Shown here: one piece after another, positions 1 to 45,444 of the stretch
How positions within the stretch are numbered: position 1 is the first letter of the stretch
Layout of the letters: the number at the start of each line of letters is the position of its first letter
From: a virus
DNA: 45,444 bases
Strand: one strand, 5' to 3'
IMG/VR virus record: IMGVR_UViG_3300027754_000166
Span: 1-45,444 of that record
Position numbers and translations under genes: made by a program
The notes under the pieces: generated by a model
Database searches by the model: none
What the model was told of the DNA's origin: nothing
What the model saw: the letters and a program-made list of their open reading frames with translations, nothing else

Positions 1-126
1 GTTAGAGTAACGACGACGACATGACGAACACCATGTCAGGATTGTGCGAGGTAGATGCTGTATCCGTGTCCGTATTAAATACATATCAAACGGATAGACT
101 AGATGATAGACAACGAGGTACAACAG
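1..126. repeat. Terminal direct repeat, left copy
   Basis: These 126 bases recur exactly at 45311-45436. This means the contig is circular, or the genome has a short direct terminal repeat. A length near 127 is also what an assembler using k=127 leaves on a circular contig, so the repeat alone does not prove physical ends. No gene is seen inside it. Confidence 0.9.
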
Positions 127-582
127 TGACCTAAGTTGTTGATGTGTATAGCTGCACTATAATGCATACTACTAAGTAGTTAGTACTTACTTCTGTTGTA
201 GCTAGCTACCCTGCTATATAGTGCTATAGGGGTAGGGGGGGGAGCAAATTAATTTTGTTGTAAATAGATTTATAGCACCTTATACCGCTACCGCATATTT
301 TTATAACAAAGGGGGGTTACTGCTAGTTGTCTATATATGCTCGTCTTTACTAAGACTCGCAGAGCTATGCTTAGCTCGAGAAGTATCTCTCGCATCAAAC
401 ATAGTGCTGTTAATACCCTGAAAACAAGAAAGAAAACAGTAAAAGAAAGAAGCCCCTAGTCTCGTAGTTTTCAAAAAGCTTGTCAAGTCCACTGAAGGTA
501 CTCAAACACTAAATAAATATTCTTTTAGTGTCACATAGGTGACAGACACATAGTATTGAATAGCTGTTATAGTTCGACCCAT
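127..582. other. Gene-free control region, left part
   Basis: No convincing gene lies here. Visible structure: a candidate sigma70 promoter (136-163), a perfect 12-base palindrome at 198-209 (GTAGCTAGCTAC), G-runs at 229-232 and 235-242 with another six-G run at 311-316, and AT-rich stretches. Joined across the contig ends to 44918-45310, it forms the roughly 1 kb divergent region between the leftward early genes and the rightward structural genes. This is the likely place for promoters and perhaps a replication origin. Confidence 0.6.
136..163 (+). promoter_or_regulatory. Candidate sigma70 promoter for the rightward unit
   Basis: A perfect TATAAT -10 box at 158-163 follows TTGTTG at 136-141 with a 16-base spacer. 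It sits just inside the left terminal repeat, upstream of the tRNA and late genes, and points rightward. The -35 match is partial, so this is a prediction from sequence only. Confidence 0.45.
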
Positions 583-657
583 TGCGGGGTAGAGAAGTAG
601 GAACTCGCTTGGCTCATAACCAAGAGATCGCTGGTGCGAATCCAGCCCCCGCTACCA
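583..657 (+). tRNA. tRNA with CAT anticodon, initiator (fMet)-like
   Basis: A full cloverleaf of 75 bases with encoded CCA folds here. The anticodon loop CTCATAA lies on a CTTGG/CCAAG stem, and the T arm is GCTGG-TGCGAAT-CCAGC. The acceptor stem pairs at positions 2-7, but the first pair is T1.T72, a mismatch at the position where bacterial initiator tRNAs have C1.A72. The A11-T24 pair of initiators is also present. Only two of the three hallmark G-C pairs are found at the bottom of the anticodon stem, and the T loop has G where T55 is expected. It starts the rightward unit. An elongator Met or Ile2 tRNA is the alternative; the acceptor mismatch favours initiator. Confidence 0.85.
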
Positions 658-673
658 AACAAAGGAAGAGAAC

Positions 674-937
674 ATGGCTACAGGTAAAAAGTCCCCTGCT
701 TGGCAACGTGCAGAGGGTAAGTCTCCTTCAGGTGGTTTAAATGCTAAAGGTAGGGCTTCCTACAATGCAGCTAATCCTGGTAAGCCAGGTTTAAAAGCTC
801 CACAACCTGAAGGTGGTTCTCGTAAAGATTCTTTCTGTGCTCGTATGGGAGGCATGAAGAAGAAACTAACCTCCGCTAAAACAGCTAAAGATCCTAATAG
901 CAGAATCAATAAAGCACTTCGTGCTTGGAAGTGTTGA
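674..937 (+). CDS. Small basic protein (DUF6321-like)
   Basis: 87 residues, rich in Lys, Gly and Ala, beginning ATGKKSPAWQRAEGKSPSGG and ending with a Lys/Arg-rich helix. A tripartite pattern of this kind (SPAWQR.EGK, GLN.KGR.SYN, F..RM.GM) is known from phages and algal viruses as a domain of unknown function. I assign the family from memory of its consensus. GGAAGAG at 663-669 is the ribosome site. It is the first gene after the tRNA and the start of a run of six tiny basic proteins before terminase. A nucleic-acid-binding or packaged role is plausible but not shown. Confidence 0.8.
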   Translation: MATGKKSPAWQRAEGKSPSGGLNAKGRASYNAANPGKPGLKAPQPEGGSRKDSFCARMGGMKKKLTSAKTAKDPNSRINKALRAWKC

Positions 938-938
938 T

Positions 939-1121
939 ATGGCAACTAAATCTACTGTGAATGCTGCTGGTAACTACACAAAACCAAGTCTTCGTAAAAA
1001 GATTGTTAGTCAAGTAAAAGCTGCTGCAACTCAAGGAACTGGAGCTGGTCAATGGTCAGCTCGTAAAGCACAACTTGTTGCTAAGAAGTACAAAGCTGCT
1101 GGAGGTGGCTATAAATCATGA
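939..1121 (+). CDS. Small basic protein, GQWSARKAQLVAKKYK family
   Basis: 60 residues from the ATG at 939; a second in-frame ATG at 921 lies inside the previous gene. GGAAG at 930-934 supports 939. The pattern TKPSLRKKIV.....GTGAGQWSARKAQLVAKKYK.....GGGY is a recurring small phage and algal-virus protein found next to the preceding family. It is strongly cationic, with no cysteine or membrane segment. The stop overlaps the next start as ATGA, so translation is probably coupled. The function is unknown. Confidence 0.8.
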   Translation: MATKSTVNAAGNYTKPSLRKKIVSQVKAAATQGTGAGQWSARKAQLVAKKYKAAGGGYKS

Positions 1122-1267
1122 GTAAAAACAAAACACATTACCTGCCTGATGGCAAAGTCTTTAAAGGTGAGACACATAAAACTGGTACTAAGCTAATGAC
1201 TGGTGTAAAACACACTGCAACCAGTAAAGTCTTGACGCATACTCCCCCTAAAAAGGTAAAGAAGTGA
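1118..1267 (+). CDS. Small basic protein, HYLPDGKVFKGETH motif
   Basis: 49 residues, starting within the previous stop (ATGA at 1118-1121) after a strong GGAGGTGG site at 1101-1108. The core HYLPDGKVFKGETHKTG looks like a short beta hairpin with a cationic tail ending PPKKVKK. Proteins with this core occur in many aquatic phages beside the two families upstream. It is too short for most gene finders, but its coupling and ribosome site support it. The function is unknown. Confidence 0.75.
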   Translation: MSKNKTHYLPDGKVFKGETHKTGTKLMTGVKHTATSKVLTHTPPKKVKK

Positions 1268-1497
1268 AAGCACCACAGAAATCCCTTAAAGACTGGGGTG
1301 ATCAGAAGTGGCGTACCAAGTCTGGTAAACCTTCTTCTAAAACAGGGGAGAGATACTTGCCTGAGAAAGCAATCAATGCTTTAAGTGCTTCAGAATATGC
1401 AGCTACAACCAAAGCCAAGCGTAAAGGTAAAGCGGCAGGTAAACAATTTGTAGCTCAACCCAAAAATATAGCAAAGAAAACAGCAGGATTTAGATAG
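1264..1497 (+). CDS. Small basic protein (DUF5872-like), GTG start
   Basis: 77 residues beginning at GTG 1264, four bases before the end of the previous stop (GTGA overlap). The sequence has SLKDWGDQKWRTKSGKPSS, then GERYLPEKAINALSASEYAA, then a Lys-rich tail. This matches the pattern I recall for DUF5872, found in phages and large algal viruses. The role is unknown. The position in a coupled string of four basic proteins suggests they act together, perhaps binding DNA or RNA. Confidence 0.8.
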   Translation: MKAPQKSLKDWGDQKWRTKSGKPSSKTGERYLPEKAINALSASEYAATTKAKRKGKAAGKQFVAQPKNIAKKTAGFR

Positions 1498-1545
1498 TTT
1501 CTAAATAAACCCGTAACACCAACCTCAATGAAAGAGAAACATAAC

Positions 1546-1698
1546 ATGAATAAGATGAATAAAAACCACCCTGATGAAAAACAAGACAAAGCAATGATCA
1601 AAAAAATGATGAAAACTGAACTTGCTTCATCAATGTCTACGGCTAAGAAGACAAAGAAACCAATGGCTGCTAAAACAAAATCTAAAAAAGTCTATTAA
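1546..1698 (+). CDS. Tiny Lys/Met-rich protein
   Basis: 50 residues, about one third Lys, with repeated KKM/KKT blocks and ending TKSKKVY. A possible upstream in-frame ATG at 1528 would add six residues; 1546 follows AAAGAGA and is preferred. It resembles the 46-residue protein at 9685-9825 in composition (MSTAKK..., MAAKTK...). No known family is recognised. Such basic peptides often act as nucleic-acid condensing or virion peptides, which here is inference. Confidence 0.6.
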   Translation: MNKMNKNHPDEKQDKAMIKKMMKTELASSMSTAKKTKKPMAAKTKSKKVY

Positions 1699-1726
1699 AT
1701 TTAATAAAAACAGTAGGAGTTAGATA

Positions 1727-1906
1727 GTGGCTAAAGAAAACTGGATTGCTAAAGCAACAAAGAACAAAGGTGGTCTTCACCGTAGTCTTGGTATACCTTT
1801 GGGTAAAAAAATACCTGGTCCAACACTAGCTGCTGCTGTTAGAACGGGTGGGAAAGTTGGGAAACAAGCAAGATTGGCTCAAACTCTAGCCAAAATGCGT
1901 AAATAA
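1727..1906 (+). CDS. Small basic protein, GTG start
   Basis: 59 residues from GTG 1727, with AGGAG at 1715-1719 upstream. The sequence AKENWIAKATKNKGGLHRSLG followed by IPLGKKIPGPTLAAA and a basic tail has the pattern (K.KGAL...LG.P.G..IP....) of small phage proteins found before terminase. It is cationic with no membrane segment. The next gene, the small terminase, starts ten bases later. Confidence 0.7.
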   Translation: MAKENWIAKATKNKGGLHRSLGIPLGKKIPGPTLAAAVRTGGKVGKQARLAQTLAKMRK

Positions 1907-1915
1907 TAGGCAACT

Positions 1916-2452
1916 ATGCAAAGACGTATCTCTAGAGACAAGCGATATAAAAAGTCTGTATGGTCGCAGAACCAAAGACTGCAAGCTGTCAGTACTTATC
2001 TTATGCTTGGCAACATGGCTGAGACAGCTATTGTTACGGGTATACCCTTGCCTACCCTTAAACTCTGGAAACAGATGGACTGGTTCAAGGAGTTTAGTCT
2101 TCAACTAAAGACTGAAGATGTACAACAGCTAGACTCCAACCTTAAACGAGTTATCAATAAAGCTCTCAAGGCTACTGAAGAACGCATTGACTTTGGAGAT
2201 GCTCAGTTTGATCAACGTACTGGAGATATTGTCAGAGTACCTATCAAAGCTCACGTTGCTTTAAAGATTACAACAGACCTACTGGCTAAGCAACAGAAAC
2301 TAGAGGAAAACCCTATAGATAGGGAAGAAGTTGAGAAGACTATTGATGAACGATTGCTTAAGCTCAGTGCTGAGTTTGCTAGGTTTGCTGGTAATAAAAC
2401 CCAAGCTGCTGTAGCTATAGACGTAGAAGCTAAAGTCGTTAGCAATGTCTAA
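1916..2452 (+). CDS. terS: Terminase small subunit (probable)
   Basis: 178 residues. Residues about 18-55 look like a helix-turn-helix (RLQAVSTYLMLGNMAETAIVTGIPLPTLKLW), followed by a helical central region and an acidic, helical C-terminus. Small terminases bind phage DNA at the packaging start and load it on the large subunit. The gene directly precedes the large terminase and overlaps it by eight bases, which is the main support. The length fits the family. The specific recognition site cannot be read from sequence. Confidence 0.75.
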   Translation: MQRRISRDKRYKKSVWSQNQRLQAVSTYLMLGNMAETAIVTGIPLPTLKLWKQMDWFKEFSLQLKTEDVQQLDSNLKRVINKALKATEERIDFGDAQFDQRTGDIVRVPIKAHVALKITTDLLAKQQKLEENPIDREEVEKTIDERLLKLSAEFARFAGNKTQAAVAIDVEAKVVSNV

Positions 2453-3959
2453 ACTCAATGCGGATGTTATGGAAGGCTTTGTCAACTCTGTGTTGAGAAA
2501 GAACTTTGATAAACCAGCTCCTACTCCAGATTTCCATAAAGAAATATGGGATCTTGTTACATCCGTAAGCAAGCAAGTTGCCATAGCTGCTCCTCGGTAT
2601 CATGCTAAAAGTACAGCCGTAACCCATGCCTATACCTTAGCATCTGTACTTTTTAGAGAATCTAGATACGTCCTTATTGTTTCAGATACCGTTACCCAAG
2701 CCGTACAGTTCCTTGGAGACATTAAGAAAGAACTATTGGAGAACGATGATCTACGTTCCCTATTTGGGGTCAAAGAGTTTCCCAAGGATACTGAGGATGA
2801 CTTGATTGTTGAGTTGGAAGATGGGTGGACATTCCGTATCCAAGCCAAAGGTTCAGAGCAAAAGCTCCGTGGATTGAAGTGGGCTAACCTTCGTCCAGAC
2901 CTAATCATTGGGGATGACATGGAGAATGACGAGATCGTTATGAATAAAGATCGCCGTCAGAAATTTAAACGTTGGTTCTATGGTGCTCTCATTCCTTGTG
3001 TTTCATCTACAGGAAAGATACGTATAGTAGGCACTATCCTACACTTAGATAGTCTACTTGAGAACTTAATGCCAGCTTCTCAATTGGCATCCCATCGTGG
3101 AGTAAAGAGTCTTATCAAAGAAGATTTAAAAGAATACTCCAGCAATGTTTTGCCTTGGAGATCTGTCAAGTACCGTGCTCACACAGATGACTTTAAATCT
3201 TTGCTTTGGCCTGAGATGAAGTCTGCTACTGAGTTTAGGATGCAGAAGGATGACTATGTACGCCAAGGTCTGGCTGATGTCTACTCCCAAGAAATGCTCA
3301 ATATCCCACTAGATATTACTGACACTTTCTTTAAGAAGACTGACTTTGTACCAATAAAAGAAGAAGACCGAAAGAAGAATCTGGTGTACTATGCGACCTG
3401 TGACCTAGCTGTATCCCAGTCTCAGAAGGCAGATTACTCTGCTTTTGTTGTTGGTGGTATGGATGAAGATGGCAGGTTGTACTGCAAGCATGTGATCAAA
3501 CAACGTATGGATGCTTTGGAGATTGTGGATACAATCCTCATGATTCAAAAGATTTATAAGCCCGTACTCTTTGGACTTGAACAAGGTACGATTCAGAAAG
3601 CTATAGGTCCCTATCTCAATGAGGAGATGCTCAAGCGTGGAGAGTTTATCAACACTGTTCTGCTCAAGCCTAGTGGTGACAAACTTACCCGTGCTAGAAG
3701 TATTCAAGCTCGTATGAGAAGCGGGGCTTGCAAGTTCGATAAGGACGCTGAATGGTATCAAGGCTTTGAGGACGAGCTTCTCCGATTTCCTAGAGACAAA
3801 CATGATGACCAAGTAGATGCTTGGGCATACTTGGGCTTGATGCTCGACAGGATGTGGGAAGCACCAACCGATAAAGAACTTGAAGAAGAAGAGTACGAGG
3901 CTTATATTCAAGAAAACAATTTGAACGTCTCAGGTCGTTCTCTTACTTGCGGGTATTAA
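2445..3959 (+). CDS. terL: Terminase large subunit, packaging ATPase-nuclease
   Basis: 504 residues. The N-terminal ATPase has a deviant Walker A, APRYHAKST (residues 49-57), and a Walker B at about 152-162 (DLIIGDDMEND). The C-terminal RNase H-like nuclease shows CDLAVSQSQKADYSAF, LEQG and DKHDDQVDAWAY with the expected acidic metal ligands. The enzyme pumps DNA into the procapsid and cuts the concatemer. It overlaps the small subunit upstream and is followed seven bases later by the portal gene, the usual order in short-tailed phages. Confidence 0.95.
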   Translation: MSKLNADVMEGFVNSVLRKNFDKPAPTPDFHKEIWDLVTSVSKQVAIAAPRYHAKSTAVTHAYTLASVLFRESRYVLIVSDTVTQAVQFLGDIKKELLENDDLRSLFGVKEFPKDTEDDLIVELEDGWTFRIQAKGSEQKLRGLKWANLRPDLIIGDDMENDEIVMNKDRRQKFKRWFYGALIPCVSSTGKIRIVGTILHLDSLLENLMPASQLASHRGVKSLIKEDLKEYSSNVLPWRSVKYRAHTDDFKSLLWPEMKSATEFRMQKDDYVRQGLADVYSQEMLNIPLDITDTFFKKTDFVPIKEEDRKKNLVYYATCDLAVSQSQKADYSAFVVGGMDEDGRLYCKHVIKQRMDALEIVDTILMIQKIYKPVLFGLEQGTIQKAIGPYLNEEMLKRGEFINTVLLKPSGDKLTRARSIQARMRSGACKFDKDAEWYQGFEDELLRFPRDKHDDQVDAWAYLGLMLDRMWEAPTDKELEEEEYEAYIQENNLNVSGRSLTCGY

Positions 3960-3966
3960 AAAAGCT

Positions 3967-6075
3967 ATGAACTTAAAAGATAAATACAACGTCAGCGACC
4001 TCGTATATGAGGCTAATATTGCTGACCTTTTATGCAAAGAAGATTTAACGACAATTGGAGTTCAGATTGTTAGAGACTTTGACACTGATCTATTGTCTCG
4101 TGGTAGTTGGGAAAAACGTACTGAAGCTTCTTTAAAGCTTGCTTTACAAGTTGCTGAGACAAAGAATTTTCCTTGGGCTAATGCTTCTAACATAAAGTTT
4201 CCACTCATTACTATTGCTGCACTGCAATACCATGCCCGTAGTTATCCAGTCCTAATTGATAGCAACCTTCCTGTTAAGTGCCGTATTGTTGGTGATGACA
4301 AAGACGGTCAACGTGCTTTACGTTCAAGTCGTGTTGAACAACACATGAGCTACCAACTTCTTGAAGAGGATGAAGATTGGGAAGGAGAGATGGACAAAGT
4401 TCTTATTACGCAGCCTATTATTGGTTGTGCTTTTAAGAAAACTTATTATGATCCTATTCGCAAACATAACGTTTCTGAAAATGTTTTGGCTAAAGACTTG
4501 GTTGTTAACTACTGGACTAAAAGTTTAGAGACAGCTAGTCGAGTTACCCATGTTCTTCAAATGACTAAGAACGAAATCTACGAACGAGTAGCTCGTGGAT
4601 TGTGGTTAGAAGTATCTGAGGGTCGTCCTCAACAAAATGTTTCTGTTTCTATGGGTGGTGGTTTACAAAGAACCCAAGATAAAGCTCAAGGGTTAACCCC
4701 ACCTGAACCCAATGATTCAAGTACACCAGTTGAAATGCTTGAGCAACATTGCCACATAGACTTTGATGATGATGGTTACGCTGAACCTTACATTGTTTAT
4801 GTTCGTAAAGACAACAAACAAGTTGCTCGCATTGTTGCTAGGTACACTGAAAAAGATATTGAACGCAATAAAAAGGGTGATGTCATCCTTAGTATCAAAG
4901 CAGAGCAGTACTTTACTAAGTATCCTTTTATTCCATCTCCTGACGGTGGTTTTTACGACTTAGGTTTTGGAGTTCTTCTTGGGCCACTCAACGAATCAAT
5001 CAACACAATTGTCAACCAACTCGTTGATTCTGGCACTATGGCTAACACTGCTGGTGGATTTCTTAGCCGTGGTATTAAGCTTCGTGGTGGTAACTACTCC
5101 TTCAACCCAATGGAATGGAAGCATGTAGACACTACTGGGGATGATTTGCGTAAAGGCATTGTTCCTCTTCCTGTACGTGAACCTTCTCAGGTATTGTTTA
5201 CTCTGTTGAACTTGTTGATCAACTATGGTGAACGTATTGGTGGATCTGTAGACATTCTTTCTGGTCAGAATCCTGGTCAGAATACACCTGCTGAGACTAC
5301 CCGTACTATGGCTGAGCAAGGTATGAAGATATTTAATGGTATCTTTAAACGTACTCACCGTAGTTTGAAACAAGAGTTTCGCAAGTTGTATCGCCTCAAC
5401 CAAGTCTTTATTAATGAAGATACTGAGTATGTTTCAAATGCTGTAAGCAAGGGGCTTATTTTAGCTACTGACTACGACGGCCCTGTAACAGATGTCATGC
5501 CTACTGCTGATCCAAGCATTACCTCTGATGCACAACGTTTGCAACAAGCTATGGCTATTGCTCAACGAGTTGCTGTAACCCCAGGTTTATATGACCAGTA
5601 TGAAGTTGAAAACGCATTCCTTAAAGCAATCAAAGTTACAAACATTGAGAAACTTCTTCCTGATCCCAAGGGACCTAATGCTGTTCCTGTTCCACCTAAT
5701 CCTAAACTTCAAATTGAAGAGATGAAGATGCGGTCTAAACAGGCTGAAAGCGAACTGGCTATGAAGATGGGACTACTTAAACTTATGGGTGAAGCAGAAC
5801 TTAACCAAGCCAAGATTCAAAAACTGCAAGCAGAAGCAGAAGCTATCAAAATTGGTATTGCTACCGAAGGCGAAAAGATGCGTATTCAAGAAATCAACAC
5901 AAGTATTGCACTCAATCGTGAACGTAGAGAAGGTATTCTCAGATCAATTGATACCATGAACAAAGTCTACGCATCAATGGTGGGTAAACAAACAGAGCAA
6001 ATGTTACAGCAAGCACCTGAAAGTCAAATAATGGGGGGTATGGAACAAATGCAACAATCGCAACTACCTATGTAA
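3967..6075 (+). CDS. Portal protein, P22-like
   Basis: 702 residues, similar in length to the P22 portal and longer than the T7-type head-tail connector. A mid-protein block SGQNPGQNTPAETTRTM and the following helix-rich region match portal proteins of P22-like podoviruses. The C-terminal ~130 residues form a long coiled-coil region (Glu/Lys/Met-rich) that fits a barrel-type C-terminus and ends in a Gln/Met-rich tail. The protein forms the dodecameric DNA channel at one capsid vertex. It lies directly after the large terminase. Confidence 0.9.
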   Translation: MNLKDKYNVSDLVYEANIADLLCKEDLTTIGVQIVRDFDTDLLSRGSWEKRTEASLKLALQVAETKNFPWANASNIKFPLITIAALQYHARSYPVLIDSNLPVKCRIVGDDKDGQRALRSSRVEQHMSYQLLEEDEDWEGEMDKVLITQPIIGCAFKKTYYDPIRKHNVSENVLAKDLVVNYWTKSLETASRVTHVLQMTKNEIYERVARGLWLEVSEGRPQQNVSVSMGGGLQRTQDKAQGLTPPEPNDSSTPVEMLEQHCHIDFDDDGYAEPYIVYVRKDNKQVARIVARYTEKDIERNKKGDVILSIKAEQYFTKYPFIPSPDGGFYDLGFGVLLGPLNESINTIVNQLVDSGTMANTAGGFLSRGIKLRGGNYSFNPMEWKHVDTTGDDLRKGIVPLPVREPSQVLFTLLNLLINYGERIGGSVDILSGQNPGQNTPAETTRTMAEQGMKIFNGIFKRTHRSLKQEFRKLYRLNQVFINEDTEYVSNAVSKGLILATDYDGPVTDVMPTADPSITSDAQRLQQAMAIAQRVAVTPGLYDQYEVENAFLKAIKVTNIEKLLPDPKGPNAVPVPPNPKLQIEEMKMRSKQAESELAMKMGLLKLMGEAELNQAKIQKLQAEAEAIKIGIATEGEKMRIQEINTSIALNRERREGILRSIDTMNKVYASMVGKQTEQMLQQAPESQIMGGMEQMQQSQLPM

Positions 6076-6087
6076 TAAGGAGAAAAA

Positions 6088-6303
6088 ATGTCAGCAGAGT
6101 TAGTAAGTTCAGAAAGTTTTGAAGAGTGGAAACACCATCCTGTAACTAAGCGTTTTATGAAGATGCTTACAACAGACCGAGAATCCATGAAGGAAGGTTT
6201 GATCAACAATGCTTTTGAAGAAGAAGCAGAAATCAAAGGACGATGCCGAGTAATCGCTGTCATCCTGAACATTGAGTACGAAGACCTGTTTGAAGCTAAA
6301 TAA
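6088..6303 (+). CDS. Small acidic protein of the head module
   Basis: 71 residues, acidic and helical (SSESFEEWKHHPVTKRFMKM at 8-27), with AAGGAG at 6077-6082 as ribosome site. Short proteins of the form "W..HPVT..F...L......L" often lie between portal and scaffold in podoviruses. I know no function. The helical heptads could bind the portal or scaffold, which is inference from position. Confidence 0.75.
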   Translation: MSAELVSSESFEEWKHHPVTKRFMKMLTTDRESMKEGLINNAFEEEAEIKGRCRVIAVILNIEYEDLFEAK

Positions 6304-6314
6304 AAGAGAAACAA

Positions 6315-6662
6315 ATGAGTAATCAATCTGGAATCAACCCTTGTGGTTGGAGAGTGCTAGTAAAGCCTCAAGAGATTAAAGAAGTATCTGAAGGTGGTAT
6401 TGTTCTTACTACTGGAAGTTTTAAAGATCGAGAACAGATGGGTAATACCACTGGACTTGTTATTGCTATGGGTGATCAATGCTATGCCGATGAACCCGCA
6501 CCTTGGTGCAAAGTTGGCGACAAAATTATTTTTGCCAAGTACGCTGGTCTGCTTTACTTAGGTAAAGACGGAAACCACTACCGCATTATCAACGACAAAG
6601 ACATCACTGGCACACTTGATGCCGATGTAAATCTTGTTGATCCATACTTAGCTAAGGGGTAA
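6315..6662 (+). CDS. GroES-like co-chaperonin
   Basis: 115 residues matching the Cpn10 layout: INPCGWRVLVKPQE at 7-20, the GroEL-binding mobile loop with GGIVL at 27-31, then GLVIAMG, VGDKIIFAKYAG and HYRIINDKDI at the end. GroES caps GroEL during folding. Phage versions (T4 gp31 is the known example) adapt the host chaperonin to fold the capsid protein. The place between portal and scaffold, in the head operon, fits that job. An insertion with Cys and Trp (QCYADEPAPWC) lies in the central region, absent from bacterial GroES. Confidence 0.88.
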   Translation: MSNQSGINPCGWRVLVKPQEIKEVSEGGIVLTTGSFKDREQMGNTTGLVIAMGDQCYADEPAPWCKVGDKIIFAKYAGLLYLGKDGNHYRIINDKDITGTLDADVNLVDPYLAKG

Positions 6663-6665
6663 ACC

Positions 6666-7499
6666 ATGAGTGAAAATGATACTAGTAACAATGACGCAAC
6701 ATCATCTGACGTTCAACATGAAGCTGAATCTCAAGGTTGGGTTCCAAAAGAACGCTACCGAGGAAATGAAGCTGATTGGGTAGATGCTGAAACTTTTGTA
6801 AAGCGTGGTCGAGAGATTCTTCCTATTCTTAGAAAGAATAACGAAAACCTTGTCAAAGACCTAAACGCTACAAAAGAGCAACTCAAAGATTTTAGAGAAG
6901 CTGCGGAAGAGTTTAAAAAGTTTCAAAGAGAATCTTACGAACGTAAAGCTAGTGAGTACGAAAGACGTATTCAAGACATAAAAGAAAGTCGTGCTCAAGC
7001 TATAAATGATGGTGATGGGCAAAAGGTTAATGCTTTAGATGACGCTTTGGATGAAGCCAAAGAAGATTTAAAAGAAGCAAAGCAAGCCGTTAGAGATGTT
7101 GTTAGCGTACCTGAGCAACCAACTTCAACCGCAGTTGATCCTAACTTGCAATCTTGGTTAGATAAAAATGCTTGGTTTGGTGAAGATCGGCGTATGACTA
7201 GTATTACTAATGGTATCGGTGAAGGTCTTCGATTAGAGTTTCCTGGTCTCAAAGGAGAAGCTTTTCTTGAAAAATTAGATGAGGCACTAGCAGAAGAATT
7301 CCCCAATAGGTTTGGAGGAAAGTCTAAAAGTCCTAGTACCAACCGAGTGGAATCCGGGTCAGGTAGGCAAAGTCGGAGCAGTAGTAATGCTCAATCCTAT
7401 GAAAACCTCCCCTCAGAAGCCAAGGCTGCTTGTGATCGGTTTGTTAAGCAAAAGCTTATGACCCGTGAACAATACGTACAAGACTTTGACTGGAATTAA
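6666..7499 (+). CDS. Capsid scaffolding protein
   Basis: 277 residues, very acidic at the N-terminus, then WVPKERYRGNEADWVDAETFVKRG (about 27-50), a long coiled coil (about 55-145), a disordered Ser-rich linker and a basic C-terminal end. This layout is typical of scaffolds of podoviruses with P22-like portals. It directs procapsid assembly and leaves or is removed before packaging. It sits four bases after the GroES gene and before the capsid genes. Confidence 0.88.
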   Translation: MSENDTSNNDATSSDVQHEAESQGWVPKERYRGNEADWVDAETFVKRGREILPILRKNNENLVKDLNATKEQLKDFREAAEEFKKFQRESYERKASEYERRIQDIKESRAQAINDGDGQKVNALDDALDEAKEDLKEAKQAVRDVVSVPEQPTSTAVDPNLQSWLDKNAWFGEDRRMTSITNGIGEGLRLEFPGLKGEAFLEKLDEALAEEFPNRFGGKSKSPSTNRVESGSGRQSRSSSNAQSYENLPSEAKAACDRFVKQKLMTREQYVQDFDWN

Positions 7500-7535
7500 A
7501 AAATCCCTTGACAAACCAATTTAAAAGGAAACAAT

Positions 7536-8063
7536 ATGCCACGTGCTCTTAATGAATTTGAAAAACGAGATCGTCTGATTGAGAAAGCAGCAGAAAGAGA
7601 AACTTCTGTTTCTACTTCTTCTGCTATTACTACAGACCCACAAGGAAGTGGTACAGTACGAAAACGCCGTAATGTATTTAATGGCACAGAAGCTAAGCTT
7701 GGTGTAAGACAACAAATTGATGGATACCATCTCCACATCTTTACCGATGCTGGAAGTCGTGTTCAAGAAGCCTTAGATGGTGGCTATGAATTTGTTAGTC
7801 CTATAGAGGTAGGTGGAGTAAGTGAAAATGTGGTTAGTCGTAATGGCGACCTTGGAGAAAGAATTAGGTATCTTGTAAACCCTCGTGCTGAAGGCACTGA
7901 GCAGTTTGGATACTTAATGAAAATACGGCAAGAATGGTACGAGGAAGATCAAGCCGAATTTCAAGTAAAAAACAACCGTATTGATGCCGCTATACGTAAC
8001 GGTAAAGTCACTGGTGATAACCAAGGCTTTTATGTTCCTCGTGACGGAATCAAACTTACTTAA
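7536..8063 (+). CDS. Head-module protein of unknown function
   Basis: 175 residues with an AAAAGGAAA ribosome site. The N-terminal third is charged and helical; the middle contains YHLHIFTDAGSRVQEALDGGYEFVSPIEVG, a pattern seen in conserved podoviral proteins encoded between scaffold and capsid. It has no membrane segment or catalytic motif I recognise. A capsid-associated or head-assembly role is inferred from place only. Confidence 0.75.
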   Translation: MPRALNEFEKRDRLIEKAAERETSVSTSSAITTDPQGSGTVRKRRNVFNGTEAKLGVRQQIDGYHLHIFTDAGSRVQEALDGGYEFVSPIEVGGVSENVVSRNGDLGERIRYLVNPRAEGTEQFGYLMKIRQEWYEEDQAEFQVKNNRIDAAIRNGKVTGDNQGFYVPRDGIKLT

Positions 8064-8080
8064 TTTATCTGGAGGTTTTT

Positions 8081-8686
8081 ATGGCAAACGCAAATCGTCC
8101 TGGTGGTTTAAAACCCGTCAGTTATCTCAGCGGAGCACCCTACACAGGGCAAGCTCGGTTGTATTCTGTTCCCACTAATAGTGCTGACTTGTACATTGGT
8201 GATCCCGTTACCTTGAGTGGTAGTGCTGATGTCAATGGTCTTGCTGGTATTTCTATCGGTGTTGCTGGTTCTGCTATTATTGGTGTTGTAGTTGGTTTCC
8301 TTGTTGCTCCTCCTGGAGTTAGCTTGGTTGCTACTAACATTGATTTGACTATTCGCAGTATTCAAGCAAGTGCCACTACTGTTCAATATGCTTTGGTTGC
8401 TGATGACGCAAACATTGTGTTTGAAATTCAAGATGGTCAAACTGTTCCTACTGCCGTCACTGATATTGGTCGTAATACCAATTTCTTGATTGCTGCTGGT
8501 GCTACTGACTATAGTGATTCAGGTACTGTAACTGCTGCTACTCTTACAGATAGCACCACTGCCAACTTGAAACTTATGGGCTTTACTCAGCGTGTAGATA
8601 ATACTCCTGCTGCTGCTTATGCAAAACTGTTGGTACGGATCAATAACCATGTTTACAGCGCCTCTACTGGCACTGCTGGCATTTAA
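8081..8686 (+). CDS. Capsid decoration-like structural protein
   Basis: 201 residues, beginning ANANRPGGLKPVSYLSGAPYTGQ and then rich in short beta strands, Ala, Gly, Ser and Thr, ending in a strand-rich domain. A strong GGAGG site precedes it. It lies immediately upstream of the major capsid gene, a usual position for head decoration or stabilising proteins. I infer the role from composition and position; no specific domain is certain. Confidence 0.7.
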   Translation: MANANRPGGLKPVSYLSGAPYTGQARLYSVPTNSADLYIGDPVTLSGSADVNGLAGISIGVAGSAIIGVVVGFLVAPPGVSLVATNIDLTIRSIQASATTVQYALVADDANIVFEIQDGQTVPTAVTDIGRNTNFLIAAGATDYSDSGTVTAATLTDSTTANLKLMGFTQRVDNTPAAAYAKLLVRINNHVYSASTGTAGI

Positions 8687-8701
8687 TTAGGAGAATAGAT
8701 T

Positions 8702-9622
8702 ATGGCAGGTATTATCACAACCAGTTCCCATCCCAAGGCCTTATGGCCTGGCATCAAAGCTTGGTGGGGACAAACTTACAATGAGCATCCTGAAGAGTAT
8801 GTGGATTTGTTTGACAAAGACACTTCAAGTCAAAACTATGAAGAAGATGTCCAACTGACTGGATTTGGTCTTGTACCAGTCAAGTCACAAGGTTCTGGCG
8901 TTCAGTATGATTCTGAAGTTCAAGGTTACGTAACTCGCTATACGCACGTTGCATATGCAATGGGTTACATCGTAACTAAAGAAGAAATGGACGATAACCT
9001 CTATGAGCAAATCTCCAAACAACGTTCCGCAGCTTTGGCTATGTCTTTCCGTCAAACGAAAGAAAACATAGCTGCTAACGTTTACAACCGTGCTTTCTCA
9101 AGCACATATTTAGGTGGTGATGGTAAAGCTCTTTGCGCTACCGACCACCCAAATACAACAGGTGGTACATGGAGTAACAAACCAACAGTTGATGTAGATT
9201 TGTCTGAAGCTGCTTTGGAAGATGCAGTGATTGCAATCATGGGTCTGCAAAATGACCGTGGTTTGATGGTCGCTATTCAACCAAACACTTTGCACATTGC
9301 TCGTCAAGAACTGTTTAACGCTCAACGTATTCTTGGTTCTACTTACCAAACAGGTAATGCCAACAATGACATCAACGTCATTAAGTCTGGTAATTATCTG
9401 CCAGGTGGTTTTAAATGTAACCATTACTTCTCAAGCCCCCATGCTTGGTTTATCCGTAACACCATCCCTGGTGGTACTGGTATGAAGTACTATGAGCGCC
9501 ATGCCATCATGTTTGATCAAGACAATGACTTTGACACTATGAACGCTAAAGCCAAAGGCTATGAGCGTTATAGTTTCGGTTGGTCTGATCCTCGTGCTGT
9601 TTACGGTTCTAACGGTCCTTAA
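8702..9622 (+). CDS. Major capsid protein (HK97-fold, Mu gpT-like)
   Basis: 306 residues. The pattern resembles the major head subunit family of Mu gpT type: an N-arm with WW..TY...P, a central YVVTKEEMDDN-like helix (about 95-105), CATDHP at about 148-153, and the C-terminal AKGYERYSFGWSDPR. It builds the icosahedral shell. The gene follows the decoration-like gene by 15 bases and is followed by a strong terminator, fitting high expression. The C-terminal peptide is echoed at the start of the protein at 35699-36157. Confidence 0.92.
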   Translation: MAGIITTSSHPKALWPGIKAWWGQTYNEHPEEYVDLFDKDTSSQNYEEDVQLTGFGLVPVKSQGSGVQYDSEVQGYVTRYTHVAYAMGYIVTKEEMDDNLYEQISKQRSAALAMSFRQTKENIAANVYNRAFSSTYLGGDGKALCATDHPNTTGGTWSNKPTVDVDLSEAALEDAVIAIMGLQNDRGLMVAIQPNTLHIARQELFNAQRILGSTYQTGNANNDINVIKSGNYLPGGFKCNHYFSSPHAWFIRNTIPGGTGMKYYERHAIMFDQDNDFDTMNAKAKGYERYSFGWSDPRAVYGSNGP

Positions 9623-9639
9623 TTGTTATTAGTAACAAT

Positions 9640-9669
9640 CCCCCTCCCTAAAAAGAGGGGGTTCTTTTT
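9640..9669 (+). terminator. Rho-independent terminator after the capsid gene
   Basis: A seven-pair stem CCCCCTC/GAGGGGG (9640-9646 and 9655-9661) with an eight-base loop is followed by TTCTTTTT. It should stop much of the transcription coming from the head genes, leaving less for the tail genes. Confidence 0.9.
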
Positions 9670-9684
9670 ATCAAGGAGTAAATC

Positions 9685-9825
9685 ATGGGATACGAAAAAA
9701 GAAAAGAAATGGGTCAGAAACCTGAACCCAAAGCATCTATGTCTAAAATGGCTCCAGCTAAAAAAATGATGGATGCTAAAAAGACTATGACTGCTAAAAA
9801 AACTATGTACAAAAAGAAGATGTAA
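9685..9825 (+). CDS. Tiny Lys/Met-rich protein with AKK repeats
   Basis: 46 residues with an AAGGAG site at 9673-9678. The second half is a run of near repeats (AKKMMD, AKKTMT, AKKTMYKKKM). It resembles the tiny protein at 1546-1698 in composition. It sits just after the capsid terminator and before the beta-helix gene, so it may be expressed by read-through. It could be a small virion DNA-binding peptide, but that is only a guess. Confidence 0.65.
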   Translation: MGYEKRKEMGQKPEPKASMSKMAPAKKMMDAKKTMTAKKTMYKKKM

Positions 9826-9840
9826 CGTAGAATGTAATCG

Positions 9841-9889
9841 GCACAATTCTTGTGCTAACCCTGATGATGACGCTATCTAGTAGATAGTG
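9841..9889 (+). promoter_or_regulatory. Two adjacent hairpins before the beta-helix gene
   Basis: The 102-base gap after the tiny gene contains GCACAA-TTC-TTGTGC (9841-9855) and CGCTATCT-AGT-AGATAGTG (9871-9889, one wobble pair), the second followed by a T-rich but interrupted tail. It could be a weak terminator or an RNA processing site between the head and tail parts of the unit. Confidence 0.5.
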
Positions 9890-9927
9890 TTGTTTGTGTA
9901 ACACTTATGTCAACATAGGATTTCAAA

Positions 9928-10917
9928 ATGGCTCTCCCACAATCTCCCGCATCTAATTTCCCAGGTGGTTTTAACAACGTAACTATCCGTGGTGTTCCAA
10001 TCACTCAATCTCACCCTGGTCAAGTGTATTGGGTATCTAACGCTACCCCAACTTTGCCTGGACAAATTGGTGGTTCTGATGGTAACCCAGGTACTTTCAA
10101 TGCTCCCTTTAGCACTCTAGAGTATGCAATTTCTTTTTGTACTGCTAATCGTGGAGACATTATTTTTATTAAACCAGGTCACGCTGAAACTATTTCTAGC
10201 GCAACTGCTTTAGCTTTTGATATTGCTGGTGTAGCAATTGTTGGTTTAGGTGCTGGTACTAAACGTCCTACGTTTACTCTTGGTACAGCAGCAACAACTA
10301 CCATTGCTGTGTCTGCTGATAACATATCAATTCTTAATTGTCGTTTTATTGGCAACTTCCTAGGTATCACTGCTGCCTTTACAGTTGGTGCTGCTGCGTA
10401 TTTCACCATTGACAACTGTTCGTTTACTGATACAAGTGCCATCCTTGGTTTCTTGTCAGCAGTTAAAACTACTGTAACTGTCAATGCTGATTTCTTGCAA
10501 GTATCTAATTGTTTTATTAAATCTGATGCTACAACCAAATCTGTTGCTCCTATTGTTGTGCTTGGCACAATGACTGGTTTGACATTGACTGACAACTATG
10601 TTGTTCAAACTGTTGCCCAAAACAACGTGTCTCAATTCTTGAGTCATGCTGCATTGGTAATGACTGCTGCTCTAATTTCAGGCAATAAGATCTATTGCGT
10701 CAATACTGATACTGCAACTGGTGCTTGTCTCATTAGTACCACTGCTACCACTGGTTCTGGTATTGTTATGAACAACACAATCCGTGCTCTTGACAGTGCT
10801 GCTGCTATTGTAGTCACTGCTAATGCTGTTCAATATGGAATGTTTAACAACCTCTATATTGGAGATGGAACTATGAACTCAGGTTTTGTACTTCCTGCTA
10901 TTGGTTCTGATGCCTAA
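9928..10917 (+). CDS. Right-handed beta-helix virion protein
   Basis: 329 residues. The first part contains GQVYWVSNATPTLPGQIGGSDGNPGTF and PFSTLEYAISFC, a start seen in phage beta-helix proteins. Residues from about 85 onward consist of short repeated strands with Asn/Asp turns (SILNCRFIGN, FTIDNCSFTD, LQVSNCFIKSD), the mark of a parallel beta-helix. It lies between the capsid and tail-spike genes. Likely a capsid-surface or tail-attached protein. No catalytic residues can be assigned. Confidence 0.75.
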   Translation: MALPQSPASNFPGGFNNVTIRGVPITQSHPGQVYWVSNATPTLPGQIGGSDGNPGTFNAPFSTLEYAISFCTANRGDIIFIKPGHAETISSATALAFDIAGVAIVGLGAGTKRPTFTLGTAATTTIAVSADNISILNCRFIGNFLGITAAFTVGAAAYFTIDNCSFTDTSAILGFLSAVKTTVTVNADFLQVSNCFIKSDATTKSVAPIVVLGTMTGLTLTDNYVVQTVAQNNVSQFLSHAALVMTAALISGNKIYCVNTDTATGACLISTTATTGSGIVMNNTIRALDSAAAIVVTANAVQYGMFNNLYIGDGTMNSGFVLPAIGSDA

Positions 10918-10932
10918 TATGTGATGTAGTTT

Positions 10933-10960
10933 ACTAGGAGGAGAATAATCTTCTCCTAGT
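10933..10960 (+). terminator. Long hairpin, possible weak terminator
   Basis: ACTAGGAGGAGA (10933-10944) pairs with TCTTCTCCTAGT (10949-10960) around an ATAA loop, twelve pairs with one wobble. The following bases ATCTTTAAT give only a poor T-tract. It may end transcription partly, or protect the 3' end of the upstream mRNA. Confidence 0.5.
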
Positions 10961-11000
10961 ATCTTTAATAGGTACAACCTTTGCAAGATGGGAGTTTGAT

Positions 11001-11366
11001 ATGGGTGATGTCGTAAGAATTAAAAGTGGAGAACAACCTCGTTACTTTGCTTTTAGTGGTGTGTTATCTACAACAAGTAATGGTAACTCTACACCTTTGT
11101 ATAAAGAAAGTCCTTGGAGTACTTTTCAAGTTATTATTACTGGTACAGGTGCTGTAAGTGCTACAGTAACTATTCAAGGTTCAAATCAAGAAGATACCTT
11201 TAATGGTACTAAAAGTAATTGGGCTACTATAAATGCTTTTAGTATGACTGGTACTACCAGTGACACACAAGGTTTTACTTCAGTAAGTACTTGGAGATAT
11301 GTACGTGCTGTTGTTGCTTCTATTTCTGGAACAGGTGCTACTGTTGAAGTAATCATGGGTGTTTAA
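11001..11366 (+). CDS. Small beta-rich structural protein
   Basis: 121 residues, nearly all short strands with Thr, Ser and Gly, e.g. STFQVIITGTGAVSATVTIQ and a C-terminal YVRAVVASISGTGATVEVIMGV. Proteins with this form (a single beta-sandwich) occur beside tail-spike genes of podoviruses. No enzyme motif is seen. It has GGGAG upstream and is followed 12 bases later by the large tail spike. A head-fibre or spike-base role is inferred. Confidence 0.65.
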   Translation: MGDVVRIKSGEQPRYFAFSGVLSTTSNGNSTPLYKESPWSTFQVIITGTGAVSATVTIQGSNQEDTFNGTKSNWATINAFSMTGTTSDTQGFTSVSTWRYVRAVVASISGTGATVEVIMGV

Positions 11367-11378
11367 TAAGGAGTCTTT

Positions 11379-13385
11379 ATGACCTCAACTGTATTTACTA
11401 GTGGGACGGTCATCGAGTCTCCTTGGCTTAATGATGTCAATACTAAAACATATGCTGATACTAGTGACACTGTAGCTTACACACCTGCTGGTACAGGTGC
11501 TGTAGCTACTACCGTACAAGCTAAGTTGCGTCAAAGTGTAAGTCTAAAAGACTTTGGCGCTGTAGGAGATGGCACTACTGATGACACGACAGCAATTCAA
11601 ACAGCGTTAGCCGCTGCATCATCTGGTCAATGGGTTGATGGTGGTTATGCCACATATAAAATTACAACGCTGATTACGGTAACAAATGCTATTGTTCGAA
11701 TGCGTAACGCCAAGTTTGTGTTTAATACGGGGTATACAGACCAAGGTCGATTTTCTTTAGATGCTGGTTCTGGCACAACAGCAATGACGGTTGAATTAGA
11801 AAATATTGTTGTTGATGGTGGTCGAGGCACATATAAAACTGGCAATGAGCCGTGGACAGTGTTTGCCACTATTAATGGATACGACAGCATTGTTCCCGCA
11901 CTTGTGCCCGTGTTTAAGGTGGCCGCTTATAACGCCAGCACTTATGTGCGAATTCAAAATGTAAATTTTTACAATGTCCATGCTGATGCGTGTATTCAAG
12001 TTGGCACTTATGGAACGGTTTTTATTGACGATTGTGAATATAAAAACATCAGTAACAAGACGTTCCATGTTTATCACAGCCCTGATGATGGCGTAACTGA
12101 GGCGGGGCAAACACTTGTCAATAACGTCTATGCCCAAGATGTTGGTTTGATGCCAGCAACATTTACGGTTGGTGGTGTAGCAAAAGTTCGTGCCGATTCT
12201 TATGCGCCTCAAGGGTCGTTTAACTTTATTGTCAGTCATGGCGACTTTGCAATTAATAACGCTAATGTTTGGAACTACGCATCGTGCGGTGTAACAGCAG
12301 ATCGAAACAGATCATTCAACGCCAGCAATGTGTTTATTTATAACGACAGTTCGATTGCATTTAGCAATAACCCGTCAGGCGCTTTTTGGTTGGAATCATG
12401 CAACACAGTAAACGTCAGCAACTTATTTGTTTGGGTAACCAATCGCGATAGTCGTGATACGGCATTGGATTCAAGTTTGTTGCAGATTTTTGCAAGCACT
12501 GGAAGTCAAGCCAATTTTAATAATGTTGTTTTATTAACAGACGCATCTACTGCTAAAGTTAGAAGAATTATTAGGGGATCGGTGTACTACAACCCATCTG
12601 TTTTTATCACTAATTTTTATTGCTATGGAATTGTAACTGCAATGGCAAGCGCTATTAATTTTGCTGTTTTGACCAACTCAGTAATTGGGCATGATATTAA
12701 GTTAAAAAGCGGTTATTTGCGTAACGGTAGTATTAACGTAGACCAACCTCTTTCTTTTGCTGTTGATGATGTGTGGTGCTTTGGTGGCACATCAGGTGGA
12801 AGCGTTATTCTTTCTGTATCAGGTAACTCAGGTATTACTGGTTCGGTCAACGATGTTGTTGTGATTAACAGTCGTTTAGCGGGTTCGTTTACAAACGGCG
12901 TTACTATTACTGAATCCCTAAAAGTAAACAATAACGAGCGCATTACCGGAGGGGTTACTTGCGGCACTGTGACGGGGTTTGCACAAATTAACGGTAACTC
13001 TTACATTGGCGGTAATATTACAATTACATCAGGTGGCTCTACTGTTGGCATCTCAAACATTATGAACAACAGCCAAATTGTTGGAACGACAACTATTACT
13101 GCTGCTAAGAATTCAAGAGTTAGCGGAAACAATACCCAACAACGCATTGAAATTAAAGATGTACAGACGTTTGAAGTAGTTGGCAACACAGCTAAAACAG
13201 ACCAAGGTGAATCTATTATTTGGGTCAACCCTGTAACAGCCGCAAATGTGTTGGCTGGTGTTGTGAGTAGCAATAACGTGTTGATTAAGACTGGTACTGT
13301 TGGTGCTGGCTATGTAACGCTTGGCGCTGGTGTTACTGGCGTTACAGACGTAAACAACAACAAACTTACTGTGGCTTGGTCGTGA
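11379..13385 (+). CDS. Tail spike with pectate-lyase-like beta-helix
   Basis: 668 residues. The N-terminus FTSGTVIESPWLNDVNT (about 6-22) is the tail-attachment peptide of many podoviral fibres; DFGAVGDGTTDDTTAIQ (about 58-74) starts a Pectate_lyase_3-type right-handed beta-helix that runs almost to the end with repeated Asn-rich turns. Spikes of this type bind and often cut host polysaccharide. Codon use from about 11560 on is more GC-rich and varied than in the capsid genes, which suggests exchange with other phages. The end overlaps the next start (GTGA). Confidence 0.85.
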   Translation: MTSTVFTSGTVIESPWLNDVNTKTYADTSDTVAYTPAGTGAVATTVQAKLRQSVSLKDFGAVGDGTTDDTTAIQTALAAASSGQWVDGGYATYKITTLITVTNAIVRMRNAKFVFNTGYTDQGRFSLDAGSGTTAMTVELENIVVDGGRGTYKTGNEPWTVFATINGYDSIVPALVPVFKVAAYNASTYVRIQNVNFYNVHADACIQVGTYGTVFIDDCEYKNISNKTFHVYHSPDDGVTEAGQTLVNNVYAQDVGLMPATFTVGGVAKVRADSYAPQGSFNFIVSHGDFAINNANVWNYASCGVTADRNRSFNASNVFIYNDSSIAFSNNPSGAFWLESCNTVNVSNLFVWVTNRDSRDTALDSSLLQIFASTGSQANFNNVVLLTDASTAKVRRIIRGSVYYNPSVFITNFYCYGIVTAMASAINFAVLTNSVIGHDIKLKSGYLRNGSINVDQPLSFAVDDVWCFGGTSGGSVILSVSGNSGITGSVNDVVVINSRLAGSFTNGVTITESLKVNNNERITGGVTCGTVTGFAQINGNSYIGGNITITSGGSTVGISNIMNNSQIVGTTTITAAKNSRVSGNNTQQRIEIKDVQTFEVVGNTAKTDQGESIIWVNPVTAANVLAGVVSSNNVLIKTGTVGAGYVTLGAGVTGVTDVNNNKLTVAWS

Positions 13386-14500
13386 ACAGCAAAATATCGG
13401 CACTGACTTCTGCTACCACGCCTCTGGTGGGTACGGAGACTTTGCCGATTGTCCAAGGTGGGGTGACAGTTAAAACCACCGTTGCAAACATTACTAACGG
13501 CGGTGGGTATGCTGGTTCATTTACTACACTTGCATCAACTGGGGATGCTACTCTTGGCGATGCAACTACCGACACTGTAACGGTGAACGGATATATGGGT
13601 GTTGGCGGTGCTGGCACTGCAAACGTAGGCATTCGGATTCGGGGTACTGCATTAACTGGAGCTACTCAAGTTGGTGCTTATTCAACTTTTACCGCCTCAT
13701 CAGCGGCAACAGCTTCTGTATGGGGATTTTTAACTGCACCAGCTACTGCAGCCACAGCATTTACTGCCACTAATATGGCGGGGTTTAGCGCAGCCGATGT
13801 AACAAAAGGTGCAGGTTCAACAATCACCAATCAACATGGTGTATACATTTCTGATCAAACCCAAGGCACAAACAACTTTGGTGTCACTAGTTTAGTATCT
13901 AGCGGCACAAACAAGTGGAACATCTACGCTAGTGGTACGGCACAAAATGGTTTTACTGGCAATGTGCGAATTGGTTCAGTTGTAGCGCCTACGGTTGCAT
14001 TGGATGTTACTGGCGCAGTAAAAGTATCAACCACTATTACACCACTTGATAACGTAGTCCAAGGCACAGCAGCCAAAGGCGTCAACTTCACCGCCAACAC
14101 TCCCGCAGCAGGTATGACCAGCCAGTTGCTGAACTGGTATGAAGAAGGTACTTGGACTCCTAGTATTGGTGGTACTGCTACTTATACAACTCAAAATGGC
14201 CGGTACACAAGGATTGGTAGAGTTGTTTATTTTGAATTTCAATTACAAATTCTTTTAATACTAACAGGATCAACAACAACAGTTACAGGGCTTCCGTTTA
14301 CAGCGGCCAATAACTCTGCTTTTGGTGGGCATGCAATATATTACGCAAGTTTGGCATCAAGTATTACAACCCTTATTGGATACGTTGGAACAACCAACAT
14401 TGTTTTACAGTCTTCAACAGCCGCGCAAACTTCAGTTGGGTCTAATGCAATTTTTAAAGATTCAGCAAATGTTATATTTCAAGGCTTCTATTTCGTTTAA
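13382..14500 (+). CDS. Tail fibre protein, GTG start
   Basis: 372 residues from GTG 13382, which overlaps the previous stop; a TTG six bases earlier is possible. The N-terminus NSKISALTSATTPLVGTETLPIVQG is a motif common to phage fibres. The middle is a Gly/Ala/Thr-rich shaft, and the C-terminal third (from about EEGTWTPSIGG) resembles a distal fibre domain. It is sandwiched between two beta-helix spikes and shares their mosaic base composition. A receptor-binding role is inferred. Confidence 0.8.
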   Translation: MNSKISALTSATTPLVGTETLPIVQGGVTVKTTVANITNGGGYAGSFTTLASTGDATLGDATTDTVTVNGYMGVGGAGTANVGIRIRGTALTGATQVGAYSTFTASSAATASVWGFLTAPATAATAFTATNMAGFSAADVTKGAGSTITNQHGVYISDQTQGTNNFGVTSLVSSGTNKWNIYASGTAQNGFTGNVRIGSVVAPTVALDVTGAVKVSTTITPLDNVVQGTAAKGVNFTANTPAAGMTSQLLNWYEEGTWTPSIGGTATYTTQNGRYTRIGRVVYFEFQLQILLILTGSTTTVTGLPFTAANNSAFGGHAIYYASLASSITTLIGYVGTTNIVLQSSTAAQTSVGSNAIFKDSANVIFQGFYFV

Positions 14501-14509
14501 GGAATTCTC

Positions 14510-15802
14510 ATGTCTCTCACAAAAGCATCCTATTCAATGATTACGGCTGCGCCTATTAATGTGTACGATTATGGCGCTGTTGGTGATGGTACAACTGATG
14601 ACACAGTAGCTTTGCAAGCCGCAGTCACAGCAGCAACTGGAAAGCAATTGTGGCTTGGTACTGGTGTTTTTAAAATTACTGCCACCATTAATCTCCCATC
14701 AAAAATTCGTATTACTGGTGCTACTAATAGGGCAAGAGATACGCAAATAACTGCCGCTTTTGCTGGCCCTGCGTTGAAGTTTACCGCTGGCAGCATAACA
14801 CCATTAGAAATGTATCTTGAACATTTTAGTGTTCAAGGCAACTATTCAGTGTACGGTGCTGGTAACGGCATTGAGATTACTAATGGCCCATCTTTAAATA
14901 TGCACTCAATGGTAGTTGCTGGGTTTGGTACAAACCAAGTAAATATTGGCACAGGTAGTTATGGTGCAATTATTCGTGATTGTTATGTTGCAGAAACTTA
15001 TGGGACAGGAACTAGCAATGCAAACTTGTATTGTGCATCTGAGTTTTGTATTTTTGACAAACTTGAAGCTGATGACGCTAAATATTCTATTTATCTTGAT
15101 ACAGGGGCTTATGGTACGGACATTATAAATTGCACGTTAGAAGGTTCGTCTACTGCAATTATTTACATTAAAAACCAAGGAACAACAGATCGAAACCTTG
15201 TTCAAGGAAACAAACTTAATGGAACTAGAGGCGGTATCGGACTCTACACTAATAGCAATAGAACTCACTTTATTAATAATTTTGTAACTGGGGCAACATT
15301 AACAGAAGGTGTTTATGTAGACACTTTAGCGTATAACATAATAATAGATGGAAATACAATATCAAGCGCGATAAAAGGAATTTATCTTGTAAGTAGTGGT
15401 GGTGGAGTTATTACTAGCAATGATATTACTGGATCAACTGTTGCATTAAATGTTGCTGGTGGTGCTGGATATCCAACATTTCCAAATATTGTTTCAAGCA
15501 ATAACATCCTATCTGCTACCGCAACTTTAATTCACAATCAAAGTGGCGGTACAAGCAACACTGTTTATATTAACAATACTTTTACAAATGGTAGCGGCGT
15601 TTATTTAGCTCCAACAATTACGTCTGGAACACCTATTATTTTAAGTCTTGTTAGCGGAAGCCAAATGCAAATGTTGTCAGGTAGCATGTACTTTCCTGCA
15701 AGTAGCTTAGTGGTCGCTGGTGGAGGCGGCACAAACATTGTGTCTGTAGGCGCTGTTGATTCGGCTGGCGTTGGTTTTAGAACGCTTCGCATTCCTAACT
15801 AA
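14510..15802 (+). CDS. Second tail spike, pectate-lyase-like
   Basis: 430 residues. VYDYGAVGDGTTDDTVALQ (about 18-36) repeats the beta-helix entry motif of the spike at 11379-13385, but there is no WLNDVN attachment peptide. A run of Asn-turn coils follows (NNFVTGATLTEGVYVD, NIIIDGNTISSAIKGIYL), ending with a strand-rich tail. It probably forms a trimer with glycan-binding or -cleaving ability. How it attaches to the virion is unclear; it may dock on the neighbouring fibre. Confidence 0.82.
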   Translation: MSLTKASYSMITAAPINVYDYGAVGDGTTDDTVALQAAVTAATGKQLWLGTGVFKITATINLPSKIRITGATNRARDTQITAAFAGPALKFTAGSITPLEMYLEHFSVQGNYSVYGAGNGIEITNGPSLNMHSMVVAGFGTNQVNIGTGSYGAIIRDCYVAETYGTGTSNANLYCASEFCIFDKLEADDAKYSIYLDTGAYGTDIINCTLEGSSTAIIYIKNQGTTDRNLVQGNKLNGTRGGIGLYTNSNRTHFINNFVTGATLTEGVYVDTLAYNIIIDGNTISSAIKGIYLVSSGGGVITSNDITGSTVALNVAGGAGYPTFPNIVSSNNILSATATLIHNQSGGTSNTVYINNTFTNGSGVYLAPTITSGTPIILSLVSGSQMQMLSGSMYFPASSLVVAGGGGTNIVSVGAVDSAGVGFRTLRIPN

Positions 15803-15810
15803 GGCAAATC

Positions 15811-16059
15811 ATGTTTGAAAAACAAATCGTCATTGACCGCATTGAAGTGCTAAACGATCAGACTGTCGCTGCGCGCTATGTCGTAACCATCACAGAAGAC
15901 GGCCTACCGTTTGCCGAACAGGTTAAAGGTAACTACATTCGACCAGGCGATGACTACAGCGCAGAGGATGCCAAGGTTCAGGCCATTTGCGCTACAGTAC
16001 ATACGGCTGAAGTTGTAGCGGCATACAAAGCTTTACAAGAAGTTTCTCAACCAACATAA
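15811..16059 (+). CDS. Small protein downstream of tail spikes
   Basis: 82 residues of alternating strands and a C-terminal helix (AEDAKVQAICATVHTAEVVAAYKAL). Similar short proteins are often encoded right after fibre genes and may be fibre chaperones or caps; I cannot name a family. Its bases are clearly more GC-rich (e.g. GTCGCTGCGCGCTATGTC) than the genes to its right, so it seems to belong to the exchanged spike cassette. Confidence 0.7.
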   Translation: MFEKQIVIDRIEVLNDQTVAARYVVTITEDGLPFAEQVKGNYIRPGDDYSAEDAKVQAICATVHTAEVVAAYKALQEVSQPT

Positions 16060-16077
16060 TGTTACTAGGAACACAAC

Positions 16078-16365
16078 ATGGCAACTACATACTTTATTGA
16101 TGGTTCTACCCCCATAGTTGCTGCATGGCTTAACGATGTCAACGACTATGTGTATCAAGGTCGTCAACGTGGTACTGTTACAGCTACATCAGGTCAAACT
16201 GTATTCACAGTTCCTTTTACCTATACTGTAGGTGCTAAAACTCTTGATGTGTATATTAATGGTATACGACAAATCTTGACTTCTAGTTACACAGAAACAA
16301 GTACAACGTCTATTACCTTCACTGCTGGTGTTCCTGTTAATGCTGTTGTAGAGTTTGTAGGCTAA
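16078..16365 (+). CDS. Stand-alone tail-adaptor domain
   Basis: 95 residues. It begins TTYFIDGSTPIVAAWLNDVNDYVYQG, the same WLNDVN attachment motif as the large spike at 11379, and continues with a short beta domain (VFTVPFTYTVGAKTLDVYINGIRQ) known as a fibre N-terminal piece in phages. Here it stops after that domain. It is either a tail adaptor on which other spikes dock or a fibre that has lost its distal part. The stop lies two bases from the next start. Confidence 0.75.
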   Translation: MATTYFIDGSTPIVAAWLNDVNDYVYQGRQRGTVTATSGQTVFTVPFTYTVGAKTLDVYINGIRQILTSSYTETSTTSITFTAGVPVNAVVEFVG

Positions 16366-16367
16366 TC

Positions 16368-16778
16368 ATGTCTTACAAACCTAGATGGGACAACGGAGGT
16401 TGGAACGTCATCTGTGACGTTTGTGGTCGTCAGTTTAAAAACAGCGAACTACAAATGCGTTGGGATGGGTTAATGGTTTGTAGTGGAGACTGGGAACCCA
16501 GACAACCACAAGACTTTGTACACGGTGTAGCTGATAAACAAGCTCCTCCCTTTACTAGGCCACAACAAGCTGATACATTTGCTTTTGTTTGTACTCCAAC
16601 TACTACCCAAGGTGTAGCAGACTATGGACAAGCAGATTGTGCTAGAGCAGATATAGACAATGGTGGTGCTCCTGCATGTACTCTAGAAGGATCTGAAGCA
16701 ATAGCAGAACAAGCTATTACAGGATGTGCTATAGCAGGTAAACTGGCTCCTAATTTAAACGACTTTTTAATTGGATAA
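16368..16778 (+). CDS. Zinc-ribbon tail-module protein
   Basis: 136 residues. CDVCG (C16, C19), with C38 in MVCSGDWEPRQPQDF, suggests a small metal-binding knuckle. The block RWDGLMVCSGDWEPRQPQDFVHG recurs in podoviral proteins next to the gp4-like tail gene. The C-terminal half has three more cysteines in Ala/Gly-rich sequence. The exact role is unknown; position suggests tail assembly. Confidence 0.72.
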   Translation: MSYKPRWDNGGWNVICDVCGRQFKNSELQMRWDGLMVCSGDWEPRQPQDFVHGVADKQAPPFTRPQQADTFAFVCTPTTTQGVADYGQADCARADIDNGGAPACTLEGSEAIAEQAITGCAIAGKLAPNLNDFLIG

Positions 16779-16781
16779 ACT

Positions 16782-17546
16782 ATGAGTTCTGCTTACACTG
16801 TTACTCGTGACCAAATAATTACCCTAGCTCTTCGTAAGTTAGGTGTTCTTGAGATTGGTTCTACACCTGATGCTGACACCATTAGCAATGCTTCAATGTC
16901 TTTCAATCTGCTTATTAAACAACTAAGCACAGAAGGTCTTAAGCTATGGAAAATATGTGAACTCATTATTCCTCTAACTAGCAATCAACCTACTTATACT
17001 CTAGGTGGCTCTGGGTCTGCTTTGATGTATGACAGTCTTAGCCCTACAGTAGTTATTACTGATAGACCATTAAAGGTTATCCAAGGGTTCTATCGCAATA
17101 TACAGACTACTCCTTATATAGATACACCTGTGATGGTTATGTCTAAACAAGAGTACAACACACTTGGTTCTAAGTACTCTACAGGTACAGCCAACACTAT
17201 TTTCTATGATCCTAGAAAACTTAATGGCATTTTGTATGTCTATCTAACACCTGACATTAACGCTCAAACTAACATTCAATTGCACATAGTTGCTCAAATG
17301 CCTTTAGATGATTTGAGTACTGCATTAGATGTCCCAGACTTTCCTAATGAGTGGATGAATTGTTTGGTGTGGAATTTAGCTGATCAGTTGTCCCTTGAGT
17401 ACGGTGTTCCTATGAATGCTAGGCAAGAGATTACCCAACGAGCTGTAGCCTACAAAGCTCTGCTTGTTGATTGGGATGTTGAAGCTTCTAGCACATTCTT
17501 TCAACCTGATTTCCGTTCTTCTAGTAACAACTCTTATGGGCGGTAA
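16782..17546 (+). CDS. Tail accessory factor, P22 gp4-like
   Basis: 254 residues. The N-terminal helix ITLALRKLGVLE...DADTISNASMSFNLLIKQLSTEG is characteristic of the P22 gp4-like head-completion family. The middle is beta-rich and the C-terminus is helical (AYKALLVDWD). P22 gp4 plugs the portal and begins tail assembly. It sits directly before the gp10-like gene, the same order as in P22-type phages. Confidence 0.82.
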   Translation: MSSAYTVTRDQIITLALRKLGVLEIGSTPDADTISNASMSFNLLIKQLSTEGLKLWKICELIIPLTSNQPTYTLGGSGSALMYDSLSPTVVITDRPLKVIQGFYRNIQTTPYIDTPVMVMSKQEYNTLGSKYSTGTANTIFYDPRKLNGILYVYLTPDINAQTNIQLHIVAQMPLDDLSTALDVPDFPNEWMNCLVWNLADQLSLEYGVPMNARQEITQRAVAYKALLVDWDVEASSTFFQPDFRSSSNNSYGR

Positions 17547-17548
17547 AC

Positions 17549-19447
17549 ATGGCGACAGAAAGAATACCGCTTACCCAACCTATTGAAAGCAGAACAGGTA
17601 GTTTTGCTAAGGACTCCTATTCGTCTAATTGTTTCTTTGAGTCTAGGGATCAGAAACGAGAATTTGTTAAACGTCCTGGTCTTGTACGTGCCAAACAAAT
17701 AGTCTCTGTTACTCCTCCTGCTTCTACACCTAGTCAAGGACTTGTAGAATTTAATGACAAGCTTATTGCTGTTATTAATAACACGGTGTATCAAGTCAAT
17801 CCTAGTTCTTCGTATGCTGTTACGACTCTGGGTACTACGTCTGTATCAACTAGCCAAAGCTATTTTGTTAAGACATTTTTAGATACGTACTTGTTTTTTC
17901 ACAACAAAGTAAATGGCTATTTATTAAACCAAGCTGGTTCATTTGTGTCTCTTGCTAATGACATTGTCCATGCAATTGCTATTATTAATCCGGGTAGTGC
18001 TTACAGCAGTGGTATTACTTTAACCTTTTCTTCTGGTAGTGCAGCAGCTACAGCTACTGTAACTAGTGGAAGTATTACTGCTGTTGTTATTACTAACGCT
18101 GGTTCTGGGTATGTAACTGCTCCTACTTGTACTATTGTTTTACCTGCTAATGCTACTCCTACAGGCACTGGTACTATCAGTCAATTTACAATTGTTGTGT
18201 CTAGTGCTACGGGTATCTATGTAGGTATGGGTGTAACTGGTACTGGTGTAGGTGCATCAGCTAAAGTAACTACTATTGTAGGAACAACTATAACTGTTAA
18301 CGTTGCTAACTCTGGGGCTGTAAGTGGCACTATTACTTTTGCAGATAATGGTACTAGTGGTTCTTTAGTTCCTGCTTTAAATGCTTTTCCTAGTGGTCCA
18401 TATGTGTCTGGGGTTGCATCTTTAGACAACTATATATTCTTGGCTACTAGTAACAATCGTATTTATAACTCAGCAGTAGGAGATCCAACTACTTGGGGAG
18501 CTTTAGATTACGTAACCTTTGAGCAAAGTACTGACAATCTTGTTGGTATTACTAAGCATTTAAACTATCTTGTAGCTTTTGGTGCTACTAGTATGCAGTT
18601 CTTTTATGATGCTGCTAATGCTACTGGTTCTCCTTTAGCTTTAGCTCCTAGCTACACTTCTGATATTGGTTGTGCTTCTGGAGATAGTATTGTTTCTACT
18701 AGTAACACAGTATTGTGGATAGGTTCTACTAAAACTAATAGTCGTTCTGTCTACATTATGGATGGAGTATCCGCTGTTAAAATATCTACGTCTTCTGTAG
18801 ATAGACACTTAGAAGCTGATGATCTTAGTCAAATAGCTGCTTATTGCTATACCATTGATGGTCATAGTATGTATATTCTGACTCTTTATAGTACCCAAAA
18901 GACTTTGGTATATGATTTGAATGAGAAGATGTGGTACACATGGACTCAATACTCTATACAGTCTACGGGACAACCTAACGCAGGTACTTACCAAGAGTCT
19001 TATTTCCGTCCTTCTTTCTTTACAACTCTGAGCAACATTGCCTATGTCTTGGATGACGATACAGCAACCCTATATTACTTTGATGTAGACATCTACCAAG
19101 ATAATGGACAAGCCATTTACTGTCGTACTGTTTCAGACATCATGGACAATGGAACTACTAAACGTAAGTTCTATGGAAGATTAGAGATCATTGGGGACAA
19201 AGTATCTGGTGGGACTATGCAGATACGCCACACAGGTGATGATTACAACACTTGGTCTACTTATAGGTCTGTTGACCTAAATGCTTCTAGATCAGAGGTA
19301 TACCTCAGTGGTGCTGATAGACGTAGAGCTTGGGAGTTCTTGTGTACTAGTAATGTTCCTTTGCGTCTTGATGGAGCTGAAGTTGACTTTAGGATTGGTG
19401 AAATGGATCAAGAACAAGCTGTTGGTGGTGGACGTTACCGCAGATAA
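17549..19447 (+). CDS. Tail accessory factor, P22 gp10-like
   Basis: 632 residues. The start TERIPLTQPIESRTGSFAKDSYSSNCFFE and KRPGLV is typical for the P22 gp10 (packaged DNA stabilisation) family. The body is beta-rich, consistent with a propeller-type hub. An inserted block at about residues 140-265 is rich in Gly, Thr and Ser with IG-like repeats (GSAYSSGITLTFSSG, GSGYVTAPTC) and probably is a surface-exposed add-on. The protein extends the tail tube below gp4. Confidence 0.85.
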   Translation: MATERIPLTQPIESRTGSFAKDSYSSNCFFESRDQKREFVKRPGLVRAKQIVSVTPPASTPSQGLVEFNDKLIAVINNTVYQVNPSSSYAVTTLGTTSVSTSQSYFVKTFLDTYLFFHNKVNGYLLNQAGSFVSLANDIVHAIAIINPGSAYSSGITLTFSSGSAAATATVTSGSITAVVITNAGSGYVTAPTCTIVLPANATPTGTGTISQFTIVVSSATGIYVGMGVTGTGVGASAKVTTIVGTTITVNVANSGAVSGTITFADNGTSGSLVPALNAFPSGPYVSGVASLDNYIFLATSNNRIYNSAVGDPTTWGALDYVTFEQSTDNLVGITKHLNYLVAFGATSMQFFYDAANATGSPLALAPSYTSDIGCASGDSIVSTSNTVLWIGSTKTNSRSVYIMDGVSAVKISTSSVDRHLEADDLSQIAAYCYTIDGHSMYILTLYSTQKTLVYDLNEKMWYTWTQYSIQSTGQPNAGTYQESYFRPSFFTTLSNIAYVLDDDTATLYYFDVDIYQDNGQAIYCRTVSDIMDNGTTKRKFYGRLEIIGDKVSGGTMQIRHTGDDYNTWSTYRSVDLNASRSEVYLSGADRRRAWEFLCTSNVPLRLDGAEVDFRIGEMDQEQAVGGGRYRR

Positions 19448-19456
19448 AGGATTAAA

Positions 19457-19789
19457 ATGGACATACAATTTTTTGGTGGTGATGAAGAAAGCGGTAGTGT
19501 TTTTGTTGTAGAAACAAAAATAAATGCTGGTTTATTTATCAACTCCCACAAACACAGACATGCCCATACTTCTGTACTGGTATCAGGTATTGCGGATGTC
19601 ACTATAGATAGCATAACTACTCGTATGACTGGTTATAACCTAATCACCATACCCAAAGATACTACCCACATGGTTGAAGCTGTTACAGATGTAATTTGGC
19701 TATGCTTGTGGGCTGGTGACGAGGTCTCACACAAAGAAGCTCAAGAAGCTTTAGAAACAGTTAAAGCTTATAACGAATTGGAGATGTAA
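19457..19789 (+). CDS. Cupin-fold protein
   Basis: 110 residues. The cluster H31, H33, H35, H37 in HKHRHAHTSVLVSGIADVTID followed by GYNLITIPKDTTHMVEA (H71) fits the two conserved cupin motifs that bind one metal. The rest is a jelly roll. Cupin genes between gp10-like and ejection genes occur in several podoviruses, where the role is unknown; it may act in the virion or modify a sugar. It has AAAGGA upstream. Confidence 0.75.
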   Translation: MDIQFFGGDEESGSVFVVETKINAGLFINSHKHRHAHTSVLVSGIADVTIDSITTRMTGYNLITIPKDTTHMVEAVTDVIWLCLWAGDEVSHKEAQEALETVKAYNELEM

Positions 19790-19790
19790 T

Positions 19791-20405
19791 ATGCTAGCTA
19801 CTATTGGTTCAGTTGTAGGAATAGCTTCTGGTCTTAACTCTATTTTTGGAGGAGGTGGTCAAGGCGGTTCTGGCTCTCAAGCTCAACAAGCCGTTGATCC
19901 CTTTACCTCTTATCGTGGTAAATTAGGACAGATGTATTCTGGTTATCTAACTGGTGGAGACCAAACAGATATTACTAAAATGCCTGGATTTAGTCAGTTT
20001 CAAAAAGGGGTAATGAACCCTGCTCTAGAAGCTTCTAAACGAACGTCTACTGCATCTGGAATGTTAAGGTCTGGTAACGAACAGATAGCCCTACAAGACA
20101 TTGGTCAACGAGGCTACTATGGCTTTATGACTGACTATCTTAATCGTCTTGCTACTGGTTCTGGTGCTGGTTATGCTCCTGCTCAAGGTGGACAAGCTGG
20201 TATAGCGCAAGGTAACCTACAAGATCAAGCTCAAATGCAAGCTCTTGGTGGTATTCTTCAAAACGCTAGTTCTTTGTATAGAGGAAGTGGTAGTAGCACT
20301 AATCCTGTTCCTACTAATTTTGGAGAACTAGTTAATCCATATCAAACTAGTAGTCAATCTAGTGGTAGTGGTTTTGGTGCTGGTGGTTTTGGTTGGTACG
20401 ATTAA
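19791..20405 (+). CDS. Internal virion (DNA ejection) protein, small
   Basis: 204 residues. A hydrophobic Gly/Ala-rich N-terminus (LATIGSVVGIASGLNSIFGGGG) is followed by helical and Gln-rich regions and a Gly/Ser tail. This matches small ejection proteins like P22 gp7, which enter the host envelope. It precedes two very large internal proteins, as in P22 (gp7, gp20, gp16). Confidence 0.75.
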   Translation: MLATIGSVVGIASGLNSIFGGGGQGGSGSQAQQAVDPFTSYRGKLGQMYSGYLTGGDQTDITKMPGFSQFQKGVMNPALEASKRTSTASGMLRSGNEQIALQDIGQRGYYGFMTDYLNRLATGSGAGYAPAQGGQAGIAQGNLQDQAQMQALGGILQNASSLYRGSGSSTNPVPTNFGELVNPYQTSSQSSGSGFGAGGFGWYD

Positions 20406-20417
20406 AAGGACAAAACT

Positions 20418-22547
20418 ATGCCATACATGATGTCCGACCTAACTGCTGGTAGCACTGCTGCTAGACAACTGCAACAAAATATAGTTGGTGCTCAATATGA
20501 TTCAGCTAATTTAGCTGCGGCTGCTGAAGAAAAACAACTTCAACTACAACAAGAACGTCTTAAGCCTGAAGAAGCTCGTCTTAAACTAGATCAAGATCGT
20601 CTTAAAGCTTTGTATGCTCCCGCTAAAGCTGCTACTCAACAAGCTGAAGATACATATAAACTTCAAGAACAAATGAACAGATCAAAGAGTGCTGAAACAA
20701 AAGCACTGTTTGATGATGCTGAGTATAAAGCTGATACTGAATCCACTGGAAAACTTAAAGAGTGGATGAAAAGTGATGAAGGTATAAAAGCTACTGACAT
20801 CCAACGTCTTGAAAAAGCTGCTCAATTTAAATCTGAAGTTGGCTTGACTAAGCAAGCTGCTGCGTTATACACACAAATAGAAAATATTAACACTAAGGAA
20901 ATTGCTAACAAAGCTAAAGAACTTACTGCTGCTAATGAAAGTATTGCTAGTGCTCGTGCTTTAATTAAAAATGTACCTGATGAAGATGTAGCTGGCTACA
21001 TAAAACGTCTACCAGACAATCTACAAAAAACTATTACCGACAGAATTGGTGTGGATAACTGGGAGAAACTTACTGGTGTACAAAAGAAAGATGTTCTTGA
21101 AACTCTCTTTCAAAATGCTAAACAACAAGTTGCTATGCAGGTTAAAGAAGTTGAAAAAGAAAAAGCAGTAGCTGTTGCTGAAGAAACTACTGCTCGTAGT
21201 AACTATAGAGCTGACAAGCAAGCTGAATCTAGGGGCAGAGGTAACGGTGGAGACAACACTAAACAAGATGCACAAAACTTTTCTAATGTAATGAAGGTTG
21301 ATGAACGTCTTGAAAAGGCAAGCCTCAAAGGACTTGAAGCTTTAGACAAGAAAGTTGCTACTGCTGAAAAAGCTATGGTTGGAGAAAAAGCCAAATGGTT
21401 TAATTCAACAAACGCTGATGCTGCCTCTACTGCTTACACCCAGGCTGTAGCAGAGAGAGACAAATACGTTAAACAACAACTTGAAAAACGTATTAAGGTT
21501 GTTGAGTCTGCTCCTAATTACTCTGGAAAACAAACTTATGTAGATAGTCTTAGAGCAGAGTTATCTTTGTATGGTCCTGCTGGTGAACCTCCTCCTGCTA
21601 AAGAAGGTGCTGCTGCTCCCGTATCTGCGGCTGCTTCTCCTACACCTGTTGTAGTAGCACCTACAGTTAAATACAGAACACCAGAACAATTCGCAAAAGA
21701 TACTAATGCTGATCCAAACATTTCCAAAGAAGCAAAAGCTTCTATGATTGCTCGATACACAGCAGGCTATCCAGATGCAATAGCTGCACAAAAAGCTACT
21801 AGTAACAAATACACTGTAGACAATCCTGCTAAACCTACTTCTAAAGCAGAATACGATGCTTTGCCACCGGGCAGCATCTATATTCAAGATGGTGCAACTA
21901 AACAAAAGCCTGGGGGTAAAACTGCTGAACCAGCTCCTACTTCTAAAGTTGCTGAACCTGCTGTTGCTGCTACTCCAGCAGAACCTGTAATGACAGATGC
22001 TGAAAAGCAAGCTAAAGCTGCTAAGAATCGTGAAAAGAATCTAAGTGTGTCTACTAACAAACCAGTTGAACCTGCTGTTGTTCTTAAAGATAAAGGTAAT
22101 ATGCGTCCCGATGGTACAGCTAAAGGTACTGGTTATTTAGGTGTGTTAAAAGCATCTGATGGTAGTGATGTTACTGAATATTCTATGTCAACAGGAGATG
22201 TCAAAGTTAAAGGAAAAGAAATTGATTTTCCAACTATTGTGCCTACACTTACAAAAGAAGAAGTTAACTTAATGCTAACTGACATTATTCCAAATAATAA
22301 ACGCATACCTGATGCAATAGTTAACAAAGCAATAGACCATGCTAAGAAACGTATTAAAGAAGGTAAGAGTGTGTTTGCAAATACAGAAGATTATAAAAAA
22401 GAAAAATCTACAGCAGAAACATTGCGTGAATTAGCTGACATGAAACAAAAAGGTGATGCACTTAAAAAGGCAAATGATAAAAAAGAAAAAGACTTAAAAG
22501 AAACAGAAAAAAGAATAGCTAAATTAAAACAACTAGCAGGAGAATAA
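20418..22547 (+). CDS. Internal virion protein, coiled-coil rich
   Basis: 709 residues. Residues 30-370 are almost all charged helices with coiled-coil heptads. A Pro/Ala-rich linker follows (about 390-550), then a compact domain (about 570-650: GTGYLGVLKASDG...EIDFPTIVPTLTKEEVN...KSVFANTED) that recurs in many phage internal proteins, and a Lys/Glu coil to the end. Likely ejected into the cell with the DNA. The next gene starts one base after its stop. Confidence 0.8.
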   Translation: MPYMMSDLTAGSTAARQLQQNIVGAQYDSANLAAAAEEKQLQLQQERLKPEEARLKLDQDRLKALYAPAKAATQQAEDTYKLQEQMNRSKSAETKALFDDAEYKADTESTGKLKEWMKSDEGIKATDIQRLEKAAQFKSEVGLTKQAAALYTQIENINTKEIANKAKELTAANESIASARALIKNVPDEDVAGYIKRLPDNLQKTITDRIGVDNWEKLTGVQKKDVLETLFQNAKQQVAMQVKEVEKEKAVAVAEETTARSNYRADKQAESRGRGNGGDNTKQDAQNFSNVMKVDERLEKASLKGLEALDKKVATAEKAMVGEKAKWFNSTNADAASTAYTQAVAERDKYVKQQLEKRIKVVESAPNYSGKQTYVDSLRAELSLYGPAGEPPPAKEGAAAPVSAAASPTPVVVAPTVKYRTPEQFAKDTNADPNISKEAKASMIARYTAGYPDAIAAQKATSNKYTVDNPAKPTSKAEYDALPPGSIYIQDGATKQKPGGKTAEPAPTSKVAEPAVAATPAEPVMTDAEKQAKAAKNREKNLSVSTNKPVEPAVVLKDKGNMRPDGTAKGTGYLGVLKASDGSDVTEYSMSTGDVKVKGKEIDFPTIVPTLTKEEVNLMLTDIIPNNKRIPDAIVNKAIDHAKKRIKEGKSVFANTEDYKKEKSTAETLRELADMKQKGDALKKANDKKEKDLKETEKRIAKLKQLAGE

Positions 22548-22548
22548 T

Positions 22549-25500
22549 ATGGCTGATTGGGGACAAGACGATGCAGTTATAGCTCCAGCTAAACCAACTA
22601 CACCTAAAGAATCTTGGGGTCAAGATGATGCGGTTATAAAAGTAGATGTACGTGGCTTTGGTGACAAAGAATCTGGCAAACCTAGTTCTAGTATTTTTGG
22701 AGATAAGGTTAGTACTCAAACTTTAAGTGATCTTGTAACAGGTGAACAAGCTCCCAAGACTACTGGTCTTGGTACATTTGCTAGAGAAGCTGCATTAGCT
22801 TTTCCTGCTACCGCTGTTGGTGTAAGTGTTGGTAGTAGTGTAGCTACTGCTACTGCTCCATTTGGTCCTTACGTTGCTATTCCTGCAACCATTGTTGCTG
22901 GTGGTGCTGCTGGATTTGCTGCTAACTATCTTGAAGAAGAGGGTTTGACTGCTTTAGAAGAGTCAAGTCCTTTAGCTAAAAAATACATGTCAATGTTAAA
23001 CGTTGATAAAGCTACTCGTGATGCTGGTCGTAAACAAAACGAATACTCTGCATTAGCTGGTCAACTTGCTAGTGCTGGTCCTTTTGTATCTACTAAGACT
23101 GCTTCTACAGCCCTTAGTAGAAGTCTTGCTGAACGTGGTTTCTCAGGTACTATTCAAGCTGGTGTGGGTGCTGGTCAACGTGCTGCTACAGGTGAAGACC
23201 AAGACTTAGGTAAAACTCTTTTAGAGTTTGGTGGTGGTGCTTTATTACCTGGCAAATTAACTACTCTTGGTGAAAAGACTGTACCTCCAAAATTTAGAGC
23301 TAAAGAAGTTCCAATAACTCCACCTCCTCCTGGTGCTACTCCCGAACAAGTTGAAGCTTTTAAAGCTAGGGTTAAAAAAGAACAAGACAGACGTAAAGTT
23401 GATAATGAACGTTTTAAACCTTTAAATTCTACAGCCGTATTAAAAGATGGCAGTAAAACATTTATAGAAACAGAAGCTTCTCCTAATGCTTTTTCAACCA
23501 TAGGTCGAATGGAACATGGAGAACCAATATCTTTAATAGCAAAAAATGAAGCTGGAGAAGAAATTGGAAGATTAACTTATATGCCTGACGGTGGACCTAT
23601 AGATGTTTTTGTAAGAGAACAAAATAGACGTAAAGGTGTAGCTAATGCTTTGTATGACGCGCACGAAGCTGCTGGTGGAAAACTTCCTCCTGTAGAAAGT
23701 GGGATGATCATATCTAACGATGCTCGTGCTCTTCGTGCTTCTAGAGAAGCAAAAGCTGCGGAAGCTGCTAAAGGACGTCCATCTGATTTAGCTTACCCAA
23801 ATAGTGATACATACCCTATTAATAACGACCAAATATCTTTACTAAAAGATAATCCTTGGGGCAAAACAATTCTTGACAAAGTTACTGCTGCTGGCAAATC
23901 TGTAGAAGACTTTAATGCTTGGTTAGTAAACACTCTTAAAAGCACAAGACAAGTTTTATTTGATGAAAAACATACTGAGGTTCCTAAAGAATTGTGGAAC
24001 CAAATGAATAAACTTTCTCCAGAAGAGTGGTCTAAAAAACGAGGGTATTCTAAAGAAGAGATTGACAATTGGAACAAAAATCAAAAAGATGTTCAACAAG
24101 GTGTTGATAAGTTTGGTTTAAATTATGACGATATAGCTGGTCTAGTTAATGACCCTAAGGATCATCCAGATTATGGAACAATGTGGGAAAAAAACACACA
24201 TCCAAAGCAAATAAACCTTGCCGCTAAAAAATCTCCCGAGATAATAAGTTCAACAGGTGAGATCATTACTGATCGTACTAAAACTTCTCCTCGTGACGTT
24301 AAAGACGACAAAGAATTTTTAAGCATAGCTACAGACATCTATGAAAAGCATGGTGAAGTAGAAGCTGTTGAGTTTTTTAAAGGTTGGGAAGAATTTAAAA
24401 AGACTTGGCCTGAACCTGTCAAACAAGTTGAAGAATTTGTAGGCACTAACCTTAATAACAAATTAGCTAACGAACGTATTGTTCATAACAATACTGCTGA
24501 CTTAAAAAAGTTGGCTGGTAAAGACGTTGACCTTGAGAAGCTTAGCTTTGACATTGACAGCGGTGTTCCTCTAGAAGGTAAAGCTAAAGACATTGCAGAT
24601 AGGTTCAGAACCCTAATGGATGACCTTGGTCAACAAGCTTTAGAAAGTGGTGTCATTAAAGGTTGGCATGAGAACTACGTAGCTCGTAATGTTGTGTCAG
24701 AGGGTAATGCTCCAAAGGGTGCTCTTGAAGAGTTCATGCGAGATGCTTTTGGTTATGGAGACAAAGCATCTGGTGGTGGTACTAAGACAACTACTAAGTA
24801 TGGTCAAGAGCGTAGACTTAAAACTCGTGAAGACCTCACCAATCATATTAATGGTATCAATACTTGGTTAGAACAAAATGGTAAAGACTACCGTTTTAAA
24901 CTCAAAACAAATGACCTTGCAGAAATCTATAAAGACTACGCCCTGTCTGTTGAAAAAGCTATTGAGAACAAGAATCTAATAGACAACATTAAACAAATTA
25001 GAAATGCAAATGGCGAGTCATTGATTCGTCCTATTACTAAAGAAGATCCTCGTCCTTACAACTGGGAAACTATTGAACATGCAGATTTAGATGGCTATGC
25101 TATTCACCCTGATCTTGTTCCAGCTTTAAAGTTTGTATTTGATTCCGGTCCTGGTATGACTATGGAAGCTTTGGGAACTGTCTCCCAAGCTGTTAAACGT
25201 ATTAACGTTATTGGTTCTTTCTTCCATGCCAAGTCCTTGATGGAAGTTTTGTCTAGTGCCAAGATTCCATTGTGGACTCCTCTTAAAGAAGCTATTGTTC
25301 TTCCTTTGGTTGAGAAGGGTGTTAAGGCTGTTACTGGTAAAGATCTTCAGTTGTCTGCTATCACTAAAGCTGTTGAACAATATAAAAAAGGTGGCTTAGG
25401 TGAGAACGTAGACAGGTGGATACGAGAAGATGGTTTGCAATTAGAAGTTCCTGAAGATGTTTCTAGAGGTATGTTGAGTTCTATAGGTAAATTTGGGGAC

Positions 25501-26511
25501 ACAATGATTGGCAAGTACGGACCTAAGACTCGTGTACTTGAGAAGTCTATGTCTACTGTTGAAAAATATACCCTGGGTATCTTTGATAAATACACTTGGG
25601 ATTATTTGCACACTGGTGGCAAAATAATGGTTGCTGATTCTTACTTAGAAAAAGCTAGATTACAAGCTGCTAAAGAGGGTAAACCCTTTGATGAATCTGC
25701 TTCTCGTAAAGAGATTGCTCAGTTTGTTAATGACAGCTTTGGTGGTTTAAATTGGTTTGATGCTGCTAGACGTACTGAAGGTGAGTTTGCTAAGCGTATG
25801 GCTATGGCTGCTTATAGTCCTGAAGGTCGTAGAGCAATGCAAGTTCTTTTGTTTGCTCCTGATTGGACTACTTCTACTATTCGTGCTTTTACTGCTGCTT
25901 TACCTAAGTCTTTAAATCCTACTAAGTTGCAACCTATAGAGGGTATCAAGGGCATGATAAACCCTACAACTAAGGTTGACTATGCTAGGTTGTATCAATT
26001 CAAAACAGCAGTGTTGTATTTGACTCTGCTAAACGTTATTAATAACATGACTGCTGGTAGAGATATTTGGGATAACAAAGATCCAACTCGTATTGAATGG
26101 CCTGATGGTACATCCATGCAAGCTATGAAACACGCTATGGAACCTTACCACTGGATTGCTGCACCAGATAAAACCTTAGCTAATAAGCTAGGGTTTATAC
26201 CTAAAGCTACTGTTATTGCTATTGCTGGTACTGAGTATGCCAGTCCTAATGCTCCCAAACTAGTTGACATGGGTGCTACTGGTAGACTTAAAGCTATTGG
26301 TCAATCAGCATTGCCTTTCCAAATACAAGCTGGTATTGGTGCTCCTGAAGGAGAAGGAGTTAAAAGGGCTGTGTTGGGTACAGCAGGTTTCCCTGTTTAT
26401 GGATCTACTCCAGAACAACGGAAACAAAAGAAAAAAGAACGAGAAACACAACTCAAAGCTAATGCTGCTGCGTACCATAAAAAAGCTAAAGAAAAAGGTT
26501 GGGAGCAATAA
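22549..26511 (+). CDS. Large internal virion (ejection) protein with GNAT-like insertion
   Basis: 1320 residues, the largest product. The N-terminus carries the repeat WGQDDAVI twice (about residues 4-11 and 23-30), seen in other phage internal proteins. Residues about 80-135 are Ala/Gly/Val-rich and could enter a membrane. At about 340-390, RLTYMPDGGPIDVFVREQN and RRKGVANALYDA match the acetyl-CoA loop pattern of GNAT acetyltransferases. The long helical C-terminal half contains FAPDWTTSTIRAF and ends in a Lys-rich tail, typical of podoviral ejection proteins. I see no lysozyme motif. Confidence 0.82.
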   Translation: MADWGQDDAVIAPAKPTTPKESWGQDDAVIKVDVRGFGDKESGKPSSSIFGDKVSTQTLSDLVTGEQAPKTTGLGTFAREAALAFPATAVGVSVGSSVATATAPFGPYVAIPATIVAGGAAGFAANYLEEEGLTALEESSPLAKKYMSMLNVDKATRDAGRKQNEYSALAGQLASAGPFVSTKTASTALSRSLAERGFSGTIQAGVGAGQRAATGEDQDLGKTLLEFGGGALLPGKLTTLGEKTVPPKFRAKEVPITPPPPGATPEQVEAFKARVKKEQDRRKVDNERFKPLNSTAVLKDGSKTFIETEASPNAFSTIGRMEHGEPISLIAKNEAGEEIGRLTYMPDGGPIDVFVREQNRRKGVANALYDAHEAAGGKLPPVESGMIISNDARALRASREAKAAEAAKGRPSDLAYPNSDTYPINNDQISLLKDNPWGKTILDKVTAAGKSVEDFNAWLVNTLKSTRQVLFDEKHTEVPKELWNQMNKLSPEEWSKKRGYSKEEIDNWNKNQKDVQQGVDKFGLNYDDIAGLVNDPKDHPDYGTMWEKNTHPKQINLAAKKSPEIISSTGEIITDRTKTSPRDVKDDKEFLSIATDIYEKHGEVEAVEFFKGWEEFKKTWPEPVKQVEEFVGTNLNNKLANERIVHNNTADLKKLAGKDVDLEKLSFDIDSGVPLEGKAKDIADRFRTLMDDLGQQALESGVIKGWHENYVARNVVSEGNAPKGALEEFMRDAFGYGDKASGGGTKTTTKYGQERRLKTREDLTNHINGINTWLEQNGKDYRFKLKTNDLAEIYKDYALSVEKAIENKNLIDNIKQIRNANGESLIRPITKEDPRPYNWETIEHADLDGYAIHPDLVPALKFVFDSGPGMTMEALGTVSQAVKRINVIGSFFHAKSLMEVLSSAKIPLWTPLKEAIVLPLVEKGVKAVTGKDLQLSAITKAVEQYKKGGLGENVDRWIREDGLQLEVPEDVSRGMLSSIGKFGDTMIGKYGPKTRVLEKSMSTVEKYTLGIFDKYTWDYLHTGGKIMVADSYLEKARLQAAKEGKPFDESASRKEIAQFVNDSFGGLNWFDAARRTEGEFAKRMAMAAYSPEGRRAMQVLLFAPDWTTSTIRAFTAALPKSLNPTKLQPIEGIKGMINPTTKVDYARLYQFKTAVLYLTLLNVINNMTAGRDIWDNKDPTRIEWPDGTSMQAMKHAMEPYHWIAAPDKTLANKLGFIPKATVIAIAGTEYASPNAPKLVDMGATGRLKAIGQSALPFQIQAGIGAPEGEGVKRAVLGTAGFPVYGSTPEQRKQKKKERETQLKANAAAYHKKAKEKGWEQ

Positions 26512-26514
26512 GCT

Positions 26515-27651
26515 ATGGCTACCAAAATTACTATCCCTATTCCTCAAGATGAGATTAAGGAAAGCTTTGTCTGGAGAGATTGGTTTCAAAAGCTTAGCAA
26601 TAAAGTCTATGGGAGTATGGCAGAGCAGGATGCTAGTGCTGTAGATGTTACTGGGGGAACTTTAGACGGAACAACTATAGGTGCTATCACTCCGTCTACA
26701 GGACACTTCACAACTGTACAAATAGACACACCATTACCTACTGCTTCTGGTGGTACTAATAACAATGCAACTCCTACCGCTGGTGCTGTTGCTTATGGTA
26801 CTGGTACTGCGTATGCTTTTACTGGTATTGGTACTGTTGGTCAAGTGTTGACTAGTGCTGGCGCTAGTGTTCCTACGTGGTCAACTCCTACAACAGGTAC
26901 AGTAACTAGCGTTAGTTTTACTGGCGGCATTATTACTGTTGCTACAGCTAGCACTACACCCGCTTTAACAATAGCTGGAACATCTGGTGGCATACCTTAT
27001 TTTTCAAGTGGCACAACTTGGGCATCTTCTGCTGCATTAACTCAATATGGTGTGGTTTATGGTGGTGGTGCAGGTGCTACACCTGTTGCTACAGCGGCTG
27101 GAACTACAGGTCAAGTATTAACAGCAACTACTGGAGCTGCACCAACATGGGCTGCACCTGCTACAAACGGTACTGTTACTACTGTATCAGTAGTGTCTGC
27201 TAATGGATTTACAGGTACTGTTGCAACTGCTACAACTACTCCTGCAATTACTCTAACTACTAGTATTACAGGCATTCTTAAAGGCAATGGCACAGCTATC
27301 TCTGCTGCTGTTGCCAACACTGATTACATTGCTCCGTCTGCTGTGGTTACCAAGACCGCTGACTTTACTTTAGCAGCTACAGAAAACTGGGTTATTAATA
27401 ACAAACCAACTACTACTTGTACTGTAACTTTACCTGCTGCTTCATCATGGACAGGAAGATCTGTTTATTTTAAGAATCTACAAGCTCAAACATTAGTGTC
27501 AGCTTCTAGTAATGTTGTACCAATTGATAGCACAACTGCTGGCACAGCTATTCTTTTGGGTGTTGTTGGTAATTGGGCTACGTTAGTTTCTGATGGAACT
27601 GATTGGGTAATTATGCAATCTGCACCTAACAATATTTTGTTGTTGGAATAA
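26515..27651 (+). CDS. Tail fibre-like protein
   Basis: 378 residues. The N-terminus (ITIPIPQDEIKESFVWRDWFQKLSNKVYG) is followed by GGTLDGTTIGAITPSTGHFTT, the repeat found in phage fibres. A long Gly/Thr/Ala shaft with irregular repeats (VGQVLTSAGASVPTW, TGQVLTATTGAAPTW) follows, then a C-terminal domain ending NNILLLE. It sits after the ejection proteins and before the lysis genes. Likely a virion-surface fibre. Confidence 0.8.
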   Translation: MATKITIPIPQDEIKESFVWRDWFQKLSNKVYGSMAEQDASAVDVTGGTLDGTTIGAITPSTGHFTTVQIDTPLPTASGGTNNNATPTAGAVAYGTGTAYAFTGIGTVGQVLTSAGASVPTWSTPTTGTVTSVSFTGGIITVATASTTPALTIAGTSGGIPYFSSGTTWASSAALTQYGVVYGGGAGATPVATAAGTTGQVLTATTGAAPTWAAPATNGTVTTVSVVSANGFTGTVATATTTPAITLTTSITGILKGNGTAISAAVANTDYIAPSAVVTKTADFTLAATENWVINNKPTTTCTVTLPAASSWTGRSVYFKNLQAQTLVSASSNVVPIDSTTAGTAILLGVVGNWATLVSDGTDWVIMQSAPNNILLLE

Positions 27652-27661
27652 TGGAGTAATA

Positions 27662-27877
27662 ATGAATGATGTTGAAATGTTAATTACAGAAACCGATAAA
27701 CGACTTAGTGTTCATGAGGCTATCTGTGTTCAGAGATATGAAGGCATTCAATCTCGATTTGATAGTGGCGATAAACGCATGACTAAAATTGAATATTTGC
27801 TATATGCAGTTATTCTTTGTGTGTTGTTTGGTCCAGGTGTTGCTGCTGAGTTTGTTAAAAAACTTCTTGGAGTCTAA
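27662..27877 (+). CDS. Small single-span membrane protein (holin-like)
   Basis: 71 residues: a charged N-terminal coil and one C-terminal transmembrane segment (about 45-65, IEYLLYAVILCVLFGPGVAA), a layout similar to XhlA-type holin-associated proteins. It has AATGGAG upstream. It begins the lysis-membrane cassette, so it may be a holin or holin partner; this is from layout and position. Confidence 0.65.
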   Translation: MNDVEMLITETDKRLSVHEAICVQRYEGIQSRFDSGDKRMTKIEYLLYAVILCVLFGPGVAAEFVKKLLGV

Positions 27878-27880
27878 AAA

Positions 27881-28573
27881 ATTGATCCCATCAGTTTGTG
27901 TTTACTTGCAGCGGGACTGGTTAAAAACATCCAGTCTGGTTGTGAGCTATACAAACAAGCAAAAGAGTCTTTTGTTCAAGTCAAAAAGACTGCTGAAGAT
28001 GTTGCTGGAATATATAAAGAAGTTACTGGTTTTTGGAGTAACTTTAGTAACTTTTTTAAACCAAAGGAAAAACATGAACAACCTACTGCAAAACCTAAAA
28101 AGCAAACTTATGTCTCTGTGGATGAAACTCAAGTCAAAATTGACATCGTTCAAAACTTAACAGAGTTTTTTAAGCTTCAAGAGCAATTAGCTGCTCACAT
28201 TAGGGAAGAAGAAGAAAAGTCTAAGACTGTTTATGACCCTAATCAGAATCACATGGAGGCAGCTCTTAAACGAGTAATGGCTCAACAACAGATGGCTGAT
28301 TTGGAAGTACAGATCAGGGAGTGTATGGTGTATCAAAGTCCTCCAGAGATGGGTGCTTTATACAGTTCTGTACACAGTATGAGAGAAATAATTCAAGAGG
28401 AACAAGAACAGGCTAGGCTAGTTGAAGAAGCAAAGAATAGGTATAAGCTATGGCTACGAAGGGAAAACCAAAGAAACTTCCAAGCAAAGTCAGCGTACCT
28501 AGTAGGGACTTTGATCGTTATCGTATACCTGTGGGGGTGGTTTCTTCTAGTGAGGAAATTAGGGAGGACATAG
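27881..28573 (+). CDS. Membrane-anchored helical protein, probable ATT start
   Basis: 230 residues if read from ATT 27881 (IDPISLCLLAAGLVKNIQSG). GGAG at 27869-27872 is eight bases from that ATT, while the first ordinary alternative, TTG 27896, has no ribosome site. An N-terminus of the type MDPIS...GC.LYK is one I recall in podoviral proteins of this kind. The N-terminal helix is hydrophobic, the middle is a long charged helix, and one transmembrane segment lies near the C-terminus (about 205-225, LVGTLIVIVYLWGWFLLV). The function is unknown; it may be lysis-related. It overlaps the next gene by 124 bases. Confidence 0.75.
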   Translation: MDPISLCLLAAGLVKNIQSGCELYKQAKESFVQVKKTAEDVAGIYKEVTGFWSNFSNFFKPKEKHEQPTAKPKKQTYVSVDETQVKIDIVQNLTEFFKLQEQLAAHIREEEEKSKTVYDPNQNHMEAALKRVMAQQQMADLEVQIRECMVYQSPPEMGALYSSVHSMREIIQEEQEQARLVEEAKNRYKLWLRRENQRNFQAKSAYLVGTLIVIVYLWGWFLLVRKLGRT

Positions 28574-28737
28574 TGGGATGGATTGCTGCTTGTGTTTTGA
28601 TTGCTGTTTTACTTCCTTTGTTAGGATTGTTGTACTCTGACATTTTAGAGGTCAAACAAGAATCAAAAGCTCAGATTGAAAAAATTGAGAAACTAAGACG
28701 TCAAATTGAAAGTCAACAAAGGGAGAAAAGCAAATGA
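28450..28737 (+). CDS. Small single-span membrane protein, overlaps previous gene
   Basis: 95 residues: a basic N-terminus, a transmembrane segment at about 43-62 (GWIAACVLIAVLLPLLGLLY), and a charged coiled coil to the end. Its first 124 bases lie in another frame inside the gene at 27881-28573. The next gene begins at its stop (ATGA). The function is unknown; the membrane anchor with a periplasmic or cytoplasmic coil would fit a lysis accessory. Confidence 0.7.
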   Translation: MATKGKPKKLPSKVSVPSRDFDRYRIPVGVVSSSEEIREDIVGWIAACVLIAVLLPLLGLLYSDILEVKQESKAQIEKIEKLRRQIESQQREKSK

Positions 28738-28919
28738 ACATTTACTATATTTGGGGCTTGTCAATCCTGTTGGTGTTGCTGACAGGCTGTGAAGACCGTT
28801 TTCGATATAGCTGCCAAGATCCAAAGAACTGGCAAAATGCTGAGTGTAAGCCGCCTATCTGTACTGCTACAGGCACTTGCCCTGAAATGTTAGTTAAACC
28901 TGAACAGGAGAAAAAGTAA
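28734..28919 (+). CDS. Small lipoprotein with conserved cysteines
   Basis: 61 residues. A signal peptide ends in the lipobox LLTG-C (C19), followed by EDRFRYSCQDPKNWQNAECKPPICTATGTCPE with four further cysteines, which may form disulfides in the periplasm. Short phage lipoproteins with RY.CQDP..W....C..P.C are known to me from podoviral lysis regions, function unknown. GGGAG precedes it; it overlaps the gene before by ATGA. Confidence 0.78.
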   Translation: MNIYYIWGLSILLVLLTGCEDRFRYSCQDPKNWQNAECKPPICTATGTCPEMLVKPEQEKK

Positions 28920-29239
28920 TGCCTACAGTCGTAATGAATAAATCTTCTCGCATGACCGCTGACGATATTGAAGCTAGGGTATGGGCGTTTGTAATTATTT
29001 GTTTGATGCTAATTCTTCTTGGCTCGGTAGCCATGTTTCTCTACGCTTTGACCTATGTCACTCAGCCTATGGCTGGTATGGCTCCCATTGACAAGGTATA
29101 TACCCAACAGATTAGTACCATAATGGTGTTTATCACGGGTGTTCTTGGTGGTGTGGCTGGTAGGTCTGGTGTTAAAGCTATAGCTACTGCAACAGCAAAG
29201 GTAGAGGCTGTTGACAATGACGAACCCCCAAAGCCATGA
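28919..29239 (+). CDS. Two-span membrane protein, putative holin
   Basis: 106 residues. Two hydrophobic segments are seen, at about 22-46 (VWAFVIICLMLILLGSVAMF) and 64-80 (ISTIMVFITGVLGGVAG), with a short loop between and a charged tail. This fits a class II type holin that would permeabilise the inner membrane. It lies directly before the spanin genes and endolysin, which supports this, though no specific holin family is recognised. Confidence 0.65.
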   Translation: MPTVVMNKSSRMTADDIEARVWAFVIICLMLILLGSVAMFLYALTYVTQPMAGMAPIDKVYTQQISTIMVFITGVLGGVAGRSGVKAIATATAKVEAVDNDEPPKP

Positions 29240-29721
29240 GTTTATTTAATCCCTGGGTGCTTTTAGGCATTGTCTTATTTGTTACTAGTAGCTTTTTAGG
29301 AGGTTATTACAAGGGCAGTGAAGACGAAGTCTTAAAACAACAAGCTGAAATTGCTAAGCTCAATGAAGAGTCTAGACAAAAAGAACAGGCACTAGCTTCT
29401 GCTGTAAATGCCCAGGCAAATCAACTAATGAAAGCAAATCAAAATGCAAAACTCCTTCAACAAAAGCGTATTGCTGATATTGACAGTGGTGCTCTCAAGT
29501 TGCGGATCGCTGTCAAAGCCTCCGAGTGTTCCGTACACACCTCCTCAGATACCACCACTACCAGCGGAAGTAACTCAGGAACAACATCAGCCGAACTTGA
29601 CGGAGAGACTTCTAAAGCTCTTATCGCCATCACAGACGAAGGAGATGCAGCCATCAGAAAACTTGCGACCTGTGTCTCCCTCTATAACGAAGCCCTCCAA
29701 ACCTTGAAAGTTAAACCATGA
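29236..29721 (+). CDS. Rz: Inner-membrane spanin subunit (Rz-like)
   Basis: 161 residues. An N-terminal signal-anchor (NPWVLLGIVLFVTSSFLGGY, about 5-24) is followed by a long charged periplasmic coil, as in Rz. It pairs with the outer-membrane lipoprotein encoded inside it (29444-29707) to join both membranes at the last step of lysis. It overlaps its neighbours by ATGA on both sides and precedes the endolysin. Confidence 0.85.
   Translation: MSLFNPWVLLGIVLFVTSSFLGGYYKGSEDEVLKQQAEIAKLNEESRQKEQALASAVNAQANQLMKANQNAKLLQQKRIADIDSGALKLRIAVKASECSVHTSSDTTTTSGSNSGTTSAELDGETSKALIAITDEGDAAIRKLATCVSLYNEALQTLKVKP
29444..29707 (+). CDS. Rz1: Outer-membrane spanin lipoprotein (Rz1-like), nested
   Basis: 87 residues in the +1 frame, completely inside the Rz gene. 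A signal peptide ends in the lipobox LSS-C (C20), followed by a Pro-rich segment (KPPSVPYTPPQIPPLPAE), the classic Rz1 signature. Embedded Rz1 genes are known in lambda and many phages of Gram-negatives. This is a strong sign that the host has an outer membrane. Confidence 0.88.
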   Translation: MQNSFNKSVLLILTVVLSSCGSLSKPPSVPYTPPQIPPLPAEVTQEQHQPNLTERLLKLLSPSQTKEMQPSENLRPVSPSITKPSKP

Positions 29722-30182
29722 ACTTATCTGCCAACTTCACCCTAAAAGAATTGACCAAATCTGACACTGCCACTCGCTTGGGTCTGGATAACACACCTGA
29801 TGAAGCAACCATTGAGAACCTCAAAGCATTGTGTGAGAACGTCCTACAACCTGTTAGAGAGCATTTTGGTAAATCTGTTACCGTGAACTCAGGCTATCGT
29901 AGCCCTGAATCTAATGCAGCAGTTGGTGGATCAAAGACCTCAGACCATTGCAAAGGTCAGGCTGCTGACATTGAGATTGCTGGAATTGCTAATGCTGATC
30001 TTGCACAGTGGATCATGGACAATCTTGACTACACACAACTTATTCTAGAGTTTTACACACAGGGTATACCCGATAGTGGATGGGTTCATGTGTCGTATGA
30101 TCCTAACAACTTGAAGAACCAAGAGTTGACTGCCGTCAAGGTTGCGGGAAAGACTCAGTATTTAAACGGTTTACACGCTTAA
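29718..30182 (+). CDS. Endolysin, M15-family peptidase
   Basis: 154 residues. GYRSPESN (about 59-66) and SDHCKGQAADIEI give zinc ligands H77 and D84, and GWVHVSYD gives H124, the set of the M15 D-Ala-D-Ala carboxypeptidase/endopeptidase group. It should cut peptide links in host peptidoglycan. No signal peptide is visible, so it depends on a holin. Its start overlaps Rz by ATGA, and its stop overlaps the stop of the convergent tiny gene. Confidence 0.9.
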   Translation: MNLSANFTLKELTKSDTATRLGLDNTPDEATIENLKALCENVLQPVREHFGKSVTVNSGYRSPESNAAVGGSKTSDHCKGQAADIEIAGIANADLAQWIMDNLDYTQLILEFYTQGIPDSGWVHVSYDPNNLKNQELTAVKVAGKTQYLNGLHA

Positions 30183-30277
30183 TCTGTGTCATCGTAGAGA
30201 GCAGCAAGCATATAGACAACCCACAAACAGATGCCTATACCAATTGCTGCTCCTAATAACAAAATAAAAAATATCAT
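30179..30277 (-). CDS. Tiny hydrophobic membrane peptide
   Basis: 32 residues, nearly all one transmembrane segment (IFFILLLGAAIGIGICLWVV) with a short DDTD tail. GGAGGC lies just upstream, and its start overlaps the preceding stop (ATGA), so translation is coupled. It is the last gene of the leftward unit, and its stop overlaps the endolysin stop on the other strand. It is a candidate small antiholin-like or membrane regulator, but no family is recognised. Confidence 0.65.
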   Translation of the reverse strand: MIFFILLLGAAIGIGICLWVVYMLAALYDDTD

Positions 30278-30546
30278 ATTGCCTCCTTTTTGTATTTACC
30301 TGACCAGTCGTAAGGACCACGGGAGTCTTGTGCTCCCATCTTTTTAAATAGCGTTAGCATTGTTTTGTAGGGTATATCAAACCTATTGGCTATTTCTTTC
30401 TTTGTTAATCCTTCATTCCACAAAGACATAGCTCTTTTCATATCTACTTGAGGTAGCTTTCTACCTGAATTTAATCTAGCACCACCTTTCTTAGCGTGTT
30501 CTTCATCTGTGTACTTTTTCCAATTAAATGCGTTCACGACAGTCAT
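30274..30546 (-). CDS. Small helix-turn-helix protein
   Basis: 90 residues. A basic N-terminal part with GGARLNSGRK is followed by a helix-turn-helix (about 52-75, KRAMSLWNEGLTKKEIANRF...PYKTMLTLF). The ribosome site CAGGAG is six bases before the start. It probably binds DNA and could regulate phage genes or help recombination. The first bases overlap the gene upstream by 23. Confidence 0.72.
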   Translation of the reverse strand: MTVVNAFNWKKYTDEEHAKKGGARLNSGRKLPQVDMKRAMSLWNEGLTKKEIANRFDIPYKTMLTLFKKMGAQDSRGPYDWSGKYKKEAI

Positions 30547-30685
30547 GTGATTCTCCTGCTGTTTTTGTTGTAAATATCATGTTGCATTTGGTGCAACGCC
30601 ACATTGTTCCTTGTTGAACAACTGTTTGTCGATTACCGTGTAATCCACGCAGTTTTCCTACGAATGTTCTGATTACTTCAATCAT
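30524..30685 (-). CDS. Tiny zinc-finger-like protein
   Basis: 53 residues. CTKC (C31, C34) and HDC (H47, C49) could hold one zinc in a short finger; the N-terminus is basic. The start overlaps the previous stop by ATGA. No family is recognised. The coupling to neighbours and the spaced Cys/His ligands support a real gene. Confidence 0.65.
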   Translation of the reverse strand: MIEVIRTFVGKLRGLHGNRQTVVQQGTMWRCTKCNMIFTTKTAGESHDCRERI

Positions 30686-30804
30686 TTGTACACCGCCACC
30701 ACTTCACCGCCAAAACTCTTTTGAATCTCTCTAGCTGGCTGCTCTGTCCAAAAAAACTTTGGTTCGTGTTTGTCTTTTGTCCAGACGTATCCGTATAGTT
30801 TCAT
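30682..30804 (-). CDS. Tiny protein of unknown function
   Basis: 40 residues, MKLYGYVWTKDKHEPKFFWT onward, ending in GGEVVAVYK. The start at 30804 overlaps the preceding stop by ATGA and has AAGGA upstream; a longer reading from 30876 would lie wholly inside the previous gene and is less likely. It looks like a small beta-hairpin plus helix. No function is known. Confidence 0.65.
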   Translation of the reverse strand: MKLYGYVWTKDKHEPKFFWTEQPAREIQKSFGGEVVAVYK

Positions 30805-31079
30805 GTGTTTTCCTTGCGCTGTGGTGGGTGGGTGTAGAGTTTTGTGCCAATCGGCAATGCAGGTTCGTGCCACCAAGACATTGTTACGTCTGGGTCTCCT
30901 GTTTCACTTGTAACTGTCGCCACAGGCTCTTGCTTTTGTGCCAAGGCTTCTTTGATGGCGGCAATGGCTTTGTACATCTTTTCTGCTGATGCGTTGAACT
31001 CATCATTGCTTGTCCAATCAATAGACAGTTCATTTTCCAACGCCTCAAGTGCCAGTTTTAATGCTGCTTCTTGTGTCAT
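30801..31079 (-). CDS. Small protein with TKLYTHPPQR motif
   Basis: 92 residues. The helix MTQEAALKLALEALENEL and the second helix AIAAIKEALAQKQEPVA, then LPIGTKLYTHPPQR, form a pattern very common in phages and prophages of beta- and gammaproteobacteria. The role is not known. It is coupled by ATGA to the genes on both sides. This is one of the few host hints in the window. Confidence 0.78.
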   Translation of the reverse strand: MTQEAALKLALEALENELSIDWTSNDEFNASAEKMYKAIAAIKEALAQKQEPVATVTSETGDPDVTMSWWHEPALPIGTKLYTHPPQRKENT

Positions 31080-31297
31080 GCGTAGTCTCCTTCCTGTGTG
31101 TGTTCTGTCAAGCGCTGCTCAAGCCGCTTGATGCGCCGTTCGTTGTACTGCACAATAGACACGGCATACTCAACCGCAGCTTCTGCTTCCAGTTTTTTTA
31201 TATGGGCTTCTCTAAGTTCTTTGGCGATAATTTCTCTGATCGTTCTGATTCGGGTGATCTCACGAATGAACTTGCTAGTTGTTTCTTTGAAACTCAT
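31076..31297 (-). CDS. Small coiled-coil protein
   Basis: 73 residues from the ATG at 31297, preceded by AAGGAA. The longer reading to 31402 lies within the gene upstream. It is nearly one continuous charged helix with many Arg, Glu and Ile residues, so an oligomeric coil is likely. No family is recognised. Confidence 0.65.
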   Translation of the reverse strand: MSFKETTSKFIREITRIRTIREIIAKELREAHIKKLEAEAAVEYAVSIVQYNERRIKRLEQRLTEHTQEGDYA

Positions 31298-31298
31298 G

Positions 31299-31544
31299 TT
31301 ATTCCTTGTTATTAGGAACTTCTGACAACAAACCTTTGGATGCCCACTTTTTATGATCCTCACTACCAGGTCGTACAGGTTGTGTATTGTCTCCATCTCC
31401 AAGTCTGTACGTACCTTTATTAAAGGTGCTTTGTTGGGGTGTAGCAGGTCTTGCTAAAGACGCTAAGGTTATGTCTGCAATTTGTTTCCAACGTTCTTGC
31501 ATATCGTGTGTTTCTTTAAGATTGTGTTCTTGGAATATCTTCAT
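31299..31544 (-). CDS. Small protein of unknown function
   Basis: 81 residues from ATG 31544, which overlaps the endonuclease stop by ATGA; a longer form to 31595 would lie inside that gene. The N-terminal half is helical (QERWKQIADITLASLAR), and the C-terminal half is polar, with GTYRLGDGDNTQPVRPG and HKKWASKGLL. No function is recognised. Confidence 0.62.
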   Translation of the reverse strand: MKIFQEHNLKETHDMQERWKQIADITLASLARPATPQQSTFNKGTYRLGDGDNTQPVRPGSEDHKKWASKGLLSEVPNNKE

Positions 31545-31942
31545 ATGTGCCTCATGATGTAGTCTTGCCAATGTGTTGTGTCTGAGAAAGTACAAGCATC
31601 TAACCCATTCTTAGCTGCCCAGTCAAGGTAAGTGGTTTTACTCTTCTTGGTTATGCCTTGGTTGCGTTGCAACACGTAAAGAATAGTGATGTCTGGATGC
31701 TGTTCTTTGATAAGTGCAGCTTTCTTTCTGTCAGAACTTACCCATAAACCTTTGGTTTCTATGTAAACGTTCTTAGTAACAGTGAAGTCTGGTGTGTAGG
31801 AGTGGTTGCTTGCCGGGATTACGTACTTGATCTTGTCTTGTTCGTAACCTAGCTTCCATCCCTTTGTTTCGCAAGCAGCTTGAAACTTAGTTTCTAAGCC
31901 GCTGCGATACCCCGCAGGGTTATGTCGTTTAGGTCTAGACAT
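31541..31942 (-). CDS. Endonuclease I, T7 gp3-like Holliday junction resolvase
   Basis: 133 residues. It follows T7 endonuclease I closely: RSGLE (E17), YTPDF (D52) and the IETKG (E62, K64) give the four catalytic residues of the PD-(D/E)XK fold, followed by DRKKAALIKEQHPD and SKTTYLDWAAKNG. It cuts branched DNA and helps resolve replication and packaging intermediates. The ATG overlaps the previous stop as TGATG. Confidence 0.9.
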   Translation of the reverse strand: MSRPKRHNPAGYRSGLETKFQAACETKGWKLGYEQDKIKYVIPASNHSYTPDFTVTKNVYIETKGLWVSSDRKKAALIKEQHPDITILYVLQRNQGITKKSKTTYLDWAAKNGLDACTFSDTTHWQDYIMRHI

Positions 31943-32130
31943 CAACCAATAAACCGTTCTGTAACCTTATCAATCTCTTGTTCGTACTCATTGATGATGT
32001 CACACAGTCCTTTGATGTAAGCCTCTAACATACCTACTCTAAAAGCTAATCGGTCTTCAGCTACGCCATCTCGGTACATAGTCTCAGAGGCTTGTCTTGC
32101 ATTGTCAATAAAAGTTTGGTGGTTTTTCAT
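31942..32130 (-). CDS. Small helical protein
   Basis: 62 residues from the ATG at 32130, which overlaps the previous stop by ATGA. Mostly helical and acidic (FRVGMLEAYIKGLCDIINEY). No recognised family. It lies directly before the endonuclease, to which it is coupled. Confidence 0.65.
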   Translation of the reverse strand: MKNHQTFIDNARQASETMYRDGVAEDRLAFRVGMLEAYIKGLCDIINEYEQEIDKVTERFIG

Positions 32131-32303
32131 TGTGAGTGGACCCGTTTCCATTTGGCTACTGCTTCTTCTCTTGTCTTCTCGTCAGACAAAAACTCTGTCA
32201 AGATAAACACAAGTTGTCTTTTTTGTTGGTGTTCTATGTAGCCTAAGACAGTTGCTACAACTGCCCAGACTATTAAAAACAAATTTGCAATACTAATTTC
32301 CAT
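32127..32303 (-). CDS. Small membrane protein
   Basis: 58 residues: an N-terminal transmembrane segment (about 5-22, IANLFLIVWAVVATVLGY) and a charged helix ending VAKWKRVHSQ. It starts within the last bases of the exonuclease gene and is coupled to the next gene by ATGA. The function is unknown. Confidence 0.65.
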   Translation of the reverse strand: MEISIANLFLIVWAVVATVLGYIEHQQKRQLVFILTEFLSDEKTREEAVAKWKRVHSQ

Positions 32304-32973
32304 TTTGTTGTTCCTTTGTAGGTGGTTCCCACATATCGTTTGGTTTCTGCCATATGTACAACAGTTTCATGTTGAGGTGGAAGCGTTCATCATCGTTATA
32401 GAGTTCACGGCATTTGTCATACCACTCTTCAGGCAGAAGCTTTGCTAAAGCTTGTTCTGCTTTTACTGGGCCAATGCCAGCTACACCAATGATGTTGTCG
32501 CTCCTGTCACCTATGAGACTCTGTAGATACAGGTGTTTTAAACCCTGATCCAGATCCACAACCTTGTGTTCTTTCTTTACAAAGTTGTAGTGTCTACCAG
32601 GTATCTGTAACAGGTCTTTGTCAATAGAACAAATAACCGTACTCATGGTTTCTTTGTCCTGCTGCACACCCATCTCATCATCTGCTTCAAACCCATCACA
32701 TATTTGTGCTTTGTGTTGTGTTACTAGGAACTCTCGCACAGCTTGCCAATGGGCAGGTCTTGAGTCAGGACGGTTAGCTTTGTAGCTAGGAGCAAGCTCC
32801 CTTCTAAAGTTAGCCGTACCTGTCAGATACACGTTGTAAGACGTAGCACCTGTATCAGCAAGAATATCTTGAATCATTTGGTCAGCTCTTGCTAGGGCTA
32901 CCCATTGTTCTTCTTTCTCTGCTGATGCAGCTCCACGGTACACAACTATGTCTCCATCAATGAGTGCTTTCAC
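32293..32973 (-). CDS. 5'-3' exonuclease (flap nuclease family)
   Basis: 226 residues. Acidic metal-binding clusters are visible: LIDGD (D7, D9) at the N-terminus, FEADDEMG, and SIDKDLLQI, followed by GDRSDNIIGVAGIGPVKAEQAL, the helix-hairpin-helix that grips DNA. This matches the phage 5' nuclease family (T7 gp6, T5 D15 and Pol I 5' nuclease relatives). It removes RNA primers and resects DNA for recombination. It is coupled to the AT-hook gene upstream. Confidence 0.9.
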   Translation of the reverse strand: MKALIDGDIVVYRGAASAEKEEQWVALARADQMIQDILADTGATSYNVYLTGTANFRRELAPSYKANRPDSRPAHWQAVREFLVTQHKAQICDGFEADDEMGVQQDKETMSTVICSIDKDLLQIPGRHYNFVKKEHKVVDLDQGLKHLYLQSLIGDRSDNIIGVAGIGPVKAEQALAKLLPEEWYDKCRELYNDDERFHLNMKLLYIWQKPNDMWEPPTKEQQNGN

Positions 32974-33185
32974 TTGATGTCCTTACACAAGTAAGCAACT
33001 GTTTGGGAGTAAGACATTACAAAACCCAACTCAACAGCGTACCTGTTCCTAATAACATCAAGTTTTTCGTACACTTCTTTTTCTAAACCCACTGCTTTGT
33101 ATATCTTTTTTGTAGGTACGTGTTGTGGTGTACTCTCAACTTTTTTAGGACGACCTGGTTTACGTTTGTGCATTGTGATGTTCAT
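32970..33185 (-). CDS. Small DNA-binding protein with AT-hook
   Basis: 71 residues. KRKPGRPKK at about 7-15 is a clear AT-hook (GRP core) for minor-groove binding; the C-terminal part (VGLEKEVYEKLDVIRNRY...SYSQTVAYLC) resembles a ribbon-helix-helix. It might coat AT-rich DNA or regulate nearby genes. It begins only 10 bases after a strong terminator, so its expression likely needs read-through or a promoter inside the SSB-like gene. Confidence 0.75.
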   Translation of the reverse strand: MNITMHKRKPGRPKKVESTPQHVPTKKIYKAVGLEKEVYEKLDVIRNRYAVELGFVMSYSQTVAYLCKDIK

Positions 33186-33196
33186 TTGTTTTTCTC

Positions 33197-33229
33197 AAAA
33201 AAAAAGTGAGAGCTTTTTACGGCTCTCAC
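33197..33229 (-). terminator. Rho-independent terminator after SSB-like gene
   Basis: On the minus strand, GTGAGAGC (33229-33222) pairs with GCTCTCAC (33213-33206) around CGTAAAAA, followed by nine Ts (33205-33197). It ends transcripts of the SSB-like gene and would limit the genes downstream. Confidence 0.92.
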
Positions 33230-33235
33230 AAAGGT

Positions 33236-33763
33236 TTACGGCAACTGCTCAGCAGTAGTTTCTTCCATTGCTTCTTGCATGTCAATATCCCCTGCTGTAT
33301 AAGCTTCAAACTTACGAGCAAGAGTGACTACGAGATCAAGAGTAGAAAGTTCCAACTCAAAGGGTTTACCCCCACGAGCTGCAATGTAGAGGTCTGTGGC
33401 ACGAGCTAAGGCGTTCTGACGAACGATAGCCCGGTCACCATGTAGAGCAGGTATTGGGAATACCTTCTCTTTGTAGCCACTGTAGGCGGCTTTGGGAGCC
33501 GCTACAGCGGGTGCTGTTGTTGCCCCTGACGGGGTAGGTGCTGCGTCTGCTTTGCGGAGAATGTTGACGCTTTTAGTCTCCACTCCGTAAGTACCAGTTA
33601 CACCATCAAACTCAACCTCATAACCAACTGCAACATTGGGGTTCTTAAACCCACATTTGATCCAAGTACCACCCACTTTCATTGAGAAGGTTGGTTTTGT
33701 ACCAAACTTGGTGCTTACGTCTTTTGTAGAAACTGCTTCTACGATACCTGTCTGCATTGTCAT
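33236..33763 (-). CDS. Single-stranded DNA-binding (OB-fold) protein, probable
   Basis: 175 residues. The N-terminal ~65 residues form short strands typical of an OB fold (TGIVEAVSTKDVSTKFGTKPTF, GTWIKCGF, GYEVEFDGVTGTYG); an Ala/Pro linker follows, then a helix-rich part with DRAIVRQNALARATDLYIAA, and an acidic end (MQEAMEETTAEQLP), as in SSB tails that recruit partners. It sits between the polymerase and exonuclease genes and has its own strong terminator, consistent with high expression. The SSB function is inferred. Confidence 0.75.
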   Translation of the reverse strand: MTMQTGIVEAVSTKDVSTKFGTKPTFSMKVGGTWIKCGFKNPNVAVGYEVEFDGVTGTYGVETKSVNILRKADAAPTPSGATTAPAVAAPKAAYSGYKEKVFPIPALHGDRAIVRQNALARATDLYIAARGGKPFELELSTLDLVVTLARKFEAYTAGDIDMQEAMEETTAEQLP

Positions 33764-33764
33764 T

Positions 33765-35702
33765 TCAAAGTTCTTTCATATCAAACCAATTTTTACCAAC
33801 TGATGCTCCTGCATTGAGCTTGAGAGCCAGTGGTATCTTGAATGTTTCTTCAAAGTACATGTGGGTACATTTAAGAATTGTTGTAATCTCCGTAATAAAA
33901 GCGTCTGACGAATCAGACATGACATCGAACATTAGAGAGTCATGAACGGTGTTAACCATCTTCACATCATCTCTGCCTATTAGCTGCCTAAAGATAACTC
34001 CCAACATCATTGGGACAATATCTCCAGTAGCTAAACCTTGAACAGGATAGTTTTTAAACTCCGTTGGACTGAAGTTGTAGGTTCTTGTAGACCATGTATC
34101 CTCGTTGTAATACTCTGAAAAACAAAACTTCCTGCCTGTCTCAGTCTGATGTGCGTAGGTTCTGAACTTCTCCCTAAATCCATCTTCATTGAGATCGTTT
34201 GTAGCTTTAGATTCAACCATTGCTGCAAACTCTGTGTGCCATTTACCTACTTCTTTGTAACGACCATAGAACACATCTACAAACTTCTTAGCTTCATCTA
34301 AGGTACAACCTGCTTGTTTGCTAATAGCTTTAGCGCCAGCACCGTAGATCAACTGAAACGTTCTAGACTTGAATGGTTTACGTTCTTCTTTGGTTGGCAT
34401 CCTGCCAAACATGTCTTTGTACAAAGCGCTGTGAATGTCAACGCCACTGCTAATGTCTGCTATGAGCTGTTTGTCCTTAGTAACATGAGCAAGAGCCACA
34501 ACCTCCAATTGATTAAAATCCACTTCAATAATTACCCCTTTACTAAATAAATTATATCTTGAATTAAAAATTTGTTTAATAGGGTTATTACTAATATTTT
34601 GTAAATTAGGATTTGTTGAAGACAATCTACCTGTGACTGTTGCTGTGTGGTTTAGTTTGCCGTGAATAAAGTCACCGATGATGTGTTTGCTTAAGCCTTG
34701 CACATACGTTGAGAGTTGTTTTGCTAGCTCTCTGTACTTGAGCAGACCATTGATGATTGCAATTGCTTTAGCATCAAACGTGTGCTTCAACATGTCGTTG
34801 AGTACTGAGTCGTCAACTGATATTTGTCCTGTCTTTGCAGACACTTTCTCTGGGTCTGGTACGTAGTTGATGAACGGTTTGATGACCACTGTCTTCTCTA
34901 CAAGCTTGAACTTGGCATTGCCATTCTTGTAAACACCTACTTCTTCTTTGACTTTAATTCTTTTCTTACCACCAAAGAAAAACTGTGACCATTGCTTAGG
35001 GCTGTTGATGTCTTCTACATAACCTGCTGCCAATGCTTCAAGATTGAGTTTGACATCTACAAAGTTGTCTACAACTTCAACTGTGTACTCGTCCAATCTT
35101 GCTCTATCAACGTGTAGTCCGTTGAACTGCATCTCTGTGGTTGCATGAAGTGCTTCCATCTGAGTCTCAATCAACATGAGTTGACCTGCTGCTACAGCAC
35201 GTTTGTACTGTGCTTGAGCAATGGCTTTGGTATTAATAACATCTTGTTCCAGGTAAGGAATCAGTTCCTCTGGGGGAATCTTTTCAGAGCCTAGTCCTGC
35301 TTGGAAATACTTCTTAATGGTATCGTCTTTAAGAGGCAAACCATATTTAACAGACAACTCATCTAAGCTAGAAAACTTGGTGCGTTGTCCTGACAGGATG
35401 TACTCTGCTAGTTGTGTGTCCCAGATCTTGTGTGTTTGTAGTTTGTACTTTAAGGCTGTGCTTTCTTTGTACAGATACATCAGATCAAAAGAAATGTTAT
35501 GCCCGCAAAGAATGGTCTCTTTATCAAGAGTGTTTATGTAAAGATCAAACGTATCACAATCATATGTAGTGTGTGGTGATTTTAGACACATACCATAAGC
35601 TACGACTTTGTTGTCAGGGTGCATAGGATGAGCTAGTCCTATATCTTCGTTGCCGTTGAGTGTTGTCTCAACGTCAATAGCTGCAAAAATGGGCATGGTC
35701 AT
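33765..35702 (-). CDS. Family A DNA polymerase
   Basis: 645 residues from ATG 35702 (ATGA overlap with the gene before). The proofreading exonuclease shows IDVETT (D10, E12) and GHNISFDL (D73). Polymerase motif A is DFNQLEVVALA (D395), motif B is RKPFKSRTFQLIYG with Phe at the site equal to E. coli F762, and motif C is VHDS (D588, S589), where most Pol A enzymes have HDE. A short AT-rich stretch (34503-34620) lies around motif A without breaking the frame. It copies the phage genome with the helicase and primase upstream. Confidence 0.95.
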   Translation of the reverse strand: MTMPIFAAIDVETTLNGNEDIGLAHPMHPDNKVVAYGMCLKSPHTTYDCDTFDLYINTLDKETILCGHNISFDLMYLYKESTALKYKLQTHKIWDTQLAEYILSGQRTKFSSLDELSVKYGLPLKDDTIKKYFQAGLGSEKIPPEELIPYLEQDVINTKAIAQAQYKRAVAAGQLMLIETQMEALHATTEMQFNGLHVDRARLDEYTVEVVDNFVDVKLNLEALAAGYVEDINSPKQWSQFFFGGKKRIKVKEEVGVYKNGNAKFKLVEKTVVIKPFINYVPDPEKVSAKTGQISVDDSVLNDMLKHTFDAKAIAIINGLLKYRELAKQLSTYVQGLSKHIIGDFIHGKLNHTATVTGRLSSTNPNLQNISNNPIKQIFNSRYNLFSKGVIIEVDFNQLEVVALAHVTKDKQLIADISSGVDIHSALYKDMFGRMPTKEERKPFKSRTFQLIYGAGAKAISKQAGCTLDEAKKFVDVFYGRYKEVGKWHTEFAAMVESKATNDLNEDGFREKFRTYAHQTETGRKFCFSEYYNEDTWSTRTYNFSPTEFKNYPVQGLATGDIVPMMLGVIFRQLIGRDDVKMVNTVHDSLMFDVMSDSSDAFITEITTILKCTHMYFEETFKIPLALKLNAGASVGKNWFDMKEL

Positions 35703-36157
35703 GGTTTTCCATACGCCTTTCCATAAAGAATTGATTGAAACACAGTGATCCTGTGCTGCTTGTCTAATACGTTTAGGGACTTGCACACATGAGTTGCAAG
35801 CATAAACTTATCGTAAAACTCCTTTTCATCTGTGATGATTAGATTGATTTCTCCCTGTCTTAAAGAATGAAACGCAGCTCCTGTGTAAGAGCCTGTGTCT
35901 TTAAAACCTGATCTGTTGCATCTTCTTACAAAAGTACCTAACCTATCTGTAAGAATTAAAACGTCTTCGTCTGTGTCTGTAGGAGCTGGTACACAAGTTA
36001 CTCTGCTGCCTACATACGCCATCAGAAGAACATTCTCTTCAAACAATGTAAACAGTTCCATTTGCACTGTTGCTTCATCAATTGCTGCTTTGTACGTAGG
36101 ACTTGTCATGCTTCCTCCTTTTGGGTCTGTCCAACCAAATGAATAACGTTCACTCAT
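35699..36157 (-). CDS. Nucleotidyltransferase-like protein
   Basis: 152 residues from ATG 36157. GSR (50-52) followed by TDTDEDVLIL (D61, D63, D65) fits the GS...DxD motif of minimal nucleotidyltransferases; the rest is helical. Similar genes are found next to phage polymerases, role unknown. An alternative start at 36109 has a perfect AAGGAGG four bases upstream and gives 136 residues. I prefer 36157 because it overlaps the helicase gene, as is usual here. Its first residues, ERYSFGWTDPK, closely echo the capsid C-terminus (ERYSFGWSDPR). Confidence 0.7.
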   Translation of the reverse strand: MSERYSFGWTDPKGGSMTSPTYKAAIDEATVQMELFTLFEENVLLMAYVGSRVTCVPAPTDTDEDVLILTDRLGTFVRRCNRSGFKDTGSYTGAAFHSLRQGEINLIITDEKEFYDKFMLATHVCKSLNVLDKQHRITVFQSILYGKAYGKP

Positions 36158-37415
36158 ACCTTGCACGGATAGGATCAATAGTTACAAGAAACTGTCCGTG
36201 ACGTTCTGATTCCATGTGTTTGGGACCTCCACCTGGGAGTTTGTTCTTAGGAACATTGATTGTGCGGATCATTTCTTCCTCTGGACTCTTGGGTTCTTTG
36301 TACTTGCCAATAGTGATTACTACGTCAGCTTCACCTGGTTTGTCAGTCTTAGAGCCACGCAGAGCATCTAAACCAATAAACGGAGGGTCTTTCATATCCA
36401 CTGCTGTAGCAGACAACTGTGATGCAGCAATAACTGGACCATAGTTTCTAGCAAGTTCCCTAGCCCATTTGTATATCTTGCCAAGCTTGATGTCTTCTCT
36501 GTCGTCAGACTTGTTGAAGCCATCTACTTTGTCAAGCTGGTCAAACACAATCAAGCCGGGGTTAACCTCACGAAACAATGTCTCAAGATCACGAACGTGG
36601 TTCATGTCTTTAGTAACACGTATCTTGTCTTTGTTACCACCCATCAAAGCTGTGTAGTCAGTCATAGCTGTCTTAGAGTCAGCAATGATTGTTTTAGATT
36701 CTTTACCAAGTGCAGCTTGAACAATCCTAAAGAACACAACAGAAGATTCTTCTTCGTTGTTGACCCATACAACAGGTCTGTCTTTGGGTAGTTGTTGTGC
36801 TAGATAACTAATCTCACTAGCTAAGAACGTTGTCTTACCTACTTCGACTCGTGCAGCAACGATAACAAAGTTACCAGTACGTAGAGGACCCAAACTGCGG
36901 TTAAGCACATCCAAACGCCATTCGTATCCTGAACTACTAATACGATCAGCAATAACAGACAAATCAGCAGAAACAAACAACTCATCTTTTTCAATGTATC
37001 TCTCCACATCTTTAAGAGCATTAGTGGCTAGGATGTGAACGTGTTCAAGGTCGCTAGAACCTTCTTTCACTTTCTCACATTCCTCCATGATCTGAGCAAG
37101 ATAGTCCAACTCTATAAGAGTCTTGATTACTTCCTCGTGTGCATGGTGTGGTACAAATGTTCTTGCTTTTGTTATGGTCATGCGAAGCTTGACGATTGAG
37201 TCGTCAGTCAGTCGCTTACTTTGATCTGCTATTAGGAACGCAGAGAAAGATTCCCAATTGAACTCCGTTACACCTGGGAATGTTTTATAGTATTTGTCCA
37301 TACCATCAAGAATGATGTTGGTTTCTTTAACCACTACATGCGGTTTGATGTACCGTCTGTACTTGGTTAGGTTCTCTTTGCTTTGACTACAAAGATAGAG
37401 AACGTCATAGTCCAT
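36150..37415 (-). CDS. Replicative helicase, DnaB-type RecA-fold ATPase
   Basis: 421 residues. The N-terminal ~170 residues are helical. The ATPase core has Walker A ARVEVGKTT (188-196, with Ala for the first Gly), an acidic NNEEESS after the first core strand, and Walker B LIVFDQLD (289-296), then a SQLSATA motif. It unwinds DNA at the fork with the separate primase encoded upstream; in T7 these are one protein. The small gene at 37405 overlaps its start. Confidence 0.88.
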   Translation of the reverse strand: MDYDVLYLCSQSKENLTKYRRYIKPHVVVKETNIILDGMDKYYKTFPGVTEFNWESFSAFLIADQSKRLTDDSIVKLRMTITKARTFVPHHAHEEVIKTLIELDYLAQIMEECEKVKEGSSDLEHVHILATNALKDVERYIEKDELFVSADLSVIADRISSSGYEWRLDVLNRSLGPLRTGNFVIVAARVEVGKTTFLASEISYLAQQLPKDRPVVWVNNEEESSVVFFRIVQAALGKESKTIIADSKTAMTDYTALMGGNKDKIRVTKDMNHVRDLETLFREVNPGLIVFDQLDKVDGFNKSDDREDIKLGKIYKWARELARNYGPVIAASQLSATAVDMKDPPFIGLDALRGSKTDKPGEADVVITIGKYKEPKSPEEEMIRTINVPKNKLPGGGPKHMESERHGQFLVTIDPIRARYE

Positions 37416-37695
37416 TGTGTTTTTCTCGCAGTGCTTTGATTTGATCGTCCCAACGCAAGCCGTGCATATGTTTCCATTTCTCTAGCTTGTCAAGTATGAG
37501 TCTGCTGCTGTCTTTAAACAAACGATGATTCAGCGCAACGCAAGCCACTGTTTCCATGTCAACAGCATGAGAGCGAACTTCTTCAGCGCCACGTTTCATA
37601 CCATTGATTGCAGACAAGACAATGCTTTGCATCATCACTGGGTCTTTGGAACGATGTGCGACTTCAAGCAAAAACTTTTGGTCCTCAATATTCAT
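37405..37695 (-). CDS. Small helical protein between primase and helicase
   Basis: 96 residues, all helical with KRGAEEVRSHAVDMET and ILDKLEKWKHMHGLRW. AAAGGA precedes the start; it overlaps the helicase start by 11 bases. Position suggests a helicase loader or replication partner, but no family is recognised. Confidence 0.68.
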   Translation of the reverse strand: MNIEDQKFLLEVAHRSKDPVMMQSIVLSAINGMKRGAEEVRSHAVDMETVACVALNHRLFKDSSRLILDKLEKWKHMHGLRWDDQIKALREKHNGL

Positions 37696-37704
37696 TTGTG
37701 TCCT

Positions 37705-38499
37705 TTAAATGAGTGTGTCGTACAGCTCTGCTGGTGTACATTGTTTGGGTTCTTTATCTATGCCAAGCACGATAATCTTTGTTGTTGATGGTAGGAAATG
37801 GTTTAGTTTCTTGTATGCCTTTGTTGCTCCTTGTACACCTGCTTCATCGGGATCAAGCCAAATAAGCACGTACTCAAAGTTGAGGTCGTGTATTTGTCTT
37901 AGCGTTTTATCTGACAGCGCTGTTCTTAGTAACGCTACAGAGCTATGACTTGTGTCGTGGTTAACTCTGTACGCACTGAGGTAGTCTTCAGTTATGACTA
38001 GCGTCCTACTGAAGTAATGAAACCAAGCTGCATCTCCTTTGGAGCTGCTGCTGGTGTAGTGTGTTGTGTACTTGGGTGTTGCGTTAGGTGCTAGATTGCG
38101 TACCTGCCAGCCTATCGGCTGTTGTTCTGGGTTGTGTAGTGTGAGAGCTACTTTGTGCCGTTCACCTGCTACGCCATTAAATATGTTTTTTGTTGGATCA
38201 CAGTAGTGACTGTGCAGCCACAGCTTACCTTCAACAGCAAGAGAAGCTATGACAGGCTTAGTGCTACTAGTAACAGATGCTGTAGGTTTGTTGATCCAGG
38301 TAGACAATCGACTATCGTCATCTGAAGCAAACCCTGATTGGTTGCAGTGATGACAATAGGCTACCAACCCTCGGTCTGTACGTTTGATGTACAGCCTACG
38401 TTTGTTGTCTACACCTGCTTCACACTCCGTGTGATTGATGTGTATCTGCTGTCCTACTACGGACGGAGCATTGTCAAGGATTAGTTTGCGGTTGATCAT
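37705..38499 (-). CDS. DNA primase with TOPRIM domain
   Basis: 264 residues from ATG 38499. The N-terminus holds a small zinc-binding site (ECEAG at about 25-29 and YCHHCNQSG at about 48-56), followed by a TOPRIM core with LVITEDYLSAY (conserved Glu) and VLIWLDPDEAG (DxD-type). It lays RNA primers for replication. The protein is short because no helicase domain is fused. A terminator lies only 14 bases upstream, so expression is by read-through or a promoter inside the AAA+ gene. Confidence 0.88.
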   Translation of the reverse strand: MINRKLILDNAPSVVGQQIHINHTECEAGVDNKRRLYIKRTDRGLVAYCHHCNQSGFASDDDSRLSTWINKPTASVTSSTKPVIASLAVEGKLWLHSHYCDPTKNIFNGVAGERHKVALTLHNPEQQPIGWQVRNLAPNATPKYTTHYTSSSSKGDAAWFHYFSRTLVITEDYLSAYRVNHDTSHSSVALLRTALSDKTLRQIHDLNFEYVLIWLDPDEAGVQGATKAYKKLNHFLPSTTKIIVLGIDKEPKQCTPAELYDTLI

Positions 38500-38512
38500 A
38501 TTTTTAAAGCCC

Positions 38513-38545
38513 AAAATACATAGCCCTCCCTTGAAGGAAGGCTAT
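38513..38545 (-). terminator. Terminator/attenuator after the AAA+ gene
   Basis: On the minus strand, ATAGCCTTCC (38545-38536) pairs with GGGAGGGCTAT (38530-38520), ten pairs with one wobble, and a short loop; TATTTT follows. The T-tract is short, so read-through into the primase gene is likely. Confidence 0.7.
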
Positions 38546-38559
38546 ATGGTTTTGTAGTT

Positions 38560-39702
38560 TTAGATTTCTTTGTTACCGTAAATCTTGGTAAACAACTCAT
38601 CAGCAACCTTACGCTGTGTGTCGTTCAACTTGTTCAGGTAAACAAGACTGAAAGCTGCTCTCAAGGACATTCCAAAAGAAACCTTGTTGCAGATGCTGAA
38701 CAATGATCGTGGAGACATTGTTAGATTGAATTGGCTAGCTTTGTAGCCATTGCGGATCAGATTAGCCAGTTTGACAAGCTCTTTAGCTGTTTTAGTTGTG
38801 ATTGTTGTAGGCCATCTGTTAGTCAACATCTTTTCTTCAATAGAAGCTTCAAGATAATCAACGTAGATAGCAGTGCCAAACCGATCAAGAGTTGCAGAGT
38901 TCTGAACGTTAGTACCAGCATGTGCTCCAGTCTCGTCACCTTGGCCTTGTGTGTTGCCAATAGCTACGATCCTAAAATGCTCGTGAGGGACAATTTGTTT
39001 GTCTTTGGTACTTCCGGGCATCTCCTTCAAGAAAAGCTTGCCTTCGTCCTCTAAAAGCCATTGCAGACCCATAGAAATCTCTGGAGGAGTTACGTCCCAC
39101 TCATCCCAAGCAAACACAGCACCATAACGTACAGCTTCTGTTACAGCACCATCCACCCAGATTGTTGAACCCTCCTTAGCTGTCAACTGACCAAAGATCA
39201 TTGAGGTATCCATGTCCCCAGTACAATTAACCCGAACGAAAGGGCGACCAGTACGAGCACAAAGCTGCTCAATAAGACTAGATTTACCAGCCCCCGTAGG
39301 CCCGTAACAGAGTACTCTTTCATTTAATTCCCATGCTCTAAGAACGTTTGCAGCCAAGTCTTTGTCAATGACGTAGGCAGGATTGATACTAGGAACAAAT
39401 GAGGCTATACGTTCATCCCAAGGATAATCCGTAGCCATGTGTTTGAACATAGTGACACCGAAGTCTTCTCTATCAACAATCCAAAGCTCTTTGAACAAAT
39501 CTGAGAAATAGATTTGACTTGGTTTGAGTTCAGGGCGTGTTCTGACAGGGCCTTCTGGTGTTTCAGCCACATAAGTATCAGAAGCTATGTCGTATGTTGT
39601 TGTCTCTGTTGTTGAGACTCTACGTTTTTCCATTGCTTCTTTGATCTTGGTTTTAACAAGGTCTTCAACTTTTGTTGTGGTTTTGACTTCTGGGTCAGAC
39701 AT
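38560..39702 (-). CDS. MoxR/CobS-like AAA+ ATPase
   Basis: 380 residues. After a charged N-terminus, the AAA+ core shows Walker A GPTGAGKS (134-141), Walker B VFAWDEWD (196-203), sensor 1 AIGNTQ (247-252) and the arginine-finger region LDRF (R274). The order and spacing match the CobS/MoxR group, which act as chaperones for VWA-domain partners. The gene upstream (overlap of eight bases) codes such a partner. Phages carry this pair widely, without a known function; cobalamin synthesis is unlikely here, as no other such genes exist. Confidence 0.88.
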   Translation of the reverse strand: MSDPEVKTTTKVEDLVKTKIKEAMEKRRVSTTETTTYDIASDTYVAETPEGPVRTRPELKPSQIYFSDLFKELWIVDREDFGVTMFKHMATDYPWDERIASFVPSINPAYVIDKDLAANVLRAWELNERVLCYGPTGAGKSSLIEQLCARTGRPFVRVNCTGDMDTSMIFGQLTAKEGSTIWVDGAVTEAVRYGAVFAWDEWDVTPPEISMGLQWLLEDEGKLFLKEMPGSTKDKQIVPHEHFRIVAIGNTQGQGDETGAHAGTNVQNSATLDRFGTAIYVDYLEASIEEKMLTNRWPTTITTKTAKELVKLANLIRNGYKASQFNLTMSPRSLFSICNKVSFGMSLRAAFSLVYLNKLNDTQRKVADELFTKIYGNKEI

Positions 39703-41500
39703 TGATGATCTTCCTTTCTATGAGTTCTAACAACTTGCTTGGTATTTCTTCTGGTTTGTTGACTATGCTGTGTGATTGGTAGTAACCCTGTACTGAGCTG
39801 CTACACAAACCCAAACCATAAATGTCAACTGACTTTGCTTTCTCTATTTCTTTGATTACTGTGTCTGTGAATTTGCCTATTCCAAAAGAACTTTTAGAAG
39901 CTGCTGGACTGCCATCAGACATGACAATTAGCAATTTCTTTTTCTCTTTACGTTTAATAAGTCGATCATGCGCCCAAAGAATATTTTCGCCATCAGGGTT
40001 TCCAGTCATATGGGAACTACTTAATTCAAAATATTTCTTTATTGCATCTGAATCAACTTTTAAATCAGAAAAACTCTTATAGATAAACATCATGGGAACC
40101 CAATCAGTAAATCCATTAAGTTTTCCATCAGTAAATCCAACAATTTCAAGAGGAATATTTAAAGTTGAACAGACTTCATTGACTAACAATGTAGAAGCTA
40201 GAGCGTAATACGCTTTCATTCCTTGCATAGACCCAGACATATCAACCAGTACGGTGATAGCAGCATCCAATGTTTTGTTGTCAATCTTGTTCTTAAACAC
40301 ACGCTCATTGAACCCAGGTGCATCAAAACAGATACGAGACAACCTAGATTGATCTAACTTGCCCTTTTTGACTCCGTATTGACGTTGTACCTTAGCTTTG
40401 ATTTGAATCAATCTACGAACTTGTTGAGCAAAGTTTTCTTGTGAAACCAATTGTGGTTCAACATCATCACGATACTCTTTGAGAAACTTAGAGGGTTTTC
40501 TAAGTGTGAGATAGTGCTCTGGACCTGTGTTCTTGGGATAATCAACGATTATAAATTTCTCATAGTCAGTTAAGTCCCAACCATCTTTTTCTTTTACGGG
40601 TTCAAAGTTGATACCAACCTTACCCATGTCCTCACCATCTTCGTTGTGCATAGTCAAAGAATATGCAGCCAGCTCATCTTCAGTTATCTTTAGCTCAATA
40701 ACTTTGTACTCTTCGTATTTAGGTTTAGCCTTCTCATCACCATTAGCTTTACCTGATTTGTCTTCCTCGGCTTCTCCCTCTGCCTTTTCTTCTCCACCAG
40801 GCTTTTTTAGGCTACCTTCACCTTCGCCCTTTACAGGTTTAGCAGGTATTGGCTTCAGTTCAGCTTTGCACTCTTCACCAAGTTTTTTGAGGATGTCTAT
40901 AGCCAATTGGTAGGTTGCTTCAGTGCCTATTTCTTTATCCAAGATCGTATAACAATGAGTAAGACGATCAGTAAAGTTATTAAGAACATCCAGAACCTTC
41001 TTGTTAGGAGTTGCTTTGCTTACAGCAAGTTCTATTTGAGGAAACATAGAACTTGTTAGAACCACTTCCCAACAAAACATAGCTGTGATGAGTGTTGAAG
41101 CTGGAGTTGGTTCTTCCTTGCATCTTTTTATGATCTGTTCGATCAATATAGAGCTGCAATCATCCCAGTTCTCCTTGAAACCACGGTACTCTACAGCCTC
41201 AATGTAGTTAATTCTGGAATCTTCTAGGAAGTTCCATACAAACATCAACATACCTTGAGGGTGCAGTTCTTTTTTCTTAAGAACATCAAACGAACTAAAA
41301 CGATCATGGGCCACTTCGTGATCCGTTGATGCCATTAGTTGTTTGAGTTCTAACTCCGTGGTTGTGGTAACAATCCTAGGCAGATAGATGGTTTTGCCAT
41401 CATGTCTAGGTTGATTAGCATCTTCAAATACAACGGAAATGCCAGCTCTGCCAGCACTTGCACGTATGTATTTCATTACTTCAATGCCTTTAGTCAGCAT
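39695..41500 (-). CDS. Zincin-like VWA protein (CobT-like), partner of AAA+ ATPase
   Basis: 601 residues. Near the N-terminus HEVAH (H61, E62, H65) is an HExxH zincin motif with LEDSR (E93) downstream as a possible third ligand. A highly charged linker (about 225-270, Glu/Lys/Gly-rich) follows, then a helical region, and a C-terminal VWA domain with the MIDAS motif DMSGSM near residue 419, then VMSDGSP. The MoxR/CobS-like ATPase follows and overlaps by eight bases. Together they could remodel or cut a target protein. The start overlaps the stop of the gene before (TAATG). Confidence 0.85.
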   Translation of the reverse strand: MLTKGIEVMKYIRASAGRAGISVVFEDANQPRHDGKTIYLPRIVTTTTELELKQLMASTDHEVAHDRFSSFDVLKKKELHPQGMLMFVWNFLEDSRINYIEAVEYRGFKENWDDCSSILIEQIIKRCKEEPTPASTLITAMFCWEVVLTSSMFPQIELAVSKATPNKKVLDVLNNFTDRLTHCYTILDKEIGTEATYQLAIDILKKLGEECKAELKPIPAKPVKGEGEGSLKKPGGEEKAEGEAEEDKSGKANGDEKAKPKYEEYKVIELKITEDELAAYSLTMHNEDGEDMGKVGINFEPVKEKDGWDLTDYEKFIIVDYPKNTGPEHYLTLRKPSKFLKEYRDDVEPQLVSQENFAQQVRRLIQIKAKVQRQYGVKKGKLDQSRLSRICFDAPGFNERVFKNKIDNKTLDAAITVLVDMSGSMQGMKAYYALASTLLVNEVCSTLNIPLEIVGFTDGKLNGFTDWVPMMFIYKSFSDLKVDSDAIKKYFELSSSHMTGNPDGENILWAHDRLIKRKEKKKLLIVMSDGSPAASKSSFGIGKFTDTVIKEIEKAKSVDIYGLGLCSSSVQGYYQSHSIVNKPEEIPSKLLELIERKIINV

Positions 41501-41949
41501 TATTTACCACTCGCATTCACAAACTCCTTCACAAGTTTGAACACTTTGAGAGCATCCATACCTTCAGGGACATTCATCAAGTTCCTAATAACTTTGTTGG
41601 CATAATCTTCAGCACTGGTTTCTTCCTTGGGAATCTTCAGTTCTTTGATCTTGTTTTGCAGAAATGTTTTACCGCAATAGCTTCCATTGTCATCAATGAG
41701 CTTAATGCTGAGCTTCATAGCTGTGTGAATGACTGACTTAGCTGATCTCCAAGGACCTGGCATCGAACTGACTTCATAGTCTTTCTTGATTTGCTTCTCA
41801 GTATCTCGCAGGTCTTTAGCAAACGTATCAACTGAGCTATGCGTAAACGCAACAGCTATCATCTTCTCGAATGTACTTGTAGCTGAAGCATCTGAGACAA
41901 GACTCTCAGTAGCAGCAGCATACAAAGTGGACATCATGTGAGCATCCAT
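41500..41949 (-). CDS. Protein of unknown function behind a structured leader
   Basis: 149 residues from ATG 41949 with GGGAG seven bases upstream. Mostly helical with a Ser/Thr-rich start and SAKSVIHTAMKLSIKLIDDNGSYCG in the middle. No family is recognised. It directly precedes the VWA gene (TAATG), so it may work with that pair. The two-hairpin RNA at 41965-42007 is in its leader. Confidence 0.72.
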   Translation of the reverse strand: MDAHMMSTLYAAATESLVSDASATSTFEKMIAVAFTHSSVDTFAKDLRDTEKQIKKDYEVSSMPGPWRSAKSVIHTAMKLSIKLIDDNGSYCGKTFLQNKIKELKIPKEETSAEDYANKVIRNLMNVPEGMDALKVFKLVKEFVNASGK

Positions 41950-41964
41950 TTGTTTCTCCCTCAC

Positions 41965-42007
41965 AGGCAACATCGCCTAAATACAGCTCTAGTGATAAAG
42001 CTGTATT
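41965..42007 (-). promoter_or_regulatory. Structured two-hairpin leader, copy 1
   Basis: On the minus strand, AATACAGCT (42007-41999) pairs with AGCTGTATT (41988-41980) around the ten-base loop TTATCACTAG. One base later AGGCG-ATGT-TGCCT (41978-41965) forms a second hairpin. The gene at 41949 starts 15 bases on. The same architecture occurs in copy 2 (42461-42419), and stem changes are compensatory, which shows that the RNA fold matters. It may be a binding site for a translational regulator. Confidence 0.8.
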
Positions 42008-42018
42008 GAAGCAAGCTG

Positions 42019-42402
42019 TTATAGCGAATTAATTAAGTCCAATACTTCTTGAGCATCTCCAGACAAATACAACTTGTCTTGCAACTCTTGCTGAAGTTTG
42101 TCGTACTTAGCATCAATGTCAGCTCGTTTCTTTTGTTGATCGTTGTACTTTTTATCAAAGCTATTTGGAAAAACAAAGAATTTTCCTAGAACATCGGCTC
42201 TGTATTCATTGTTCCAGGTACGCATAAACGTGGCTTTATCTACCAAAGGAGATTTAGTTTTAGATAAAAACTCATATAGAGCTTGTGGGTCATTGAGTGC
42301 AGAAGACACGTTTTCTTGTGGATACTCTGCATATTGTTTTTCTCTGATTTTGTCTCTCATACGACATAGGGCGTAATCAAGTTGTTGTTTGGTGAGCTTC
42401 AT
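42019..42402 (-). CDS. Protein of unknown function behind a structured leader
   Basis: 127 residues, helical and charged, with a coiled coil near the C-terminus (KYNDQQKKRADIDAKYDKLQ onward). Ribosome site GAGGAA is at 42407-42412. No family is recognised, and I see no similarity to the protein at 41500-41949, although both genes have the same structured leader. Confidence 0.72.
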   Translation of the reverse strand: MKLTKQQLDYALCRMRDKIREKQYAEYPQENVSSALNDPQALYEFLSKTKSPLVDKATFMRTWNNEYRADVLGKFFVFPNSFDKKYNDQQKKRADIDAKYDKLQQELQDKLYLSGDAQEVLDLINSL

Positions 42403-42418
42403 GTGTGTTCCTCTCTAA

Positions 42419-42461
42419 AGGCAACATTGCCTAGATATGATCCTATTGCTAAGACCATATC
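42419..42461 (-). promoter_or_regulatory. Structured two-hairpin leader, copy 2
   Basis: On the minus strand, GATATGGTC (42461-42453) pairs with GATCATATC (42442-42434) around the ten-base loop TTAGCAATAG. One base later AGGCA-ATGT-TGCCT (42432-42419) forms the second hairpin. The start codon at 42402 follows 16 bases later. Compared with copy 1, five of nine stem pairs change on both sides and keep pairing. Confidence 0.8.
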
Positions 42462-42469
42462 GAAGTTTG

Positions 42470-42604
42470 TTACGCGAGTTCGTCTTCAAATAATTCCAAT
42501 TGTTGTTGTACTGTCTCATCCTCGAAAGGGGTGTCGATGTTAATGCTTACCAGAACATCGTCATAATCATTTGATTCTATGAACCACAAGACTTGATTGA
42601 ACAT
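42470..42604 (-). CDS. Tiny acidic protein
   Basis: 44 residues with a strong AAGGAG site seven bases before the start. Very acidic, FNQVLWFIESNDYDDVLVSI onward and ending LELFEDELA, with alternating strands. It could mimic DNA or inhibit a host protein, as many tiny acidic early phage proteins do, but this is inference. Copy 2 of the structured leader starts a few bases after its stop. Confidence 0.7.
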   Translation of the reverse strand: MFNQVLWFIESNDYDDVLVSINIDTPFEDETVQQQLELFEDELA

Positions 42605-42762
42605 AACTATCTCCTTGAAAAGTTAAAGAGGGCGAAGCCATCCCCGCCCTGACCCTGCGGGGTGGCTAGCCCGATAATGAATCTGAGCGAAGCCCATCGC
42701 AAGCCCCTGCCACAAAGCGAAGCGACTGGCGGGAATAGGCTTGCCGGGCTGAGCGAACAACA
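42605..42762 (-). other. GC-rich structured gap between early genes
   Basis: 158 bases without a gene, much richer in GC than its surroundings. It holds CCCCGC/GCGGGG (42642-42647 with 42657-42662), the palindrome GGCTAGCC (42664-42671) and three copies of GCGAAGC. It looks like a folded RNA or an imported repeat element; no coding frame is convincing. Confidence 0.6.
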
Positions 42763-42972
42763 TCACTGAGTTTTGCTCCATTGAGCATATTCATCAGCAG
42801 CCTCTTGGATCATTGCTTTCTGATCTTCTTCGTAGAGATCATTGAATGGAACAAAGTGATTCTCTTGACAACAAGAGATCTTGCCATCTTGAGGCTGTAA
42901 ACAATAACAGCAGTAGTTACCCCTACTACGTAGGTCATCTTCAAGTCCTAACAGAAAGTCTTTCATTCTCAT
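42763..42972 (-). CDS. Small cysteine-rich protein
   Basis: 69 residues. CCYC (C21, C22, C24) and CC (C34, C35) could bind zinc; the C-terminal half is an acidic helix (DLYEEDQKAMIQEAADEYAQ). It starts within the stop of the zinc-ribbon gene upstream (ATGA). The role is unknown. Confidence 0.7.
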   Translation of the reverse strand: MRMKDFLLGLEDDLRSRGNYCCYCLQPQDGKISCCQENHFVPFNDLYEEDQKAMIQEAADEYAQWSKTQ

Positions 42973-43181
42973 GTTGTCCTCTTTGGGTTAAGTTGTTTAA
43001 GTTCATCCATGTTGCTAATCAACATGTAGCTGCTCTTGTTGATTGGAGCTATGGTGTGTTGCACCTTCCGTGCCAGGGTTTCTCCACAAGACATACACGT
43101 AGGACGAGCCATGTGTCTCCGTTGTGGTTCAACCCGAACACCATAGCAATTGGTACAGATGGGTAGATAGTTCTCGTTCAA
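42969..43181 (-). CDS. Small zinc-ribbon protein, TTG start
   Basis: 70 residues from TTG 43181, which overlaps the previous stop (TTGA) with GGAG seven bases before it. CTNC (C9, C12) and CMSC (C29, C32) form a clear two-knuckle zinc ribbon, followed by a basic stretch. Similar phage zinc ribbons may bind RNA polymerase or DNA. No specific family is recognised. Confidence 0.72.
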   Translation of the reverse strand: MNENYLPICTNCYGVRVEPQRRHMARPTCMSCGETLARKVQHTIAPINKSSYMLISNMDELKQLNPKRTT

Positions 43182-43369
43182 TCTTCAACTCCAAAATGTT
43201 TTAATACAAAATGTCCAACATCTTTACCAGCAACATTTGCACATTCCCGAACAATCAACTCGGCAAACTTTTCTGTAAAGATTTCTTGTTCCATCCCGTC
43301 AGATAACATGGCGTAATAGTCAGCATGATCTTTAGCCTGTTTAACAAGTTCTTTAATTCGTTTGTTCAT
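43178..43369 (-). CDS. Small helical phage protein
   Basis: 63 residues: NKRIKELVKQAKDHADYYAM and FAELIVRECANVAGKDVGH. The pattern MN.RIKEL..QA......KFAELIVRECA is very common among phages of proteobacteria, function unknown. GGAGATC precedes the start. The stop overlaps the next start. Confidence 0.78.
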   Translation of the reverse strand: MNKRIKELVKQAKDHADYYAMLSDGMEQEIFTEKFAELIVRECANVAGKDVGHFVLKHFGVED

Positions 43370-43380
43370 ATGATCTCCAG

Positions 43381-43668
43381 TTAGTAGATAGGTCTATTGG
43401 CATCCCACTTGTCACGCTTGACGTAAGTGGATATGAAGTTGTTATTAGGAACATTGCCAGGATCATCCAGTGAGCCTATGAATTGATTCCAGTCTTCAGT
43501 TGTGAGCAGGTGCATGTCATCCAGATACCTAAGTCGCATCTCCAGTTGATACTTAGACTTTGATATTTCAAAGCATCTGCATCCATGTAACCATTCGAGA
43601 TCAGTGATGCCATCAACAACTGGTCTTACGACCAGGTTGTTGTTTAAGTGAATAGCGTGATACATCAT
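43381..43668 (-). CDS. Small protein of unknown function
   Basis: 95 residues, mixed strands and helices (ITDLEWLHGCRCFEISKSKY onward). GGAGA eight bases upstream of ATG 43668. No family is recognised. It is part of the string of small early genes. Confidence 0.68.
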   Translation of the reverse strand: MMYHAIHLNNNLVVRPVVDGITDLEWLHGCRCFEISKSKYQLEMRLRYLDDMHLLTTEDWNQFIGSLDDPGNVPNNNFISTYVKRDKWDANRPIY

Positions 43669-43670
43669 GA

Positions 43671-43802
43671 TTACATTCTCCAGAAGTAAATTGCAAAAGG
43701 AACACCAATGGCTAAAGCTACAAGTAAAGCACCAAGGTAATCACTCCAGTGATATTTGGTATCTCCAGTTCTACGCTGGTAAATGTTAGTGATGTCTTTC
43801 AT
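43671..43802 (-). CDS. Tiny membrane protein
   Basis: 43 residues: a polar N-terminus and one transmembrane segment (about 23-41, LGALLVALAIGVPFAIYFW). It is coupled to the gene before by ATGA and lies two bases from the next start. It may modify the host membrane early in infection; unproven. Confidence 0.65.
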   Translation of the reverse strand: MKDITNIYQRRTGDTKYHWSDYLGALLVALAIGVPFAIYFWRM

Positions 43803-43957
43803 GATTGCTTACCTTCCTTAATGAGCAGCTCTTCCTCTTCGCACTCAGTATCAGTAGTGCATTGGTATTGGTGTTGAGTAGCTGTTTGGTAAACCCAACC
43901 ACCCCAGGTAGCAAGTACTACGAAGTTAAGAATCATTACGATGTGAAGTGTTTTCAT
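43799..43957 (-). CDS. Tiny signal-anchored acidic protein
   Basis: 52 residues: an N-terminal hydrophobic segment (LHIVMILNFVVLATWGGWVY) and an acidic tail with CTTDTECEEEE. GGAG precedes it. It could be a small membrane or periplasmic protein. Its start lies 27 bases past a strong terminator, so it needs read-through. Confidence 0.65.
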   Translation of the reverse strand: MKTLHIVMILNFVVLATWGGWVYQTATQHQYQCTTDTECEEEELLIKEGKQS

Positions 43958-43983
43958 GTTGATCTCCAGAAGTTACTAGGAAC

Positions 43984-44015
43984 AAAAAAAAAGGTAGTGG
44001 AGTGAACCACTACCT
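43984..44015 (-). terminator. Rho-independent terminator
   Basis: On the minus strand, AGGTAGTGG (44015-44007) pairs with CCACTACCT (44000-43992) around TTCACT, followed by a run of eight or nine Ts. It ends the transcript of the small gene at 44024-44248. Confidence 0.93.
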
Positions 44016-44023
44016 GTCGGAGA

Positions 44024-44248
44024 TTACTTGCTTGCACGAGCTGCTGTGTCTTGCTTGAGCAACTCACGCAACACCTTGATGTCTGTGACGATGGAAGAAA
44101 CGTCAGAACCACGAGGGTTGTCGAACTTCTCCATGCTCCAGAGTGCGTTAGACAGAAGCTGCTGAGCGAGAAAGATTTGCAAACCAGCAGGTTTGCGTTC
44201 AGTAAGATTGTTGAAAGCGTTGAAGTCGAAGTCGTTTTGCTGTGCCAT
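44024..44248 (-). CDS. Small early protein
   Basis: 74 residues from the ATG at 44248, which has AAAGGAG upstream; an in-frame extension to 44458 runs through the GC-rich leader and looks non-coding. Helical, AQQNDFDFNAFNNLTERKPA onward and ending ELLKQDTAARASK. It has its own terminator and a 320-base leader, which suggests a separately controlled, highly expressed transcript. No family is recognised. Confidence 0.72.
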   Translation of the reverse strand: MAQQNDFDFNAFNNLTERKPAGLQIFLAQQLLSNALWSMEKFDNPRGSDVSSIVTDIKVLRELLKQDTAARASK

Positions 44249-44567
44249 TTTTACTGCTCCTTTAGGTTGATGAAGTGAAGGGGATTCGCCCCCCTCACCA
44301 AAGCTGGACGTGGTGGCTAGGGCCGCCCACAGGCGGCACGCAGTTCCGACGAAAGGAGGAATTGGCAACGCAGATGGCCGTGCCAGGACTTTGGGGTAGG
44401 GGCCCCGCTGGCGCGGAGCTCTGCACTGCCAACCACCACAAGAAGCTGGGGGGCGCAATCCACAAACGCACAGCTACCAAAAGAGCTTGGCTCAGCTCAT
44501 ACGACAAGACAATGCTAAGACCTTACTGTTGCAAACCAAGGTTGTTACTAGGAACATAGCGGAGTAG
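44249..44567 (-). other. GC-rich leader or ncRNA region
   Basis: 319 bases between a terminator and the gene at 44248. The stretch 44280-44460 is far richer in GC than the phage average and holds strong hairpins such as GCCGCC/GGCGGC (44322-44337) and GGGGCCCC (44399-44406). Open frames cross it, but none has a good start and ribosome site. It may be a folded leader or an RNA product, with a promoter near 44480-44560. Confidence 0.55.
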
Positions 44568-44589
44568 AAAAAAAACCCGCCGAAGCGGG
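44568..44589 (-). terminator. Rho-independent terminator after first early gene
   Basis: On the minus strand, CCCGC (44589-44585), TTCG tetraloop and GCGGG (44580-44576), followed by eight Ts (44575-44568). It is a compact, strong terminator. Confidence 0.93.
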
Positions 44590-44596
44590 ATGTAGT

Positions 44597-44917
44597 TCAA
44601 GAATCTAGGTTGTACACAATTGCTTGAGCTAGGTACTGCGCCATGTTGCGAAGCTCGCTAGCAGAATGTATCTCGAACTCAGGATGTGGTCCTGTACCCA
44701 CATCTGCCTCAAGCTCGATAGCTAACTCTAGCTCAAACCATTCCTCGGTAGCAGCTAACTCTTCTTCCAGAAGAGCTGCTTGAGGAATACTCTCTAACTC
44801 TGTAACGAATGAAGTGTCTGGTTCGAGGTCACCAGACAAGCCAGTGTCGAGAATGATGTCAGTGAAGAAGTCTACTTCCTGAGCTGAAGCTAAGAGGGAA
44901 TGAAAGGATAATTGCAT
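44597..44917 (-). CDS. First early gene, very acidic protein
   Basis: 106 residues. AGGAG precedes the start. About one fifth of the residues are Glu or Asp, with blocks such as LLEEELAATEEWFELELAIE. It is the first gene left of the control region and has its own terminator, the layout of early proteins that take over the host. Acidic proteins of this kind may mimic DNA or bind host polymerase; this is inference. No family is recognised. Confidence 0.75.
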   Translation of the reverse strand: MQLSFHSLLASAQEVDFFTDIILDTGLSGDLEPDTSFVTELESIPQAALLEEELAATEEWFELELAIELEADVGTGPHPEFEIHSASELRNMAQYLAQAIVYNLDS

Positions 44918-45039
44918 GGTCGAACTCCTAAGTTGGTTGTATCACCCAACGCCCTATGCGCTGCGTGACCTAAACAGGGAACTTTGGGGAGCCTCGACTT
45001 GTCAAGACCGAAGCCGACGAAGTCGGGGATTTTGTATTG

Positions 45040-45048
45040 TTGTCCACA
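45040..45048 (+). promoter_or_regulatory. DnaA-box-like site
   Basis: TTGTCCACA differs by one base from the TTATCCACA consensus. It lies in the gene-free region near repeats, so it might belong to an origin. One site alone can occur by chance. Confidence 0.35.
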
Positions 45049-45087
45049 GGTTGTGGTACACAACGAACAGGGTTAACGAGGCGACCT

Positions 45088-45115
45088 AAGATAGATACAC
45101 AACAACTGACAACAA
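45088..45115 (-). promoter_or_regulatory. Candidate leftward promoter
   Basis: On the minus strand TTGTTG (45115-45110) and TATCTT (45093-45088) are 16 bases apart, pointing toward the first early gene at 44917. Matches are partial; a TTGACA at 45005-45000 has no fitting -10. Confidence 0.3.
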
Positions 45116-45198
45116 TAGAAAATTCGTCTTTACAAGTTGAGTACCAAAGTACCATGGTTAGTCACGGAGCCCGATGAGGAATGAGGAGCACAGTTGTC

Positions 45199-45265
45199 AG
45201 TCGGAGCGTATCCAACACAACAGTCGGAGGGATAGCCGATACAGACGTACATGAGTTAGTCGGAG
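45199..45265 (+). repeat. AGTCGGAG iteron-like repeats
   Basis: The octamer AGTCGGAG occurs at 45199-45206, 45222-45229 and 45258-45265; a related TTAGTCACGGAG lies at 45159-45170. Spacing is 23 and 36 bases. Such clusters can be binding sites for an initiator or transcription factor. Confidence 0.55.
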
Positions 45266-45310
45266 ACCAAGCGGCTAGCCTCTCATCGTCTGTGTGAGGC
45301 AAGTACAGTT

Positions 45311-45436
45311 GTTAGAGTAACGACGACGACATGACGAACACCATGTCAGGATTGTGCGAGGTAGATGCTGTATCCGTGTCCGTATTAAATACATATCAAA
45401 CGGATAGACTAGATGATAGACAACGAGGTACAACAG
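45311..45436. repeat. Terminal direct repeat, right copy
   Basis: Exact copy of bases 1-126. The eight bases after it (45437-45444) differ from those that follow the left copy (127-134), so they are probably an assembly tail and not phage sequence. Confidence 0.9.
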
Positions 45437-45444
45437 ACCCACCC

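Follow-up and report, generated by a model that had tools for sequence, protein, structure and literature searches.

Gene Context of the Two Leaders

The window analyzed here, which is the whole 45,444-base IMG/VR record, carries a minus-strand gene cluster in which a CobT-like VWA protein and a CobS-like AAA+ protein are encoded downstream of two smaller genes, hereafter gene A and gene B (table 1). The cobS- and cobT-like genes of Vibrio phage ICP2 are arranged as in these phages. Gene A is highly conserved (MPGPWRS motif region) and invariably precedes the cobT-like gene; its relatives occur in dozens of viral contigs, and it yields a confident helical structural model that matches solely unnamed phage proteins, with nothing credible among solved structures. 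It found no match in known phages, nor any in bacterial genomes, so that no prophage was seen; gene B likewise found no match in known phages. About 3 kb into the cluster, and adjoining the start codons of both genes, lie two copies of an element (A and B, read on the minus strand) composed of two consecutive hairpins.

Table 1. Features of the window, with proposed roles where given.
Feature	Positions	Strand	Description
Intrinsic-terminator-like site	44576-44589	-	Strong; T8 tail; within the early gene cluster, along the gene direction
Intrinsic-terminator-like site	43992-44015	-	Strong; T8 tail; within the early gene cluster, along the gene direction
GC-rich tracts	42600-42780; ~44290-44460		Many short inverted repeats, variable intergenic stretches; genome otherwise 40% GC
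CUU directly upstream of element B	42463..42465	-	Possible pairing partner of AGG in hairpin 2, giving an alternative fold
Hairpin 1, element B	42433..42462	-	Stem of 12 bp, GCAA tetraloop, basal C/U mismatch; putative RNase III site
Hairpin 2, element B	42419..42432	-	AGGCAATGTTGCCT; would form the 5′ end of the downstream mRNA after a putative cut at 42433|42432 (placed from the T7 R1.1 register, PMC8708148)
SD-like purine-rich sequence, gene B	42409..42416	-	Read from the sequence
Gene B	42019..42402	-	127 aa, no known family
CUU directly upstream of element A	42009..42011	-	Three bases before hairpin 1
Hairpin 1, element A	41979..42008	-	12-bp stem, UCAC tetraloop; proposed RNase III site
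Hairpin 2, element A	41965..41978	-	AGGCGATGTTGCCT; proposed cut 41979|41978
Gene A	41500..41949	-	149 aa, helical protein without known family
CobT-like VWA protein	39695..41500	-	Downstream of gene A
CobS-like AAA+ protein	38560..39702	-	
Second RNA structure	38505..38562	-	Follows the stop codon of the cobS-like gene; a lower stem plus a long upper one
tRNA gene	583-654	+	Near the left end of the phage record

The coordinates of both leaders agree with those of an earlier note on this DNA, and recounting the nine outer stem pairs of hairpin 1 gave the same result, namely five pairs that differ on both sides between A and B yet remain paired and one that has become G·U. Agreement extends to the spacer base, to AGGC(G/A)-ATGT-TGCCT as the second hairpin, and to the start codons, which lie 15 and 16 bases downstream. 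What had been drawn as a nine-pair stem with a ten-base loop, however, is paired further in: within the loop, TTA pairs with TAG (U·G, U-A, A-U), so that both stems comprise 12 pairs closed by a tetraloop. The two elements have folding z-scores of -3.0 and -4.8. A long stem alone is not unusual in this AT-rich window, which holds six hairpins of at least 12 pairs when shuffles of one strand hold 2–7. Since long hairpins as such are not rare here, the case for the element rests on comparison, and chance is ruled out by its recurrence in relatives, not by stem length.

A few familiar elements were also considered. An intrinsic terminator was rejected on the grounds that there is no U-tract, AGGC following hairpin 1 directly, and that neither element is among the terminator-like sites; a REP/IS200 hairpin was rejected given that the stem sequence is not conserved between copies; and a CRISPR-repeat mimic was set aside.

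Recurrence of the Element in Related Phages

The search in related phages that the earlier note had proposed was carried out with a covariance model built from 11 equal-length alleles and run over 61 loci (cmsearch), in which scores reached 65 bits (E about 1e-15) and nearly all matches of at least 26 bits were to the same element type on the coding strand. At least one strong match is present in 26 of 27 related phage records, with one to three per record and nothing comparable elsewhere in them, when the 27th record (L046) carries a diverged copy that is visible by eye. The note had held that homologous phages with the leader but without stem conservation would speak against it; instead, the stems are kept across alleles. 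The carriers form a large group of uncultured podovirus-like phages. Searches with the DNA of the element region found no match in known phages, and the covariance model found none in ICP2. A DNA pattern search of IMG/VR (hairpin 2 followed by GGAG) returned mostly hairpin 2 alone, likely by chance, and only a handful of matches with hairpin 1.

The element almost always lies on the coding strand, in the gap from one gene's stop codon to the start codon that follows. Its distance from the upstream stop codon is most often 7, 8, or 10 nt and that to the start codon most often 14–17 nt, with the SD in the latter stretch, about 5 nt past hairpin 2. Upstream of gene A, it is carried by nearly every relative with sufficient sequence there, and the families of genes that it stands ahead of number at least nine (gene A, gene B, and genes of 162, 143, 117, 67, 55, about 45, and 35 residues). 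Upstream of gene A in L071 and L073, the same place is held by a pair of neighboring hairpins whose sequences are entirely unrelated to those of the element (AAGCATCC/GGGTGCTT and TACTGC/GCAGTA), and in L011, hairpin 2 is maintained by different bases. Ahead of the 35-residue gene that lies upstream of gene A, an element is present in L011, whose contig start shows hairpin 2, and absent in L003 and L008, where TAACAAACTT leads directly into the SD. The loop of hairpin 2 varies (AUGU, AUUU, AUCU, AUCC), on which ground an upstream start codon in that loop was rejected.

Covarying, Fixed, and Competing Pairs

Among 18 alleles, 94.8% of the cells of hairpins 1 and 2 are paired; shuffles give 71.8% and slid versions no more than 49.4%. 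Covariation reaches 0.637 against 0.161 in shuffles, with the pairing counts here and below biased toward the structure by the non-independence of the alleles and by a model alignment fitted to it. The proposal that selection acts on the structure of this RNA is thereby strongly supported. In hairpin 1, whose stem spans 12–14 bp in nearly all alleles, pairs 3–5 from the junction with hairpin 2 are conserved and A/U-rich (mostly A-U, U-A, A-U). Across 34 alleles, pairs 6–10 show free compensatory variation with four to five pair types each, pair 11 is U·G in 32 alleles and C-G in the other 2, and pair 12 is U-A in all 34. The U·G/U-A step played no part in the selection of alleles, and a wobble that stays fixed while the rest of the stem varies freely finds no easy explanation in the DNA, which calls for recognition of the RNA.

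The three bases before hairpin 1 (usually CUU) can furthermore pair with the first three of hairpin 2, as is possible in 122 of 126 cells (42 alleles). In several alleles, UGG replaces AGG at the start of hairpin 2 and the three bases upstream have become ACA, UCA, or CUG, and covariation of this CUU:AGG type has a permutation p of about 0.001 (20 hand-listed alleles). Conservation thus extends to two competing folds, namely the two-hairpin fold and an extended fold of 16 pairs (95.5% of cells paired), which are mutually exclusive and usually lie within 0–4 kcal/mol of each other in computed energy. Neither covers the SD, the element being located between the stop codon and the SD.

That location, together with stems that are stable in all alleles, is what would be expected of a passive spacer or stabilizer, that is, of generic hairpins that block exonucleases and insulate ribosomes with no specific enzyme involved. 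We consider this very improbable, because a generic hairpin needs neither a U·G/U-A step at a fixed distance nor a competing third helix.

The earlier note had suggested instead that a phage protein binds the element and represses or couples the two genes. Such an operator might serve an RNA-binding protein (e.g., the gene A product, a CobS/CobT partner) that would repress or couple translation. The highly conserved sequence of hairpin 2 (GGC, AUnU loop) would fit such a binding site, as would the almost constant adjacency of gene A to an element and an SD as close as about 5 nt past hairpin 2. An operator is harder to reconcile with an element that stands ahead of at least nine unrelated genes, is missing before some copies of the same genes, and leaves the SD outside both of its folds; no RNA-binding family or fold was found for gene A, and the distal box and the junction register described below would be left unexplained. 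On this basis, the operator appears unlikely.

A Probable RNase III Processing Signal

We consider it probable that the element is an mRNA processing signal of the early operon, with hairpin 1 as a putative RNase III site and hairpin 2 as the start of the downstream mRNA. Detailed knowledge of RNase III control of early phage mRNA comes mainly from T7 and its kin. For the Escherichia coli enzyme, the distal box UU/AG lies 10–11 bp and the proximal box CWUW/WAWG 2–5 bp from the center of cleavage (PMC5141509), and a 12-bp stem with a tetraloop is enough for single-strand cleavage (PMC8708148), when the RNase III of Sinorhizobium meliloti has other length and sequence needs (PMC6121014). A distance of 10–11 from the cleavage center is equivalent to about 11–12 from the 3′-strand cut, and the U·G/U-A step sits at pairs 11–12; if the RNA is cut at the junction, this fixed step would thus be the published distal box at the published distance. 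In the proximal region, pairs 3–5 agree with CWUW/WAWG solely in being A/U-rich, their middle pair being flipped with respect to it. Hairpin 1 also resembles uR1.1, a minimal substrate of the E. coli enzyme with a 12-bp stem, a tetraloop, and one box set (PMC8708148), although uR1.1 is engineered and has no second hairpin.

The register of the predicted cut comes from T7. In an unfiltered search, the best match of the model in the T7 genome is a single one at 5861–5884 (E = 0.0048), which is the upper stem of R1.1, and this alignment places the end of hairpin 1 (model position 30) on nt 5887. R1.1 is cut at nt 5887 (PMC8708148), and since position 30 aligns with this nucleotide, the 5887|5888 cut maps onto the junction between hairpins 1 and 2. 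The T3 early region, for which five RNase III sites are annotated, yielded no match with the model. Among 11 T7/T3 sites, U·G and C-G are the sole pairs at position 11 when counting starts 3 nt past the upper stem, where the cut of every site but R1.1 was placed as on the T7 map; position 12 is often U-A. Beside the predicted cut, 16 of 18 alleles have a U·G or a mismatch, comparable to the internal loop of R1.1 at its cut.

The T7/T3 sites (R0.3, R0.5, R1, R1.1, R1.3) are likewise intergenic hairpins of an early operon ahead of a start codon, with a comparable placement between the stop codon (here usually 7–10 nt upstream) and an SD just downstream. Their upper stem of 9–11 bp, with a GCAA-type loop in some, is similar to hairpin 1, and the single cut of R1.1 3′ of its stem is similar to the proposed cut at the junction. 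They differ in their lower stem and asymmetric internal loop with a shared AAGG/CCUU, whereas the stem sequence of the element varies between copies and its lower stem is cut down to a possible helix of three pairs that competes with a second hairpin from the downstream RNA, the T7 lower stem and internal loop being replaced by these three pairs or by stacking of hairpin 2. No feature of T7-type sites that could be cleanly tested here failed, but as the T7 lower-stem layout is only partly present, we would claim more firmly that the element works like a T7-type RNase III site than that it is one. The view that no element of this shape had been described still holds for the two-hairpin unit, which found no match among Rfam covariance models, but not for hairpin 1, in which length, distal box, and register are those of a T7-type site.

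In the processing that we propose, hairpin 1 would be a minimal RNase III substrate with its stem of 12–13 bp, tetraloop, and distal box. Before the cut, CUU (in most alleles) would pair with the AGG of hairpin 2 and extend the helix past the cut site, after which host RNase III would make a single cut in the RNA, at the hairpin junction or beside it, as in T7 R1.1. The upstream message would then end in hairpin 1, with a protected 3′ end, and the release of AGGC by the cut would allow hairpin 2 to form, so that the downstream message would begin with a hairpin that protects it from 5′-end-dependent decay and would keep a free SD about 5 nt further on. Against the RNase III reading, the sequence of hairpin 2 is conserved beyond what a generic 5′ protector would need.

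A different role for two tandem stem-loops in phage early RNA is known from HK022, whose put RNA modifies RNA polymerase and suppresses downstream terminators. No clear sigma70 promoter was found near the two T8 terminator-like sites of the window, and the early operon may need antitermination or unrecognized promoters. The overall size is similar, with an unpaired base between the stem-loops, and terminator-like sites are present in the operon. The put sites are, however, near early promoters and have stems with internal loops, non-canonical pairs, and a triplex (PMC9378689), when the stems here are regular, stand beside start codons, and occur up to three times per phage, and the two strongest terminator-like sites are upstream of the elements. 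The element thus differs from putRNA in internal structure, in position, and, most likely, in function, and a put-like role seems extremely improbable.

Modular Exchange at the Hairpin Junction

When alleles are compared pairwise, identity often differs sharply between the two sides of the junction, the upstream part with hairpin 1 and the downstream part with hairpin 2. Element B of the window and L001 are 98% identical upstream and 73% downstream, element A and L001 are conversely 62% and 98% identical, and L010 and L049 are 100% and 67% identical. By these comparisons, hairpin 1 travels with the upstream gene and hairpin 2 with the downstream one, with recombination at the junction, a linkage that would be expected if the mRNA is divided there.

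The elements mark a region where small genes are gained and lost and where the flanking genes vary. Together with exchange points at the junction, this could also reflect a recombination joint, in which a conserved core would let small genes be swapped as cassettes, in the way of the PeSLs of T4-type phages or of attC (folding of single-stranded DNA). PeSLs, as cited in PMC4503421, are promoter–terminator composites and, like the elements, intergenic hairpins in a region of gene shuffling, but neither the promoter nor the U-tract of that description was found in the elements: on the coding strand near them, no sigma70-like promoter was matched, and there is no room for one between hairpin 2 and the start codon. 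The conserved U·G wobble and the one-strand orientation point to RNA, and shuffling may be a by-product of any conserved intergenic signal, so that a role in recombination as such seems improbable.

Returning to RNase III processing, a more specific version can be put forward as a tentative possibility, in which the joint would be bistable: the CUU:AGG pairing would build the RNase III site, the cut would let AGGC refold as the 5′-protecting hairpin, and the same joint would be the swap point of the small genes. If this were true, each swapped-in gene would automatically receive its own 3′ hairpin and its own 5′ hairpin. More generally, modular exchange at the proposed cut would tie RNA processing to gene shuffling, and the dozens of natural alleles, with their variable and fixed pairs, are a ready data set on RNase III recognition.

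A Second Structure after the cobS-Like Gene

Nearly all relatives (L004–L074) have a covarying structure between the cobS-like and primase genes, in the position of the second RNA structure of the window. In these relatives, it has the layout of a T7 R site, with a lower stem, an asymmetric internal loop, and an upper stem of 10–11 bp, and it is the only site here with the full T7 layout. This structure supports RNase III processing of the operon independently of the two-hairpin element, and these phages carry apparent RNase III sites in two designs, in one of which a second hairpin competes for the same bases. In L028 (8359, plus strand), an extra hairpin (CGTAGGCAAACCTACTCTACG) is inserted at the apex of the site after cobS.
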